Part shown: one piece after another, positions 1-64,000 of the stretch | Position numbering within the stretch: position 1 is the stretch's first letter | Layout: each line of letters opens with the position of its first letter | Origin: Daphnia carinata | Lineage: Eukaryota > Arthropoda > Branchiopoda > Diplostraca > Daphniidae | Direction: 5' to 3' | Length of the DNA stretch: 64,000 bases | Assembly (NCBI RefSeq): GCF_022539665.2 | Contig: NC_081336.1 | Location: 2,728,001-2,792,000, forward strand | The notes under the pieces: generated by a model | Databases searched by the model: none | The model's input: only the letters and a program-made list of their open reading frames with translations | What the model was told of the DNA's origin: nothing | Made by a program: the position numbers and the translations under genes

Positions 1-192
1 CTTTTACGTCTAGGTGCACAATTATCCGCGGAAGAGCTTCCATGCACATCTCAACTTAGGCAAATGCGATTGGCAACTAACAATTTTTTTACATTTTTTT
101 GTCAAAGGTGACAAAAAGGAAGGGTAAGATAAATGACGTGGCTTTCGTTCCCTTCCTTTTCCGGCCGTTCTTCACGTGTCTTGCCAACGGCA
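1..192. repeat. Dispersed repeat R1, copy 1
   Basis: The segment recurs at 13229-13413 with only small differences, including the run with ATCCGCGGAA, the GTGACAAAAAGGAAGGG stretch and the CTTCACGTGTCTTGCCAACGG end. It starts at or before the window edge. No coding potential is visible. The element family is not recognised. Confidence 0.75.
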
Positions 193-195
193 CAG

Positions 196-420
196 ACACC
201 CACTCCTATCTAATAGAGGAATTGACGTCTTCATATTCACGTCTTCGTAATGTTTGGCATCCCTGACTCTCCTATAGGTGGTTTTGGTAGGTGGCACCTT
301 CGATAATGATTGCATTGAGTTGCCAACAACAAAAAGGGGTTGCCACCAGGTGCACTTTCACGGGCGTCTGATGTCAGTTAGCGGCGTGATTCACGGTTCC
401 TCTCGCTAGAGTAGTTTAGC
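196..420. repeat. Dispersed repeat R2, copy 1
   Basis: It begins with CCCACTCCTATCTAATAGAG and runs through the GGCACCTTCGATAATGATTG and GGCGTGATTCACGG segments. Related copies are at 16554-16760 and 17551-17760, with a degraded piece near 21545-21640. No ORF is shared between copies, so this looks like a non-autonomous element or old repeat debris. Confidence 0.7.
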
Positions 421-1201
421 ATCTACCGGTGGGCCCAAGTTTCGACTAGCCCTTATTTGTTGTTTAAATTGATAAAACAATGATTCATACGTGCTAGGGA
501 AACACGTACCTACACTTTGTCAAGTTTATCTAACCACACGTTAATATTAACGAATTTTAAGTACTCACAATTTCATCGGGATTCAGGACTAATTTATTAA
601 AGGATTAAATTTATGTTACGTAAAGAAATTTTATTACAGCTGATATTTTATATTTAGGCAAATTATTTATTCGACGCGTAATACAAACAATTACAATTAC
701 AATATATTATAGCAACAGCTCATTATTGAGCGCATTGTGGCAAGAGGATTCCATGAAACGTAATGTTTCTATTTAGCTTCAGTGTTGGGGGGAAATTAGA
801 TAATAACATCTACTAAATGGCTTAATATCTATAGAGTAACAATAGTATCTTTCAACCCACTTCATACACCATTAAAACTACAACAGAAAACACCAAACCT
901 CATCATACAACATCCGGACACCATCACAAACTAACATCCACACTACAAAACGAGTGGACTTAACAAAACGTTGATACCAATGCTAAGCAGCAGTCACTAC
1001 GTAAATTACATAGACAAACGAAACATTAATAAGTAGTACAGTACAGTAACTTTGAGTAGTTCAATATGCCATGACAAATTGCTTGATCGTTAGCACCGCA
1101 GTGAGTGTCGCATTAACATCTCGGCAGTTATGGCTTCTCTCCAAACCATTAATACGCGCAACAAATGACTGGTAAAATGTGTAATGTTATGGCAATCAGC
1201 A
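421..1201. other. Intergenic, AT-rich, 3' side of NUDT1
   Basis: I see no ORF, RNA gene or repeat here that I can support. It presumably contains the NUDT1 3' UTR at its right end. Confidence 0.5.
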
Positions 1202-1808
1202 TCACGGAAGGCGATTAATGACGTGTTCAATTATGTCGCCTTTGGTGTCGTAGGAAAAGCTAGCTTCAAACGAACAGCCGGAGAGAAAAACTGGGTACCA
1301 TAAACGAGCCTCACTCCACATTAAATCGTACGGAATACGATCAATATCAAACCACTGCGGCTTCATTTCTGAAGACAAACTTTACCAATTAACCAGCGCA
1401 ACCCTCTCGAAAAGCTGATATAATTTAAAAATACCTTCGGTTTCAGTTATTTCTCCTTTCCACTCATTACATTGAAACACGTGGATCAGAAATGGACCAT
1501 CACCGTTTTCGAAATACATTGTTATAACACCACGTCGTAACAGGTTACATTCGTCAGCCACAACTCCGCTCTCTTCGCGGAGTTCCCTAGAATCAAACGA
1601 GATGTTGATATAACATAATCTTAAAATAGCCAAGCAAGCAACTTATTCTGCAAAATTTACCAAACCTGACAGCGCCTTGAATGACAATCTCATTCAATTC
1701 CACCTTTCCTCCGAATCCATTCCATTTTCCTTCTCCTAAACCTCGTTTTTTAAGACCAAGAAGGATTTGCGATTTGCTCATTACAAAAACCAAGGTAAAG
1801 ATTTTCAT
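1202..1808 (-). CDS. NUDT1: NUDT1/MTH1-type Nudix hydrolase (oxidised purine nucleotide triphosphatase)
   Basis: Three exons on the minus strand: 1666-1808, 1435-1586 and 1202-1368. Together they give 462 nt, or 153 aa, close to the 156 aa of animal MTH1. The Nudix box is rebuilt across intron 1: G-x5-E-x7-REL-x-EE-x-G, reading GKVELNEIVIQGAV then RELREESGV. The N-terminal TLVFVM, the KKRGLGEGKWNGFGGK stretch and the C-terminal EMKPQWFDIDRIPYDLMW all follow the MTH1 pattern. The family hydrolyses 8-oxo-dGTP and 2-OH-dATP to sanitise the nucleotide pool. The 5' end of this gene, from 1774 outward, is the left edge of a segmental duplication. Its first codons reappear in antisense as the tail of the gene at 6744-7928. 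Confidence 0.88.
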
Positions 1809-3252
1809 TTCGTCTATCCCTGAAATGTCCCAACATGTTAGTATTTAAATAAGATATTAACTTTAATCTGTATTACCTCGGAAAGGACACAAATTCCATC
1901 AGATGTCGTAAATATGCAAATCGTTAATAAACAGATGCGGGGGATGATATACAAAGAAATTCCTCTTAGCCAAAACGTCAGTTTTCAAACCACCTGTTCT
2001 ATTCCCAAGGCCTAACAATGCCTTTATCCTTACCTTGAAAGGTATTTTGATGGACAGGGGTTGAAAAATGTACCTCGCATTTCTCGCGAAAAAAGAAACC
2101 AACGATATCTGGTATGGCCGACGTTCCTAAATCCCTGACAATTGGAAATAGAGATGAATTTGAATTTAAATTTCTTGCGTACTCTACACTGATCTTATTT
2201 TAAAAAAGGCCATTCAAAAAATGACTATGATGTAAATGAAAACATATGAAAACCGTAAACCTTCATGGATTAACCAGCTATCTGATGGGAAAATCGAGTG
2301 AGTCATACAATCCTCAGAACCGGACACAGCTTCAGAGCCGGATAACACGGCTTCAAATACATACTCACCAGATTTGATTTTAACAACACGACGCTTTCCA
2401 ATGTAGAAAAACTAATAAACGATAAAATGAATTCATCATCAATAAATTCAATTTTTTTACATGCTACAGCTCTAAATTAAAAATTTGCACGTTAGGTCAA
2501 GAATTTCACATAGAAAAAAACCAAAAATGTCAAGGCATTATTCTAAAACTTACAATTAGAAAAAAGAACGCTAGAGCAAAGAGCCGAATTACGATAAAAT
2601 CAACTTTTCAGAACTCACTAGGCAGATAGAACCACAAAAATGAATTTCAAACTACTTACTTCAAATATAGAAACTACCACCGTTTCACCAAACGATAGAC
2701 ACCTCTCGTTCCTGGGACACTTGAACATCAAATGAACACATCGACCAAATGAAAATGAGTGAGAAAACGAAGCAGTGGGGTGGGCTAGAAAACGAATTTT
2801 GTCCGAGTCACAGGACGGACGTAATTAACGTTGTAGAGGTCCAATTAGGTCTCCCTGCCTCTTTTGCCATGTTTGGAAATGTTCTTTTCCTGGAATTGGA
2901 AATCTTTCACCTTTTCAACCCCACACTCCTTTCCTTTCTTTTTCTGATGGCCGTTGGATATTCAAACCCCTTCCGTTTCTACCTGTCTTTTATGTGACAT
3001 TGAAATGGTTTTGTTTTGAAACGAGGTTAAATTAACAAATAAATACGTTACTGGATTTTTAGCCTCACACACTGCACTGTGCACTGTGAATTCCATAGTG
3101 CCATGAAAATTCTCTGTAGGTAACCGGATACATAAAAAAAATATCAATCATGTACTTTGAAAATCGATTCTTTTATTCACTTCTATACAATAAAGATACA
3201 AAAAACTGGAGAAACATCAGACTTTAGAAAAACAAGCTAAGTAAACAAATTC

Positions 3253-3784
3253 TTAAGCAGAGGGGTATTCCGGTTTGGCCGCTTCGGTCGGAGTAGGATA
3301 TTCCGCTTGTTTGTTGTACGAGGAAGGCTTGTATTCCGGATAGCGAGCCTCACCTTCGTATTTGACATCAGCAACATATCCATTCTGATCCGCCTTGTAT
3401 GTGACGATCTGAGTGCGGCCGTCCGGCAAAATGACACGGTAGGATCCAGTTGTCACCTTGCCATCGCTCTCCTGTTGGTGAGAGTAGTCGTTCTTGCTGG
3501 GCTCATCTTTAACAGCCCACGCAAAGGAATGCGGCATTGGAGCCTGCTGGAAATTGACATGTTATTGACTTGGGCTTGGACTGTTAATAAAAAAATGATT
3601 ACCTGTTGCTCATAAGAAGACTTGGCCGCTACATTTTCATATTGCGGCTGCTCTTGCCCAGCAGTGAAAACACCGGCCAATGAAACGAAAATGATGACAG
3701 TTTGGACCTGTTGTTTTTCAATCGAATTAGTACTTTTCATTATGAGTAATTCTTTTAGCAATAATAAAATAATAAAACCTGCAT
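3253..3784 (-). CDS. RR-type cuticle protein (chitin-binding R&R), CP1
   Basis: Exons 3779-3784 (Met-Gln only), 3603-3707 and 3253-3546 give 134 aa. Exons 1 and 2 encode a secretion signal (MQVQTVIIFVSLAGVFTAG). Exon 3 carries an extended Rebers-Riddiford domain with the core GSYRV-LPDGRTQIVTYKAD followed by GYVADVKYEGEARYP, closest to the RR-2 pattern. The family is exported to the exoskeleton, where the R&R domain binds chitin. A tiny first exon encoding only the first residues is typical of arthropod cuticle genes. A TATA-like TATATAAC lies at 3855-3862, about 71 bp upstream of the ATG. It is almost identical to CP2 (9400-9931) and faces away from an IR gene relic. Confidence 0.93.
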
Positions 3785-5514
3785 GATGGAGGAAGAAGTT
3801 TTGGCTGATGGAATCGTGGAACGACTGATGCCTTTTTCCATCCAACACAGCTACGTTATATAGTTGACTAGTGCGTAGGGTAGAAACTAGAAAAGACAAT
3901 ATTATTGCGATTTGTTCACAGAGAGAAAGGGAAAACGAAAAGAGGCGGACGTTTGTTTTAACGCGTTCACTTTTTTGCGGTTACCTTCACGATCAGCAAA
4001 CTTTCGTCCGCCTTAGAGAACGTCCGTAATTGTTTGCCTGTTTCTCTTTTCCGGAAACGTGAAGCAGTGTGCTTGGCCTTTTCCATTTTGCAATTTTTGG
4101 CGAATTTCCTACACTGATACTTGGATCAACTGCATCAGGCCGTGCCGCCTTCTAGCTTCGGGCCAGTGTGGCAAAACAGTTCATAAAGTGTAATGTACAT
4201 AACTCTCACTTTGCACACACCTGTGCATTTTTCGCCCATCTCCATTGTTATCCGATTGCATTGCAACGGTAATTTTTTTTCTTTTTGACGTTCTTGCAAA
4301 ATCGTCAGTTTTTGTGAAGGTGCAGGATTCAAAAAATGCTGATAGCATTCAAAAGAGCGGCTGTATTATTCGAGTTAACGTGAAATTTGATGCAAACGCA
4401 CAAACCAATTCACGCCGGTGAAAACTAGACGTTGATTTCCGCGTGTTTTGCGTGAACGAAAAAAGGTTTCGCGAACTTCTAATGACATGCTAGTAACCTC
4501 CAGACCTGCCCGGATGGAGATCATATTGCTGTACTATATGATCCCCATCGTGACATCAGCTGATAGCTCTTATCTCTCTATTCAGTTTTGCCTTGCAATG
4601 GTGGGCCAATCCCATTTCAATGCTTGACGTTTCGAGTGGTAATTGCTTACAGACTCTTGGTTACTAGTAATCCCATCATAGGGAGGGTGCCATACCCAGT
4701 CATTAGAAGTGCCGCTACTGTTAGATGGCGCACGCAACTCTTATATAGCGTGAATCTGGTACCGAAACACCGTTTACAACGCCGTGAGGCATTTTCCGAG
4801 TGAAATTTAAGTCCTAATAAATTTTTGTTAAAGAAATTATATGATATTATAGATGAACATTACGGGACATTCAATAACGGATACAGGTAAATATTTATGT
4901 ACAAATAAAAAATTTAAGACATTTGAGAAAAACACGAAAAATTGGTTGGACATGTTCCGGTATATGCACGGCACTAGCTCTGTGAAACTTTCTTATAGAA
5001 TTAAATGCGCATACAGCCGCAATCGATTTCGCGTGAATAGAAGAAGCCGTTAGACTTGATGACGTTAACAGACATCATCAAGTCAGTCGTGGTAAATCTA
5101 GTTTACTATTCTGTTACGTTCGGTGAATTTCAAATCAATTTGCTGTTTCACTTCAACAGTTTCCGAAATTGCCGACTCACCCACTTAATGATGTACATGT
5201 TTAGATGCCTTAATACTATACCTTATATTCTCTTTTGCATTTCAATAAAGTATTTGGGTATGTCAATTTACGCACCAGTAGTTGCTTAACTGATACAGCT
5301 TTTAATATTATATATCGAAAGATCAATCTTTCATTCTATTTCTTCAACAACTATAACATTCTCTAGTACCTACGCAGTTTTTTTAACTTGAAGATCGCAA
5401 ATTAAAATAGTAAGGCTTCTATAAATGACGGTTCAATTTCACAAAAAGCTCCAGTATAGAAGCTATGCCCCTCTGGGTTTGTTCTTCTAAACAGAAATTC
5501 ACCATCTACTGATA
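3785..5514. other. Noncoding spacer between CP1 and IR relic
   Basis: It contains the CP1 promoter. Segment 4283-4983 is absent from duplication copy 2 and includes a small imperfect hairpin (4513-4549, stem GATGG-a-GATCATAT). The rest matches the CP2 to IR-A spacer. Short ORFs here are not conserved between copies. Confidence 0.5.
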
Positions 5515-5825
5515 ACGGTTTCCATTAAAAAGATAACCTCTGTGAAATATCAGTTGCTTTTTTATATTATTCTTTTAGGTACATCTGTTTTCACAGGCCC
5601 AGCTAAGACGAACGTTCACACGATCGAAAAGCCTCGTCACTCGTTGTACCAATTGCATTTGCTTATTTCAAGCACCAGAGTACAAATTCAAATTGAAACA
5701 TTATTAACGTTATTTTAGAAATCATATTTTTGTTACACTGCTGGAATCTACGTAGAGTCCTTTGGTGAAAGACCATGATCTGGCCGTTATCAATTTCGGG
5801 ATAATTGAGAAAATCGTCCTAGACA
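5515..5825 (+). pseudogene. Truncated ionotropic-receptor-like relic
   Basis: This is homologous to exons 1 and 2 of the intact gene at 11003-12941. The start codon is ACG at 5515-5517 where the intact copy has ATG. The exon 1 sequence ending LYQLHLLISST and its GT donor are still recognisable. Homology ends abruptly at 5825 in mid exon 2, so the ligand-binding core and all membrane segments are missing. It is a by-product of the segmental duplication boundary. Confidence 0.85.
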
Positions 5826-6743
5826 ATCGTCCTGGCCTGTGCGCGCCAGGATGCTCAACAGTTTCGTGCATCATTTAAACGGAAAATTTCCAAATGACAA
5901 CATGTTTTCATTCAAAAAATAGAGGATTAGTATTTATCAAGAAAACTTCAATAACGAGGATCAGATCGACATTTTCCTGCGTTGAAAAAAATTCCTATTA
6001 GGACAATCCCCTGGTCCATAAAAGTAAATGCGTCATCAGATTTCAACCAACGCTAAAACTTGGAGGCAGTTTCAAGAGAAAAAGAGAGAATTTTATTAAA
6101 TTAAAAACTGAATTGGGTTTGTAGATGGGGATGTATACGATATTCTAGTTACGAAAAACAAAAGATGTCGTTGACAGCTAACCTCAGGACTAACGAACGC
6201 GAAAGAAATCTGATAAGAAACGCCCGTTTACTATAAAAATTTTTTGCATCAGACAAGATAGCGAAGAGAGACAAGGACAAAGAATGCAACTAAATCAAAC
6301 TTGGCCGACAGTCACAGCCAAAACGCCTAATTTACCGTAGTGCTCCACTTCGATGACACGTGTGCTATTTACATTATACAGTATATATACGTACATACAT
6401 ACATACTATATACAAGGTTGTTAAGACCACGTTGTACGGTACAAATATGTGCCCCAGACAGTTCTTCTTTTGAATTTTCACCTTGAAAGTTGTGAAAATG
6501 CGCGGAACTGATATTAATTATCGAAGGTCATCTCGCTTAACAATTCTTCCCAACCCTGCAGCTGCTGGACATTTAAAAACTACTGCAATTCCATTTTTCA
6601 AACCAGTCTTGAGTAGGTAGTGCTCTATTATCTGTGTGGCCTGTGTACAAACAGGGCTATTGACCTTTCGAAAAACACGGAAAATTGCTCTGTTTTTCAT
6701 ACAGGACCAGAAGAATTCATATCCTCATTAACTTTGAACTAAG
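5826..6743. other. Spacer unique to the interval between the duplication copies
   Basis: A hairpin with a 7-bp stem (TCCTGGC/GCCAGGA, 8-nt loop) lies at 5830-5851, directly at the duplication breakpoint. A TACATACATAC-type simple repeat lies near 6377-6412. A pyrimidine tract followed by CATACAG near 6705 could be a 3' splice site of an upstream noncoding exon of the next gene. No ORF is supported. Confidence 0.4.
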
Positions 6744-7928
6744 ATGTCAGCCACCCAAAAACTCGAACTTGATTTACCATTCGACTTTAATCCGGATAAG
6801 ATTCTTGAAACGGCTACACCAGAGCAGTGCGCTACCGTACTGACTACCGGTTGTCAGGCTCTTCACGCTCTTTTAGATAAGACAAATGAGCTTACCAACG
6901 AGCAAGCTTACAAAAAGGCTAAAATGGACGCTGCTGAGAAATGGGACCGAGAAAAATGTAGACTGGAAGAAGACGCAAAGCGGGAGAAAGAAAAACTGAA
7001 GAACACTAACGATCATAAAGTCAGGAAATTGGAAGATGAGTTGAATCTCCTTCAAAACCAATTTCAAGTTCTAGAAAACACCATGAAAGACAAAGAAATG
7101 CTTCTAAACAATACCAAAAAGCAGCTCAATGAGCTAAGCGCTTCAGAAATGGAAAAAATTAACAACGCTAGAACCCAAACACGCTCTGAGCTATCTGAGG
7201 AGCTAAATAAATTCAAGGATGATCTAAAAACAGCGAATGACAAACTTGAAAAGGCCAAAGATGATCTTCTTAAAGCTGAGAGGGAATACAGTGCCAATCT
7301 CAAGCAAATGGGAGAAGATAAGCTCATCTCCATTCAAGAAGCAGTCGCAAAAGCGCGTAAAGAACTAGATGACAAAAACCATTTCTTGCAATCGCAATTG
7401 GTCTCGTTAACTGGAAGACAAGCTAATTCAGCTACGAAAGGAAAAGACAATGAAGATGCCTTTGCTAGACTGCTCAACAAGGTTTTTGGCATGAGCCCAT
7501 CCTACAACAGACCGGACAAGATTCATAACAAGTCTGGTGATCACATGGTAGAATGGGAAGGAATGAAAAAAATGATTGAAAATAAGAAGTATGCGAATCG
7601 CGTAACCACTGATCAAGTGAAAAAAGCACTAAGGGATTTCGAATCAAACAAAGACTGCAATATACTAATGTTCGTCAGCGAGGATAGTACTATTATTGGG
7701 CATGAAAGACCCGGTGATTTGGATATCACCCACACCGCGGAGTTTCCCATTAACATAGTGGCAGTTATGATTTCGGCTATTTGGATGGGCAACTTCAGTT
7801 CCAACGAAGATAAGGTGACCTATCTTCAAATGATCGCACAGTTTATCAGAGCCCTGGGTGCCCTACAAGCAAAAGTACTTGCTCATTACAAAAACCAAGG
7901 TAAAGATTTTCATTTCATCTATCCCTGA
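6744..7928 (+). CDS. Coiled-coil protein with PD-(D/E)XK-like nuclease domain
   Basis: A single uninterrupted 394-codon ORF, unlike its intron-rich neighbours. Residues ~50-225 are strongly heptad-like and rich in K, E and L. Residues ~230-300 show the motif order of PD-(D/E)XK nucleases: E237 in KGKDNEDAF, D266 in SGDHMVE, E279-x-K281 in MIENKKY and Q291 in the following helix. This layout recalls the DUF2130-type coiled-coil plus nuclease arrangement of bacteria and phage, but no named family is certain. Residues 379-394 (from nt 7879) come from the duplicated block, that is, from antisense NUDT1 exon 1 plus its 5' flank, which also supplies the stop codon. An acquired gene is possible from the lack of introns. 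The activity is inferred, not shown. Confidence 0.7.
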   Translation: MSATQKLELDLPFDFNPDKILETATPEQCATVLTTGCQALHALLDKTNELTNEQAYKKAKMDAAEKWDREKCRLEEDAKREKEKLKNTNDHKVRKLEDELNLLQNQFQVLENTMKDKEMLLNNTKKQLNELSASEMEKINNARTQTRSELSEELNKFKDDLKTANDKLEKAKDDLLKAEREYSANLKQMGEDKLISIQEAVAKARKELDDKNHFLQSQLVSLTGRQANSATKGKDNEDAFARLLNKVFGMSPSYNRPDKIHNKSGDHMVEWEGMKKMIENKKYANRVTTDQVKKALRDFESNKDCNILMFVSEDSTIIGHERPGDLDITHTAEFPINIVAVMISAIWMGNFSSNEDKVTYLQMIAQFIRALGALQAKVLAHYKNQGKDFHFIYP

Positions 7929-10900
7929 AATATCTCAACATGTTATTATTTGAATAAGATATTAACTAAAATCTGTATTACCTCGGAAAGGACACAAATT
8001 CCATCAGATGTCGTAAATATGCAGATCGTTGACAAAAGATACGGGGGATGATGAACAAAAAAAAACCGCTTAGCTAAAACGTTAGTTTTCAAACCACCTG
8101 TTCTATTCTCAAAGCGTAACAATGCCTTTATCCTTACCTTGACATGTATTTTGATGGACAGGGGTTGAAAGATGTACCTCGTATTTCTCGGTGAAAAAAG
8201 AAACGAATGATATCTAGTATGGCCCATGTTCCTAAATTCCTGACAATTGGAAATAGAAATGAATTCGAATTTAAATTTCTTGCGTACTCTACATAGTGAT
8301 CTTATTTTTTAAAAAGCCATTCAAAAATGACTAGCATGCAAATGAAAACATATGAAAACCGTAAGCCTTCATGGATTAACCAGCTATCTGATGGGAAAAT
8401 CGAGTGAGTCATAAAACCCTCAGAACCGGACACAACCTAAATAGTTTACATCACAAGTAAACACCGAAAATATCAATAACACACAGATTCAAATACATAC
8501 TCACCAGATCTTATTTTAACAACGCGACGTCTGCCAATGTGGCAAAACTAATAAACGATAAAATGAATTCATCAGCATTAATCCAACTTTTTTCACATGC
8601 TACAGCTCTAAATTAAAAATTTGCACATTAGGTCAAGAATTTCACATAGATAAAAACCAAAAATATCAAAGCATTATTCTAACATTTACAATTAGAAAAT
8701 AGAACGCTAGAGCAAAGAGCCGAATTACGATTAAATCAACTTTTCAAAACTCACTAGGCAGATAGAACCACAATATTGAATTCCAAACTACTTACTTCAA
8801 ATAAAGAAAATACCACCGTTTCCCCAAACGATGGACACGTCTCGTTCCTAGGACATTTGAACATCAAATGAACACATCGACCAAATGAAAATGAGTAAGA
8901 AAACGAGGCAGTGGGGTGGGCTAGAAAACGAATTTTGTCCACGTCACAGGACGGACGTAATTAACGTTGTAGAGGTTGACAAATTCCAATTAGGTCTCCC
9001 TGCCTCTTTTGCTATGTTTGGAAATGTTTTTTTCCTGGAATTGGAAATCTTTCACCTTTTCAACCCCACACTCCTTTCCTTTCTTTTTCTGATGGCCGTT
9101 GGATATTCAAATCCCTTCCGTTTCTACCTGTCTTTTATGTGACATTGAAATGGTTTTGTTTTGAGATGAGGTTCAATTAACAAATAAATACGTTACTGGA
9201 GTTTTAGCCTCACACACTGCACTGTGCACTGTGAATTCCATAGTGCCATGAAAATTCTCTGTAGGTAATTGGATACATAAAAAAATATATTCAAACATGT
9301 GCTTTGAAAATCGATTCTTTTATTCACTTCTATACAATAAAGATACAAAAAACTGGTGAAACATCAGACTTTAGAAAAACAAACTAAGTAAACAAATTCT
9401 TAAGCAGAGGGGTATTCCGGTTTGGCCGCTTCGGTCGGAGTAGGATATTCCGCTTGTTTGTTGTACGAGGAAGGCTTGTATTCCGGATAGCGAGCCTCAC
9501 CTTCGTATTTGACATCAGCAACATATCCATTCTGATCCGCCTTGTATGTGACGATCTGAGTGCGGCCGTCCGGCAAAACGACACGGTAGGACCCAGTGGT
9601 CACCTTGCCATCGCTCTCCTGTTGGTGAGAGTAGTCGTTCTTGCTGGGCTCATCTTTAACAGCCCACGCAAAGGAATGCGGCATTGGAGCCTGCTGGAAA
9701 TTGACATGTTATTGACTTGGGCTTGGACTGTTAATAAAAAAATGATTACCTGTTGCTCATAAGAAGACTTGGCCGCTGCATTTTCATATTGCGGCTGCTC
9801 TTGCCCAGCAGTGAAAACACCGGCCAATGAAAGGAAAATGATGACAGTTTGAACCTGTTGTTTTTCAATCGAATTAGTACTTTTCATTATGAGTAATTCT
9901 TTTAGCAATAATAAAATAATAAAACCTGCATGATGGAGGAAGAAGTTTTGGCTGATGGAATCGTGGAACGACTGATGCCTTTTTCCATCCAACACAGCTA
10001 CGTTATATAGTTGACTAGTGCGTAGGGTAGAAACTAGAAAAGACAATATTATTGCGATTTGTTCACAGAGAGAAAGGGAAAACGAAAGGAGGGGATGATT
10101 GTTTTAACGCGTTCACTTTTTTGCGGTTACCTTCACGATCAGCAAACTTTCGTCCGCCTTAGAGAACGTCCGTAATTGTTTGCCTGTTTCTCTTTTCCGG
10201 AAATGTGAAGCAGTGTGCTTGACCTGTTCCATTTCGCAGTTTTTAGCGAATTTCCTACACAAACACTTGGATCAACTGCATCAGGCCGTGCCGCCTTCTA
10301 GCTTCGGGCCGGTGTGGCAAAACAGTCCATGAAGTGTAGTAAACATAACTCTCACTTTGCACACACCTTTGCATTTTATGGGAATTTTCGCCCATCTCCA
10401 TTGTTATCCGATTGCATTGCAACGGTAATTTTTTTTTCTTTTCTCTAACACATAGACATAAACTCTGAGAGACTTTCTTATAGAATTAAATGCGCATACA
10501 GCCACGATCGATTGCGCGAGAATAGAAGAAGCCATTAGACTTGATAACTTTAACAGAGATCGTCAAGTCAGTCGTGATAAATCTAGTTTACTATTCTATT
10601 ACGATCGGTGAATTTCAAATCAATTTGCTGTTTCACTTCAAGAGTTTCTGAAATTGCCGACTCACCTACTCAATGATGTACATGTATAGATGCCTTAATA
10701 CCATACCTTATATTCTCTTTCGCCTTTCAATGAAGAACTTGGGTACATGTCAATTTGCGCACCAGTAGTTGCTTAACTATACAGCTTTTAGTATTATCTA
10801 TCGAAAGATCAATCTTTCATTCCATTTCTTCAACAACTATAACGTTCGCTAATGCCTATACAGCTTTTTTTAAACTTGAAGCTTGCAAGTTGGAATGGTA

Positions 10901-11313
10901 AGGTCTCTATAAATGACGGTTCAATTTCACAGAAAGCTCCAGTATAGAAGTTATACCCCTCTGGGTTTGTTTTTCTAAACACAATTTCACCATCTACTGA
11001 TAATGTTTTTCATTAAAAAGATAACCCCTTCGAAATATCAGTTGCTTTTTTATATTGCTCTTCTAGGTACATCTGTTTTCACAGGCCCAGCTAACACGAA
11101 TGTTCACACGATTGAAAAGCCTCGTCACTCGTTGTACCAATTGCATTTGCTTATTTCAAGCACCAGGGTACAAATTTAAATTGAAACGTTATTAACGTTA
11201 CTTTAGAAATCATATTTTTGTTACACTGCTGGAATCTATGTAGAGCCCTTTAGTGAAAGACCATGATCTGGCCGTTATCAATTTCGGGATAATTGAGAAA
11301 ATCGTCCTAGACA
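7879..11313. repeat. Segmental duplication, copy 2
   Basis: Counterpart of 1774-5825. The left edge falls inside the open reading frame of the nuclease-like gene. The block contains cuticle gene CP2 and leads without a break into the intact IR gene, so this copy has the longer receptor side and copy 1 the intact NUDT1 side. Confidence 0.9.
9400..9931 (-). CDS. RR-type cuticle protein, CP2
   Basis: Exons 9926-9931, 9750-9854 and 9400-9693 give 134 aa. It is a recent duplicate of CP1 (offset exactly 6147 across all exons), differing by about three residues: FLSLAG for FVSLAG, ENAAAK for ENVAAK, and RVVLPDG for RVILPDG. The signal peptide and R&R chitin-binding domain are intact. A TATA-like site lies at 10002-10009. 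The gene is divergent from IR-A, whose start is 1.07 kb away. Confidence 0.93.
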
Positions 11314-12941
11314 TTTTAGCCAATCATTTGGATTTCACGTAACCCAATTCACAATTTTATAGTCTAGCACTTTGTATGCGAATGTGGTTTCATAGGTATG
11401 ACATTGTTCCTCCCCGGGACATTATGTCAACTGGTTTTTTGCAGCGAAACGGTTCGTGGACTGGAACAACAGGACAATTGCAACGCAAGGTATTGATAAT
11501 TGCTAATTCAATTAATTGTGTGCATGATTTCATAATTTTCGGTACTCTAAGGAAGTTGATATGTGCGTCACTATGAGCGTAGCGTCGTCCAGTAAAGCAA
11601 AGATAATCGATATTTCTTATCCAGTGGTATATGCAGATTCAGCTATACTTATCTCTTTCCCAACAGAAAATAGTAGAATCTGGTCTGAAACATCATCGTT
11701 CGAAGTTCCGGTACTGAAATTTAACGGCTGGAACGTTTCAAATTAATTTGTCATTTGATATGTTCTTTAAGGCTTGGATTGCCATTTTGGTTACGTTCAT
11801 TACTACCGTTCTAGTGTCGTGGATCATTGTTCGCGTCAACAATTCAAGACTGGTCGCTAAGACTCCCAGTTTGAGTTACTGGTTTATGTTCTATTTTGGC
11901 TTGTGGACAGCTCAAGGTATATCTCTGATTGGGTGATTTCGAATTTAACTGTACATTTGATTTTTCAATGACAGGTGTTACTCCGAGAAGTTCCTCGACA
12001 TCATTTCGATTAGTTTGCTGCGCTTCTTTGTTTGGGATTTACATCGCCGTCAATTACTTTACGGCGTCTTACACTTCGATTCTATCTACACCAGTGTTTA
12101 AAACGGCTGTCAATTCCGTCGAAGATTTAGCCAGAAGCACAACAGTTAAAACTCTTCTTAACAAAGGATCGAGCACCGAAGAGCTCATTTTGGTAGGACC
12201 ACTCTGCGATATTCATGAATTGATTAACCAATAGCCAAAATCGTTTGTGGTTGCAGTCATCGTCGGATCCGGCTCTAAAAAAAATTGCAGCTCAAATGCG
12301 ACGCCATCCTGAACAAAGAATCGTGAATACATTGACGGTCCACGATATATCTAAAATCATACACGATGACACTGCTCTGATTATGGTGCGTCTTTCAGCA
12401 TTCGCAAGTTGAACGTACAAGCACTAAAAACAACATATCGATACTTAATTGACAGGCCGAATCCAATGCAATATCTCTCATAGAAACTAGCTATAAAGCC
12501 AACCGCAAATGTCTTGTGACTCTGGCTGAGAAAACCTTCCTCAGTCGTCCTCAAGGCTTCACCTATCCGAAGAACAGTCCGATAGCAAAAACGGTTGATT
12601 ACAAGTAATCTACGCTATTACAATTGCACCTGCTATCGATTAGCAAGAAATTATTTGAAAAAATGGAACTAACTGGCACTTGATTTGTCGTTTTACATGG
12701 AAGGCTGCTGCTGATGCATCAAGCTGGATTGATTCAATACGCTGAACGAACGGCCAAATCGCAGAATCCCTGCCGTGTTTCTGATTTGGCAAACGCCCAA
12801 GCTCATAAAATTGCTCCTCTTGGACGAAAGGAAATGAGTGGATCCTTTGTCATCTTGGCTTTGGGCATTGCTACAAGTCTCTTCGTTTTTTTGGTCGAAG
12901 TAATTGTCACAAAAATGAAGAAAGCATTCGCACGCAAATAG
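11003..12941 (+). CDS. Ionotropic-receptor-like ligand-gated channel, IR-A
   Basis: Nine exons: 11003-11167, 11244-11338, 11396-11489, 11552-11710, 11772-11916, 11975-12192, 12257-12385, 12456-12604 and 12704-12941, giving 463 aa. Order: signal/short N-terminus; S1 ligand-binding half (LAVINFGIIEKIVLDILANH, then a GSWTGTTGQLQRK segment); M1 (AWIAILVTFITTVLVSWIIV); a short pore region (SYWFMFYFGLWTAQG); M3 with YFTASYTSILSTP in place of the SYTANLAAF motif; S2; M4 (SFVILALGIATSLFVFLVEVIV). There is no amino-terminal domain, as in divergent arthropod IRs. These act as chemosensory cation channels in dendrite membranes; the ligand is unknown. All nine exon boundaries and phases are shared with IR-B and IR-C. 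Confidence 0.88.
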
Positions 12942-13228
12942 GGGCACGCTTGCTTAAACTTATTGTCATTATTAAGCACAACACTTGATCACTAAGTAGT
13001 TTTTGAATTTCTTACGGCACTTTAAGTTAAGACGGCATAATATTACAAGTCACGTTATATTGTATTCTATTTAACTCGCATTGTATGGCACTACGTTTAG
13101 AAATACAAACGAATTGTAAAAGCAGACATTGCGTTAAGATTCCCACTCCCTCAAGACATGGAAAACCATGGCATAACTAACTGAGTTTTTTCTGAGGAGA
13201 ATGTACTTTCACGAGAAGATTCCATGGT

Positions 13229-13413
13229 GGTCTAGGTGCACAGTTATCCGCGGAACAGCTTCCCTCCACATCTCAATTGAGGCAAATGCGATTGGCAACT
13301 AAACAATTTTTTACATTTTTTGTCAAAGGTGACAAAAAGGAAGGGTAAGATAAATGACGTGGCTTTCGTTCCCTTCCTTTTCCGGTCGTTCTTCACGTGT
13401 CTTGCCAACGGCA
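13229..13413. repeat. Dispersed repeat R1, copy 2
   Basis: It matches 1-192, from GGTCTAGGTGCACAGTTATCC to CTTGCCAACGGCA, with a few substitutions. It lies just downstream of IR-A. Confidence 0.75.
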
Positions 13414-14128
13414 TGTCGATATCCATCGAGCGGTAAAGCCTAGACTAGCCAGATGTTGTTTAGCAAACTTATCATCAGGCACCATATCTGCGAATGACCT
13501 AATTGCAAAGGTTGATTAGTAGGGATGGCCTTTTAATTAATGCATTTATTGATACCTGTTCTGTAAGCTTCGGCTATTTTCCTCCATAAAAGAACTCCTG
13601 GTATCTCCTGGTACTCCTGGTATACATTTTACAAGCTCCTTATCACTGGGCGATGCAACAACTTTAAGTTTCAATAAAATTTGAGAAAAAAAGGGCGTTC
13701 GGTCCCCCTACTCGCACTTCGGGACGCAAACTTTATATCTAATTGACCCTATTCTAAATTGCTCTTGTCTGTCGTCCAAAGTACCCGCTGATACTTCACT
13801 GCGTAGTGTGACTTGACCACCAATCTCAGCCGAACCTTACAGCCTGATTGCGGCTGAATTGATTAGTGTTGTCTCAAGCCGGCTCTAGAAAGAGGCAATG
13901 GCCAGTTTGCCCCTTTCGCCGCTGTTTCTTCGCGGACATTCGCCCATTAGACGACTGAATGACTTTGTTTACGGCCGTTCACAAAGCCACTAGTCGTATA
14001 CCACTACGAGAGTATCTCACGGAGACTTTGCCGAAGACAAGATAGCAAGAAGACGAACACAAAAACTCACGCACGCACGAAAATCGCAATCAACAAAAAA
14101 CTCACTCGCAAAACACTTTCTTCCGCTG

Positions 14129-14889
14129 GTTTCCTTTTTTTCCTTGCGTCAATTCGGTTGGGCGCGTCCCAGTATCTGTTTTTCATTTATTCGCTTTCCG
14201 TGAATGAACAGTGTGACCTGAATAGCAACGCGTTACCGTTGATCCAAGCCGGCTTTAGAAAGAGGGCAATTCCATCCATCCCATCCTCTTTCGCCGCTGT
14301 TTTAGCAGACATTCGCCCATTAGACGACCGTGTATAGATCGGCTGACGTCTGGTACCGTCAGCCACACAACACGGTTGTACTCACTGTCCAGATACTGAG
14401 GAATTGCCAACCCAATTGGGTAAAATAAAAATCATACTTACCTCAAATTCCAGTCTCTCGGTGGCGTCCGTTTCTTCGTCCACCTTGGGACTCTTCGGGT
14501 AGGAGTGGGTATCTCTCCCCACTCCTACCCTAACCAGTAGACACTTTTGTCCAGTGGTTTCCTTTTTTTCCTTGCGTTAATTTGGTTGGGTACGTCCCAG
14601 TATCTGTTTTACACTTCTTCGCTTTCCGTGAATGAACAGTGTGACCTGAATAGCAACGCGTTACCATTGATCCAAGCCGGCTTTAGAAAGAGGGCAATTC
14701 CATCCATTCCATCCTCTTTCGCCGCTGTTTTAGCAGACATTCGCCCATTAGACGACCGTGAATAGATCGGCTGACGTCTGGTACCGTCAGCCACACAACA
14801 CGGTTGTACTCACTGTCCAGATACTGAGGAATTGCCAACCCAATTGGGTAAAATAAAAATCATATTTACCTCAATTCCAGTCTCTCGGC
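14129..14889. repeat. 428-bp direct duplication
   Basis: Segments 14129-14466 and 14557-14889 are near-identical with a period of 428 bp, both starting GTTTCCTTTTTTTCCTTGCG. Each contains the unit CATTCGCCCATTAGACGACC followed by the CTGACGTCTGGTACCGTCAG palindromic stretch that also occurs in the downstream array. On the minus strand each unit contains an excellent splice-donor-like GAG/GTAAGTAT string, but no open frame supports an exon. Confidence 0.75.
14497..14530. repeat. Recurrent hairpin, copy 1
   Basis: The perfect inverted repeat GGGTAGGAGTGGG / CCCACTCCTACCC has an 8-nt spacer. Related hairpins occur at 16533-16565 and 17531-17562, and a single arm at 15578-15604. At 16554 and 17551 the right arm is the start of repeat R2, so the hairpin forms where R2 abuts other repeat debris. 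Confidence 0.75.
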
Positions 14890-15654
14890 GTTGAAAAAAT
14901 GTGGTCCATTTCTTCGTCTTACCGCTCTTCTTCCACTCTACTTTGGACCAAACCTCTAACCAAATTACCTGAAAACAAAGAATTAAAAAACACAGATACG
15001 AAAATAAGGAAAAAGGAGAAAGGCTTACTTTGATTTAAGTTAAATAAAAATCAGCATTCGTCTCACTTTCATTTAATTGAAAACATTATAAGCATTTTTA
15101 CTTTTTCCTTATTTCAATTCGGTCAGTTCCACCTTTGTGTTTGTCGTTAACAGTGTGACTTGAACGGTAATGTCAACCAGTCCCCACAGGTTTTAGCAGA
15201 CTTACGAACCCACCTTTTTACAGTGCTAGGTCGTGGTTGGCCCCAAAACCTGCGGGAAATCCGCTCTGATTTCTCAGCTGACTTTCATTACCGTTGGTTC
15301 AAGCCGGCTTCAGAAAGGGTAAAATGATTATGGCTCTTTGTCCATATCTTTATGCCCTTTCGCCGCTGTTTCTTAGCGGACATTCGCCCATAAGACGACC
15401 GTGAATAGTTCGGCTGACGTCTGGTACCGTCAGTCACACAAACGCAGTCGTTCTCACTGCGCAGACACCGAGATATCACTAACCCAATCGGTAAATCAAA
15501 AATCATATTTACCTCGAATTCCAGGCTCTCGGCGGCGACCAACATTATCCGCCTTCATTCTCCACTCGGTGTCTCTCCCCACTCCTACCCGAAGAGTCCC
15601 GAAGTAAGTACTCCCCCCTTTTCTTCGTCCACAACTAACGTCCACCTTTCTCGA

Positions 15655-16420
15655 CTTGAACGGTAATAGAAATCAGTCCCCACAGGTGGTGCCCCCTTAC
15701 GAACCCACCTTTTTACAGTGCTAGGTCGAGGTTGGCCCAAAACCTGCGGAGAATTGGCGTAGCTGAATTTCATTTTACCGTTGCTCTATCTCTTTATTCT
15801 CCTTTCGCCGCTGTTTCTTAACGGACATTCGCCTATGAGACGACCGTGAATAGATAGGCTGACGTCTGATACCGTCAGTCACACAAACACAGTCGTTCTC
15901 ACAGCGCAGACACGACCCAATTGGTAGAGCAAATATCATACTTATCTCGACTTCCATTAATAGTGTGACTTGAACGGTAATAGAAATCAGTCCCCACAAG
16001 TGGTGCCCCCTTACGAACCCACCTTTTTACAGTGCTAGGTCGAGGTTGGCCCAAAACCTGCGGAGAATTGGCGTAGCTGAATTTCATTTTACCGTTGCTC
16101 TATCTCTTTATTCTCCTTTCGCCGCTGTTTCTTAACGGACATTCGCCTATGAGACGACCGTGAATAGATAGGCTGACGTTTGATACCGTCAGTCACACAA
16201 ACACAGTCGTTCTCACAGCGCAGACACGACCCAATTGGTAGAGCAAATATCATACTTATCTCGACTTCCATTAACAGTGTGACTTGAACGGTAATAGAAA
16301 TCAGTCCCCACAAGTGGTGCCCCCTTACGAACCCACCTTTTTACAGTGCTAGGTCGAGGTTGGCCCCAAAACCTGCGGGGAATTGGCGTAGCTGAATTTC
16401 ATTTTACCGTTTCAAGCCAT
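15655..16420. repeat. 314-bp tandem repeat array
   Basis: CTTGAACGGTAATAGAAATC starts at 15655, 15969 and 16283, giving an exact 314-bp period, two full units and a partial third. Each unit contains a GAACCCACCTTTTTACAGTG block and a GACGACCGTGAATAGATAGG block. A more diverged unit precedes it near 15120-15560, and an isolated piece lies at 21448-21525. Confidence 0.88.
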
Positions 16421-16532
16421 CTACAGAAAGGGTAAAACAGTAAGTAGTAAAGCAAAAATCCTATTTACCGCGAATTTCAGTCTCTCGGCGGGGACCAACA
16501 TTACCCTCTTCAATCTCCACTTGGGCCTCTTC

Positions 16533-16760
16533 GGGTAGGAGTGGGGAGAGATACCCACTCCTACCTAATAGAGGAAGTGACGTCTCCATATTCCAATAAT
16601 GTTTCGCATCCCTGTCTCCTATGGTGGTTTTGGTAGGGTGGCACCTTCGATAATGATTGGATTGAGTTGCCAACTTTCGCCAACAGGTGCACTTTCACGG
16701 GCATCTCATGTCGGTTACGCGGCGTGATTCACGGTTTCTCCCGCCAGAGGATGGAACATC
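16533..16760. repeat. Dispersed repeat R2, copy 2, with hairpin
   Basis: The left hairpin arm is at 16533-16545 and the right arm at 16554-16565. R2 sequence then runs to about 16760 (CTAATAGAGGAAGTGACGTC, then GGCGTGATTCACGG). Confidence 0.65.
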
Positions 16761-17530
16761 TGTGGACTCACAGAGCACAAGCAAAGAGAAAAACGATGTT
16801 GAAAACAGTTTTGAAATTGCTTCGTTTTCTTGTAGGCGAAAACATTAAGAAAATTCAATATTTTTACCGAATATCGCTGGCGCCTGTATCTCTTTTCAGA
16901 TGATGACTGAAGTCGCAGGTGCGATTAAGCACATTAGTTTTCATTTTAAAAATTTCTTTTCGAAATTTTAACGAACATATTTGCTGAATTGGAATCTTTA
17001 GGCTTTTTCGAATGGTGTTCAATGATTTCCTTGAAGATAAATTGATTTCAAATTAAACGAATGTACATTTTTGTTGGCGCCGTGAAATGGCTTGTGATGG
17101 TAGCATATGCATTGAGCGATGGCATTTTCTGAATTTCTTTTACGACTTTACGCATTTCAATATCTTCATTTAAATGAGTAATTATTTCCGTTTAAGCTTT
17201 TAAAAATAAAAAAACATGTAGAATTAAATATTTCGAATTGTTAACACATAAATAGGAAAATTCATCCGAGTGCAGTATCTGTTTCTGGATCCCAAAAAAT
17301 ATAATAAAATGTTTCTTTGGACTTCTAAATACAACGATTTGTAGTTCGGTAATGAATTAAAAGAATAGTTATATGCATTCTGGAATATTTTTACACACTC
17401 GTAATGCATAATCGAATTGATTTTTCAGTTAAGGTGCCTTACTGCCTTTTATGCAAATTTTCAGGAAGTAAGCCGGAAGTAACGAAGAAAAGAAAGTCTT
17501 ACCCTCTTCATTCTCCACTTGGGCCTCTTC

Positions 17531-17760
17531 GGGTAGGAGGGGGAGAGACACCCACTCCTACCTAATAGAGGAATTGACGTCTTCATATTCCAATAATGTT
17601 TGGCAGCCCTGTCTCTCCTATAGGTGGTTTTGGTTGCGTGCACTGTCGATAATGATTGGATTGAGTTGCCAACTTTCGCCACCAGGTGCACTTTGCCGAA
17701 GGTCCAGTTTCGGTTACCCGCCGTGATTTGCTGTTTTTGCCGCCAGAGCAAGTGAACAAC
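17531..17760. repeat. Dispersed repeat R2, copy 3, with hairpin
   Basis: The hairpin arms lie at 17531-17543 (one mismatch) and 17551-17562. R2 body sequence (CTAATAGAGGAATTGACGTC) follows. Confidence 0.65.
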
Positions 17761-18177
17761 CGTCGGTATTTACAGTTTTTAGTTTTTTTACGTTACCCTA
17801 TGCTGCCAATCGGAGGCGAACGTTCCAACTCTCGTACGACTCAGAACATGTTAGCTAATCGCCTTCGGCTATTACTTTTGAAACGCCGGATAAAAAATCT
17901 TTCGATTTACGCGATAATTCGGTTTGCACGTATAGAGACGCTAATATTCGTTGAAGGGTTAATTGCACTAGTCCCTGCAATCAATGGAAATTTGAATAAC
18001 TAAGCGGGGCGATACGACCAGATCGGGTTACGCATTTCTCTTAAAAAAGGAGAGAGAATCTCTTAGATCGCATTTTCTTTTATCCACTTCAATGCAATAA
18101 AGACAATTAATTACAGCTATTGATACATGACACTTTGAAAAAACAATATACATCGATCCATTCTGCTTAGTTTGTTC

Positions 18178-18711
18178 TTAAGCAGAGGGATATTCCGGCT
18201 TGGCCGCTTCGGTCGTAGTAGGATATCCTGTTGGCTTGTTGTAAGAGGAAGGCTTGTATTCCGGATAGCGAGCCTCGCCTTCGTATTTGACGTCAGCAAC
18301 GTATCCATTTTGATCCGCCTTGTACGTGACGATCTGAGTGCGACCATCGGGTAAAACGACACGGTAGGATCCAGTGGTCACCTTGCCGTCACTCTCTTGT
18401 TGGTGAGAGTAGTCGTTCTTGCTCGGCTCATCTTTAACAGCCCACGCAAAGGAATGCGGCATTGGGGCCTGCTAGAAATTAAATATATTATTAACTTGGG
18501 TTTTAGTAAGCATGGACAATAGTTACCTGTTGCTCGTAAGAAGGCTTGGCTACTCCATTTGTATATTGTGGCTGCTCTTGTCCAGCAATCAAAACGACGG
18601 CCATTGAGACGAAAGCGATGATGATTTTGACCTATTATTTCGTACGAGAATTAGTATAGTGTATACTAGTAATTTTAAAAAATTAAATTGAAAGAATGAA
18701 TTGACCTGCAT
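18178..18711 (-). CDS. RR-type cuticle protein, CP3
   Basis: Exons 18706-18711, 18527-18631 and 18178-18471 give 134 aa. The signal is MQVKIIIAFVSMAVVLIAG and the mature start is QEQPQY. The R&R domain is intact (GSYRVVLPDGRTQIVTYKAD, then GYVADVKYEGEARYP), with a YNKPTGYPTTTEAAKPEYPSA tail. Exon structure and the MQ-only first exon match CP1 and CP2. A TATA-like motif is at 18781-18787. Protein identity to CP1/CP2 is high but introns and flanks differ, so this is an older family member than the CP1/CP2 pair. Confidence 0.93.
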
Positions 18712-20275
18712 TTTGTGGAAGTTGTTGTACGGAGAAGAAACGAGAAGAGACTGATGACTTTACCGAGTCCACTTGGCCGCTTATATACTTGCATAGGTAG
18801 CCTAACACAGAACAACTCGGTAGCCATTCCAATAGGGCGGTAATGAGTTATTATTATGATTCTTCCGGTGAGAAAAAGAAAAGGGAAACTTGTCAGGAAA
18901 AAAAAAACTGAAACGATTATCGTCGATGCACGTTCACTTTTGCGGTTAACGTCACGATCAGACTTTCATCCAGCTCGCAATTTACGTCCTCCCACATTTC
19001 TCTTACATGTGTTCCAGGCCTTCATACTTGTTCCACGTGTATACATTACACATCCTTATTACGACATCGAAATCGATGTCACTCCGGCTCTGTTTACAAT
19101 TTATAGGCTCACGTTTTCTATTCTGCGTGACACGTTCCAAACTGCATGTTCGTAGTCAATAATTTTTCATTTGATTATGCGGTGTCCACATCGGTCCGAA
19201 TATCTAAAAAGCAGGTACGCATGTCCAATGGGTGTAATCCAAGTGACTCAATCACGGGGAGGAAAGGGCCTGCAATTGTTTATTCTCTTTGTGGCCAATG
19301 GTCTGTTTAAAGGCCAATGTAGAACAAAAAGAAATCGTGAAACTATGGTCATAAAGCGTCCGATGAGAATTCCGGCAGCATGTCGTGAAAGGGATCCGAG
19401 AAAACTCCGTTTGCACGAGAACCGAAAGAAAATACCGCGGGACCGCCATCCATTAAATTGCAGCGTCTTCAACCGTTTGTGTCTCCAGTCAATGGATCTA
19501 ATAGTTTGAGAAATCGCTTGCGGAGATAATCCGGAATGCCTCCCGTGTAGCTCTCTCTTCTTCGTTTTGATTGCCCAACGCCCTTCGATGATACCAAAAG
19601 AATCAGGTGAAACTTGCCAATGACAGTTACGTTTTGATAAAGTGGCGTGCGTCTTGCACAATTCGAAAGGAGACATTGAGATGGGATTTCTTTTTATGGA
19701 CTTGATAATCGTTTCAGTGAAAGTCCCATCGATTTTTCTGGTTTTGACTTTGGAACAATTTGCATATTCACATGTGTAATTTTCAGAATTACTTTTTTCT
19801 TCATTTATCCGGTGAAAACACCTCGATAACGTGACTTTTATCTTCGAAAATAAGCTGGTATTTGATGTTTGTAGTGTTTCATTGCTGTTTAAACGGTACG
19901 AAACGTTACCAATGACCCAATCATATCAGCTGTTGAAGTATAAACCGTTTGTCACACCTGGAATAACGTGTTTCTCACGTTAGCTTTTTTTTTTTTTGGA
20001 GACAATGGTTTCTCAAGAACTTCGTTTCATTTTTAAAAACCGTTAGGTCATGATATTGGCGCTTCTGATATTTTCATGAAATGCTTCAACTGCAAACTGG
20101 GGTTCTCATTAACATCCCACTGCAGGATATCTTGACTTTGATGGCAACAGGTGAATTAATTTCGTATACACCCATTTGCATACTTGATTGGTAAGCTGGC
20201 CATCCGCCAACGTATAATTATCACGTTAATCTATCAACGGTCCTTTTCATTGTATTGGGTATTCGATGGTGGTCA
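18712..20275. other. Intergenic, no supported gene
   Basis: It contains the CP3 promoter at the left. ORFs up to 142 codons on the minus strand (19248-19676) show no signal peptide, domain or paralogue. A T13-14 tract lies near 19985. Nothing else is visible. Confidence 0.5.
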
Positions 20276-21065
20276 TTACATGTCACCAGGAAGGGGATCG
20301 TCGTTGTAGGTTGCGAAATCTTCCGAGTACCGCCGAGAAGCGTCCGAAAACGAAGGAGCAGCAGCCGAAAAGAACGGAGAATTTCCCGTAAAGGATGGAC
20401 GAGGTGGGAGAAAAGACGGGTCACCTGCTGGAAACGACGGACCGGTGGCGGACGAGTAAGACGGAGCAGAGGCGGAAGAGTAAGACGGAGCAGCCGCAGA
20501 AGAGTAAGACGGAGCGGAATGAGATGAAGGAGCCGAATACGATGGAGCTTGAGAGGAATAAGATGAAGTTGGAGATGAATAAGACGGGCCAGATGGATAA
20601 GCAGGAGCTGAAGCATCAGATCCAGCATCACCGTGGTTGAATTCCCAATAATGCTCACCAGTACCACCAACGGAATCATCCCACATTAGCTGAAATTATC
20701 AATAGCAAATTCACGATATGATAAAAAAAACAAAAACAGATAGACGCAAAATGAGACTGACCTTAGTGCGGAAACGGTGATCTTTCGTTTGATGGAACAG
20801 ATTACGCCTGTGAAAAGGATTGCCAAGATTGTAACCGTATTCGTATTCAGATTGGCTCGGTGCGCTGGCGTATTGAAAATAAGCGCTGCCTTTCTTCCGC
20901 AACGAGGAGGCGATCTTTGTCGGTCCATCGGCCAAGGTGGATGCCACGACAGCACTGAAAAACAGAGTCTAATCCACAAGGAACGTAACAATATGGGGAT
21001 TTAAATAATTCTTAAAGATATGTGCGCACATATTTGTTTGGACTTACCACGAAATGGAGTTTCAT
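20276..21065 (-). CDS. Secreted cuticle-like protein with Ser/Tyr/Pro/Ala repeats
   Basis: Exons 21048-21065, 20762-20968 and 20276-20689 give 212 aa. The intron 1 acceptor (GGATTAG at 20969-20975) gives a clean signal, MKLHFVTLFFSAVVASTLA; the nearer CAG would break the frame. The mature part has a YEYGYNLGNPFHRRNLFHQT block and a MWDDSVGGTGEHYWEFNHG block. A low-complexity tail of PSYSS/APSYS-type repeats follows (roughly residues 100-180). TATA-like sequence lies near 21121-21128. The layout suits a structural cuticle or matrix protein, and cuticle genes flank it. No named family is recognised. It is not an R&R protein by the usual motif. Confidence 0.78.
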
Positions 21066-21863
21066 GATGCGGAGGATAGTGGGATGTGTAGGACTACAAC
21101 GTTCTGACGAATAGAGCAGGCTTTATATATGGTTTAAGCCGTAAGTTTGTAACGGCTTTAGATAACTGGAGTGTAGCCATTATTCGGACATGGATTCACT
21201 TGAGTTTTTCTGTTATGTTCCACGGACAAAAGCTTTACGTACCGGTAAATGCCACTGATGTGAATTTATTGCTCGTTTGTTATGTCGTAGGCGATCACAA
21301 CGGGTTCAGAAGAAATTCCAGTAGTAAATACGATACACGTGCGGGAACTCTGTGGTTCTAAATAAATTGTAGAAAAAAAAAGATGCTGTGTTACATGACC
21401 CTATCCTTTTCCCCAAGCGTTTCAACAACGCGAAGTTTCAATAATGTTTGGGGAAACTTGAACGGTAATAGAAATCAGTCCCCACAGGTGTTGCCCCCTT
21501 ACGAACCCACCTTTTTACAGTGCTAGGTATGGTGCTAGGTGTAGGTGGTAACTTTTGCCACTAGGTGCACTTTTACGGACGTCTCGCCTCAGTTACGCGG
21601 CGTGATTTATAGTTTTTCCCGTTAGAGCGACTGAACAATTGTAGAGACTAGCAGCCTTAGCAACTTCAAATGTTGTAAATGGAATACAGTGAAGGTAAAA
21701 TGAGAAAAGTCTCATCATATTTCCTAGCCAGATAAAAAAGAAAACTAAAATCACTTTGTTCATTTCCATGCAACATATACATATAATTACAAGTACTGAG
21801 ACTGAAAATTAAACCCACAGAAAACAAATGGATTCCTTTTCTTGAGTTCTGTCATTTAGTTTG
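21066..21863. other. Spacer with repeat debris
   Basis: It carries the promoter of the gene at 20276-21065 and an isolated fragment of the 314-bp unit (about 21448-21525) joined to degraded R2 sequence (about 21545-21640). No gene is seen. Confidence 0.5.
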
Positions 21864-22410
21864 TTAAACAGTTGGGTATTCTGGTTTAGCCGCTTCAGAA
21901 GAGGTAGGATATTCCGCTGGTTTGTTGTATGAGGAAGGCTTGTATTCGGGATATCGAGCTTCACCTTCATATTTAACGTCGGCAACGTACCCATTTTCAT
22001 CGGCTCTGTAAGCGACGATCTGAGTGCGACCATCGGGCAAAACGACACGGTAGGATCCAGTAGTCACCTTGCCATCACTTTCCTGTTGATGTGAGTAGTC
22101 ATTCTTGCTAGGCTCATCTTTGACAGCCCACGCAAATGAATGTGGCATGGGGGCCTGTTGAAAATTCAATTGTAATAGAAAGATATATTTTGTTATCTTG
22201 TCTCTGAAGGATTTAAATTGTAGAATGTTTACCTTTTGCTCATAAGATGGTTTTGCAACATTACTATCATATTGAGAATTTTCCTGTCCACCAACCAAGG
22301 CAATGATGGAAACAAAGACAGCGATAAACTGGATCTGCTATTACAAAAACATTATGAAAATTAACAATAATTTATTTAGATGTTTAAGTTACAATGATAA
22401 GCACCTGCAT
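21864..22410 (-). CDS. RR-type cuticle protein, CP4
   Basis: Exons 22405-22410, 22233-22334 and 21864-22154 give 132 aa. The signal is MQIQFIAVFVSIIALVGG. The domain core is GSYRVVLPDGRTQIVAYRAD followed by GYVADVKYEGEARYP. The exon 2/3 junction is one codon shorter on each side than in CP1-CP3 (YEQK/APMPHS). TATA-like at 22474-22481. It is the most diverged of the CP1-CP5 set in its leader and N-terminus. Confidence 0.92.
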
Positions 22411-22889
22411 GTTGTTGGAGGAGCTAACAAATTCAAGATAGAACTGATGATTTGAACAAGTCTCCAATGCCATCTTATATAGTTGCACGGCTGTGAAATG
22501 GTGCATGAGGTATAGCATCCATGGATTCCCTCAGATTTCCCTTCAGGATGGTCGTGACTGACTTATAACCATGCTTTCGACGAGGAAACAAGTAAAAAGC
22601 GAAACTATACGAAAAAGAAAAAGGGAACTTTATGATTGTTTTTGTCCACTTTTGTGGTTTCTAACTGTCACCTTGCTACTGGTTGCTTACACTTTCATTA
22701 GTTGAGGGTACGGAGAAACGCTGACGACATTGTGTTTTCATTTTTTACGTTAAGATGTCTACCCCTTGCGAAGCACTGTCACTTGCGTAATTACCGATTT
22801 GGTGCGTAAGAAAGGGTTGCAAATTAGGGATTCCATCTATTGCGAACGACAGCATTAAGCTCGTGCGGACTACTGAGCAGGCAAATAAA

Positions 22890-23330
22890 TATCAACGGTT
22901 AGATGTGCTGCAGATGGGCGCGAAATTTTTATCTAAACCGACTACGACTGCAATTCAAGACACAATGCGTTTGACTAAGTCGTAGAGGATGAGCATCGTT
23001 TTGTCCTATTGGCTGTTCTCTTTCGATTTCCTTGCCCTACCCTTAAAGTCAGATAAGTGGGAAAAAACAAAGAAACGATGGGAAGGGTTAGTTTCTAAAA
23101 ATCGTCAACAAAAAGCAAAAGGCATCTTTCAGAAAATGGCCACTTGCGAAATGCAAATCAAGCAAAAAAGGCAGAAATCCCCAAAAAATTTAAATAAAAA
23201 TGATGGGAAGGGTTAGCATCTAAAAGCAAATGCAATGCATGCAAAAAAACATTTTTAGGAAAGTGCCCGTTTGGGAAATGTAAATCCAAACAAAACCCTT
23301 AGAATAATCCATGGCGGGAAAAGCCGTAAT
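22890..23330. repeat. Duplicated noncoding block N, copy 1
   Basis: It is homologous to 27565-27930, from TCTAAACCGACTACGACTGC onward. Both copies hold an internal direct repeat of the GATGGGAAGGGTTAG...CTAAAA unit. The ORF in each copy (22989-23216, 27623-27850) looks similar at its ends but is frameshifted in the middle, so it is not a conserved protein. Confidence 0.7.
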
Positions 23331-23643
23331 TAATTCCAATACTGTAACACAATAAAAAGTTTTTGTTTAACTGTTGTATTTCGATAATTTCATGATCCGA
23401 ATATATTTTTTTTTGTGAATCATGTCTAGGTCCAACTATTACTGCTGGTGACGGCATTTTTCCGAAGCAATCGGCCTATATCACTCTCAATGGATCGCTG
23501 TATCGATTATGCATTATACTATTAAAAGTATCTTTTATGTCCTGTTGTCGATTAGTACTGGCTAAGCCAGTAAGAAAAACAAGTAATTATCAGGTGTTTT
23601 ACAACAGACGGTCGTATACTAATGCAGGCAAAATGACATCAGA

Positions 23644-25586
23644 TTATTTGCGTGCAAATGCCTTCTGAATTTTTGCGATGATCAACTCGATAAGAAAAAC
23701 GAAGAAACTTATAGCCATGCCCAATGCCACGATGACAAGAGATCCACTCATTTCCTTCCGGCCAAGTGGGGCAATTTTTTTAGCTTGATCAGTAGTCACA
23801 TCAGAGACGCGGCAAGGATTCTGCGATTTGGCAGTTCGCTCGGCATATTGAATCAATCCAGCTTGATGCATCAGTAGTAGCCTTTATGTTTAACAATTAA
23901 TAAGAATGTAATTCCTTGCTAAGAAATTAATTAATTGTCGAAGATTACTCATAGTCAATTGCTTTGGCTATCGGACTGTTCTTCGGATAGGTAAAGACTT
24001 GTGGGCGACCAAAGAAGGTTTTTTCTGCCAGAGTGACGAGACATTTGCGATTGATTTTGTAGCTACTTTCAATTAGAGATTCTGCATTGGATTCGACCTG
24101 CCAATAAAGTATCGAAGTAGGGTATTTAACATGCGTACTTACGTATCAATTTGTTTCTGTTTAAATACGCACCATGACCAAAGCCGTATTGTCCTTCACG
24201 ATTTCAGCGATATCATCTACCATCAAGGCATTGACGATTCGTCTTTCAGGATGGCGTCGCATTTGATCAGCAAGCCTCTTTAGCGTTGGATTCGACGATG
24301 CCTGAAACGAAAGTCGATCTTGTTAAAAAGGAATATATGAACATCATAGACCGACCATACCATGATGTGTTCGTCCGTGCTCGATCCTTTGATTAGAAGA
24401 GTTTTAACCGTAGTGCTTTTGGCCGAATCTTCAATAGAGTTAATAGCCGGTTTAAATACTGGTGTCGACAGAATAGAAGTGTATGATGCCGTAAAATAAT
24501 TCATGGTGATGTAAATCCCAAATATGGTGGCCAAGCAAAGTATTCGAAACGGTGTTGTGGAACCTCTCGGAGTAATACCTTAATTTAAAAATTCGACGTG
24601 ATTTAAAGGAAATTAGCACACGGAAATTACTGAAGAAGGACAAAGGAAATGCAATACTTTGGGATGTCCATAATCCGAAATAATAAACAACCCAATAACC
24701 CAAAGTGGGAGCCGTAACACCCAATCTTGAACTGTGTACGCGAATGATAATCCACGAAACCACGGTGGTAGCAACGAGGGTAACTAAAATGACAATCCAA
24801 ACCTTAAGAAAATGAAATAAGAGTTTGAAGTTCGCCTTCGTTGCCTTATGGGTCATAATCTGTACCGGAAGCTGAAATGATGATGTTCCAAACCATGTTC
24901 TACTGTTCTCTTTTGGAAAAGGGACAAGTATAGCGGAGTCTGCATACACCACTGGATACGAAATGTCTACGACCTTTGCCTTACTAGATGCAGGTGCACT
25001 CATAGTCACGCACATGTCAACTTCCTGAAAACAAAGGTGAAATATGTGTAAGAGGCAAACTCAAAACTGCGTTATAAATTAAAAATTTTACCTTGCGTTG
25101 TAACTGCCCTGTGGTTCCCGTCCAGGAACCGTTCGACTGAAGGAAGCCGGATGTTAAAATGTCCCGTGGACGAATAATTTCATATCTACGTAGCCGCATC
25201 CAAAACAAGGCGATTAAGTTGTGTCACTGATGGGGAAAAGTATTTCAGACTGAATTACGTGAAACCAATTTGACTTGCTAAAATGTCTAGCACAATTTTT
25301 TCAATTATCCCGAAATTGATGACGGCCAATTCAGGGTCGTTTATTAAGGGATTCTAAATTAAAATCAACCGCGTTACGAAAATATTGTATGCATAATTAC
25401 ATTCATATTTGAGCTTACCCTGGTACTGGAAATAAGCAAATGCAACTGGTACAACGATTGACGAGGAATTTTGGATCTGTGAACATCCATGCTAACTGGA
25501 CTTATGAAATAAGATACTGTACCCAAAAGAATAACGAATATCAACAACTTGTTTCGCGACGCCGTAATGTTTTCAACGAAAATCAT
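23644..25586 (-). CDS. Ionotropic-receptor-like ligand-gated channel, IR-B
   Basis: Exons 25419-25586, 25259-25353, 25092-25185, 24866-25024, 24658-24802, 24361-24578, 24173-24301, 23949-24097 and 23644-23881 give 464 aa. It has the same nine-exon layout and phases as IR-A. The N-terminal hydrophobic leader is LLIFVILLGTVSYFI. S1 includes LAVINFGIIEKIVLDILASQ, M1 is VWIVILVTLVATTVVSWIII, the pore-side segment ends YFGLWTSQ, and M3 carries YFTASYTSILSTP. M4 precedes a KKAFARK-like tail. It is divergent from CP5 (start to start 873 bp), mirroring the CP2/IR-A pair in inverted orientation. Expected role: chemosensory cation channel; ligand unknown. Confidence 0.88.
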
Positions 25587-26458
25587 CCTTGGTTCTGTTT
25601 AGACGAGTATGTCCATAGAGGTATAGCTTCTATACTAAAGTTTTTTCGGAAAGTGAGCGGTACTTTATAGAGGTTTTACCATTTCAGCTTGCAATATCCA
25701 GGTAGAAGAGCTTGATGTCGTGGAGGACGTTACATTTGTTGAAAACAGAATAAAGCTTTAACTTTCCATAGTTAATATTAGAAGTTTGTATCGGTCGAGT
25801 ATTCACCGGTGCGTAAATTTACATGTATCCAAGCACATGTCGAAATACAAAACAGAATACAAGGTATGGTATTAAGGTAACTAAAGATGTGCATCATTTA
25901 ATGGATGCGTGGGCAATCTCAACATCTTCCCAAGTGAAACGGCAGATTGATTTGAAATAGATCAAGCGCAACAGAATAGTATAACAGATGCTTAAACGAA
26001 ATAATTCTTATTTCATTTTGTGCAGTTCAGTAAAACTAATGTTGGATCACAAGGAATAGTATCTGGATTTCAAAAAAAAATAATTCTCAACTACTTTGGG
26101 TAGGAAAAGCAAACTTGGAACGTAACATTAGGTGATAGAATATAGAAAAAGGATAATGGACGAGGCAACAAACCGCAGGCGAAAAAAATCAGGAAAAAGG
26201 ACATGAAGGCAAACAATTTCCAAAGACGGACAAAAGCTGATCGTGTAGGTAACCACAAAAAGTGAATGTGTTCTAACAATCGTCGCCTCTTTTCGTTTTC
26301 CCTTTCTCACCGTGGACAATCGCAATAATATTGTCTTTTCTCGTTTCTACCTCGTACTATAACCCCACTCACTAGCCAACTATATAACATGGCTGTGTTG
26401 ACTGAAAAATGTCACCAGTTGCTCCCCGATTCCATCAGCCAAAACTTCTTCCTCCGCC
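25587..26458. other. Shared divergent upstream region of IR-B and CP5
   Basis: It contains a block (about 25830-25985) similar to the inverted upstream block of IR-A (about 10590-10730) and, more weakly, to that of IR-C (about 31020-31090). Recognisable strings are AAGTGAAAC, ATTGATTTG and GAATAGTA in the same order. CP5 has a TATA-like TATATAAC at 26381-26388. No coding feature. Confidence 0.55.
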
Positions 26459-26989
26459 ATGCAGGTCTTATTATTTTACAACAATTAAAAAAATCAGTCA
26501 CAATTGTGAGCGTGAATAATATGAATAAAAAACAACAGGTTCAAACTGTCATCATCTTCGTTTCATTGGCTGGCGTTTTCACTGCTGGGCAAGAGCAGGC
26601 ACAGTACGAAAGTGTTTCAGCCAAGCCTTCTTATGAGCAACAGGTAAATATTGTTATTACATACTTGTCCAAGCCCAAGTCAATAACGTGTCAATTTCCA
26701 GCAAGCTCCAATGCCGCATTCCTTTGCGTGGGCCGTGAAGGACGAGCCGAGCAAGAACGACTATTCGCACCAACAGGAAAGCGATGGCAAGGTGACTACC
26801 GGCTCTTACCGTGTCGCTTTGCCCGATGGCCGCACACAGATCGTCACATACAGGGCCGATGAAAACGGTTACGTTGCTGATGTCAAGTACGAAGGCGAGG
26901 CTCGCTATCCGGAATACAAGCCTTCGTCGTACAGCAAGCCAACGGAATCCTATGCCAAGGCGTCCAAACCAGAAAACCGCTCCGTTTAA
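26459..26989 (+). CDS. RR-type cuticle protein, CP5
   Basis: Exons 26459-26464, 26539-26643 and 26702-26989 give 132 aa. The leader MQVQTVIIFVSLAGVFTAG is identical to CP1. The R&R core is GSYRVALPDGRTQIVTYRAD, then GYVADVKYEGEARYP. The C-terminus differs (SKPTESYAKASKPENRSV). It is the only plus-strand copy of the family here, and it sits head to head with IR-B. AATAAA-type signals lie at 27105-27130. Confidence 0.93.
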
Positions 26990-27560
26990 CAGTTGAAAAC
27001 ATGCGGAATTGACTTGTACTATAATGTGAGTTCTCAAACGAAGTTTGTCTTTTTCTGAAGTTCAATGTTCCATTGGTTGTAAGTAAACTCCTGTGATATA
27101 CGACAATAAATAAATGAATAAATAAATAATAATCTTCATTGTTTTTCTTCCATAAGTACTGATAAACACTAGACTTGTTTCTAATTTCCATCCCCCCATC
27201 GAATTGCCTTTTCAACTTAAAATCAGAGAACAAGGAGACACAGAAATGCATTGTGTACTCCACTAAATATTTTTGCAGTTCTCACAATTACACAGTCAGC
27301 CCAATTTTGTATTTCCTTTGCAATTTACCCATCAGTAATGTGATTATATAAACGTCGTAAATACTTACTACAGTACCGGACAAATCATGCTTTAATTGCG
27401 TACGAATGCTTTTTCCATGAGAAAAAAAGATGTCATACACAGAAGAGTAATGTAGACAAACAACTGATAACTAGAAGAGGTCATCTTTTTAAATAATATG
27501 ACCCGTCGACATTAAATGTTTGTTTAGATTCGTTCTCCACAAGAAAAAACCTCGACACAG
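26990..27560. repeat. CP 3' flank plus collapsed IR unit, copy 1
   Basis: 26990-27400 (CP5 3' UTR and flank) matches 28343-28735. 27485-27560 matches the IR-C upstream flank at 30655-30740. The two pieces are joined by a small in-frame IR relic (27392-27484). The IR body, about 1.9 kb, has been deleted. Confidence 0.82.
27392..27499 (-). pseudogene. Internally deleted ionotropic-receptor relic
   Basis: It corresponds to the start of IR exon 1 fused directly to the last codons of exon 9. The original start codon is ATA at 27497-27499. The internal ATG (27482-27484) opens a 30-residue frame that begins like the IR-C leader (SYQLFVY) and ends with EKAFVRN, matching the KKAFARK tail. Everything between is missing. 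It is probably nonfunctional, though it still reads as an open leader peptide. Confidence 0.82.
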
Positions 27561-27564
27561 AAAC

Positions 27565-27930
27565 ACTTGATATCTAAACCGACTATGACTGCGATTCATG
27601 CCACAATGCGTTTGACTAAGCCGTGAAGGATCATCTTGCCCAATGGCTGTTCTCCTTCGATTTCCTCGTCTTACCCTTAAAGGCAGAAAAATGGGGGAAA
27701 ACAAAGAAACGGTGGGAAGGGTCAGTTTCTAAAAACATGTCAACAAAAAGCAAAAGGCATTTTTCAGAAAGCGGCCACTTGGGAAATGAAATAGAGCAAA
27801 ACAAAACAGAAACCACAAAAAATTTAAATAAAAATGATGGGAAGGGTTAGCATCTAAAAGCAAATGTAAAAGTCATTTTTAGGAAAAGCCACTTGGGAAA
27901 TGTAAATTGAACAAAACCATAAAATAGTTG
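27565..27930. repeat. Duplicated noncoding block N, copy 2
   Basis: Counterpart of 22890-23330, starting TCTAAACCGACTATGACTGC, with the same internal GATGGGAAGGGTTAG repeat. Confidence 0.7.
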
Positions 27931-28342
27931 TCCCATTTTCTTGTCAAGGCCAAAAAAAGTATTGGTTGTTTAATAAACGATTATGCTTACCATACCTCCA
28001 TCGTTTTTTCGCTGCAATGTCAGCCACCTTGTTTTTGAACAATAATTCTATGAAAAGGGTTAGGGTAACCTAAACAAAAATGTGTTTTTAAGTGAAAAAG
28101 CTTAAATAATTTTGAGAATAGTTTTAAAAAATCTTTTAAATTGCAAATTTAAAAATGGTAAGAAAGTGGAATGTAAAAAATCGATTAAGAATCCCCTAAG
28201 ATTTAAACATTCTTCTCTCAGATCCTAGTTTAATGAAGAAATGAAAATGAAAATTTCTCTTTTAATTTCGTACTCCTCTTTTTGTATTGTTCGAATTTCA
28301 TTAGTTTTCAGCATAATTGCGGAATCATTCTCCTTCAGTATA

Positions 28343-28723
28343 ACATGCGGAATCGACGTGTACTATAAAGTGAATTCTCAAACGAAGCTTTCTAAATTTC
28401 AATGTTCCATGGGTTGTAAATAAACTACTGCAATATACAAAAATAAATAACTAAATAGTAATCTTCATCGTTTTTGTCCCATAACTACCGATATGCATTG
28501 GACTTAAGAATTAGTACGTAGGACCCCCCATCGTATTAGACTTTCAACTTCAAATCAGAGAACAAGTAGATAAGAAGTGAATTGTGTATTCCACAAAATA
28601 TTTTTGCAGTACTCACCACTACACAGTCAGCCCGATTTTGTATTTCCTTTTGCAAGTTACCGATCAGCAATGTGATTATATAAACGTCGTAAATACCTAC
28701 TACAGTACCGGGCAAATTACGCT
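28343..28723. repeat. CP 3' flank, copy 2 (without a CP gene)
   Basis: It matches 26990-27390, including AACATGCGGAATCGACGTG and CACAGTCAGCCCGATTTTG. It lies downstream of the IR-C stop but contains the 3' UTR of a cuticle gene that is no longer present, so a CP gene next to IR-C was lost. Confidence 0.78.
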
Positions 28724-30670
28724 TTACTTGCGTGCAAATGCTTTTTTCATCTTCGTGATAATCAATTCGACAAGAAAAACGAAGAAGCTTACAGCCATTC
28801 CCAAAGCCAGAATGACAAAAGATCCGCTCATTTCCTTTCGGCCAAGTGGGGCAATTTTTCGAGCTTGGGCTTTAGCCAAATCAGAGACGCGACAGCGATT
28901 CTTCGATTTGGAAATCCGCTCGGCATATTGAATCAATCCAGCTTGATGCATCAGCAGGAGACTACATGTTAAACGATAAAAACTATCCATTATTAAGATC
29001 AAGAAATTGAAGCGGTTGAAACCAACTCGTAATCTATTTCTTTGGCTATCGGACTGTTCTTGGGATAGGTGAAGCCCTGCGGACGACTAAAGAAGGTTTT
29101 CTCGGCCAGAGTCACAAGACATTTGTTGTTGATCTTATAGCTATTTTCAATTAATGAAACGCCATTCGACTCGACCTGAACAGATGTACGTTTTTAATAT
29201 AATATTCTTACATTTCCCTTATCTCTTCAAGACTTACTATAACCATAGCAGTATCGTCCTTTACGATGGTTGAAATATCATCCACTGTGAATGCGTCGAC
29301 GATCCTTCTTTCAGGATAGCGCCGCATTTGATCGGCGATCTTTTTAAAAGTGGGATCCGATGATGACTGAACCAATAGTCGATATTGATGACGGCCATGG
29401 ACAAATGGAGTAAATAAAAGAATTCAAAAAAGAATATACCATGATTTGCTCGTCGGAGCTCGATCCTTTGATTAGAAGAGTTTTAACTGTGTGGCTTTTG
29501 GCTAAATCTTCAACGGAGTTTATAGTCGCCTTGAAAACAGGCGTCGACAGAATAGAAGTGTAAGACGCTGTAAAGTAATTGGCGGCTATGTAAATCCCGA
29601 ATAAGGTAGCAACGCAAACTATACGAAATGGTGTTGAGGAACCTCTCAGCATAATACCTTCCAACAAAATAATGAAACGTCTTTAAATCGAACAGATGAA
29701 CAAACAAACGGAATGTGTGATGTACCTTGCGATGTCCACAAGCCGAAATAGAAAAAAACCCAGTAACTCAACGTGGGAGCTTTAACGTCCAATCTTGAAC
29801 TGTTGATGCGGAAGATGATCCACGAAATGAAAATGGTAACAACAAAAGTAACAAGAATGGCGATCCAAGCCTTCAAAATATACGATAAGAGTTTGATTGG
29901 ATTTATCTGTGCCTTAAATGGCATAGTTTATACCGGATATTGAAATGATGATGTGCCGAACCATACTCTATTGTTTTCTTTTGGAAATGGAATGATTATA
30001 GCAGAATTTGCATACACGACGGGGTAGGAATTGTCTAGGATCTTTGCTTTACTAAGCGCTGCTGCACTCCAAGTCACGCACATATCAACTTCCTTCGCGA
30101 GCAATTGTTAAATACTATTATTAGTTGTGCAGAGAAACATCTAATAATTAAATCTAAATCAAGATGAACGTACCCTTCGTTGCAATTGACCAGTAGTTCC
30201 AGTCCACGAACCGTTCCGCTGGAGAAAACCTGTCGATAAAATGTCCTGAGGAGGAACAATCTCATACCTACGAAACCGCACTCGCGAATCACAGTCAGTG
30301 GATGGAATAAATATTTGTCCATTGTATTACGTGAAACCCAGATGATTTGCTAAAATGTCCAGTATAATTTTCTCCATTTTTCCTGAACTGACGACTGCTA
30401 GTTCAGGCTTTTTTACCAAAGGGCTCTGAACGGATGAAGTGTACAAGAACACAAAAGAACACTGTAAAATTATATCAATAAAATTGTGTCTCAATTTAGT
30501 CTTACCCTAGTGCTTGATATAAACAAGTGCAACTTGTACATTGATTGAAGGTGCTCTTCGGAACGGTGTGCATAAATGCTAATTGGTTCTATGAGAAAAG
30601 ATGATGTACACAGGAGAGCAACATAGACAAACAGCTGATATCTTGAAGAGGTCATCTTTTTAAATAACAT
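28724..30670 (-). CDS. Ionotropic-receptor-like ligand-gated channel, IR-C
   Basis: Exons 30506-30670, 30331-30425, 30174-30267, 29934-30092, 29726-29870, 29440-29657, 29238-29366, 29027-29175 and 28724-28961 give 463 aa. Architecture as in IR-A and IR-B: leader, S1 (GSWTGTTGQLQRR), M1 (AWIAILVTFVVTIFISWIIF), pore side (YWVFFYFGLWTSQG), M3 (YFTASYTSILSTP), S2 and M4 ending KKAFARK. The donor after exon 8 is GTTGGT, weaker than the GTAATC of its paralogues. No partner cuticle gene remains; only its 3' flank survives downstream. Confidence 0.87.
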
Positions 30671-31553
30671 CGTCAGTCGACGTTAAATTTTTGTTTAGAT
30701 TCGTTCTCTACGAGAAGAAACCTCAACACTGATACACTTTTGAATGTGTTGCTCTCAGAAACTGAAGCCTTATTCAATCAGAACAACATAATTTATACTG
30801 CCCCACGAGATTTCTATCGCCATTCTTCTGGTGGTACGTCCAGGTGTGTTAGAGGGCCCTTGGTAAGCTCAATAACGCTCTGCTGATTCCACAAAGCTGT
30901 CTCTGAGAATCACTCGTGCGTGGATTTAAATGCCATCGCATTTGAAATGCTAAACAAAATACAACGTAAAGCATTGTAGGATACTTAAATATGTGATACA
31001 CGTGATTAAAAAGGTGAGTCGGTAGAATTTACCGAAGTGAAACACGGGAAATTGATTTGGCATTCGTCGAACGCGGTAGAATAGTAAAAGAGACGTTACG
31101 TTGATTAGCAAAACTTCACTGTTCACGCCAGTACTACATCGGTACTGCTGTTGCTGGTAAAAAATTGTTTGAATAAATATTGAGTTACGTGACACGGTAT
31201 TTGTCAACACGACGATTGCATCATAAAATTGTCATTCGTTTCACGTTATCCCGGTGTTTTTCTGTTTATCGAATTAATTAATTATTGCGAAATAGCCGTA
31301 AACCTATTCAACCAGTATCTTGTTTATTGCTATGCCTGATCATCTGTGGTCTGAGTGATCACATGTCTTACACCAACGGACATAGCCCGTAAACAACCAA
31401 CGTGTTGGTCTGAAGTGATTGAAATCTCAGCACAATCGATTTTGATTGCTTTGTTAACCATGTATTTTTTTTTATTTTATAACAACATCTTAAAGTTTTT
31501 TAAATTGGGATCTTATTGTTTTTTTTTTTTTCAAAAGAACGATCAAGCAGCCC
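30671..31553. other. IR-C upstream region
   Basis: It carries the weakly conserved IR upstream block (about 31020-31090). No gene is supported; short ORFs are AT-rich and unconserved. Confidence 0.5.
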
Positions 31554-31998
31554 TCATTTGGCTTCAATCTCAATAGTTATCGGTGCACTGCTGGCGAACT
31601 GTCGATCGTAATCGCCAGCATAGCCGTAATATCCTTCTTCTCCAGGGCTATATTCTGAGTATTCGGCACCATATCCACCATAACTACCATCATTTGGATT
31701 ACCTGCAATAATTGAACAATTCTAATTTTGTACGATACTCCAACCTAAAAACGAATGGTGTTACCGTAGCCGTAACGAGTCCCCAATACTCCGCTTAAAA
31801 TTGCTTCGAGATGACGACGATTACGCGGAGCTCCTTCAACCACAACAGTTAAGGCCAGGATAGACAAAACAACACACAACACCAACTAATAAAAATAGAT
31901 GTCATAAAAAGGCAAATAAAAGTAGACGTTACTTGAAATTATATCGAATTTTAAAAAGAAATTGATGTTATAATAACCAAAATAGGACGAGCAGCCAT
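31554..31998 (-). CDS. Small secreted Gly/Tyr-rich protein
   Basis: Exons 31978-31998, 31765-31885 and 31554-31702 give 96 aa; all introns are GT-AG and the frame closes exactly. The N-terminus MAARPILLVLCVVLSILALT is a strong signal peptide, ending near VVVEGA. The mature chain starts basic (PRNRRHLEAILSG) and continues with a Gly/Tyr/Glu-rich part (GYGAEYSEYSPGEEGYYGYA). The NRR could be a processing site. A TATA-like GTATAAAAAG is at 32080-32089. It could be a matrix protein, antimicrobial-type glycine-rich peptide or neuropeptide precursor. No family is recognised. Confidence 0.72.
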
Positions 31999-33353
31999 GA
32001 TTTTTGAGGATGAAAATTAAAAAATTTTAGTTCGATTGACGATCATCAAATGGTAGGAAACTAAGCCCAAGCCAAGGGCTTTTTATACTTGAGGATGCCC
32101 TAGTGGAGACCACAGGAATAAACCCAATCATCCCGGTACGTCGAAGAGGGTTTTTCCAGCTTACAAAATAAAAACTTGTCTTAGGTTAGTAACCTGAATT
32201 CCAAGGACAAGATATCCTTTCTTAACAGAGCCTTAGCCCTAAGAGGAAAAAGTTTTCTTTCCTGTTTATTGCGTCAGTATCTTAACTCGTGCCCATATCT
32301 TTCACGTCTTTATAAATTCCCTTCTAGGGTGCATTAACCTTGGCTGACCGGTGAACGATGTACCCGGATAGGCGGTTGGTCCCAGCTTCTTCCATCTCAG
32401 TCTATGGCGATGGAAACCTGTTTTTATTTTTCGAAATTTCCCTGTCCATCTAAATCTTCTCTGATTAATGCAGGGGATTCTAGATATAGAGATCGATATC
32501 GTTTTCCAATAAAGCTAAAAACATTAAATTTAAATCTTTTCATTACGTGCACGTATTGTTGTTTGAACTGGTGTGTATTACTCGTTTTACATTTCAGGGA
32601 AAAGTAAAAAAAAAAAAATATCGACATAAAAAATTGTTGTGGCTCTTATACATCGCTTTATAATAATGGGAAGTGGAATTACTTAACTTCAATAATATGG
32701 GGGGATATTTTGTTTAACTATACATTTCTTTTCCCTACAAGTTATGTTGATTTCAGTCACAGTAAAAAAATAGATAAAAATTTTTTCGAGTGTGTTGTCA
32801 ACATCTTGTACGTAATACAGCATTCCTTTTAAATGGTTGTGTGATAACATCTCTAGTGGATATGAAAGGGGCTGTGCTGTACGATACATAACGAAAGGGT
32901 TCGCGGCTTCCTTTTTTAACTCCAGCAAAAGAATACTCGAGGTCATTTCAGGATAAACGCATCACGGAGCAATATCGCATCATTTTACGGTTCCTTTATT
33001 CTTTTCAATGAAAAACCTAATGTTTAAAAAAGAGGGAAGGGGAAAAAAAAGGAAAAGTGTGTTTCACCGATGGAATCAGCACCAAACCTTTAACCATGTT
33101 CTAATGAGATTTACACATCTACAACTTAGTTAAATTCATAGAATCTGACAAATATAAAAAAAAAGGAAGTTAACCGGTGGATTCTTTGTTTAAATTATTA
33201 CCCTTACTGCCGTCCATTAGGGAACTTGTATCGATTCGGTGGCATCAAACTAATCCATACTGAAACTGTTAATCGTACTGTTTCCGACCGAAAAAAATGA
33301 TGCTTAGGTAATTATGTATGGTTGTTATAAAGAGTCTTCCCACATTTGCACTA
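31999..33353. other. Intergenic
   Basis: The left part is the promoter of the small secreted gene and the right part the PDK 3' UTR. A12-13 tracts occur near 32607. No gene, RNA or repeat is supported. Confidence 0.5.
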
Positions 33354-35316
33354 CTACTTAATGAGCTGGGCTTTGGTTGACAAGTGACGGGCTCTTGCAT
33401 GCGATGAAGTAGAGCCAGCAATGTGGCTGACCCAGTCGCGAGTCGGCAACGGTGAACGGTACTGACGGGTAGAGCTGTGATTGAAGACGGGCAACATTTC
33501 ATTAGCTTCCTCGCTGATGGCTTTTAGGAAGACGTATGCATCCGTGCCGTAGCCTTCGCAAGACGTCAGAGTCAAGTCACCCAATAAATAGCGAGCGTAT
33601 AAGCGTGACAGGGGTAAGCCGTAGCCGTAACCTAGGAAACGTAAATAGATGTTAACATTTCAAGGTGAGAGACAAGAGGCTATTAAAATACCTGCCAATG
33701 GGGCGGAATCCGTGTCCGACAAGGACGGCTGCGGTGCAGTAGAGTACATGTAATGAAAGAGATTTTTCATGTCGGAACGAGTGACACCGCCACCTCGATC
33801 AGATATCTGAAAATAGGATTCAATTAGATTTAGTGATCACTTAATGAGATTTCCAATTTTTACTTTGATGGTAACATCTTCTTTCCCGCGGATGATCAGC
33901 ACTTGAATGGGTGGATAATCACGTGCGGCAGCGCCGTGATGTTCAACAACGGCTCGCATGGCATTCTTGAAGAGTTCGAACAATGTGTGATAAAGATGTG
34001 ATGGAACGTAGACAATTTGAATAGGCAATCCTGGTTCCAAGTCTACAAAGCCAACCATGGATCGTTTCAGGTAAAACAGTGAAATTCAAGAATGAGCTCA
34101 TTACTATTATGCTCTTGGACTTCAATATCGGGTGAAGTCAGGTAATACTGATCGCAAAGGAATTTTGCGTTTTCGTAGGCGTCACGCACTACGGATTGCA
34201 CGTCACAGTTGGGATCGATGCAGCCAATGTGCCGTGTGTTGTTCATATGTCCACTAAACAGCAACGCTGTAAATACGTAAATTTAATGTTATTTTTGTTT
34301 TTTTGTAAACGATAATGAATTTTTGGGTTTGCATTTATACTGTGTTGGTTTATCAGCATCCGGATGCCTATTCGAGACATGTAGAAACGATCTAGAAAGT
34401 AATGAATGCGGTGCTCAACTGTCTGATCAACTGGATGGGATTCACGTAATTCGATGACACCCTTAGCCATGGTCGGCACGACGTCGGCATGTCGATTGCG
34501 AATCTTGACTAACGTCTGGCAAAATCTGAATACAAGTCGAAAATGAATTATGAACAGGCATAAATTAAATGTGTCAACTAATGTTGGTTTCACCCACTCG
34601 AGAAGTTTTTTCTGATCGACGCTTTTGAGATCCTCGAATTCGAGAATTTCTGTGAAACTTTTGACGTACCAGTTGTGTACCAAATGAACTGACGGCATGC
34701 GTAGTAGATTTTGTGGCAAGAGGTTGATCTCTTGCATGATGTTGGCCAACCTGACCGGCAATTCCTTGCGTAAAAACTCGAACGACCGTACTTCATTGGC
34801 ACTGCGACCTGTTTTCAAAAAAACGACCCAGATAAACAAAGCCATTTATTACTTTGTAAGTCCCATGCAGACGTATATGTCCAAGTCAACATGGTTGGCG
34901 TTTTTTTGGCAAACGTCCAGCAGGAAAAACGCCATTTGCAACCCGGTTTTATTTAAAAACCTGTTGTTGTTTTTCTTACGATATTTTTACCGCGTTCAAA
35001 ACAACACCAAAAAACACACTCCCGCTCCATAGAAACCTCCCAACTTTGTAAACAAACAACAAGTTTTGACCTTCGGAAGCGATAGCGATTCAATAAACAA
35101 CGCAACGGCGAGACAGCGTCTCGTTACTCGTCCCACGTAATCTTTTAGTGCACACAGAAAACAATACTGCACGAAATAATATATGCATTTTTTGTTGTTT
35201 AACTTACCAAAGTCGATGAATTGTTTGATGGACAATGGCGAAGGGTTGAAATGGGAATAATGATCAAGCATTCGCGTAAGGTTTCGGACGTTGGCAGTGA
35301 AGGCAGTGAGCCTCAT
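33354..35316 (-). CDS. Pdk: Pyruvate dehydrogenase kinase, mitochondrial
   Basis: Seven exons: 35208-35316, 34598-34808, 34341-34525, 34105-34266, 33864-34042, 33692-33806 and 33354-33631, giving 1239 nt or 412 aa, normal for animal PDKs. The N-terminal helical BCDHK/PDK domain includes [17 protein letters not shown] and [15 protein letters not shown]. The GHKL ATPase domain follows with the N box [15 protein letters not shown]1 DRGGGVT, and G2 [22 protein letters not shown] phosphorylates the pyruvate dehydrogenase E1 alpha subunit in the matrix and shuts off acetyl-CoA formation from pyruvate. No separate targeting peptide is obvious beyond [13 protein letters not shown]. Only one PDK gene is seen here. 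The next gene upstream, MLX, is on the same strand. Confidence 0.96.
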
Positions 35317-36388
35317 TTTTTCAGCCTAGTCTAAATTTAGAGCATTCTTTACATATTGGGCGTCGAAGTATAACAAACACTTTGATAAGTAGACAAAATT
35401 GTTGTTAATAATAACGGTAGACACTTGGTATCCCTCTCCACGACTGCCAAGAAATTGGAATCGTGACGTCACGTCATCCCGAATTAAAGCTAGGAAACCT
35501 TAAGAAAAAAAGAAAAGAAAAGGAACCACGTAGGGTGACCGAGGGTGTACGTGACGTAAGTCAGTGCTCTGTTACGAAGGGATAGCAATTAATATTCCTT
35601 GTTGATTACAATTTCTATTTTTTTTTTAAGGAGAACTTTTTGAGGCTGAACGCTCTTTAAAAGGGAAACTAAACAGCAGTCCGTTTGGGCAACTTTCCAA
35701 AATGAAACTAAAATACTGTTTAAAGAACATAAAAGATTTTTTGTGTGACCAAACCTTTTCCGTAGCCGATTCCACGATCAAGCAGGTTTCAATGCAGTTC
35801 ACAAGTTTCTCCAAGAATGATTTACGATATCCGATCAGGGAGATATTATCCAGGTAGAGACTAGAGTTTAGGTAAGAAAACACTTCGCATCTCGCACATT
35901 TGACCGTCCAAAGTACAACTGAAAAGTAAAAACATGGACACATCGACACTACGATCTAGTTGCAGACGAAATATCCTGCAAAGGACGACCTCTATTTTCC
36001 TTTTCTTTGACTCATAATAGCCGTAGGGAAAATCTAGCATTACAAATATCTGCATGTAGATGGCGTGTTTTTCAGATTTCGTCGGCTGCTTTAATTTAAA
36101 AGATAACTAATATATAACATGCAACGTTAAAAAAATCAATCACAATTAAAATACGAGATAATTCTATTCCGACTAACACACACGTAACTTTACAAAGACT
36201 AAAAAGTCATCATATATTGAGTTTGAATTTCTTTGGCGGTTTCTTATAAGCCCTCGGAGAATTGTAGTATCACGCAGTGCTGATGGTATCTGGCAAATTC
36301 TGGGCATTAGACGCGGCAAGGATCAGCCAATGTGGCATACAAGTAAGCTGAGTACATGTTGATTACGCACTTCTTCGTTTTGGTGGAT
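35317..36388. other. PDK upstream region
   Basis: It includes a TGACGTCACGTCA stretch near 35464-35476 (CRE-like), a plausible PDK promoter element. A minus-strand ORF at 35626-35949 has no domain, paralogue or convincing splice partner and is not called. The right end is the MLX 3' UTR. Confidence 0.45.
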
Positions 36389-37457
36389 TCAATTGGACCC
36401 CGTGATGAGTTGTTGAAGCACACTGACTGCCAAGTTTTTCAGACTCTGCAGCCCACACAAAACATTATCAGAAGTGTAATAGAAACATGACCAGTGCACA
36501 CTTGAACCTGAGGTTTGCAATGTTCCTCAACCCAGGCAAAGACATTACTTGAAAGATCCACAAAGCTAGCTGCAGACACCATAGAATCAAATGTCAGGAA
36601 CAGGTTCTCCATGATAGTTTGAAACTGATCATAGAAACAAAAGTACATTTTAATGCAGGATTTTTTCCAACAGCCAAATTTATAGTACCAGTTGGAATTT
36701 GACTTCATCAGGTACTCTATTCTCAGATTGTCCAGACTGAGACTGATTGGCTTTAACTATTTGGTCATAGTTGCTTTTCATGATCTGCAAGCCAATGACT
36801 TCTTTTCTCAGAGCTGACAATTCCTCTTCTTGTTTCTTCTTTTGCTGCTGGAGAAACTGTAAAATTGCACACAATGAAAGAATTATGATTGGTGGTTAAG
36901 CCTGGTTCTATCTAATCTAATCTATTGAAGGCTATTACTTGAATATAATCAATTGATCTTTGAAGAACTGTTGCTTTACTTAATTTGTAGCCACTAATTG
37001 GATCTTGTTGCTGGCATGTAGGTACTAGATCTTGCAAAGAGCTATAGCCCTTTTTAATGGCATCTCTTCTCTTTTGCTCTGCTTGGGTATGAGCTTCTCG
37101 TCTCCTCTCTTTATAACTCTTGGTGCTCTTATTGTCACTATCTTCATCATCTATAAAATTATATAACATCTGTACACACAAATTTAACTTTTGAATAGCT
37201 CTGTTTATTTTAACCTGTATTTTGTGCTGAAGATGAAAGTGTATGGATGCTACTCGTGCTGCTGCAACGCGAAAAGGGGATGTCTCTCTTATCACCAATT
37301 CGCTCCTTTTCTATGGGGCTGGATGGTTCCGTTTTTCCGTCAAAACTAAGACGATTTTCTGCACCAACTAAAAATTGCAAGACGGGTTATTCGCCGAAAT
37401 TCCAGATTGCATTTTTTTGTTACGAATACTTAGTGTCATTTGGCTTCTGTGATCCAT
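36389..37457 (-). CDS. Mlx: MLX, Max-like bHLH-leucine zipper transcription factor
   Basis: Exons 37424-37457, 37215-37367, 36939-37150, 36689-36856, 36508-36624 and 36389-36445 give 246 aa. The basic region and helix 1 read RRREAHTQAEQKRRDAIKKG; the loop carries VPTCQQQD; helix 2 SKATVLQRSIDYI runs into a leucine zipper (QQKKKQEEELSALRKEVIGL). The C-terminal dimerisation/cytoplasmic-retention domain is also present (FSWIEEHCKPQ-type, here FAWVEEHCKPQ). MLX partners MondoA/ChREBP at carbohydrate response elements to switch on sugar-responsive genes. The first exon (MDHRSQMTLSI) is chosen because an in-frame stop precedes exon 2 and its 56-nt intron has good sites; an earlier start is possible. 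G6PC, a classical target family, lies 10 kb away. Confidence 0.93.
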
Positions 37458-37840
37458 TTTTTTTTCTGTATGTGATAGAGAACATTCACTATTCACCAGG
37501 CAATTACCCCTATCTTTCTTGCTGAAGGTTACTCGATTCCGTGGTCTGTTTATCTTCGAACAACAAATCTTTGTTGTTGCTATCCGTTTGACGCCACCTG
37601 ACGGCAACAACGGCCCTGAGTTATATTTTTTTTGCAAAAAGTTAAGCTATCTTCCATGAATTTTTTCGGAAAGAAAATTAATTAAAAATTGGTGAAGACT
37701 ACCTTGCTGACCCGAATTAGATTTTGTATATTGCACTTGCGTTAGTTTCCCTAGAGGGCATCGGCACATGTATAGGTAGCCTTCAGTAAACAGACTTTTC
37801 CACATACAACACCATACCTTTCTAAGCAGAAGACGCTAGT
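37458..37840. promoter_or_regulatory. Divergent MLX/HIBADH promoter interval
   Basis: Only 383 bp separate the two start codons on opposite strands. No TATA motif is obvious on either side, fitting a shared housekeeping-type bidirectional promoter. No specific binding site is claimed. Confidence 0.5.
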
Positions 37841-39270
37841 ATGGCCGCGCTAAGTAATGTAACCCGGAATTCTAAAGTGCTAATCCAAGTGATTGGGAAG
37901 AGTCGCACATTTTCCTGTAAGTTCATTTTTTTAAAGGTGTGTTAATACTTGTATTGCTTTCCACCTAAAAGATTTAAAATTTTGTGTAAACTTTTACCAG
38001 AGTGTTTTCTATCTAGCAAGTGCACATCTTGTTTTAAAAGAGAAAAAAGGTAAAACATAGCTTTTCCTTTAGGTACAGCAGTACAGCATGGATCGGGGAA
38101 ACGCGTGGGCTTTATTGGGCTTGGAAATATGGGCGGACCTATGGCCTTGAATTTATTAAATAAGGTATTTCTATTGTTACTCTTTTTGGTGGTCAGCACT
38201 CCTATTGTTTTAATATGTTTAATATACATTTCCAGGGCAACTCGGTAACTGTGTTTGATGTTTATCCTGAAGCTATGTCAAAATTGCAAGATGCAGGTGC
38301 GACAATTGGACATAGCCCTGCAGAAGTGGCAGAAAAATCTGATACAATTATAACCATGTTACCAAACAGTAGTCATGTACAAGAAGCATATGCAGGAGAG
38401 AATGGTGTTTTCCAGTAATAGCTAGATAGATCAATCATGTGGGATAAAAAAGAAATAATTCAATCACATACAGGACAGCAAAGCCAGGTTCTTTGTTGAT
38501 TGATAGCAGCACTATAGACCCTAGTGTATCCAAAGAAATGGCAAGTCTAGCTGAAAAGAAAGCCATGACGTTTATTGATGCACCAGTTTCTGGAGGTATT
38601 TTGATTTTGATTTCAATTTGCTTATAGTAGCATTTCCTTTTCATCATATGTGCTATTTATCTTTATTTTCTTTTAGGAGTGATGGCTGCCAAAGCAGGAA
38701 CATTGACTTTCATGGTTGGAGGGCCAGAAAAAGAGTTTCCTAATGCCAAATCAGTTCTAGTAAATGTTGGTAAAAATATTGTATATTGCGGACCAGTAGG
38801 ATCTGGACAGGCTGCTAAAATTTGTAATAACATGTTGTTGGCCATCAACATGGTTGGAACAGCTGAAGCAATGAATCTTGGTGTCAGGTGATACTGGCTT
38901 TACATACTGATGGTACGATAAAGGTTTTAAGACAATCTTGGCCTTTATTAGATTGGGATTGGATCCGAAATTGCTTAGCAATATTATCAACACAAGTTCA
39001 GGTCGTTCGTGGTCTAGTGAAATATACAACCCTGTGCCTGGTGTACTACCCAATGTCCCGGCATCGAACAACTATGAAGGAGGATTTGGAACAGCCCTAA
39101 TGATGAAGGATCTTGGGCTTGCTCAGAGCTCTGCTACTCGTTCCAACTCCGCCATACCACTTGGATCGCTAGCTCATCAATTATACCGGCTAATGAGTGT
39201 ACGAGGTTACGCTAAAAAAGATTTCTCGTCAATTTACCAGTTCCTTCAAAAATCAGAAAATAGTAATTAG
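37841..39270 (+). CDS. Hibadh: 3-hydroxyisobutyrate dehydrogenase, mitochondrial
   Basis: Exons 37841-37916, 38073-38164, 38236-38414, 38474-38595, 38677-38887 and 38952-39270 give 332 aa, the family's usual size. A basic N-terminal leader ([18 protein letters not shown]) fits mitochondrial import. The Rossmann motif [13 protein letters not shown] binds NAD+. Other family marks are [20 protein letters not shown] and the catalytic-lysine helix [13 protein letters not shown]. The enzyme oxidises 3-hydroxyisobutyrate to methylmalonate semialdehyde in valine breakdown. A polyadenylation signal AATAAA lies at about 39375. Confidence 0.97.
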
Positions 39271-40051
39271 TAATGAAAGAAACCAGAAAAGGAGATTGAA
39301 TCTATTAAAGCTTTAAAGTCCCGCACGACCCATATAACATCATAGGATTTGAGTCATAAGTTGGTGAATTATTAAATAAAATGTATGTGTAGCCCCGTTC
39401 TTAAAAAAACTAATTTGTCCCGTCAGTGCAGTGATAAACCTTTATGGTACACTGTAAAGGTACCTATCACGTGAGTCGAAATAAATAAGTGATAGATTTT
39501 TCGACATGCCAATTCGCCCAAAAATTATCACCGAAGTCTGGCATTACGACGTGTTAGTTCGAAGGAAATCGTTTGCTTAACAAATAATTTCCCCAAAGAT
39601 AAACCTGTTGCTATTGGTTTACTTCCAGAAGATGATATCCTTCCGTGTACGTGTCACCAATCTTTCTATAAAGAAAACCCCCGGCCGAGCACATGCACAG
39701 CCCCTACAGCAACATTTCCTTTTGAAGTTCCTCTTGTTTGCACATTCATTCTTTAATTCCTGTTCTCTATATGGCATGTGAACACCACATTGCGGCAGGT
39801 GTTTTTTGGTTGCTGATCGTCGTCGCAGTCCCGCTATGCAAGGTTATTTTTAACTAAAGTTTGTGATGCAGACTGAGGCAAATTATTCAAAGAACAGGTT
39901 AATTTCAAACACGTTTAACTTGGATTGGGCCTGCCTCCAAATCAAACCACCAGATACAAAAAAAAAACCATTCGTCGGATGGACACGAGTATTTGACAGC
40001 AAGGCTCGTTTGCTGTTTCATGGTAAACGGCATCGTTTATGCTGGAGAAAA
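39271..40051. other. Intergenic / possible 5' UTR of next gene
   Basis: A TATA-like TCTATAAAG lies near 39664. The string TTTGTGATGCAG near 39863 could be a splice acceptor. The open frame upstream of 40052 is not needed for the gene model and resembles no protein. Confidence 0.4.
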
Positions 40052-40416
40052 ATGACAGCCTTGCTCTTTTTGAAATATTTTGTGACGTTTGTGTCGGTGT
40101 TTCCTGTTCCATCTTCCATATTAATTGAAAACAAAGCCCACCGACAGGTTCCCGAGGATTTTCATCTGTTTAACGTGGATTTTCTTCAGCCAATAGTGTT
40201 CCGTCCAGTCAGATTCCTTTATTATCCGTGGCTACTTGTTCATAGTCACCGCCATGTAAGATATGAATACGACAAAGGTAAATACATGCTTCACAGTACA
40301 CCTATATTCTAATAATGAGTCCTTTTGTTAAAGGAAGCGAACTGGTAAAAACCAGCAAAAGATCGCCATCTATGAAAAACGATGGTTGGTGGGGAAATGT
40401 TTCGAATGCTATTTAG
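40052..40416 (+). CDS. Candidate small secreted protein
   Basis: Exons 40052-40277 and 40334-40416 give 102 aa. The start is the in-frame ATG with context AAAATGAC. It is followed by a hydrophobic leader (MTALLFLKYFVTFVSVFPV) and a chain with RQVPEDFHLFNVDFLQPIVF, a histidine/aromatic stretch (LVHSHRHVRYEYDK) and a C-terminal WWGNVSNAI. The splice sites (AAAG/GTAAAT, GTTAAAG/GA) keep the frame. No family is recognised and no second copy is seen in the window. It may be a peptide precursor or a chance frame. Confidence 0.42.
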
Positions 40417-41226
40417 CAAACAGGTTGCAACGCGCCAGTCGACGCAATTTTCCATCCAGGACCATGACATTTTGATTACAATTCATTGGCGGATAAAAAT
40501 GTATACATATGATTCTCACAATTGTGGTAAGGGTAATACATTTCAACTGATGATTATAAACATAAGAGTGTCACTACTTTTTAGTTCATTCCCTCATTGA
40601 ATTCCAATGACCTGAAGAGAATCAACCTTCACACCACATCTTACATTGACGGCACGTTAACGATAGGGTTAATGGTTTGCTACAAGGGATATCAATGATT
40701 TCTTGTATAACCCATATTAGGGACCATAGGTAAACACGATTGGTTCGTTATGAAATTTACCAAATATAAAGCAGTCGTTTGGCAAGCAGCCTCAGCCATT
40801 TAGCCTAGGCGCCAAGACGATTTTTTTGTACTACGAATGTTTTATTTAAAGTCATGCACAGTAAATTTTAAAAAAGTATTAGCTTACTTCTCGATATGGT
40901 GAACATCAATGCTGAAAAGAGCATTCACTCCAGAAGTTTTATTTACGAGACTATTTGTTCGACTGATTCACGTTTCACATCATTTATTTCATGTCAAACG
41001 TTTTGCCACATTAAAGGTTAGCCGTCATTTATTTATCCCTTTAGATGTCACTAGCTGTGCAAAGTACTTACAGACTACAAGTCTACCACTAGATGTCTGC
41101 TTTCCATGTGTCTTCTTTCTTTTAGTTGCACGTGTTGGCAGTGGACTGCGCCATTGCTGAAAATTTCAGAGAATTTCTCTGAAAATCGTGTAATTTTTCT
41201 TTAGTGCGACAAATACCATCAAAAAA
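40417..41226. other. Intergenic, NOG1 upstream
   Basis: No gene is supported. The sequence just before 41227 is pyrimidine-rich (TTTTTCTTTAGTGCGACAAA), as in ribosome-biogenesis promoters or leaders. Confidence 0.45.
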
Positions 41227-43189
41227 ATGACGTCGCAATACAACTTCAAAAAGATCGTCATCGTTCCGACGGCGAAGGTAAATATATAGCAATATTTCGA
41301 CTGATTGATTGAAACCTAACGTGATGTATCATGTTTAGGACTTTATCGACATCGTCTTGTCGAAGACCCAAAGAAAGACTCCAACTGTTGTACACAAACA
41401 GTACAAGATTACACGTATCCGTCAGTTCTACATGCGCAAAGTAAAGTTTGCCCAGCAGAGCTTCCACGACAAACTGTCTACAATTCTGACTGATTTCCCG
41501 AAACTTGATGACATCCACCCTTTCTATGCTGACTTGATGAATGTCCTCTACGACAAGGATCACTACAAATTGGCTCTTGGCCAGATCAATATTGCTCTCC
41601 ACTTGATAGACAATGTCTCCAAGGACTATGTCCGCTTGCTCAAGTATGGTGATTCACTTTACCGCTGCAAACAGCTGAAGAAGGCAGCCTTGGGTCGCAT
41701 GGCCACCATCATGAAGAGACAGGCACAGAGTCTGCAGTATCTGGAGCAGGTCAGACAGCATCTCTCCCGTTTGCCATCCATCGACCCCAACACCAGAACT
41801 CTGCTTATCTGTGGATTCCCCAATGTCGGCAAATCCAGCTTCATCAACAAGATTACTAGGGCAGATGTTGAAGTCCAGCCTTATGCTTTCACCACCAAGT
41901 CACTCTTTGTGGGACACACTGATCATCGTTACCTGCGTTGGCAGGTGGTGGACACTCCTGGTATTTTGGACCATCCTCTAGAAGATCGTAACACCATTGA
42001 AATGCAGGCCATTGCTGCCTTGGCTCATCTTAGAGCTGCTATTCTCTATGTCATGGACATTTCAGAGCAATGTGGTCAGTCCATTGAATCGCAAGTGGCT
42101 CTGTTTGAGAGCATCAAACCTCTCTTTGCCAACAAGCCTTTGCTTGTGGTGCTCAACAAGACGGATGTAATCCGGCTGGAGGAATTGAAGCCTGAACAAA
42201 AGACCTTGATCCAAGGCTTCATCAACGATGATATACCCGTTATGGAGATGTCGACTTTAAGCGAAGAAGGTGTGATGGCTGTCAAAAATGAAGCTTGTGA
42301 ACGTCTGTTGGCCCACAGAATTGAAGTAAAGATCAAGAGCAAGAAGGTGGAAGGCATTCTCAATCGGCTGCACGTAGCCGTACCGAAACCTCGCGATGGA
42401 GTCGTACGTTCGGCATTCGTGCCCGAGAATGTGATTAAACAACGTTTGTCTAAAGAACCTAAGCCCAAGAAGAAGACGGAACGCGATCTCGAGGTCGAGC
42501 TTGAGGACGATTACTCTCTGGATTTGAAGAAAAATTACGACCTACCAGCCGACTTCAAGTACGATGTCATCCCCGAGTTCTGGGAAGGCAAAAACATCGC
42601 CGATTACATCGATCCCGACATTATGGCTAAATTGGAAGAGCTGGAACGCGAAGAAGAGCTTCGGATCGAGTCTGGTGTTTACGACAAGGAAGAAGAGGAA
42701 ATGGACGATGAAGAAAAAGAGATTCACCGTTTAGCCGGCAAGATTCGCGAGAAGAAGGCCATCATCGCCATCGAGTCGCGCATTGGCCGCAGCGGTGGCA
42801 AGCCAGTGTTGCCTCGTGCTGGACGCAAGCGCGAACGTTCCGTCAGCCGTTTGCGCTCCGAATTTGAAGAGCTTGGTGTCGACATGACCGGCAAGGGTGG
42901 AGCTCATTTCGCCCGCACCAAGTCCCGCTCGGCCAGCCGTCCCGCCATCAAGAAGGCCCGCGCAGACTCTACTGGTCGCGTTCGTTCCTCATCTCGTGTC
43001 ACTCCTCGTGACGAGTCGGGCGTCCGCGGCGTTGAGATGAAGTCCAAGGCTAAGAAGATGAGCCACAAATCGCAGGGCAAGATGAACCAATTCGGTAAGG
43101 CTGGTGAAGCCGATCGTCACATTGCCGTCAAGATGCCAAGACATCTTTACTCTGGCAAGCGTGGTAATGGCAAAACCGATCGCCGTTAA
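41227..43189 (+). CDS. NOG1: Nucleolar GTP-binding protein 1 (NOG1/GTPBP4)
   Basis: Exons 41227-41277 and 41339-43189 give 633 aa, essentially the length of human GTPBP4. The N-terminus [19 protein letters not shown] and the helical NOG1-N domain precede an Obg/HflX-type G domain: G1 [10 protein letters not shown]3 [11 protein letters not shown]4 [26 protein letters not shown] stretch and the NOGCT region follow, then a Lys/Arg/Ser-rich nucleolar tail. NOG1 binds pre-60S particles and is needed for large-subunit maturation. Codon use is markedly more GC-rich at third positions than neighbouring genes, as expected for high expression. Confidence 0.98.
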
Positions 43190-43930
43190 AAAGAAAATGT
43201 AATAAGAAGAAAAACCTACATCCGAACGATTATTGAAGAGGAAAGAGGAGAATGCGAGATGGACGCCCCCGTTCCTGGTGTTGAATGAGGAGAGGCCAAG
43301 GTTAGATTTCATTTTATCGCTAAGTCCCTGATTGTTTGATGTGGCCACAGTGTCAAACAGTTCTGTACTTTTGCGCCAATCCTATCGCTCCTCCCGGTTC
43401 ATGTGTACCCGCTTTATAATATTTTTCAAGAATTTCATATCCTGAAAAATATGAAAAGAAGTACACGGCGTGGTGTCAGTCTTGCTAACGAATTGAGTTT
43501 CATTATTTCAAAAGTTTTTGATATTAAAAGCCAAGAAGGTTTTCGATCTTGGCGATTCGACGCCGAGTTGTTTTGAAAATTGGCACCGAGCCAAGGATTG
43601 AAAAATTGTAAACAACTTTTGCCTTGGGTTATTATCTCGCCTTGTGGTGACGCAAACAAAAGAGAGACTAACCTTCCCTGATTATTTCTCTTATTTTGCA
43701 TAGATTGCTAAATAAGGGAGAAGTAAACAACAACATCAAAACACTCGAATGGGGTCTCTGACGTGCTTCGTTTCGTTGTTGTTTTCTTTACATTTCCAAA
43801 TCAGCTGAGGTGAAAGGCCGGAACGTTTTTTGCGTTTGCGTGGATTATTTTCATTGTAAAATGGGAACAACAAAACACATTTTTCTAAAAATCGTTGTTG
43901 TATTAGACCAAAGAATTAGCTGTAAACTAG
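43190..43930. other. NOG1 3' UTR and intergenic
   Basis: No additional ORF or RNA gene is supported. It lies between two convergent genes. Confidence 0.45.
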
Positions 43931-45338
<1,408 letters not shown>

Positions 45339-46525
45339 AATCTCTTCGTTAGAAATGCATGGACCTCATCGTGATTATCATCGCTACCTCGTACCGTTGT
45401 ACTTTTGTTTACTCTCTCTGTATGACGTTTGTTTTTGCCCTTTTGGCTCTTTTCATTTACAAACAGCAGTCGATGAAAAATTCAGGGAAAATCGTATTTA
45501 AAACATACAAGATTGCCTTTTGTTTCAGCGTCTAGCACAACGGCCTTCAGCTTATCGGCTTGATACGAGGTATCCATTTGGCCGATGCGCTGGCTTTTCA
45601 TATGTCCATGTCATACAATACGAACGTTTCTCTATTTTTATTGCAACTCCCCTAATCTCAATCGTACAACGTCCCATATGTCTGTGCGTAGCCAAAGACT
45701 GTGTTCCATGATATGATTTTGTCGGTATTCAATTTCTATTAGCGACTCAACAACAACTTGTTTGTCTCGGGATGTATTTTTTATTTTTATTGGCGGTCAT
45801 ATTTTTTAAACTTTTATTTCCTTGATATTTTTTATTCCTAACTTTTTTTTGTTTCATTTTAGAAATCTATTGGTTTGTTTTGAATGTTTCAAGTTTGAAA
45901 TGGGATAGACCCTGTTGTATAAGGTATTAGTGGGATTGGAGTACCCGGTCAAAGGCCAAGTCCTCGATTCTGTTCTATTTAATTTGTTTGTCCATTCGTG
46001 CCGAGTTTTTTCTTTTCTTGTTTGCCTCCCACGTTTTATCAGAGAATTAGACTAGCTGTCCTACTCCCAGGGCCAGCGCGATAAGCCGCGCGCTATTTTT
46101 GAAAATTATTCAACGCGCGCCAAATTTAAAACGAGTTACTATCGAATCGCGATCTGGGAAAATCGGGAATCAAATGAGAAAAATAACAAAGGGAAAAAAA
46201 AAAAAACCTTGACTGTTATTCGCATCAACAACTCCAAATCAGGCCGGATCTTTCAAACTTTAGCGTAAACAAACCTATAAAAAATCCATCGGAGAGAGAG
46301 AGAGCCAATTTTTGTTTTTTTTCCCTTTTTGCTATTTCATTTCCTTATAAAGGATATGCAATCTGATTATGCAGCCGCACAGTCTAGAAAAAAAAAACGA
46401 AACAAACAACAACAAGTGCATAACGAAAGAGAGGGTCGGAGCAGAGGCAAATGGCACCCAATTTCGAAGGTGATGGTCAATGAAACAAAGTCCCGTCGGC
46501 CCCGATGTCCCATAGCATGCGCTAC

Positions 46526-46542
46526 CAGGTGATAACCACGTG
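46526..46542. promoter_or_regulatory. E-box-N5-E-box (ChoRE-like) upstream of G6PC-1
   Basis: CAGGTG, 5 nt, CACGTG, about 985 bp upstream of the G6PC-1 ATG. The matching element at 49995-50011 upstream of G6PC-2 keeps both E-boxes, the 5-nt spacing and a trailing AACA, while the spacer differs. Two E-boxes 5 nt apart is the architecture bound by ChREBP/Mondo-MLX; the CAGGTG half departs from the consensus by one base. Confidence 0.55.
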
Positions 46543-47087
46543 AACAACTTGTGGGCTGGCAATCCCGCTCGGTCACGGAGAAATCTCCTACAACGAGGTG
46601 AAGGCGGTTGCTTATTCCCTGCATTATTTTATTATTATTTTTTTTTCAATGGCTTTCCAAAGTCCGGTTTTTTGTTTTTCGTAACGGTTGTGGAATATTA
46701 ATTCAAACATCGCCTTATATTTGTCTTGTTTGCGAATAAAAACAACAACCGGAGAAATCCGAAGCGATTGAAAAACAACAAAAGGGCAAAGTCAGGTCCA
46801 ATTTTTTGTTGTTTGATGTCCATGATTATTTTGTAGAATAACATCATCGATGATTCAATTTCTATTTCGAAGCGGATCAAATGATCGAATGAAAATTTAT
46901 CACGAGAGATAGGACAACATGTTGGGTGGATCTCAGGAAGGGATTCATTGACCGCCACCTCTTCAACTATCGAAGAAATAGAGAGGAAAGCAAAAAAGAG
47001 AGGGTTCGTTGAAATTTTATATGCCAATCGTTGCCTTCCGCAGAAAGAACTGTGCACACAAGTTGCGTGAAAAACAAGCGTGGTGTT

Positions 47088-47104
47088 CACGTGAAACATC
47101 GTGA
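47088..47104. promoter_or_regulatory. Second, imperfect E-box-N5 element
   Basis: CACGTG, 5 nt, TCGTGA, about 430 bp upstream of the G6PC-1 start. The second half keeps only the CGTG core. I see no counterpart upstream of G6PC-2. Confidence 0.35.
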
Positions 47105-47398
47105 ACGAATCATCGTTCGTATTTTTTCTTGATGGGGAGAGCCGCGGGAATGAAAACCGCTGCACACCAGAAAAATGAGACTAGCAGGCAATCGGCATCG
47201 ACGGCTAGAAAGAGAAAAACAAGTCAATAACAAGTGGAAAACAACAACAACAGCCGCGGGAGGGGAGGGCGGGAGAAAACGGGTTGCGATTGGGATAGAC
47301 TTGGGGTCAACAAGTGGGCCGGAGCTTCACGGTGGATGCCGTAACCCTCGGACTTTCACGGCCGTTGGTGGGCAGGACACTCACACGCCTCCCTTTCG

Positions 47399-47408
47399 TA
47401 TATAAAAG
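47399..47408 (+). promoter_or_regulatory. TATA box of G6PC-1
   Basis: TATATAAAAG, 119 bp upstream of the ATG and followed by GCGCGCGCAG. The matching TATA of G6PC-2 is at 50563. Confidence 0.75.
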
Positions 47409-47526
47409 CGCGCGCGCAGTGCATGTTCAACTTCAAAAACGATCCTGCAGTTGATCAATCAACAAGTCTAGTAATAAAAAGAACAGAAATCTCCCCGGCA
47501 GACGTCCCAGTAACACAAATCGAAAT

Positions 47527-48954
47527 ATGGCTTCTGAACTTCAATCGATTTACAGCTACGGAGTGGGTCTGATTAGCATCCTTCAATCCTCGTAAGTTAT
47601 TCGTTTGTTCAGTTAATATTCTATGGTGTCTGACTTTGCTATGTTTTTTGCTAAAGATTTCCCGATGGAGAAAGCTTCTTCATGGACATCTCCAAAATCT
47701 TTGATCCGAAATACGTTTTCACCGTCTACTTCCCAGTCATCTTCGCTCTTCAATGGGCTCTTGGAGTCAAGTTGTTGGGCACCATCATCGTCGTAGAGTG
47801 GCTCAATCAAATTCTGAAATGGTAAATCAAAACCTTTGTTATTTGAGCCTTTAAACTCATCCTAACTTCCGACATCTACGGAACAGGCTGATGCACGGTG
47901 ATCGTCCTTATTGGTGGGTTCACGAGGTAGAAGCCGCTTACAACTCCACGTCGCTCTTACCTGAGATCTTCCAGTACCGATCCACCTGTGAAACTGGCCC
48001 AGGGATGCCATCCGGTCATTCGATGGCCATGTCCGCAGCCTGGTACGTCGTTGTCCAGTCATTCATCGATCGAGTCGTCAAGCCTTCAAAGATGAGGTAC
48101 GTGTTTGAGCACTTCTAACTACTCATGAATGAATGTATCAGTAATTAACATTTTCGCCGTTTATAGTGCTTCATTGAAACAGCAATCCATTCAACTCCTG
48201 TGGGCCGCTTTCGTTGTCATCCAAACTCTCGTTGTTATGTCGAGGATGTACATCGCTGCCCATTTTCCTCATCAATGCGCTCTCGGACTCTTCTTGGGTA
48301 AGCAATTCATTCACCATGTCAATTAAATCTGATCACGTCTGGTAATAAAATTCTTTTTATTTCAATCGATTAGGTGTGTCTATTGCTCATCAAGTGTACG
48401 GCTCATCAAAATGGTTGAACCTTAAACGCGGCCAATGGCTTCTTGTGGCTTCCGTCATCATGGCCAGCGCTATCGGCACTTATTGGTTCCTGTTGTTGAC
48501 CGGAAGAAACCCGGCCTGGTCAATCAGCCAAGCTTACAAATGGTGCGCCAAACGCGAATACATCCACGTTGACACCACCCCATTCTACAGCCTTACTCGC
48601 TACAGCGGTGCCGCTTTCGGTCTTGGTCTTGGCCTTACTTCCAGGTACATTTCAAATTTAATTCTATTTAGATATAAATCGCTTATTTAATCGATTTTTT
48701 ATTATTATATCAATAGGTTTTTTAGCCAGACGGAGCGTACGAGCTTCACCCGAGTCCAGATGATGGCCACTTTAGTTTTGGGTCTTATCCTCGGGTACGG
48801 AGCGGAACTTGCTCACGTTGCCATTCCCAAGACAAACGAGTCGGTGTTTTACACGTTAGAGTTCCTTTTGAACGTCGCTTTCCCCTACAGCGCAATCGCA
48901 TTGGTACCTTATGCCGTGATGAGGTCCTCATCAGCAAAAGTGAAATCCTTGTAA
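47527..48954 (+). CDS. G6pc: Glucose-6-phosphatase catalytic subunit, copy 1
   Basis: Exons 47527-47591, 47657-47821, 47887-48096, 48167-48297, 48374-48644 and 48717-48954 give 359 aa, against 357 in human G6PC1. The phosphatase signature is complete: KWLMHGDRPYWW (K-x6-RP), GMPSGHSMAMS (PSGH) and SRMYIAAHFPHQ (SR-x6-H with the nucleophile histidine). Multiple hydrophobic segments fit the nine-helix ER membrane fold. The enzyme releases glucose from glucose-6-phosphate in the ER lumen, the last step of gluconeogenesis and glycogenolysis. It is the first of a tandem pair; from intron 2 on it is nearly identical to copy 2, introns included. Confidence 0.97.
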
Positions 48955-49994
48955 GTGGAACAGAGGAAATGAAGAGAAGCTACGAGACAAAAAAAGCTCA
49001 TACCTCACGCGCATTTGGGTCGGCGTCTGCAATCGACCTACGTGATTTTTTTTTTTATAGTTAAATGACTGTATTGCGGAGAATGTTTTTTTCGTTTACT
49101 TGTTCATGTTTAATGCTTCAATGTTGCAGCCATTCTGAATCTGATTTTGGATGAAGCTGGCTTGAATCCCAATAATGTTAACTGGCTCCATGAATCTTTC
49201 TTTTGTGACGAATTGGTGATATTTATGTTCATGTTTTATGTATGCGACCAGTTTTATTATTTGAATGTCAGAATTAGGTAAATTCACGAAATTCCATAAT
49301 ATACCATGTTTACGAAATAAAAAATTTTTAACTTATCTTCTTCTTCTTCTTCTTTTTTAACTTTGGGGTAGTATTGTTGGCTTCATTTATTTCCTAGACG
49401 TATTAAGCTCTGCCTATTATTTCATTTCTTAACCATCTCCGTTCCTCGAATGCTGTTTGGGATGTAAATTATTGTGGAGTTAGATAGAGACACAAGTTAA
49501 TCGGCCAATATTTGTTTAACGATATGGCCAACACGTTCTAAACTCGTGCTAAAGCACTGATCATGACTCTCTAATCTTGATTCGTAATCTCTTACACTGA
49601 TTCACATTAAATTACTATTTTAGAATCATAAATCTCTACACAGGATTAAATTTAATGGAAGTTTTCTTTAATATTTGCATTTTGTCGATAAAAGAACTGC
49701 TTCCTAATTTTGCACTTCCAGCGCTGCACTTGTCGTAACGTTCTCTAATGACCTATCGATTTTAAATATTATATATCAATTAATATAGGCCATTAAAGAA
49801 TACAACAAGTTTCGATATGTTCGAGGAAACAGCCCACGATGTCACGTTGGTAACACAAAAATTACGATTGCATTTCGTAACGCTTTAACCGATTCGTGGA
49901 AACGGAAATGTCCGGACCTAAAAACAACAAATTGCAACACATAATGGGGTAATTTCAAATGTCAGTAGGACCACGATGCGGCCTAACCTGTCTA

Positions 49995-50011
49995 CAGGTG
50001 TTTACCACGTG
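49995..50011. promoter_or_regulatory. E-box-N5-E-box (ChoRE-like) upstream of G6PC-2
   Basis: CAGGTG, TTTAC, CACGTG followed by AACA, about 655 bp upstream of the G6PC-2 ATG. It is conserved with 46526-46542, while the flanking several hundred bases are not obviously alignable. Confidence 0.55.
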
Positions 50012-50562
50012 AACAGAGCATTCGGCTCAACGTGCAAATGGAAAAAAAAGGTGTTTTCCAAGTCGAGTCATAAAGTCCAGCCATACAACATGCAATCCAA
50101 CAGGTGCAAAGCTCATCTCTTGAATTTTATAGCTTTACAAATTAGCACAAATTCGGAGAATGAATTTTAATGTGTTTATACCAATTGACGGATAGAGACT
50201 AGAGAGCGAAAAAGACCAGAAAAAAGAGGATGTCTTGTGTTATGCATCCGAAGACTTAGCATTAATGCGCAGCATTTTGAAATTCGATGCCCACAGCGAG
50301 GCTGACGTCACAAAAGAAATTTGTTTTTTTCCTAGTCCATAAAGAGAACATTTTTATGTGAAAGCTAGCAAAAAATAAGACTGTAGAGCGATTCAAGGTA
50401 TAGCCGCACGGACACGTCAGCCGATGCTGTAACTATGCGAGTGCATAAGGAAAAAAACAAGGTTCAAGAGAGAACAACAAGTCAACAAGAAGTAAACAAC
50501 AACAGCTCCGGGGCAGCTTTTTTACGAGTCAACAAGTGGGATCGGCAACACTGGGCCGTGCG

Positions 50563-50570
50563 TATAAAAA
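50563..50570 (+). promoter_or_regulatory. TATA box of G6PC-2
   Basis: TATAAAAA, 103 bp upstream of the ATG, in the same relative place as in copy 1. Confidence 0.72.
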
Positions 50571-50665
50571 GCGCAAAATATCGTGGTAGACTTCAATCTG
50601 AATTCGAAACTCGACCAGTCAACATCTTCGCCACACAGCGCTATCTACCAAGCAATATTTCAGAC

Positions 50666-52096
50666 ATGGCTTCTGAACTCCAATCCATCTACAGCTACGG
50701 AGTCGATCTGATCAGCATTCTCCAATCCTCGTAAGTATTTAAGTTTTTAAATCAGCATGTGGAATCAATCTAATTTGACAATTTATCGCAACAGATTCCC
50801 TGATGGAGAAAGCTTCTTCATGGACATTTCCAAAATCTTTGATCCGAAATATGTTTTCACTGTTTACTTCCCCATCACCTTCGCACTTCAATGGGCCATT
50901 GGCGTTAAACTGTTAGGCACAATCATCGTCGTTGAATGGCTCAATCAAGTCTTGAAATGGTAAATCAAAAACTTTTGTTATTTGAGCCTTTAAACTCGTC
51001 CTAACTTCCGACATTTTCGGAACAGGCTGATGCACGGTGATCGTCCTTATTGGTGGGTTCACGAGGTAGAAGCCGCTTACAACTCAACGTCGCTTTTACC
51101 CGAGATCTTCCAGTACCGTTCCACCTGTGAAACGGGCCCAGGCATGCCATCCGGCCACTCGATGGCCATGTCCGCAGCCTGGTACGTCGTTGTCCAGTCA
51201 TTCATCGATCGAGTCGTCAAGCCTTCAAAGATGAGGTACGTGTTTTGAGCACTTTTACTACCCATGAATGAATGTATCAGTAATTAACATTTTCGCCGTT
51301 TATAGTGCTTCATTGAAACAGCAATCCATTCAACTCTTGTGGGCCGCTTTCGTCGTCATTCAAACCCTCGTTGTTATGTCGAGGATGTACATCGCTGCCC
51401 ACTTTCCTCATCAATGCGCTCTCGGACTCTTCTTGGGTAAGCAATTCATTCACCATATCAATTAAATCAGATCACGTCTAGTAATCAAATTCTTTTTATT
51501 TCAATCGATTAGGTGTTTCCGTCGCTCACCAAGTCTACGGCTCATCCAAATGGTTGAATCTCCAGCGCCGCCAATGGATGCTCGTCGCCTTCGTCATTAT
51601 GGCCAGCGCTATCGGCACTTATTGGTTCCTGTTGTTGACCGGAAGAAACCCGGCCTGGTCCATCAGCCAAGCTTACAAATGGTGCGCCAAACGCGAATAC
51701 ATCCACGTTGACACCACCCCATTCTACAGTTTGACACGTTACAGCGGTGCAGCTTTCGGCCTGGGTCTCGGCTTAACTTCAACGTAAGATTCAAATTTAA
51801 TTCTATTTAGATATTGAATCGCTTATTTAATTGATCATTTCTTTAATTATATTAACAGATTCTTTAGCCAGACGGAACGTACGAGCTTCACTCGAGTCCA
51901 GATGATGGCCACCTTAGTTTTGGGTCTTCTTCTTGGATTTGGAGCCGAGCTTGCTCACGTTGCCATTCCCAAGACAAACGAGTCGGTGTTTTACGCGCTA
52001 GAATTCCTGCTGAACGTTGCCTTTCCCTACATCGCCATCGCATTGGTACCTTACGCCGTGATGAAGTCTTTAACAGAAAAAGTTAAGTCCTTATAG
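50666..52096 (+). CDS. G6pc: Glucose-6-phosphatase catalytic subunit, copy 2
   Basis: Exons 50666-50730, 50795-50959, 51026-51235, 51306-51436, 51513-51783 and 51859-52096 give 359 aa with the same six exon lengths as copy 1. All active-site motifs are intact (KWLMHGDRPYWW, GMPSGHS, SRMYIAAHFPHQ). Differences concentrate in exons 1-2 and exon 6. Exons 3-5 and their introns are almost identical, which points to gene conversion. The exon 6 region is also the left edge of the unit that carried kinase A into kinase B. Confidence 0.97.
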
Positions 52097-52732
52097 GGTC
52101 ATGCTGCCTGAAAGCACCACACCGACATAGCATGATTAAAACACCACTGACAGTATTCTTTCGATTGAATTTATTTGTTGAGTTCCCTGAATGTAGCTAT
52201 AAATCGCTAGACTTTCCCCCATATACCCCATTTAAACATTGCTTTTTAAAATTGGAAATGTTTTCGTAAACTGTAAATATTTTGTACATGAACAACCCTT
52301 TTCTATCGTTGATTTTATTTCAGACATTTATTAGGACAATGTGACTGTGTCTCAGTTCTCCTAACTATTTGTTTTCACGTGCAAGAGTGTGCCTTATTGG
52401 CGAATAAAAAGAATTTGATTCGTATCGTTTTTTTTACTGTGACACTTGGCTTCATCTTCGGGGGTTCAAAATTTTCCCGCTGTTGCACGAGGGAGCATTA
52501 ACGTCTAAATGTCGGGAACGTTCACCATTAGTACCATAGATAGCGCTGGCGTTGTTACGATAACAGCGTGAACTGAAAGGGAGCAGTTGGTAGTGGAATC
52601 AAGCAAGATAAACAACGTGAATCTTTTGCTGGTGGTCTACTTGTTAAACCAGACCATAGTTGTGAATTTAACAATTGAAATCTATCGTGAAATTGAGTTT
52701 TATGGATTCGTTGCAGGTTACAAGTTACAACA
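52097..52732. other. G6PC-2 3' UTR and kinase A promoter
   Basis: AATAAA near 52404 closes the G6PC-2 transcript. From about 52470 the sequence is conserved with 57180-57443 upstream of kinase B. Confidence 0.6.
52516..52523. promoter_or_regulatory. Conserved palindrome upstream of kinase A
   Basis: GAACGTTC within CGGGAACGTTCAC, 210 bp upstream of the ATG and preserved at 57236-57243 before kinase B. It reads as two inverted nGAAn units, so heat-shock-element-like but with only two units. Confidence 0.4.
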
Positions 52733-55700
52733 ATGTCTTTCATAACAACGCCCCGACGGCACCACTTTCCGTTTCCGATTAAACAGGTCACTCTTGACGT
52801 CCCTATTCAGTTGAAGTTTCTATTCCCGTCAGCAGAACCATTGCATAGCCCATTGGAATCACGTTTTCTAGATGAATTCGACCAAATTGAGCTACTCAGC
52901 AAAGGAGCATTCGGCCATGTTTACGAGGCTAAAAAGAATATGGAGAACAAGAAATACGCTGTCAAGTGCATTAAACTCGGAAAAAATGACGAAGAAATGG
53001 CGGAAGTTACGAGAGAAGTTGAGGTAAGGCCGTGCATTTCTTTCTTTTTTTTTTTTTTTTACCGCCATATCTCATACTTGAATAGTGTAGAGTGACTGGC
53101 CACATTTATCTATTGCCCCCTATTAGTAAAATTGAAATAGAAAGAACAAGAGATAGAAATTTTGAACTATGCTATTCTTGGAATTCGCGACTACAAACTG
53201 TGAACACCAGACTGTTGCATATGTCGTGACTAAACAGTAAATGTTAAAATGGAAATCTTTTTTTTTAAATTTATTTATTAATTTTTCTATTTATTTAGGT
53301 ATTGTCAGGCATAAAACATCATAATATTGTGTCCTACTACACTTCATGGTGGGAGAATCATCCGCCTCCAGAATGGCAGGATAATAATCGGGACGAGGTA
53401 AAAATATTTTTCTACAATTTGAAAGAACAAAATAAAATTTGGAAAGAGCATTTCCGTTAATTGATTAGTTTGCATTTAATCATCGGTTAATTGTTTAATG
53501 CCGTTGCAGGAAAACAGTGGCTATTCCAGTGAAAGTGACGAAATCATTTTTGATTCAAAACGTCTCGAAGAGGCGAATCAGCTTTACGGAAATGATTCTG
53601 TTGAATCTCAGTCGGATGATTTGGCATTGTCGTCCGAGACAAAAAATACTACTGATACTAACCAGGATGTTTCTTGTCATGCTGGAGCAACATCACAAGA
53701 TACGGAATTGTCAGTCCACCCAGCGCAAAATTACACTTATCTTTTCATCCAAATGGAACTGTGCCAAAAAGAAAATTTGGGTGATTGGTTAGACTTCCGA
53801 CAGCCAGCAGAATTGAAAGTTTACCAAATGTTTCGGGAAATTTTGTCAGCAGTGAAATATCTCCACAGCCAGGTTTTTATAACTTTCATCTTTTTTTTAG
53901 TATTTTTTTATTTATCGCATCTACTGGCTTTTTGCAGAATTTGGCCCATCGCGATTTGAAACCCAATAACATTTTCTTCGATTTCGATTGGTCGATTAAA
54001 GTTGGGGATTTTGGTTTGAGTAAAAAAATGACTACGGATCTGGGTTCCCAATCCGCCAGTTTAGCCATTGAACAAACACAATCGAACAGGTTCGATCCCC
54101 ACACCAATTATGTTGGCACTAAACCTTACATGGCACCTGAGCAAGAGAATTCCCGGACGTACAATCATAAAGTGGATGTCTATGCCTTAGCTATAATCCT
54201 CTTCGAAATGAAGATGGATCCATTCAAAACTGACTCTGAGCGTGCAACTTCCATTCACAAATTGAAGTCCTTCCAGCTTCCGTACAACTTTGAACCTGAC
54301 ACTAATTTGGTAACGATATCCACAAATGTTTCACATTATTCTTGAAACTAAATGCGTGTTTTTGAAGAAGGAGCTACTCTATTCTATGCTGTCTGTTGAT
54401 CCAGATAAACGGCCGGAAGTCAAAGACATCCTTTTAGAGTATTTCCCCAAAGACGTTAAACAGTCCAATTCTCGTCCGGTTAAGCCACGTAATGCACCCT
54501 CACCCGCACTCGCACCAATGCGACATGCTGGTGATGTCTTCCATTCAAAATTGTTGACGCTGTTCTTGAGTCGAGGTATTCGACGTGGCTATCAATTTCA
54601 ACTGGGAGCTGACATGCCCGGATTGGGTGGTAAATTTGACGACTTAATTTTCAAGTATTGCGTCAATTCTTCGAATGCTATGAACCCCAGCTGGCGTTAT
54701 CGATTTGTGCAGATCAAGTACAAGCAAGACGAAGCGTCTAAGATAACAGCAATCCAACTGCTCAATAAAAATTTAGGTGATTTTAGCTTGGCGAAATATT
54801 TTCGCTCGTACCTTCACATAACAAGAGCAGGATATGATATCCACGACTGCCTTATTTGCACAAATGTTGGCTTTAATGTGAATAATTTAATCACGAGCGG
54901 CCTTCGGCTAGTCACCGTCAATCCTTCAGACAAAATCTTAACTTTTAAAAATCCGTCAAGAGGACAGAAATCTGCTTCCTACCGACTACAAATCACACCC
55001 CGTTTACGTCAAAAGCTCACCGCAAATTGGTCAGAGATTCACTTGTTGGCTGAAACTTTGGTCCGCTACGCCCAAACTAACAAATCTCTTGCATTGTCCC
55101 TTGACATATTTAAACACAATCACGTTGCTTTGATCAACGAAAGAGTAATCGATTTGGAAACAAAAAAAATTCATTTAGATTTTCTAAATGATGCAAATTT
55201 GTCATCTGGTGCTAAGCACCTACGTCAGATCATCTTTGAATTGAAGATCAAAGAGGAAGATTTGGTCAAGTGGAAATTTAAACTCGGCGCCAACTTTGGG
55301 AAAGGTAACAAAAGCGCAGTTGATTATTTGCCACATACGGTCACAGACGAAGAAATTGATGGATTTTTCGACAAGCTCGTCTTTGCTGTTGACATGCCCA
55401 ACATAGCCAAACTGGATCAAATCCTAACTGACGAGATTGGTCAACATTTTAAATTACTCGGACCTCACATGCTTCAATCAGTATGGGAGCTGTCGCATCG
55501 GAAATTCCTATCGTCGGAAGATGGACAAAAACTGATGGAAGAAAACAAACAAGCCATGATTTTTATTCATTTAAATGCGATTTCTATCGACTATCGGGAT
55601 CGTCTTTGCAAATTTCACAGTCAACACAAACCAGAGGATCTTAAGCAACTGAACAAGGAACTGAAGCAATTTTTGTATCACTCGACTGAAATCAATATTC

Positions 55701-56068
55701 ATATCTTGCGTTTAACTACGACATATCCAAAAAGCACGGCAGTTAAAGTTTTTTCGGCACTAAAAATTTTTCGAGATTTCCGGAAAGAAACTACTTATTT
55801 GATCGCGTCTTCAAAGCGGTTTGAAGACATTGACGAGATGGATCGATGGAAAAAAGCTCTAGAAGCTGGACCGTATCGACTTTTAATCATCGTTTGCAAA
55901 GATAGCGTTCAATTTCAAGAAATATATCACAAACTGATTCTTCATGAAGCATTGAAGAAAAAAGTCATCGTTATCTGCAAAAATCATGAATCGAACGCGT
56001 TGGACAATGGCCAATCAAATACGCAAACAACAGCAGATGGATGGAAGGAAATCAAAGATCATCCATAA
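52733..56068 (+). CDS. PERK/PKR-like eIF2-alpha-type kinase with C-terminal nuclease-like region, copy A (truncated)
   Basis: Exons 52733-53023, 53299-53397, 53510-53872, 53938-54309 and 54368-56068 give 941 aa. Kinase: glycine loop LLSKGAFGHVY, K78 in YAVKCIKL, an acidic ~100-aa insert between beta-4 and beta-5 as in eIF2-alpha kinases, then YLFIQMELCQKENLGDWL, HRDLKPNN (255-262), DFG (275-277) and VGTKPYMAPEQ. There is no ER-luminal domain, transmembrane segment or dsRNA-binding domain. The extension (about 430 onward) has RGIRRGYQFQLG, GGKFDDLIFKY (D466/D467) and YRFVQIKYK (Q490-x-K492), the order seen in Cap4/PD-(D/E)XK-type nuclease cores. A TAA at 56066, where copy B reads TGG, removes the last ~207 residues. 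Nuclease assignment is inference. Confidence 0.82.
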
Positions 56069-56645
56069 CCATTATCGATGTTCCAATGTATCCACAACAG
56101 CGTCGAACAAACAATCATGAAGCATATCGTCCTATCTCTAAATTGCTGACAGAGCCTTGCAACACAGAAATCGCTGGCCTGTTCATCTAAGGAAAAATGA
56201 ACGAAAATGTTTTCTACTTTCAAAAGATGGTGCCAAGAAGCTACGACATTATAAAAAACCAAAAGGTGCCTTCAAATAACGAAGGCTTTTCCGCCTTAGT
56301 CGTACACCTTAGTCAAGTTTACCAGTCAATCCTGCCATCACGTAGATTGCTTAATCCCCAGCACATAGCTGGGATGCAGTTATCTTTTCATAATTCGTTA
56401 TTAACTCTCTATTCTGTTTATCACCCTACCAAAGATATTGATCCGTTGTTGGAATCAGTTTCAACCAATGCCAACATGATGCTTTATACTAATCCACCTG
56501 TTAATCACACAAACGACCGAGATTACTAGTGCAAAAACGTAGCATCATGAAACGGAGGCGACATTCGACACGGAGCAAATGTACACATCAGTAACTTGGA
56601 ACGCCTTGGGACTCAACGTGACAACTCATGTTTTGGTTTTCGGTA
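56069..56645 (+). pseudogene. Decayed C-terminal part of kinase A
   Basis: It aligns with the last ~570 nt of kinase B but carries further stops, for example TAA at about 56188 where B has CAA. ORF 56197-56529 is a surviving piece (PRSYDIIKNQKVPSN, then LLNPQHIAGMQLSFHNSLLT). Homology ends where the G6PC relic begins. Confidence 0.8.
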
Positions 56646-57170
56646 GCGGAGATTGCTCACGTTGCCATTCGCAAATCAAACGTTCAATGTTTTTCAAACT
56701 GAAATTTCAGTTTGAAAATCATCTTTCGCTACATCGCCATCGCATGAGTACCTTGCGCCGCGATGAAATCTTCACTAGAAAATATAAATTCCTTATAATT
56801 CGTGCATTTGCTTCCAGGGGGCACCACGCCAAGATAGTGTTCCCGACACACCACTGACAGTATTCTTTTGATTAGATTTATTTGTTGAATTACCTGAATA
56901 TTGTTTTCAATCGCATAATTTACACTATATAAGATATTCCAATATTTACTCTTTTTAATGGGAAAATTTTTGTTTTATGAGTGATCTATTTCAGATATTT
57001 ACTAGGCCAATGTGACTGTATTTCAATTCACCTAACTAATTTAATTCAATTACAAGATTGTTTATTTTGGTGAATAAAAGTAATTATAGTTATGTCCACG
57101 TTCAATTGTTGTGTTGCACCCAGTCGAAGTTTTCTATTTTTAACTTATGTCCTCCTTCCCGTGAGAGGAT
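56646..57170 (+). pseudogene. G6PC exon 6 and 3' UTR relic
   Basis: GATTGCTCACGTTGCCATTC and CTACATCGCCATCGCATGAG match G6PC-2 exon 6 (51942-52096). CACTGACAGTATTCTTT matches its 3' UTR. A perfect 28-bp palindrome (56691-56718) replaces part of the exon. It marks the left edge of the second (G6PC tail plus kinase) unit. Confidence 0.85.
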
Positions 57171-57235
57171 TAATTTCAAAATGTTCCCGCCGTTGCACGG
57201 GCGAGCTGACAGCGTCTAACACCGGGAACGTTCAC

Positions 57236-57243
57236 AATTAGCA
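57236..57243. promoter_or_regulatory. Conserved palindrome upstream of kinase B
   Basis: GAACGTTC within CGGGAACGTTCAC, 201 bp upstream of the ATG, matching 52516-52523. The following CATAGATNNCGCTGGC string is also shared. Confidence 0.4.
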
Positions 57244-57443
57244 ACATAGATGACGCTGGCACTGTTACGATAACATGTGAGTGGTGTAAGCTAGCCGGCA
57301 GCAACAGCCGCGGTAGTTGGATGTGAATTCGCACCAGAATAACAACGTGGTTTTTTGCTGGTTAGCTGCATTGTGAACGAGATGATAGTCAATTTTGTGA
57401 GCTAAGAGTTTTTATCAAATTGACAGTGTACAAGTTGTTGACA

Positions 57444-60400
57444 ATGACGTTTAACGCTGTACCCCGATCGTCTCATTTAACGTTGCAACAGTTGCTGTAT
57501 TATGACAAGTTTCTCTTCACAAAATCAGACCCATTGCAGAGCCCATCAGCTTCTGGGAAATCACGTTTTCTAGAAGAATTTGATCAAATCGAGTTACTCA
57601 GCAAAGGAGCATTCGGCCATGTTTACAAGGCTAAAAAGAAGATGGAGAACAAGAAGTATGCTGTCAAGTGCATTAAACTCGACAAAAATCACGAAGAAAT
57701 GGCGCAGGACAGCACGAGAGAAGTTAGAGTAGGATTATGTTTCACGCAATTAATTTTGTTGTCTCGATAATGTCTTTTTATCCTGCACTGTGGGACAGTA
57801 TAACGTGTCTGCTAACCTTTTTCGCCCCGTATAGTACTCGGCTCCTACCTCTTTATCTGTAAATTTGAAAAAAGAAAGGGAAGAGATAAAATAGGAATTG
57901 TCTTATCTAAGAAATTATTAATTTGCTGATTGTACAGTAGATGAGAAATCAACAATATTTTTCTTTGCGTTTAGGTACTGTCAGATATAAAACATCGTAA
58001 TATAGTGTTCTACTACAACGCCTGGTACGAGAAGTATCCGCCGCCTCTCGGGCATCACGACGATGGCACGAATGATGTAAACTATTTAAAATTTGTAAAA
58101 GCCAAGGAAAAACATTTATATTGCGTGATAATTTGCATTCTCGGTAAACAGCAATGATAAAATTTGTATTTTCCTTTGCAGGAAAACGGTGACTGCTCGA
58201 GTGAAAGCGATTACAACAGTTTCGATCCTAAACGCCTTGAAGAGGCACAAGAACGTTACGAAAATGTCACACGCCGATCGAATGATTTGACATCCTCTTC
58301 TCAAAGACAAGGTAGCAGTGACACCGACAGTGATGTTTCTCACCGAACTGGAATGAACGATCAAATACCACAACAAGAAAGGCCGCCTATCTCATCTTAC
58401 CAATCTACGGAATCGTCACTGCAGCCATCCGAAAATTACACTTATCTTTACATCCAGATGGAACTGTGCCAACAAGAAAATCTTGCCAATTGGTTGAAGA
58501 CTCGACAACCAAGCAACTTAGAAGTTGATCAAATTTTCCGTGAAATTTTATCAGCAGTAAATTATCTCCACAGCAAGGTTTAAGAAATGGTTTTACTTTT
58601 TCTCTAAACTATTCTGTATTAATCTATTCTTTATGCAGGGTTTGGTCCATCGTGATTTGAAACCAAACAACATTTTGTTCGATTCCGACTGGTCGATTAA
58701 AGTCGGGGACTTTGGTTTGAGTAAAAACATAGCTACGGACGGAGGATGCCAATCCGTTAATTTAAGCACGGAAGAAAAGAAGTCGAACACGTTCGATACC
58801 CGGATGAATCACACCATTTATGTTGGCACTAAACCTTACATGGCACCTGAGCAAGAGAATTCCCAGACGTACGATCACAAAGTGGACGTCTATGCCTTAG
58901 CTATAATCCTCTTCGAACTGAAGATGGGCCCATTCAAAACTGCTTCTGAGCGTGTGAATTCCATCGCCCAATTGAAGTCCTTCCAGCTTTCGCAAGATTT
59001 CAAATGCAGCATTAAATTGGTAAGGATATTCACAGATTTTTTCACAATTTCACTTGAAATTAAGTATGTCATTTAAAGAAACAGTTACTCTACTCTATGC
59101 TGTCTATTGAGCCTGACAAAAGGCCAAAAGTCGAAGACATTCTTTTGGAGCATTTCCCCAAAAAAGTCAAACAGCTCAATGATCGTCCGATTAAACCACC
59201 TAATGCACTCGGCTCCTCCCGTGCACCCCTGCGACATGCTCGTGATATCTTCCATTCCAAATTGTTGATGTTCTTCCTGAACCGAGGTATTCGTCAGGGC
59301 TACGAATTTCACATGGGTGCCAAAATGCCCAGTTTGGGTGGTCAATTTGGCGACTTGGTTTTCAAGTACCACGTCAATTCTTCGGCTGGAAAGAACGGAA
59401 GCTGGCGTTATCTACTCGTACAGGCCAACTACGATCAAGAAGGAACATTTAAAATTACAGCAAAGCAATTGCTCAGTACAAATTCAGGCGATTTTAACTT
59501 GGCGAAACATTTCCGCTCCTACCTTGACATAAGAGAAAGGGGGGACGATATCCACAACTGCATTATTTGCACAAATGTTGGCTTCGATAAAGAAGATCTA
59601 AGCAAGAATGACCTTCTATTAGTTGTCGTCAACCCATCAAACACCATCCCGACTTTTGAAAATCCGCCATCAAGTGGACAGAAAGCTGCTTGCTATCTAC
59701 TACAAATCACCGACCATTTGCGTACAAAATTCACGAAAGATTGGTCAGACATTCCTTTGTTGGCAAAAACTTTGCTCAATTACGCCAAGACTTACGACTT
59801 TTACGCGTTGCGTATTGACGTGCTTAAACGAAATCACCGTGCTTTGGTCAACGAAAGAGTGATTGATTTTAAAACGAAAAAGTTTCATTTGGACTTCGTA
59901 AACAACGTGAATTTATCTCCTGGCGCTTTGCAGCTACGTCAGATTGTCTGTAAATTGATAGGCAATGAACAGATTTTAAGCAAGTGGGACTTTAATCTCG
60001 GCCCTAACTTTGGGAAAGGTAGCAAAAACGCGGTTCATGTTTTACCACCAATGGTAAAGGACGAAGACATCGTCGAATTTTTCAACAAGCTCATCTTTGC
60101 TGTTGACATGCCCAATATAGCTGATCTGGATCAAATCCTAACTGATGAAATTGGTCAACATTTTAAATTACTAGGAGCCCATATGCTTCAGAAAATTTGG
60201 AAGCTGTCCCACCGAAACTTCCTGTCATCCGAAGATGGACTGAAGATATTAGAAGAAAGCAAGCAAACTATGGTTTTAAATAATTTAAATGCCATTTCAG
60301 TGGACTACAGGGATCGTCTTCGCCAATTCCACTGCCAGGACGAACCAGGGAATTTTAAACAACTGAACAAGGAACTTGAGCCATTCCTGCATAAATCCAG

Positions 60401-61410
60401 TGAAAACAATATCCGTGTTTTACGTCTGACTACGACTTCGCCAAAACGTACGGCAGTCAAAGTGTTTTCAGCACTTGAAACTCGGCAAGAGGTAAGAATC
60501 ATATTACTCCAATTAAATAAGTTATTAAATTTCTTTTCAGGAGGAAGGTACTTATTTGACCGTGTCATCAAAGGGGTTGGAAGGACCCGAGAATATGGAG
60601 AAGTGGAAAAATGCCCTAGAAGTTGGACCACACCAACTTCTAATTGTTGTGTGCAAAGATAACGTCCAGTTTCACGAAATCTATGACAAACTAATTCTTC
60701 GTGGAACTTTGAAGAAGAAAGTTATCATCATTTACAAAAATCATGAGTCCCTCGAGTTGAAAAATGGCCAGTCAAACTTGCAAATACCTGTAGACGGATG
60801 GATGGAAATCAAAGATCATCTATGGCCATCAGAGCTCCAATGCATCCACGTTCACGTCGAAGAAACAAACCCAGAAACATTCCGTAATATTTTCAAATTG
60901 TTAGCAGAGCCTTGTACCACAGAAATCGCTGTCCTGTTCGTTCAAGGAAAAATGAACGAAAATATTTCCTGCTTCCAAGAGATGGTGCCTAAAAAATACG
61001 ACGTGATAAGAAACCAAAGCGTGCCTTTAGATAACAAAGGCTTTAGTGCCATAGTCGTACACCGTAGTCTAGTTTACCAGTCAATCCTGCCATCACGTAT
61101 ATTGCTTAATCCCCAGCACATAGCTGGGATTCAGTTATCTTTTTATAATTCTTTATTGACTCTCTATTCTGTTTATCATGATGCCAAAGATATTGATCTC
61201 TTCTTTTCAGAGGCACTTACAACTTGTGCTAACTCAGTACTTTGTACCATTCCACTTGCTAGTCACGCAGGTCATCGAGATTATGAACACACACCTTTGG
61301 TATCCCTAAAAGGAGACGGAATAACGCACGGGGTTGATGTACACATTAAAAATGTGGAACGCCTTATATCTAAATGTGGAAACCAATATGTTCGGTTTTC
61401 GGTGTTTTAA
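57444..61410 (+). CDS. PERK/PKR-like eIF2-alpha-type kinase with C-terminal nuclease-like region, copy B (full length)
   Basis: Exons 57444-57728, 57975-58076, 58182-58577, 58639-59019, 59079-60491 and 60541-61410 give 1148 aa. Kinase: glycine loop 53-61, K75, acidic insert, YLYIQMELCQQENLANWL, HRDLKPNN (265-272), D285-F-G and VGTKPYMAPEQ (323-333). In the extension the motif that is GKFDD...VQIKYK in copy A is GQFGD...VQANYD here, so one acidic residue and the motif lysine are lost. The family-like helical block DEDIVEFFNKLIFAVDMPNI and an extra C-terminal domain (about 860-1148) follow. The 49-nt intron at 60492-60540 is absent in copy A. A role in stress or antiviral translational control is a hypothesis from the kinase type. 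Confidence 0.84.
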
Positions 61411-61735
61411 TGTTATAGTTTTAACGTATAAAATTACCATTGTTAATTTTTTTTATCATATGCTGATTTTTCTATAAATCTTTCCTACCTGACGAATTTT
61501 TTCTTCTTTGTGCAGCTGAAGATTCGGAATCACGAAATTACGAGCAAACAGGTATGTTTCTTTCAGTTATATTTTTTTATGAATTTATCAATCTGCTTGC
61601 AGAACAATTTTCCCTAGGAAGTCACACAATGAGTTCTCCCAACTCTATTTCAACTGGAAATACTCGTAAACCAACAACAACAAGGGTTTTTCTTTAAACT
61701 CTATGTACGAAGAATTTGAAATTTTTCCAAGACAC
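61411..61735. other. Kinase B 3' region
   Basis: After the stop there are splice-like strings (TTGTGCAG near 61515, ACAG/GTATGTTT near 61550), so an alternative 3' exon is possible. No coding continuation is supported. The right end is the CP6 3' UTR. Confidence 0.35.
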
Positions 61736-62330
61736 TCAAGGTTTGTAATTCTTGGGCGGTGCCGGTTGATAGGCCGGCTTGTAGGCCGGCTTATAATTCG
61801 GCGGGTAAGATGGTTTGTTTTCGGGATACGTGGCCTTTCCTTCGTACTTGACATCAGCGACGTATCCATTTTCGTCCGCCTTGTACGTCACGATTTGCGT
61901 ACGACCATCGGGCAACGCTACACGGTAAGATCCAGTCACGGCTTTCGTATCGGCCGTCTCCTGATGGCCAAAGTTATTGTAACTTGGACCGTCGACGACA
62001 GCATAGCTAAAGCTGTATGGCATCATGGGCTAGTTCCCGAAAGAAAAAGGTAAATTTTCCAAATTTATTTCTAACGTAATTATGATGTGTACATACCTCG
62101 TAACCAGGTGTAGGATATGGTTTCGGTCGGGCAGTAGAATAGCCAGGTGTTTTGGGTAAGTTCAGTTGGGCAATAGCTCCAGAAAGGACTAAAACGATGA
62201 CGGTAATCAACTAAATTTAATTAAAAGAAAATTACTTAACGTTTGCTCATCTATTGAATCGGACTTGGACAAGAGATTAAAGAAAAATGGCAATTTTCTT
62301 TAAGTAACGGGTTGAATTTACCTGATACAT
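61736..62330 (-). CDS. RR-type cuticle protein, CP6
   Basis: Exons 62322-62330 (Met-Tyr-Gln), 62097-62210 and 61736-62029 give 138 aa. The signal is MYQLITVIVLVLSGAIA. The domain reads GSYRVALPDGRTQIVTYKAD followed by GYVADVKYEGKATYP, with a proline-rich YKPAYKPAYQPAPP tail and a proline-rich N-terminal linker (TARPKPYPTPGYE). It keeps the tiny-first-exon structure of CP1-CP5 but is clearly more diverged. A TATA-like TATATAAG lies near 62390 on the minus strand. Confidence 0.92.
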
Positions 62331-64000
62331 TGTTGTTTAGAAGTTAAAAGAACTGAAGTTACTGATATTGATCGAGTTATTTGACTCAGCCTTATATACG
62401 TGTAATGGACGCTGCAAGGATGAGGCCCACTAACAAACATTTTCGGGCGGGACTTACAGGTACACCTGCAAATTGTTTTTTTAGTGGTAGAAAGTTTTCA
62501 TTTTTCTTTTTAATTTTTTTTTTTTAATTCTTCATTCGACTTTTTGTCGGTATTTGCTTTCTCATCGCCAAATTATCGATGAAAGTCTTTGATGTGTAAT
62601 TCTCATAGCGCCCCGTCAGTTTACAATGTTAGCTTAGGATACTGTTTCACTTCCCTGTGTTTCTCCTACATTTTATTTCTATTTGGGTGCCGACTTTCTC
62701 CGCTAATTGGATCTCGTTGACCCTCGTTAAACGAGTAGCAATCAATTGCAAAGACTTTTGCGACATTTTTCGTTCGGATATTAAAATAGCTCAGACGATT
62801 AAATTTCAGGACTACCTGAGAATTAAAGTGAGGACACCACGCCAGCAGATCAATTTTGCATTAGCAAAAATTGGTTTTAGCTCATTAAAAGAAAATTTGT
62901 AATCCAATTTTTGCGCGGAAGTGTAGTGTTTATTAGAGCGCCGCTATTACTAGTAAATAAGCGTTAAATTTCTCCTTTAAGGGTACAACTAAAAAATTGA
63001 AGTAGTTCCCTTTTTAATGCGTAAACAGTTTATTACTCACAATTAATTTACCTTGCCGAATGATTGTCGTCATGACTTTCACTTGACCACTTTTTCCTCC
63101 TATCTTTTTGAAGTGGTAATTCAGAATAATAGAGAAAGTATTTTATTACTTTTATTTTGAGGTTCTGGAGTTCATTGGGATTGAAAATAATTTTCTCCCA
63201 ATGAAAAACGAAAGTTATCCACCTGTCAAATAGAGTTGATGAAACACTGTGGAGCAATTCTAAATTGCTGCGCTCGCGTGAACGTTACGCGGTTAAGGTT
63301 GTATCTGATCATTAAATACTTACCACTTTAGCCGTATCGAACGTGTACAAGAAAAACTAACATCTCGAAGCTGACTATTGGGGATGGGGATACCACCGGG
63401 GGAATCCCTTTTCCCTGTGTGTGACGTCACAAATGTCGGCCATCGCGATTTGGGCGGAACTTAACCAAAACGGATTTTTCCAAATTTGGAATTCAAATAA
63501 TTCGAAAACTAAAAGTTTTCCGCAAAAATGAAATCGGTTTTCAAAATCCTCGTCTAATTTTGTACCGAAAACAGTTATAGATCGTTATATTTAAGTCTTA
63601 GCAGTAAATTAAATAAGCCCGACTTTTTAAGCCCGATTTTTTAAGCCCGACTTTTGTGAAAAAAAAAAAGTTGGCTTAAAATTTTGACTTGAAATTTAAC
63701 CTGCTATAACCAGAATTAAATGCTGATTCTCAATAAAATATTAGTTTTCACGTCAATTGAGTGGTTTTTGGCAAAATGGCATTCCATTTCCGTCGCTTTG
63801 AATGGCCTTTAAATTCCTACGTACACGAGGTAAAATGCAAAAGACACATAACTTAAATATATGAAGATGTCATTGAGCATAAAGTCAGTTAACCGAAGAT
63901 GACCGTGATCAACAAGGACAGTCTAGTCATTTGTTTGCAGTTATTAGAGCGGCTTATTCATCCTACACTCGTTTGAATTACTGCCACTAGACGCCCACCA
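62331..64000. other. Right-edge intergenic region
   Basis: CP6 promoter at the left. An 81-codon ORF (62657-62902) has no recognisable features. TGTGTGACGTCACAAATGTC near 63419 contains a CRE-like TGACGTCA. No gene is supported up to the window end. Confidence 0.45.
63615..63656. repeat. 14-bp tandem repeat, three units
   Basis: AAGCCCGACTTTTT is repeated three times with single-base changes. Confidence 0.9.

Follow-up and report, generated by a model that had tools for sequence, protein, structure and literature searches.

Two related genes lie head-to-tail on the plus strand of the window, by which we mean the whole 64,000-nucleotide stretch of Daphnia carinata DNA that was analysed. Copy A (LOC130690298; 52733..56068) has five coding exons (52733-53023, 53299-53397, 53510-53872, 53938-54309 and 54368-56068) and encodes 941 residues, and copy B (LOC130689477; 57444..61410) has six (57444-57728, 57975-58076, 58182-58577, 58639-59019, 59079-60491 and 60541-61410) and encodes 1148 residues. 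All exon joins are in phase 0 and both open reading frames are intact. Copy A is 99.8% identical over 941 residues to the D. carinata record P0001, from which the two residues that open the last exon of copy A are absent, and copy B is 100% identical over 1148 residues to the D. carinata record P0009. An earlier reading of this DNA, made from the sequence only, had proposed a local tandem duplication, and self-comparison of the window upheld it while setting the unit at approximately 4.7 kb, pieced together from several matches of 67-84% identity. The left (51933..56644) and right (56633..61403) units, both on the plus strand, abut each other, and on the left the duplicated stretch reaches into the 3' part of the gene that precedes copy A, which from its motif looks like one of glucose-6-phosphatase/PAP2 type. 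The stretch at 56633-57085 is a copy of the 3' end of that gene, brought along by the tandem duplication. Elsewhere in the window, a 396-residue open frame (6738-7928) contains a coiled coil, and by eye its C-terminal part reads like a restriction-type fold (GDHMVEW..IENKKY); the matches of this frame were weak and all of coiled-coil type (LmuB 1e-4, SMC 9e-4).

In both genes a single reading frame runs on from a kinase into a nuclease fold of Cap4/DUF4297 type, followed by a helical block and an NTPase-like region that lacks a Walker A motif. In each copy a single open exon holds the last helices of the kinase together with the nuclease-like domain, these helices being KELLYSMLSVDPDKRP in copy A (54368..54451, plus strand) and KQLLYSMLSIEPDKRP in copy B. 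With this exon common to both parts, and with fusion records present in other Daphnia, we reject the idea of a gene-model artefact that merges separate kinase and extension genes, for which nothing was found to speak and to which we attach practically no weight. The fusion is thus real, as the shared exon, the database copies and the records from related species attest, and it was recovered from D. magna, D. sinensis and D. pulex as well as D. carinata. A protein search scored across the kinase and nuclease parts returned 58 proteins passing 1e-10. Both parts are present in ten of them (P0001-P0004, P0006-P0009, P0011 and P0012, the last two recorded without the kinase N-lobe), while P0005 and P0010 start at the kinase end, and all named members among these twelve are from Daphnia. 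The other 46 proteins span 37-62% of the query, i.e., one part each. Within the protein collection searched, the kinase-nuclease combination appears to be limited to Daphnia, in line with its earlier description as lineage-specific. We found no report of an eIF2-alpha kinase-nuclease fusion among the titles and abstract beginnings listed by searches of the open-licence PMC literature, preprints excluded.

The kinase part

The kinase domain spans residues 40 (approximately) to 403 of copy A (52850..54451, plus strand, exons 1-5). Both copies have the motifs YAVK, REV, HRDLKPNN, DFG, GTKPYMAPEQ and FKTxSER as well as a long insert rich in S, D and E, and in both the first glycine of the G-loop is replaced by serine. 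When the kinase of copy A was compared with PDB sequences, 19 rows outscored PLK2 (82 bits), at 202 to 112 bits; 17 of these are named GCN2, PERK, HRI or PKR, and two carry a generic kinase name. The motifs and this ranking confirm that both genes have a complete kinase of the PERK/PKR class, with the G-loop serine as the one change, and by kinase sequence copies A and B belong to the eIF2-alpha kinase family. The kinase begins near residue 40 in both copies, and the N-terminal luminal domain and membrane anchor of PERK (EIF2AK3) are absent. The precomputed Pfam lists of P0001 and P0009 contain kinase families only, and no known eIF2-alpha kinase sensor domain was present among the precomputed or exon Pfam matches, as the sequence-only reading had stated.

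In a kinase tree of 45 rows and 332 columns, from which P0001 and P0009 (the same as A and B), P0005, P0010 and P0012 were left out, the nine rows of fusion proteins group together (100/99). A Daphnia kinase that carries a Ras-type GTPase branches off as their sister (joint fork 100/99), and they are placed near PERK-type kinases (fork 90/85), with several deeper forks open and long branches flagged by the program.

The kinase-Ras protein is a second odd fusion of eIF2-kinase type in Daphnia. It is named 'EIF2AK3-like', measures 623-633 residues and has a C-terminal Ras-family GTPase with a Cys-Cys end (P0165, P0166 and P0168; G000:C6:279396-281624, loci L006-L011). Searching the D. carinata genome with P0168 at a threshold of E 1e-25, where counts are lower bounds, gave at least nine matches: six to the kinase-Ras gene, one to copy A, one to copy B, and one, containing stops, on C9.

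Fold and catalytic residues of the extension

The C-terminal extension, whose great length had been noted before, comprises approximately 540 residues in copy A and 730 in copy B. In copy A (all on the plus strand) it consists of a Cap4/DUF4297-like PD-(D/E)XK domain (residues 426-568; 54518..54946), a helical block modelled together with it (residues 570-784; 54950..55594) and an NTPase-like alpha/beta region of AAA+-like fold without a Walker A motif (about residues 771-941; 55553..56065), which was mapped from the model of P0005. Copy B, likewise on the plus strand, has its Cap4-like domain at residues 440-581 (59232..59657) and a C-terminal tail at residues 953-1148 (60820..61407).

Comparison of predicted structures, with 34 and 41 chosen rows in the structure alignments A1 and A4, supports the PD-(D/E)XK, Cap4/DUF4297-like fold suspected from the letters, despite low TM-scores. 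Foldseek aligned the domain of copy A with Cap4 at a low TM-score of 0.36-0.37 by query length and an rmsd of 12-13 Å over the full alignment, and the long model gave low scores of 0.19-0.20. Alignment by hhalign with bacterial Cap4 nucleases was weak (E 0.061, and 0.085 when repeated, each with a probability under 1%, against 0.18 and 0.49 for the controls). In the profile comparison, which used eight of ten bacterial Cap4-type loci (L017 and L019 were dropped) and family rows over 90 residues, GxxYQ, DD, QxK, T..L and TN aligned in order with a weak score. The predicted nuclease-type character is therefore carried by the fold evidence and not by the Cap4 profile comparison. Pfam PF14130 (Cap4_nuclease) gave no match at E 1 in the late exons of either copy, none in the D. 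carinata genome or in control genomes, and none in five of five Rickettsiales genomes that hold the domain. Across Pfam, NCBIfam and PADLOC no convincing nuclease match was obtained for either copy, PADLOC returning only REase_II at 0.02 for B. Little or nothing was retrieved from the PDB by sequence search with the extension, and a whole-family profile retrieved six rows up to E 1 (NLRC4, an 'Uncharacterized protein' entry and NLRP3), all over the NACHT part that is absent from the fusions. A viral structure library gave no match at E 0.001. PHROGs returned one family, phrog_9049 (phage proteins, 4700 positions, function unknown), which matches the nuclease domain at 5e-8 (window 54368-56068).

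For the remainder of the extension, the modelled fold is what suggests an NTPase-like region. No SAVED domain was matched by Pfam in the exons, and region 390-560 of P0005 gives AAA+-like rows. For an NB-ARC ancestry of this region, comparison by hhalign gave no significant result (E 0.12). The part of P0005 that matches the tail of copy B has mostly pLDDT values under 55, and we therefore claim no fold for this tail, including the guess of an exonuclease-phosphatase relic. A nuclease of KEN/IRE1 type was also rejected, as no such Pfam match occurs in exon 5 of either copy and the domain models as PD-(D/E)XK.

The candidate catalytic residues of copy A (plus strand) are D457 (54611-54613), D467 (54641-54643), Q490 (54710-54712) and K492 (54716-54718). 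Among 161 aligned family rows, many of which are near-identical Wolbachia sequences and from which A, B and their database copies were set aside, the second D of FDD is conserved in 159, Q in 160 and K in 159, and 157 have E or D at the acidic position upstream, so that the motif order with DD and QxK noted previously holds. Copy A has the catalytic D and QxK and is predicted to be an active nuclease. Copy B lacks this combination: it reads K, D, Q and N at the four places, with QAN (59421-59429, plus strand) where relatives have QxK. The D. magna B-type sequences read QAT at this place and that of D. sinensis reads HTK, so Q and not K is altered in the latter. In D. sinensis A, FGD replaces FDD, and the second, more conserved D is kept. 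This second D, Q and K are kept in the A-type sequences of three species, in the D. pulex-type copies and in P0005.

Relatives of the extension and history of the two copies

The extension is homologous over approximately 480-530 residues to the Daphnia NACHT proteins P0013 and P0014 (34-37% identity) and over two blocks to Wolbachia proteins, where identity reaches at most about 38% in the first block. The nuclease module proposed earlier thus keeps its Cap4-like fold but is no free-standing graft, since the extension corresponds to the stretch that precedes NACHT in Daphnia NACHT proteins. The NACHT or NB-ARC domain and repeats that follow it in many relatives are absent from the fusions. 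The Walker A motif ([AG]xxxxGK[ST]) expected in the P-loop NTPase of an NLR/STAND receptor occurs in 0 of 12 fusion sequences, which on this count are not such receptors, and in 111 of 154 non-fusion relatives. Passages of one paper describe a 137-residue N-terminus of gwv_1093 of phage WO that is common to mosquitoes, ants, beetles, a mealybug, a bee and a gammaproteobacterium; these passages present the domain as transferred between arthropods and Wolbachia phage without terming it a nuclease (PMC5062602). From its size and host list, this N-terminus is perhaps the nuclease domain of the fusions. The link is drawn from that description and not from a sequence match, as searches with part of P0019 (the Wolbachia domain) against a phage collection and with P0020 against viral contigs were empty.

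Two further observations concern the wider family. In P0048, P0082, P0085 and P0126, a match to an OTU or C48 (Ulp1-type) peptidase fills the slot before the nuclease domain. Additional copies of the nuclease domain are clustered at G000:C6:8078298-8094170 and 9035931-9357325, in open frames with no stops, one of them being the NACHT gene of P0176 (100% match).

In a tree of the extension (18 rows: 12 fusion sequences and six chosen NACHT-type ones), A-type (100/99) and B-type (100/100) sequences form separate groups, each with D. carinata, D. magna and D. sinensis; P0005 is placed next to these groups, and three rows of D. pulex type stand apart. By this sequence tree, the duplication is older than the split of carinata, magna and sinensis. 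Copy A lacks approximately 195 residues relative to B. In all three species the A-type protein finishes with DGWKEIKDHP (DGWKEIEDHP in D. sinensis), and the identical position of this end indicates that the short form is old. Past the stop of copy A, where the frame is lost, a remnant of the tail found in copy B remains at 56069..56644 (plus strand). The B-type sequences retain the tail and are the ones with the damaged motif. The dN/dS between A and B is below 1 (0.34 by NG86, 0.50 by YN00) and, among five stretches, is highest in the nuclease domain (0.43/0.69). The missing tail frame of copy A, the lost catalytic K of copy B and the longer B-type branch in the extension tree could be taken to mean that the duplicates, described as decaying in the sequence-only reading, are turning into pseudogenes. 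This is highly improbable: both frames are intact in D. carinata and relatives have full-length records, the lesion in B sits beside intact kinase motifs, and the common A-type end together with a dN/dS below 1 led us to reject simple decay.

Two D. magna records are chimeric. P0007 combines an A-type kinase with a B-type extension, joined close to the exon 4/5 border, and could be a product of splicing between the tandem genes, while P0002 combines a B-type kinase with an A-type extension, joined within the part encoded by exon 4, and could be a product of assembly. This make-up explains why P0007 groups with A-type and P0002 with B-type rows in the kinase tree.

Proposed function and comparison with known systems

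eIF2-alpha kinases are switched on by dimerisation. We tentatively favour the view that copies A and B, a pair of eIF2-alpha-type kinases specific to Daphnia, are regulated by what is the front half of an NLR-like receptor and are activated by assembly of this extension, possibly as a new kind of switch in infection or stress. The nuclease module may assemble into dimers or larger rings on nucleic acid in the manner of DUF4297-HerA, for which passages of a published study describe a dsDNA-specific nuclease that requires dimerisation of its nuclease domain and defends by DNA destruction (PMC11291478). Such an assembly would unite the attached kinases for trans-phosphorylation, as in PKR and PERK, and the activated kinases would then phosphorylate eIF2-alpha and stop translation. 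As the nuclease of copy A is predicted to be active, the same encounter could additionally cut nucleic acid, whereas copy B, with its catalytic motif damaged, would act as a sensor or scaffold with the kinase as its only signalling output. Viruses, intracellular symbionts or misplaced DNA are the likely setting, although this is the least certain step, and an immune role is suggested by the proteins and systems in which the domain otherwise occurs. The simplest joint reading of the observations would have the extension collect on nucleic acid and thereby activate the kinase, with A perhaps also cutting. Going further, a fifth kind of eIF2-alpha kinase might have arisen in Daphnia by capture of the effector half of an NLR-like receptor, with a nuclease common to bacterial anti-phage systems and intracellular bacteria; foreign or misplaced nucleic acid would be both trigger and target, a single encounter halting translation, with A cutting and B kept as a non-cutting signalling partner. 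We regard this fuller version as somewhat doubtful.

The extension might instead be a borrowed scaffold that only oligomerises or localises an ordinary stress kinase, with neither cutting nor nucleic-acid sensing, which would make the pair a further lineage-specific kinase of eIF2-alpha type, comparable to the kinase-Ras sister. The motif damage in copy B, the FGD variant of D. sinensis A and the very different module of the sister kinase clade would fit such a role, but a pure scaffold has no need of the second D, Q and K that the A-type sequences, the D. pulex-type copies and P0005 retain, and we consider it rather unlikely. An alternative that we judge unlikely is convergence on the logic of IRE1 and RNase L, in which the kinase would be the switch and the nuclease the main output, kinase dimerisation pairing the nuclease domains and copy A cutting nucleic acid, and eIF2-alpha might not be the main substrate. 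The order of kinase and nuclease agrees with those proteins, and copy A has both sets of motifs intact. Passages on DUF4297 nucleases also describe activation by dimerisation (PMC11291478). Against this, in each of the three species compared copy B combines retained kinase motifs with damage to the nuclease motif, which suggests that the kinase is maintained without a nuclease output, and eIF2-kinase letters such as FKTxSER are kept.

If activation of the kinase by extension assembly proves true, it would bring together in one animal protein a PKR-like arrest of translation and a nuclease attack of the Cap4 or Avs kind, usually separate immune outputs, and would show how eIF2-alpha kinases acquire new sensors. 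For a domain family shared by arthropods and their symbionts, the analysis also supplies a predicted fold and probable catalytic residues. Gene-knockout tools exist for the laboratory animal Daphnia magna, so the idea is directly testable.

Copies A and B resemble GCN2, PERK, PKR and HRI in kinase sequence, in the insert and in the activation-loop letters GT-x-x-YM-PEQ and FxTxxER, but differ from them in carrying a C-terminal nuclease-type module and in showing no known sensor domain among the Pfam matches. The kinase-Ras fusion (P0165, P0166 and P0168) has the sister kinase (support 100/99), whereas its C-terminal module is a Ras-family GTPase. In NACHT or NB-ARC proteins of arthropods and bacterial symbionts, the same domain, homologous to the fusion extension, lies near the N-terminus and leads into a P-loop NTPase, often with TPR or ankyrin repeats; in the fusions, by contrast, a kinase stands in front and those parts are missing. 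The predicted Cap4/DUF4297-like PD-(D/E)XK fold relates the fusions to the nuclease domains of the bacterial anti-phage systems Cap4, DUF4297-HerA, LmuA and Avs3, but the fusions have no SAVED or Pfam PF14130 match and attach the domain to a eukaryotic kinase. IRE1 and RNase L likewise place a kinase before a nuclease in one chain; their nuclease has the KEN fold, whereas that of the Daphnia fusions is modelled as PD-(D/E)XK.
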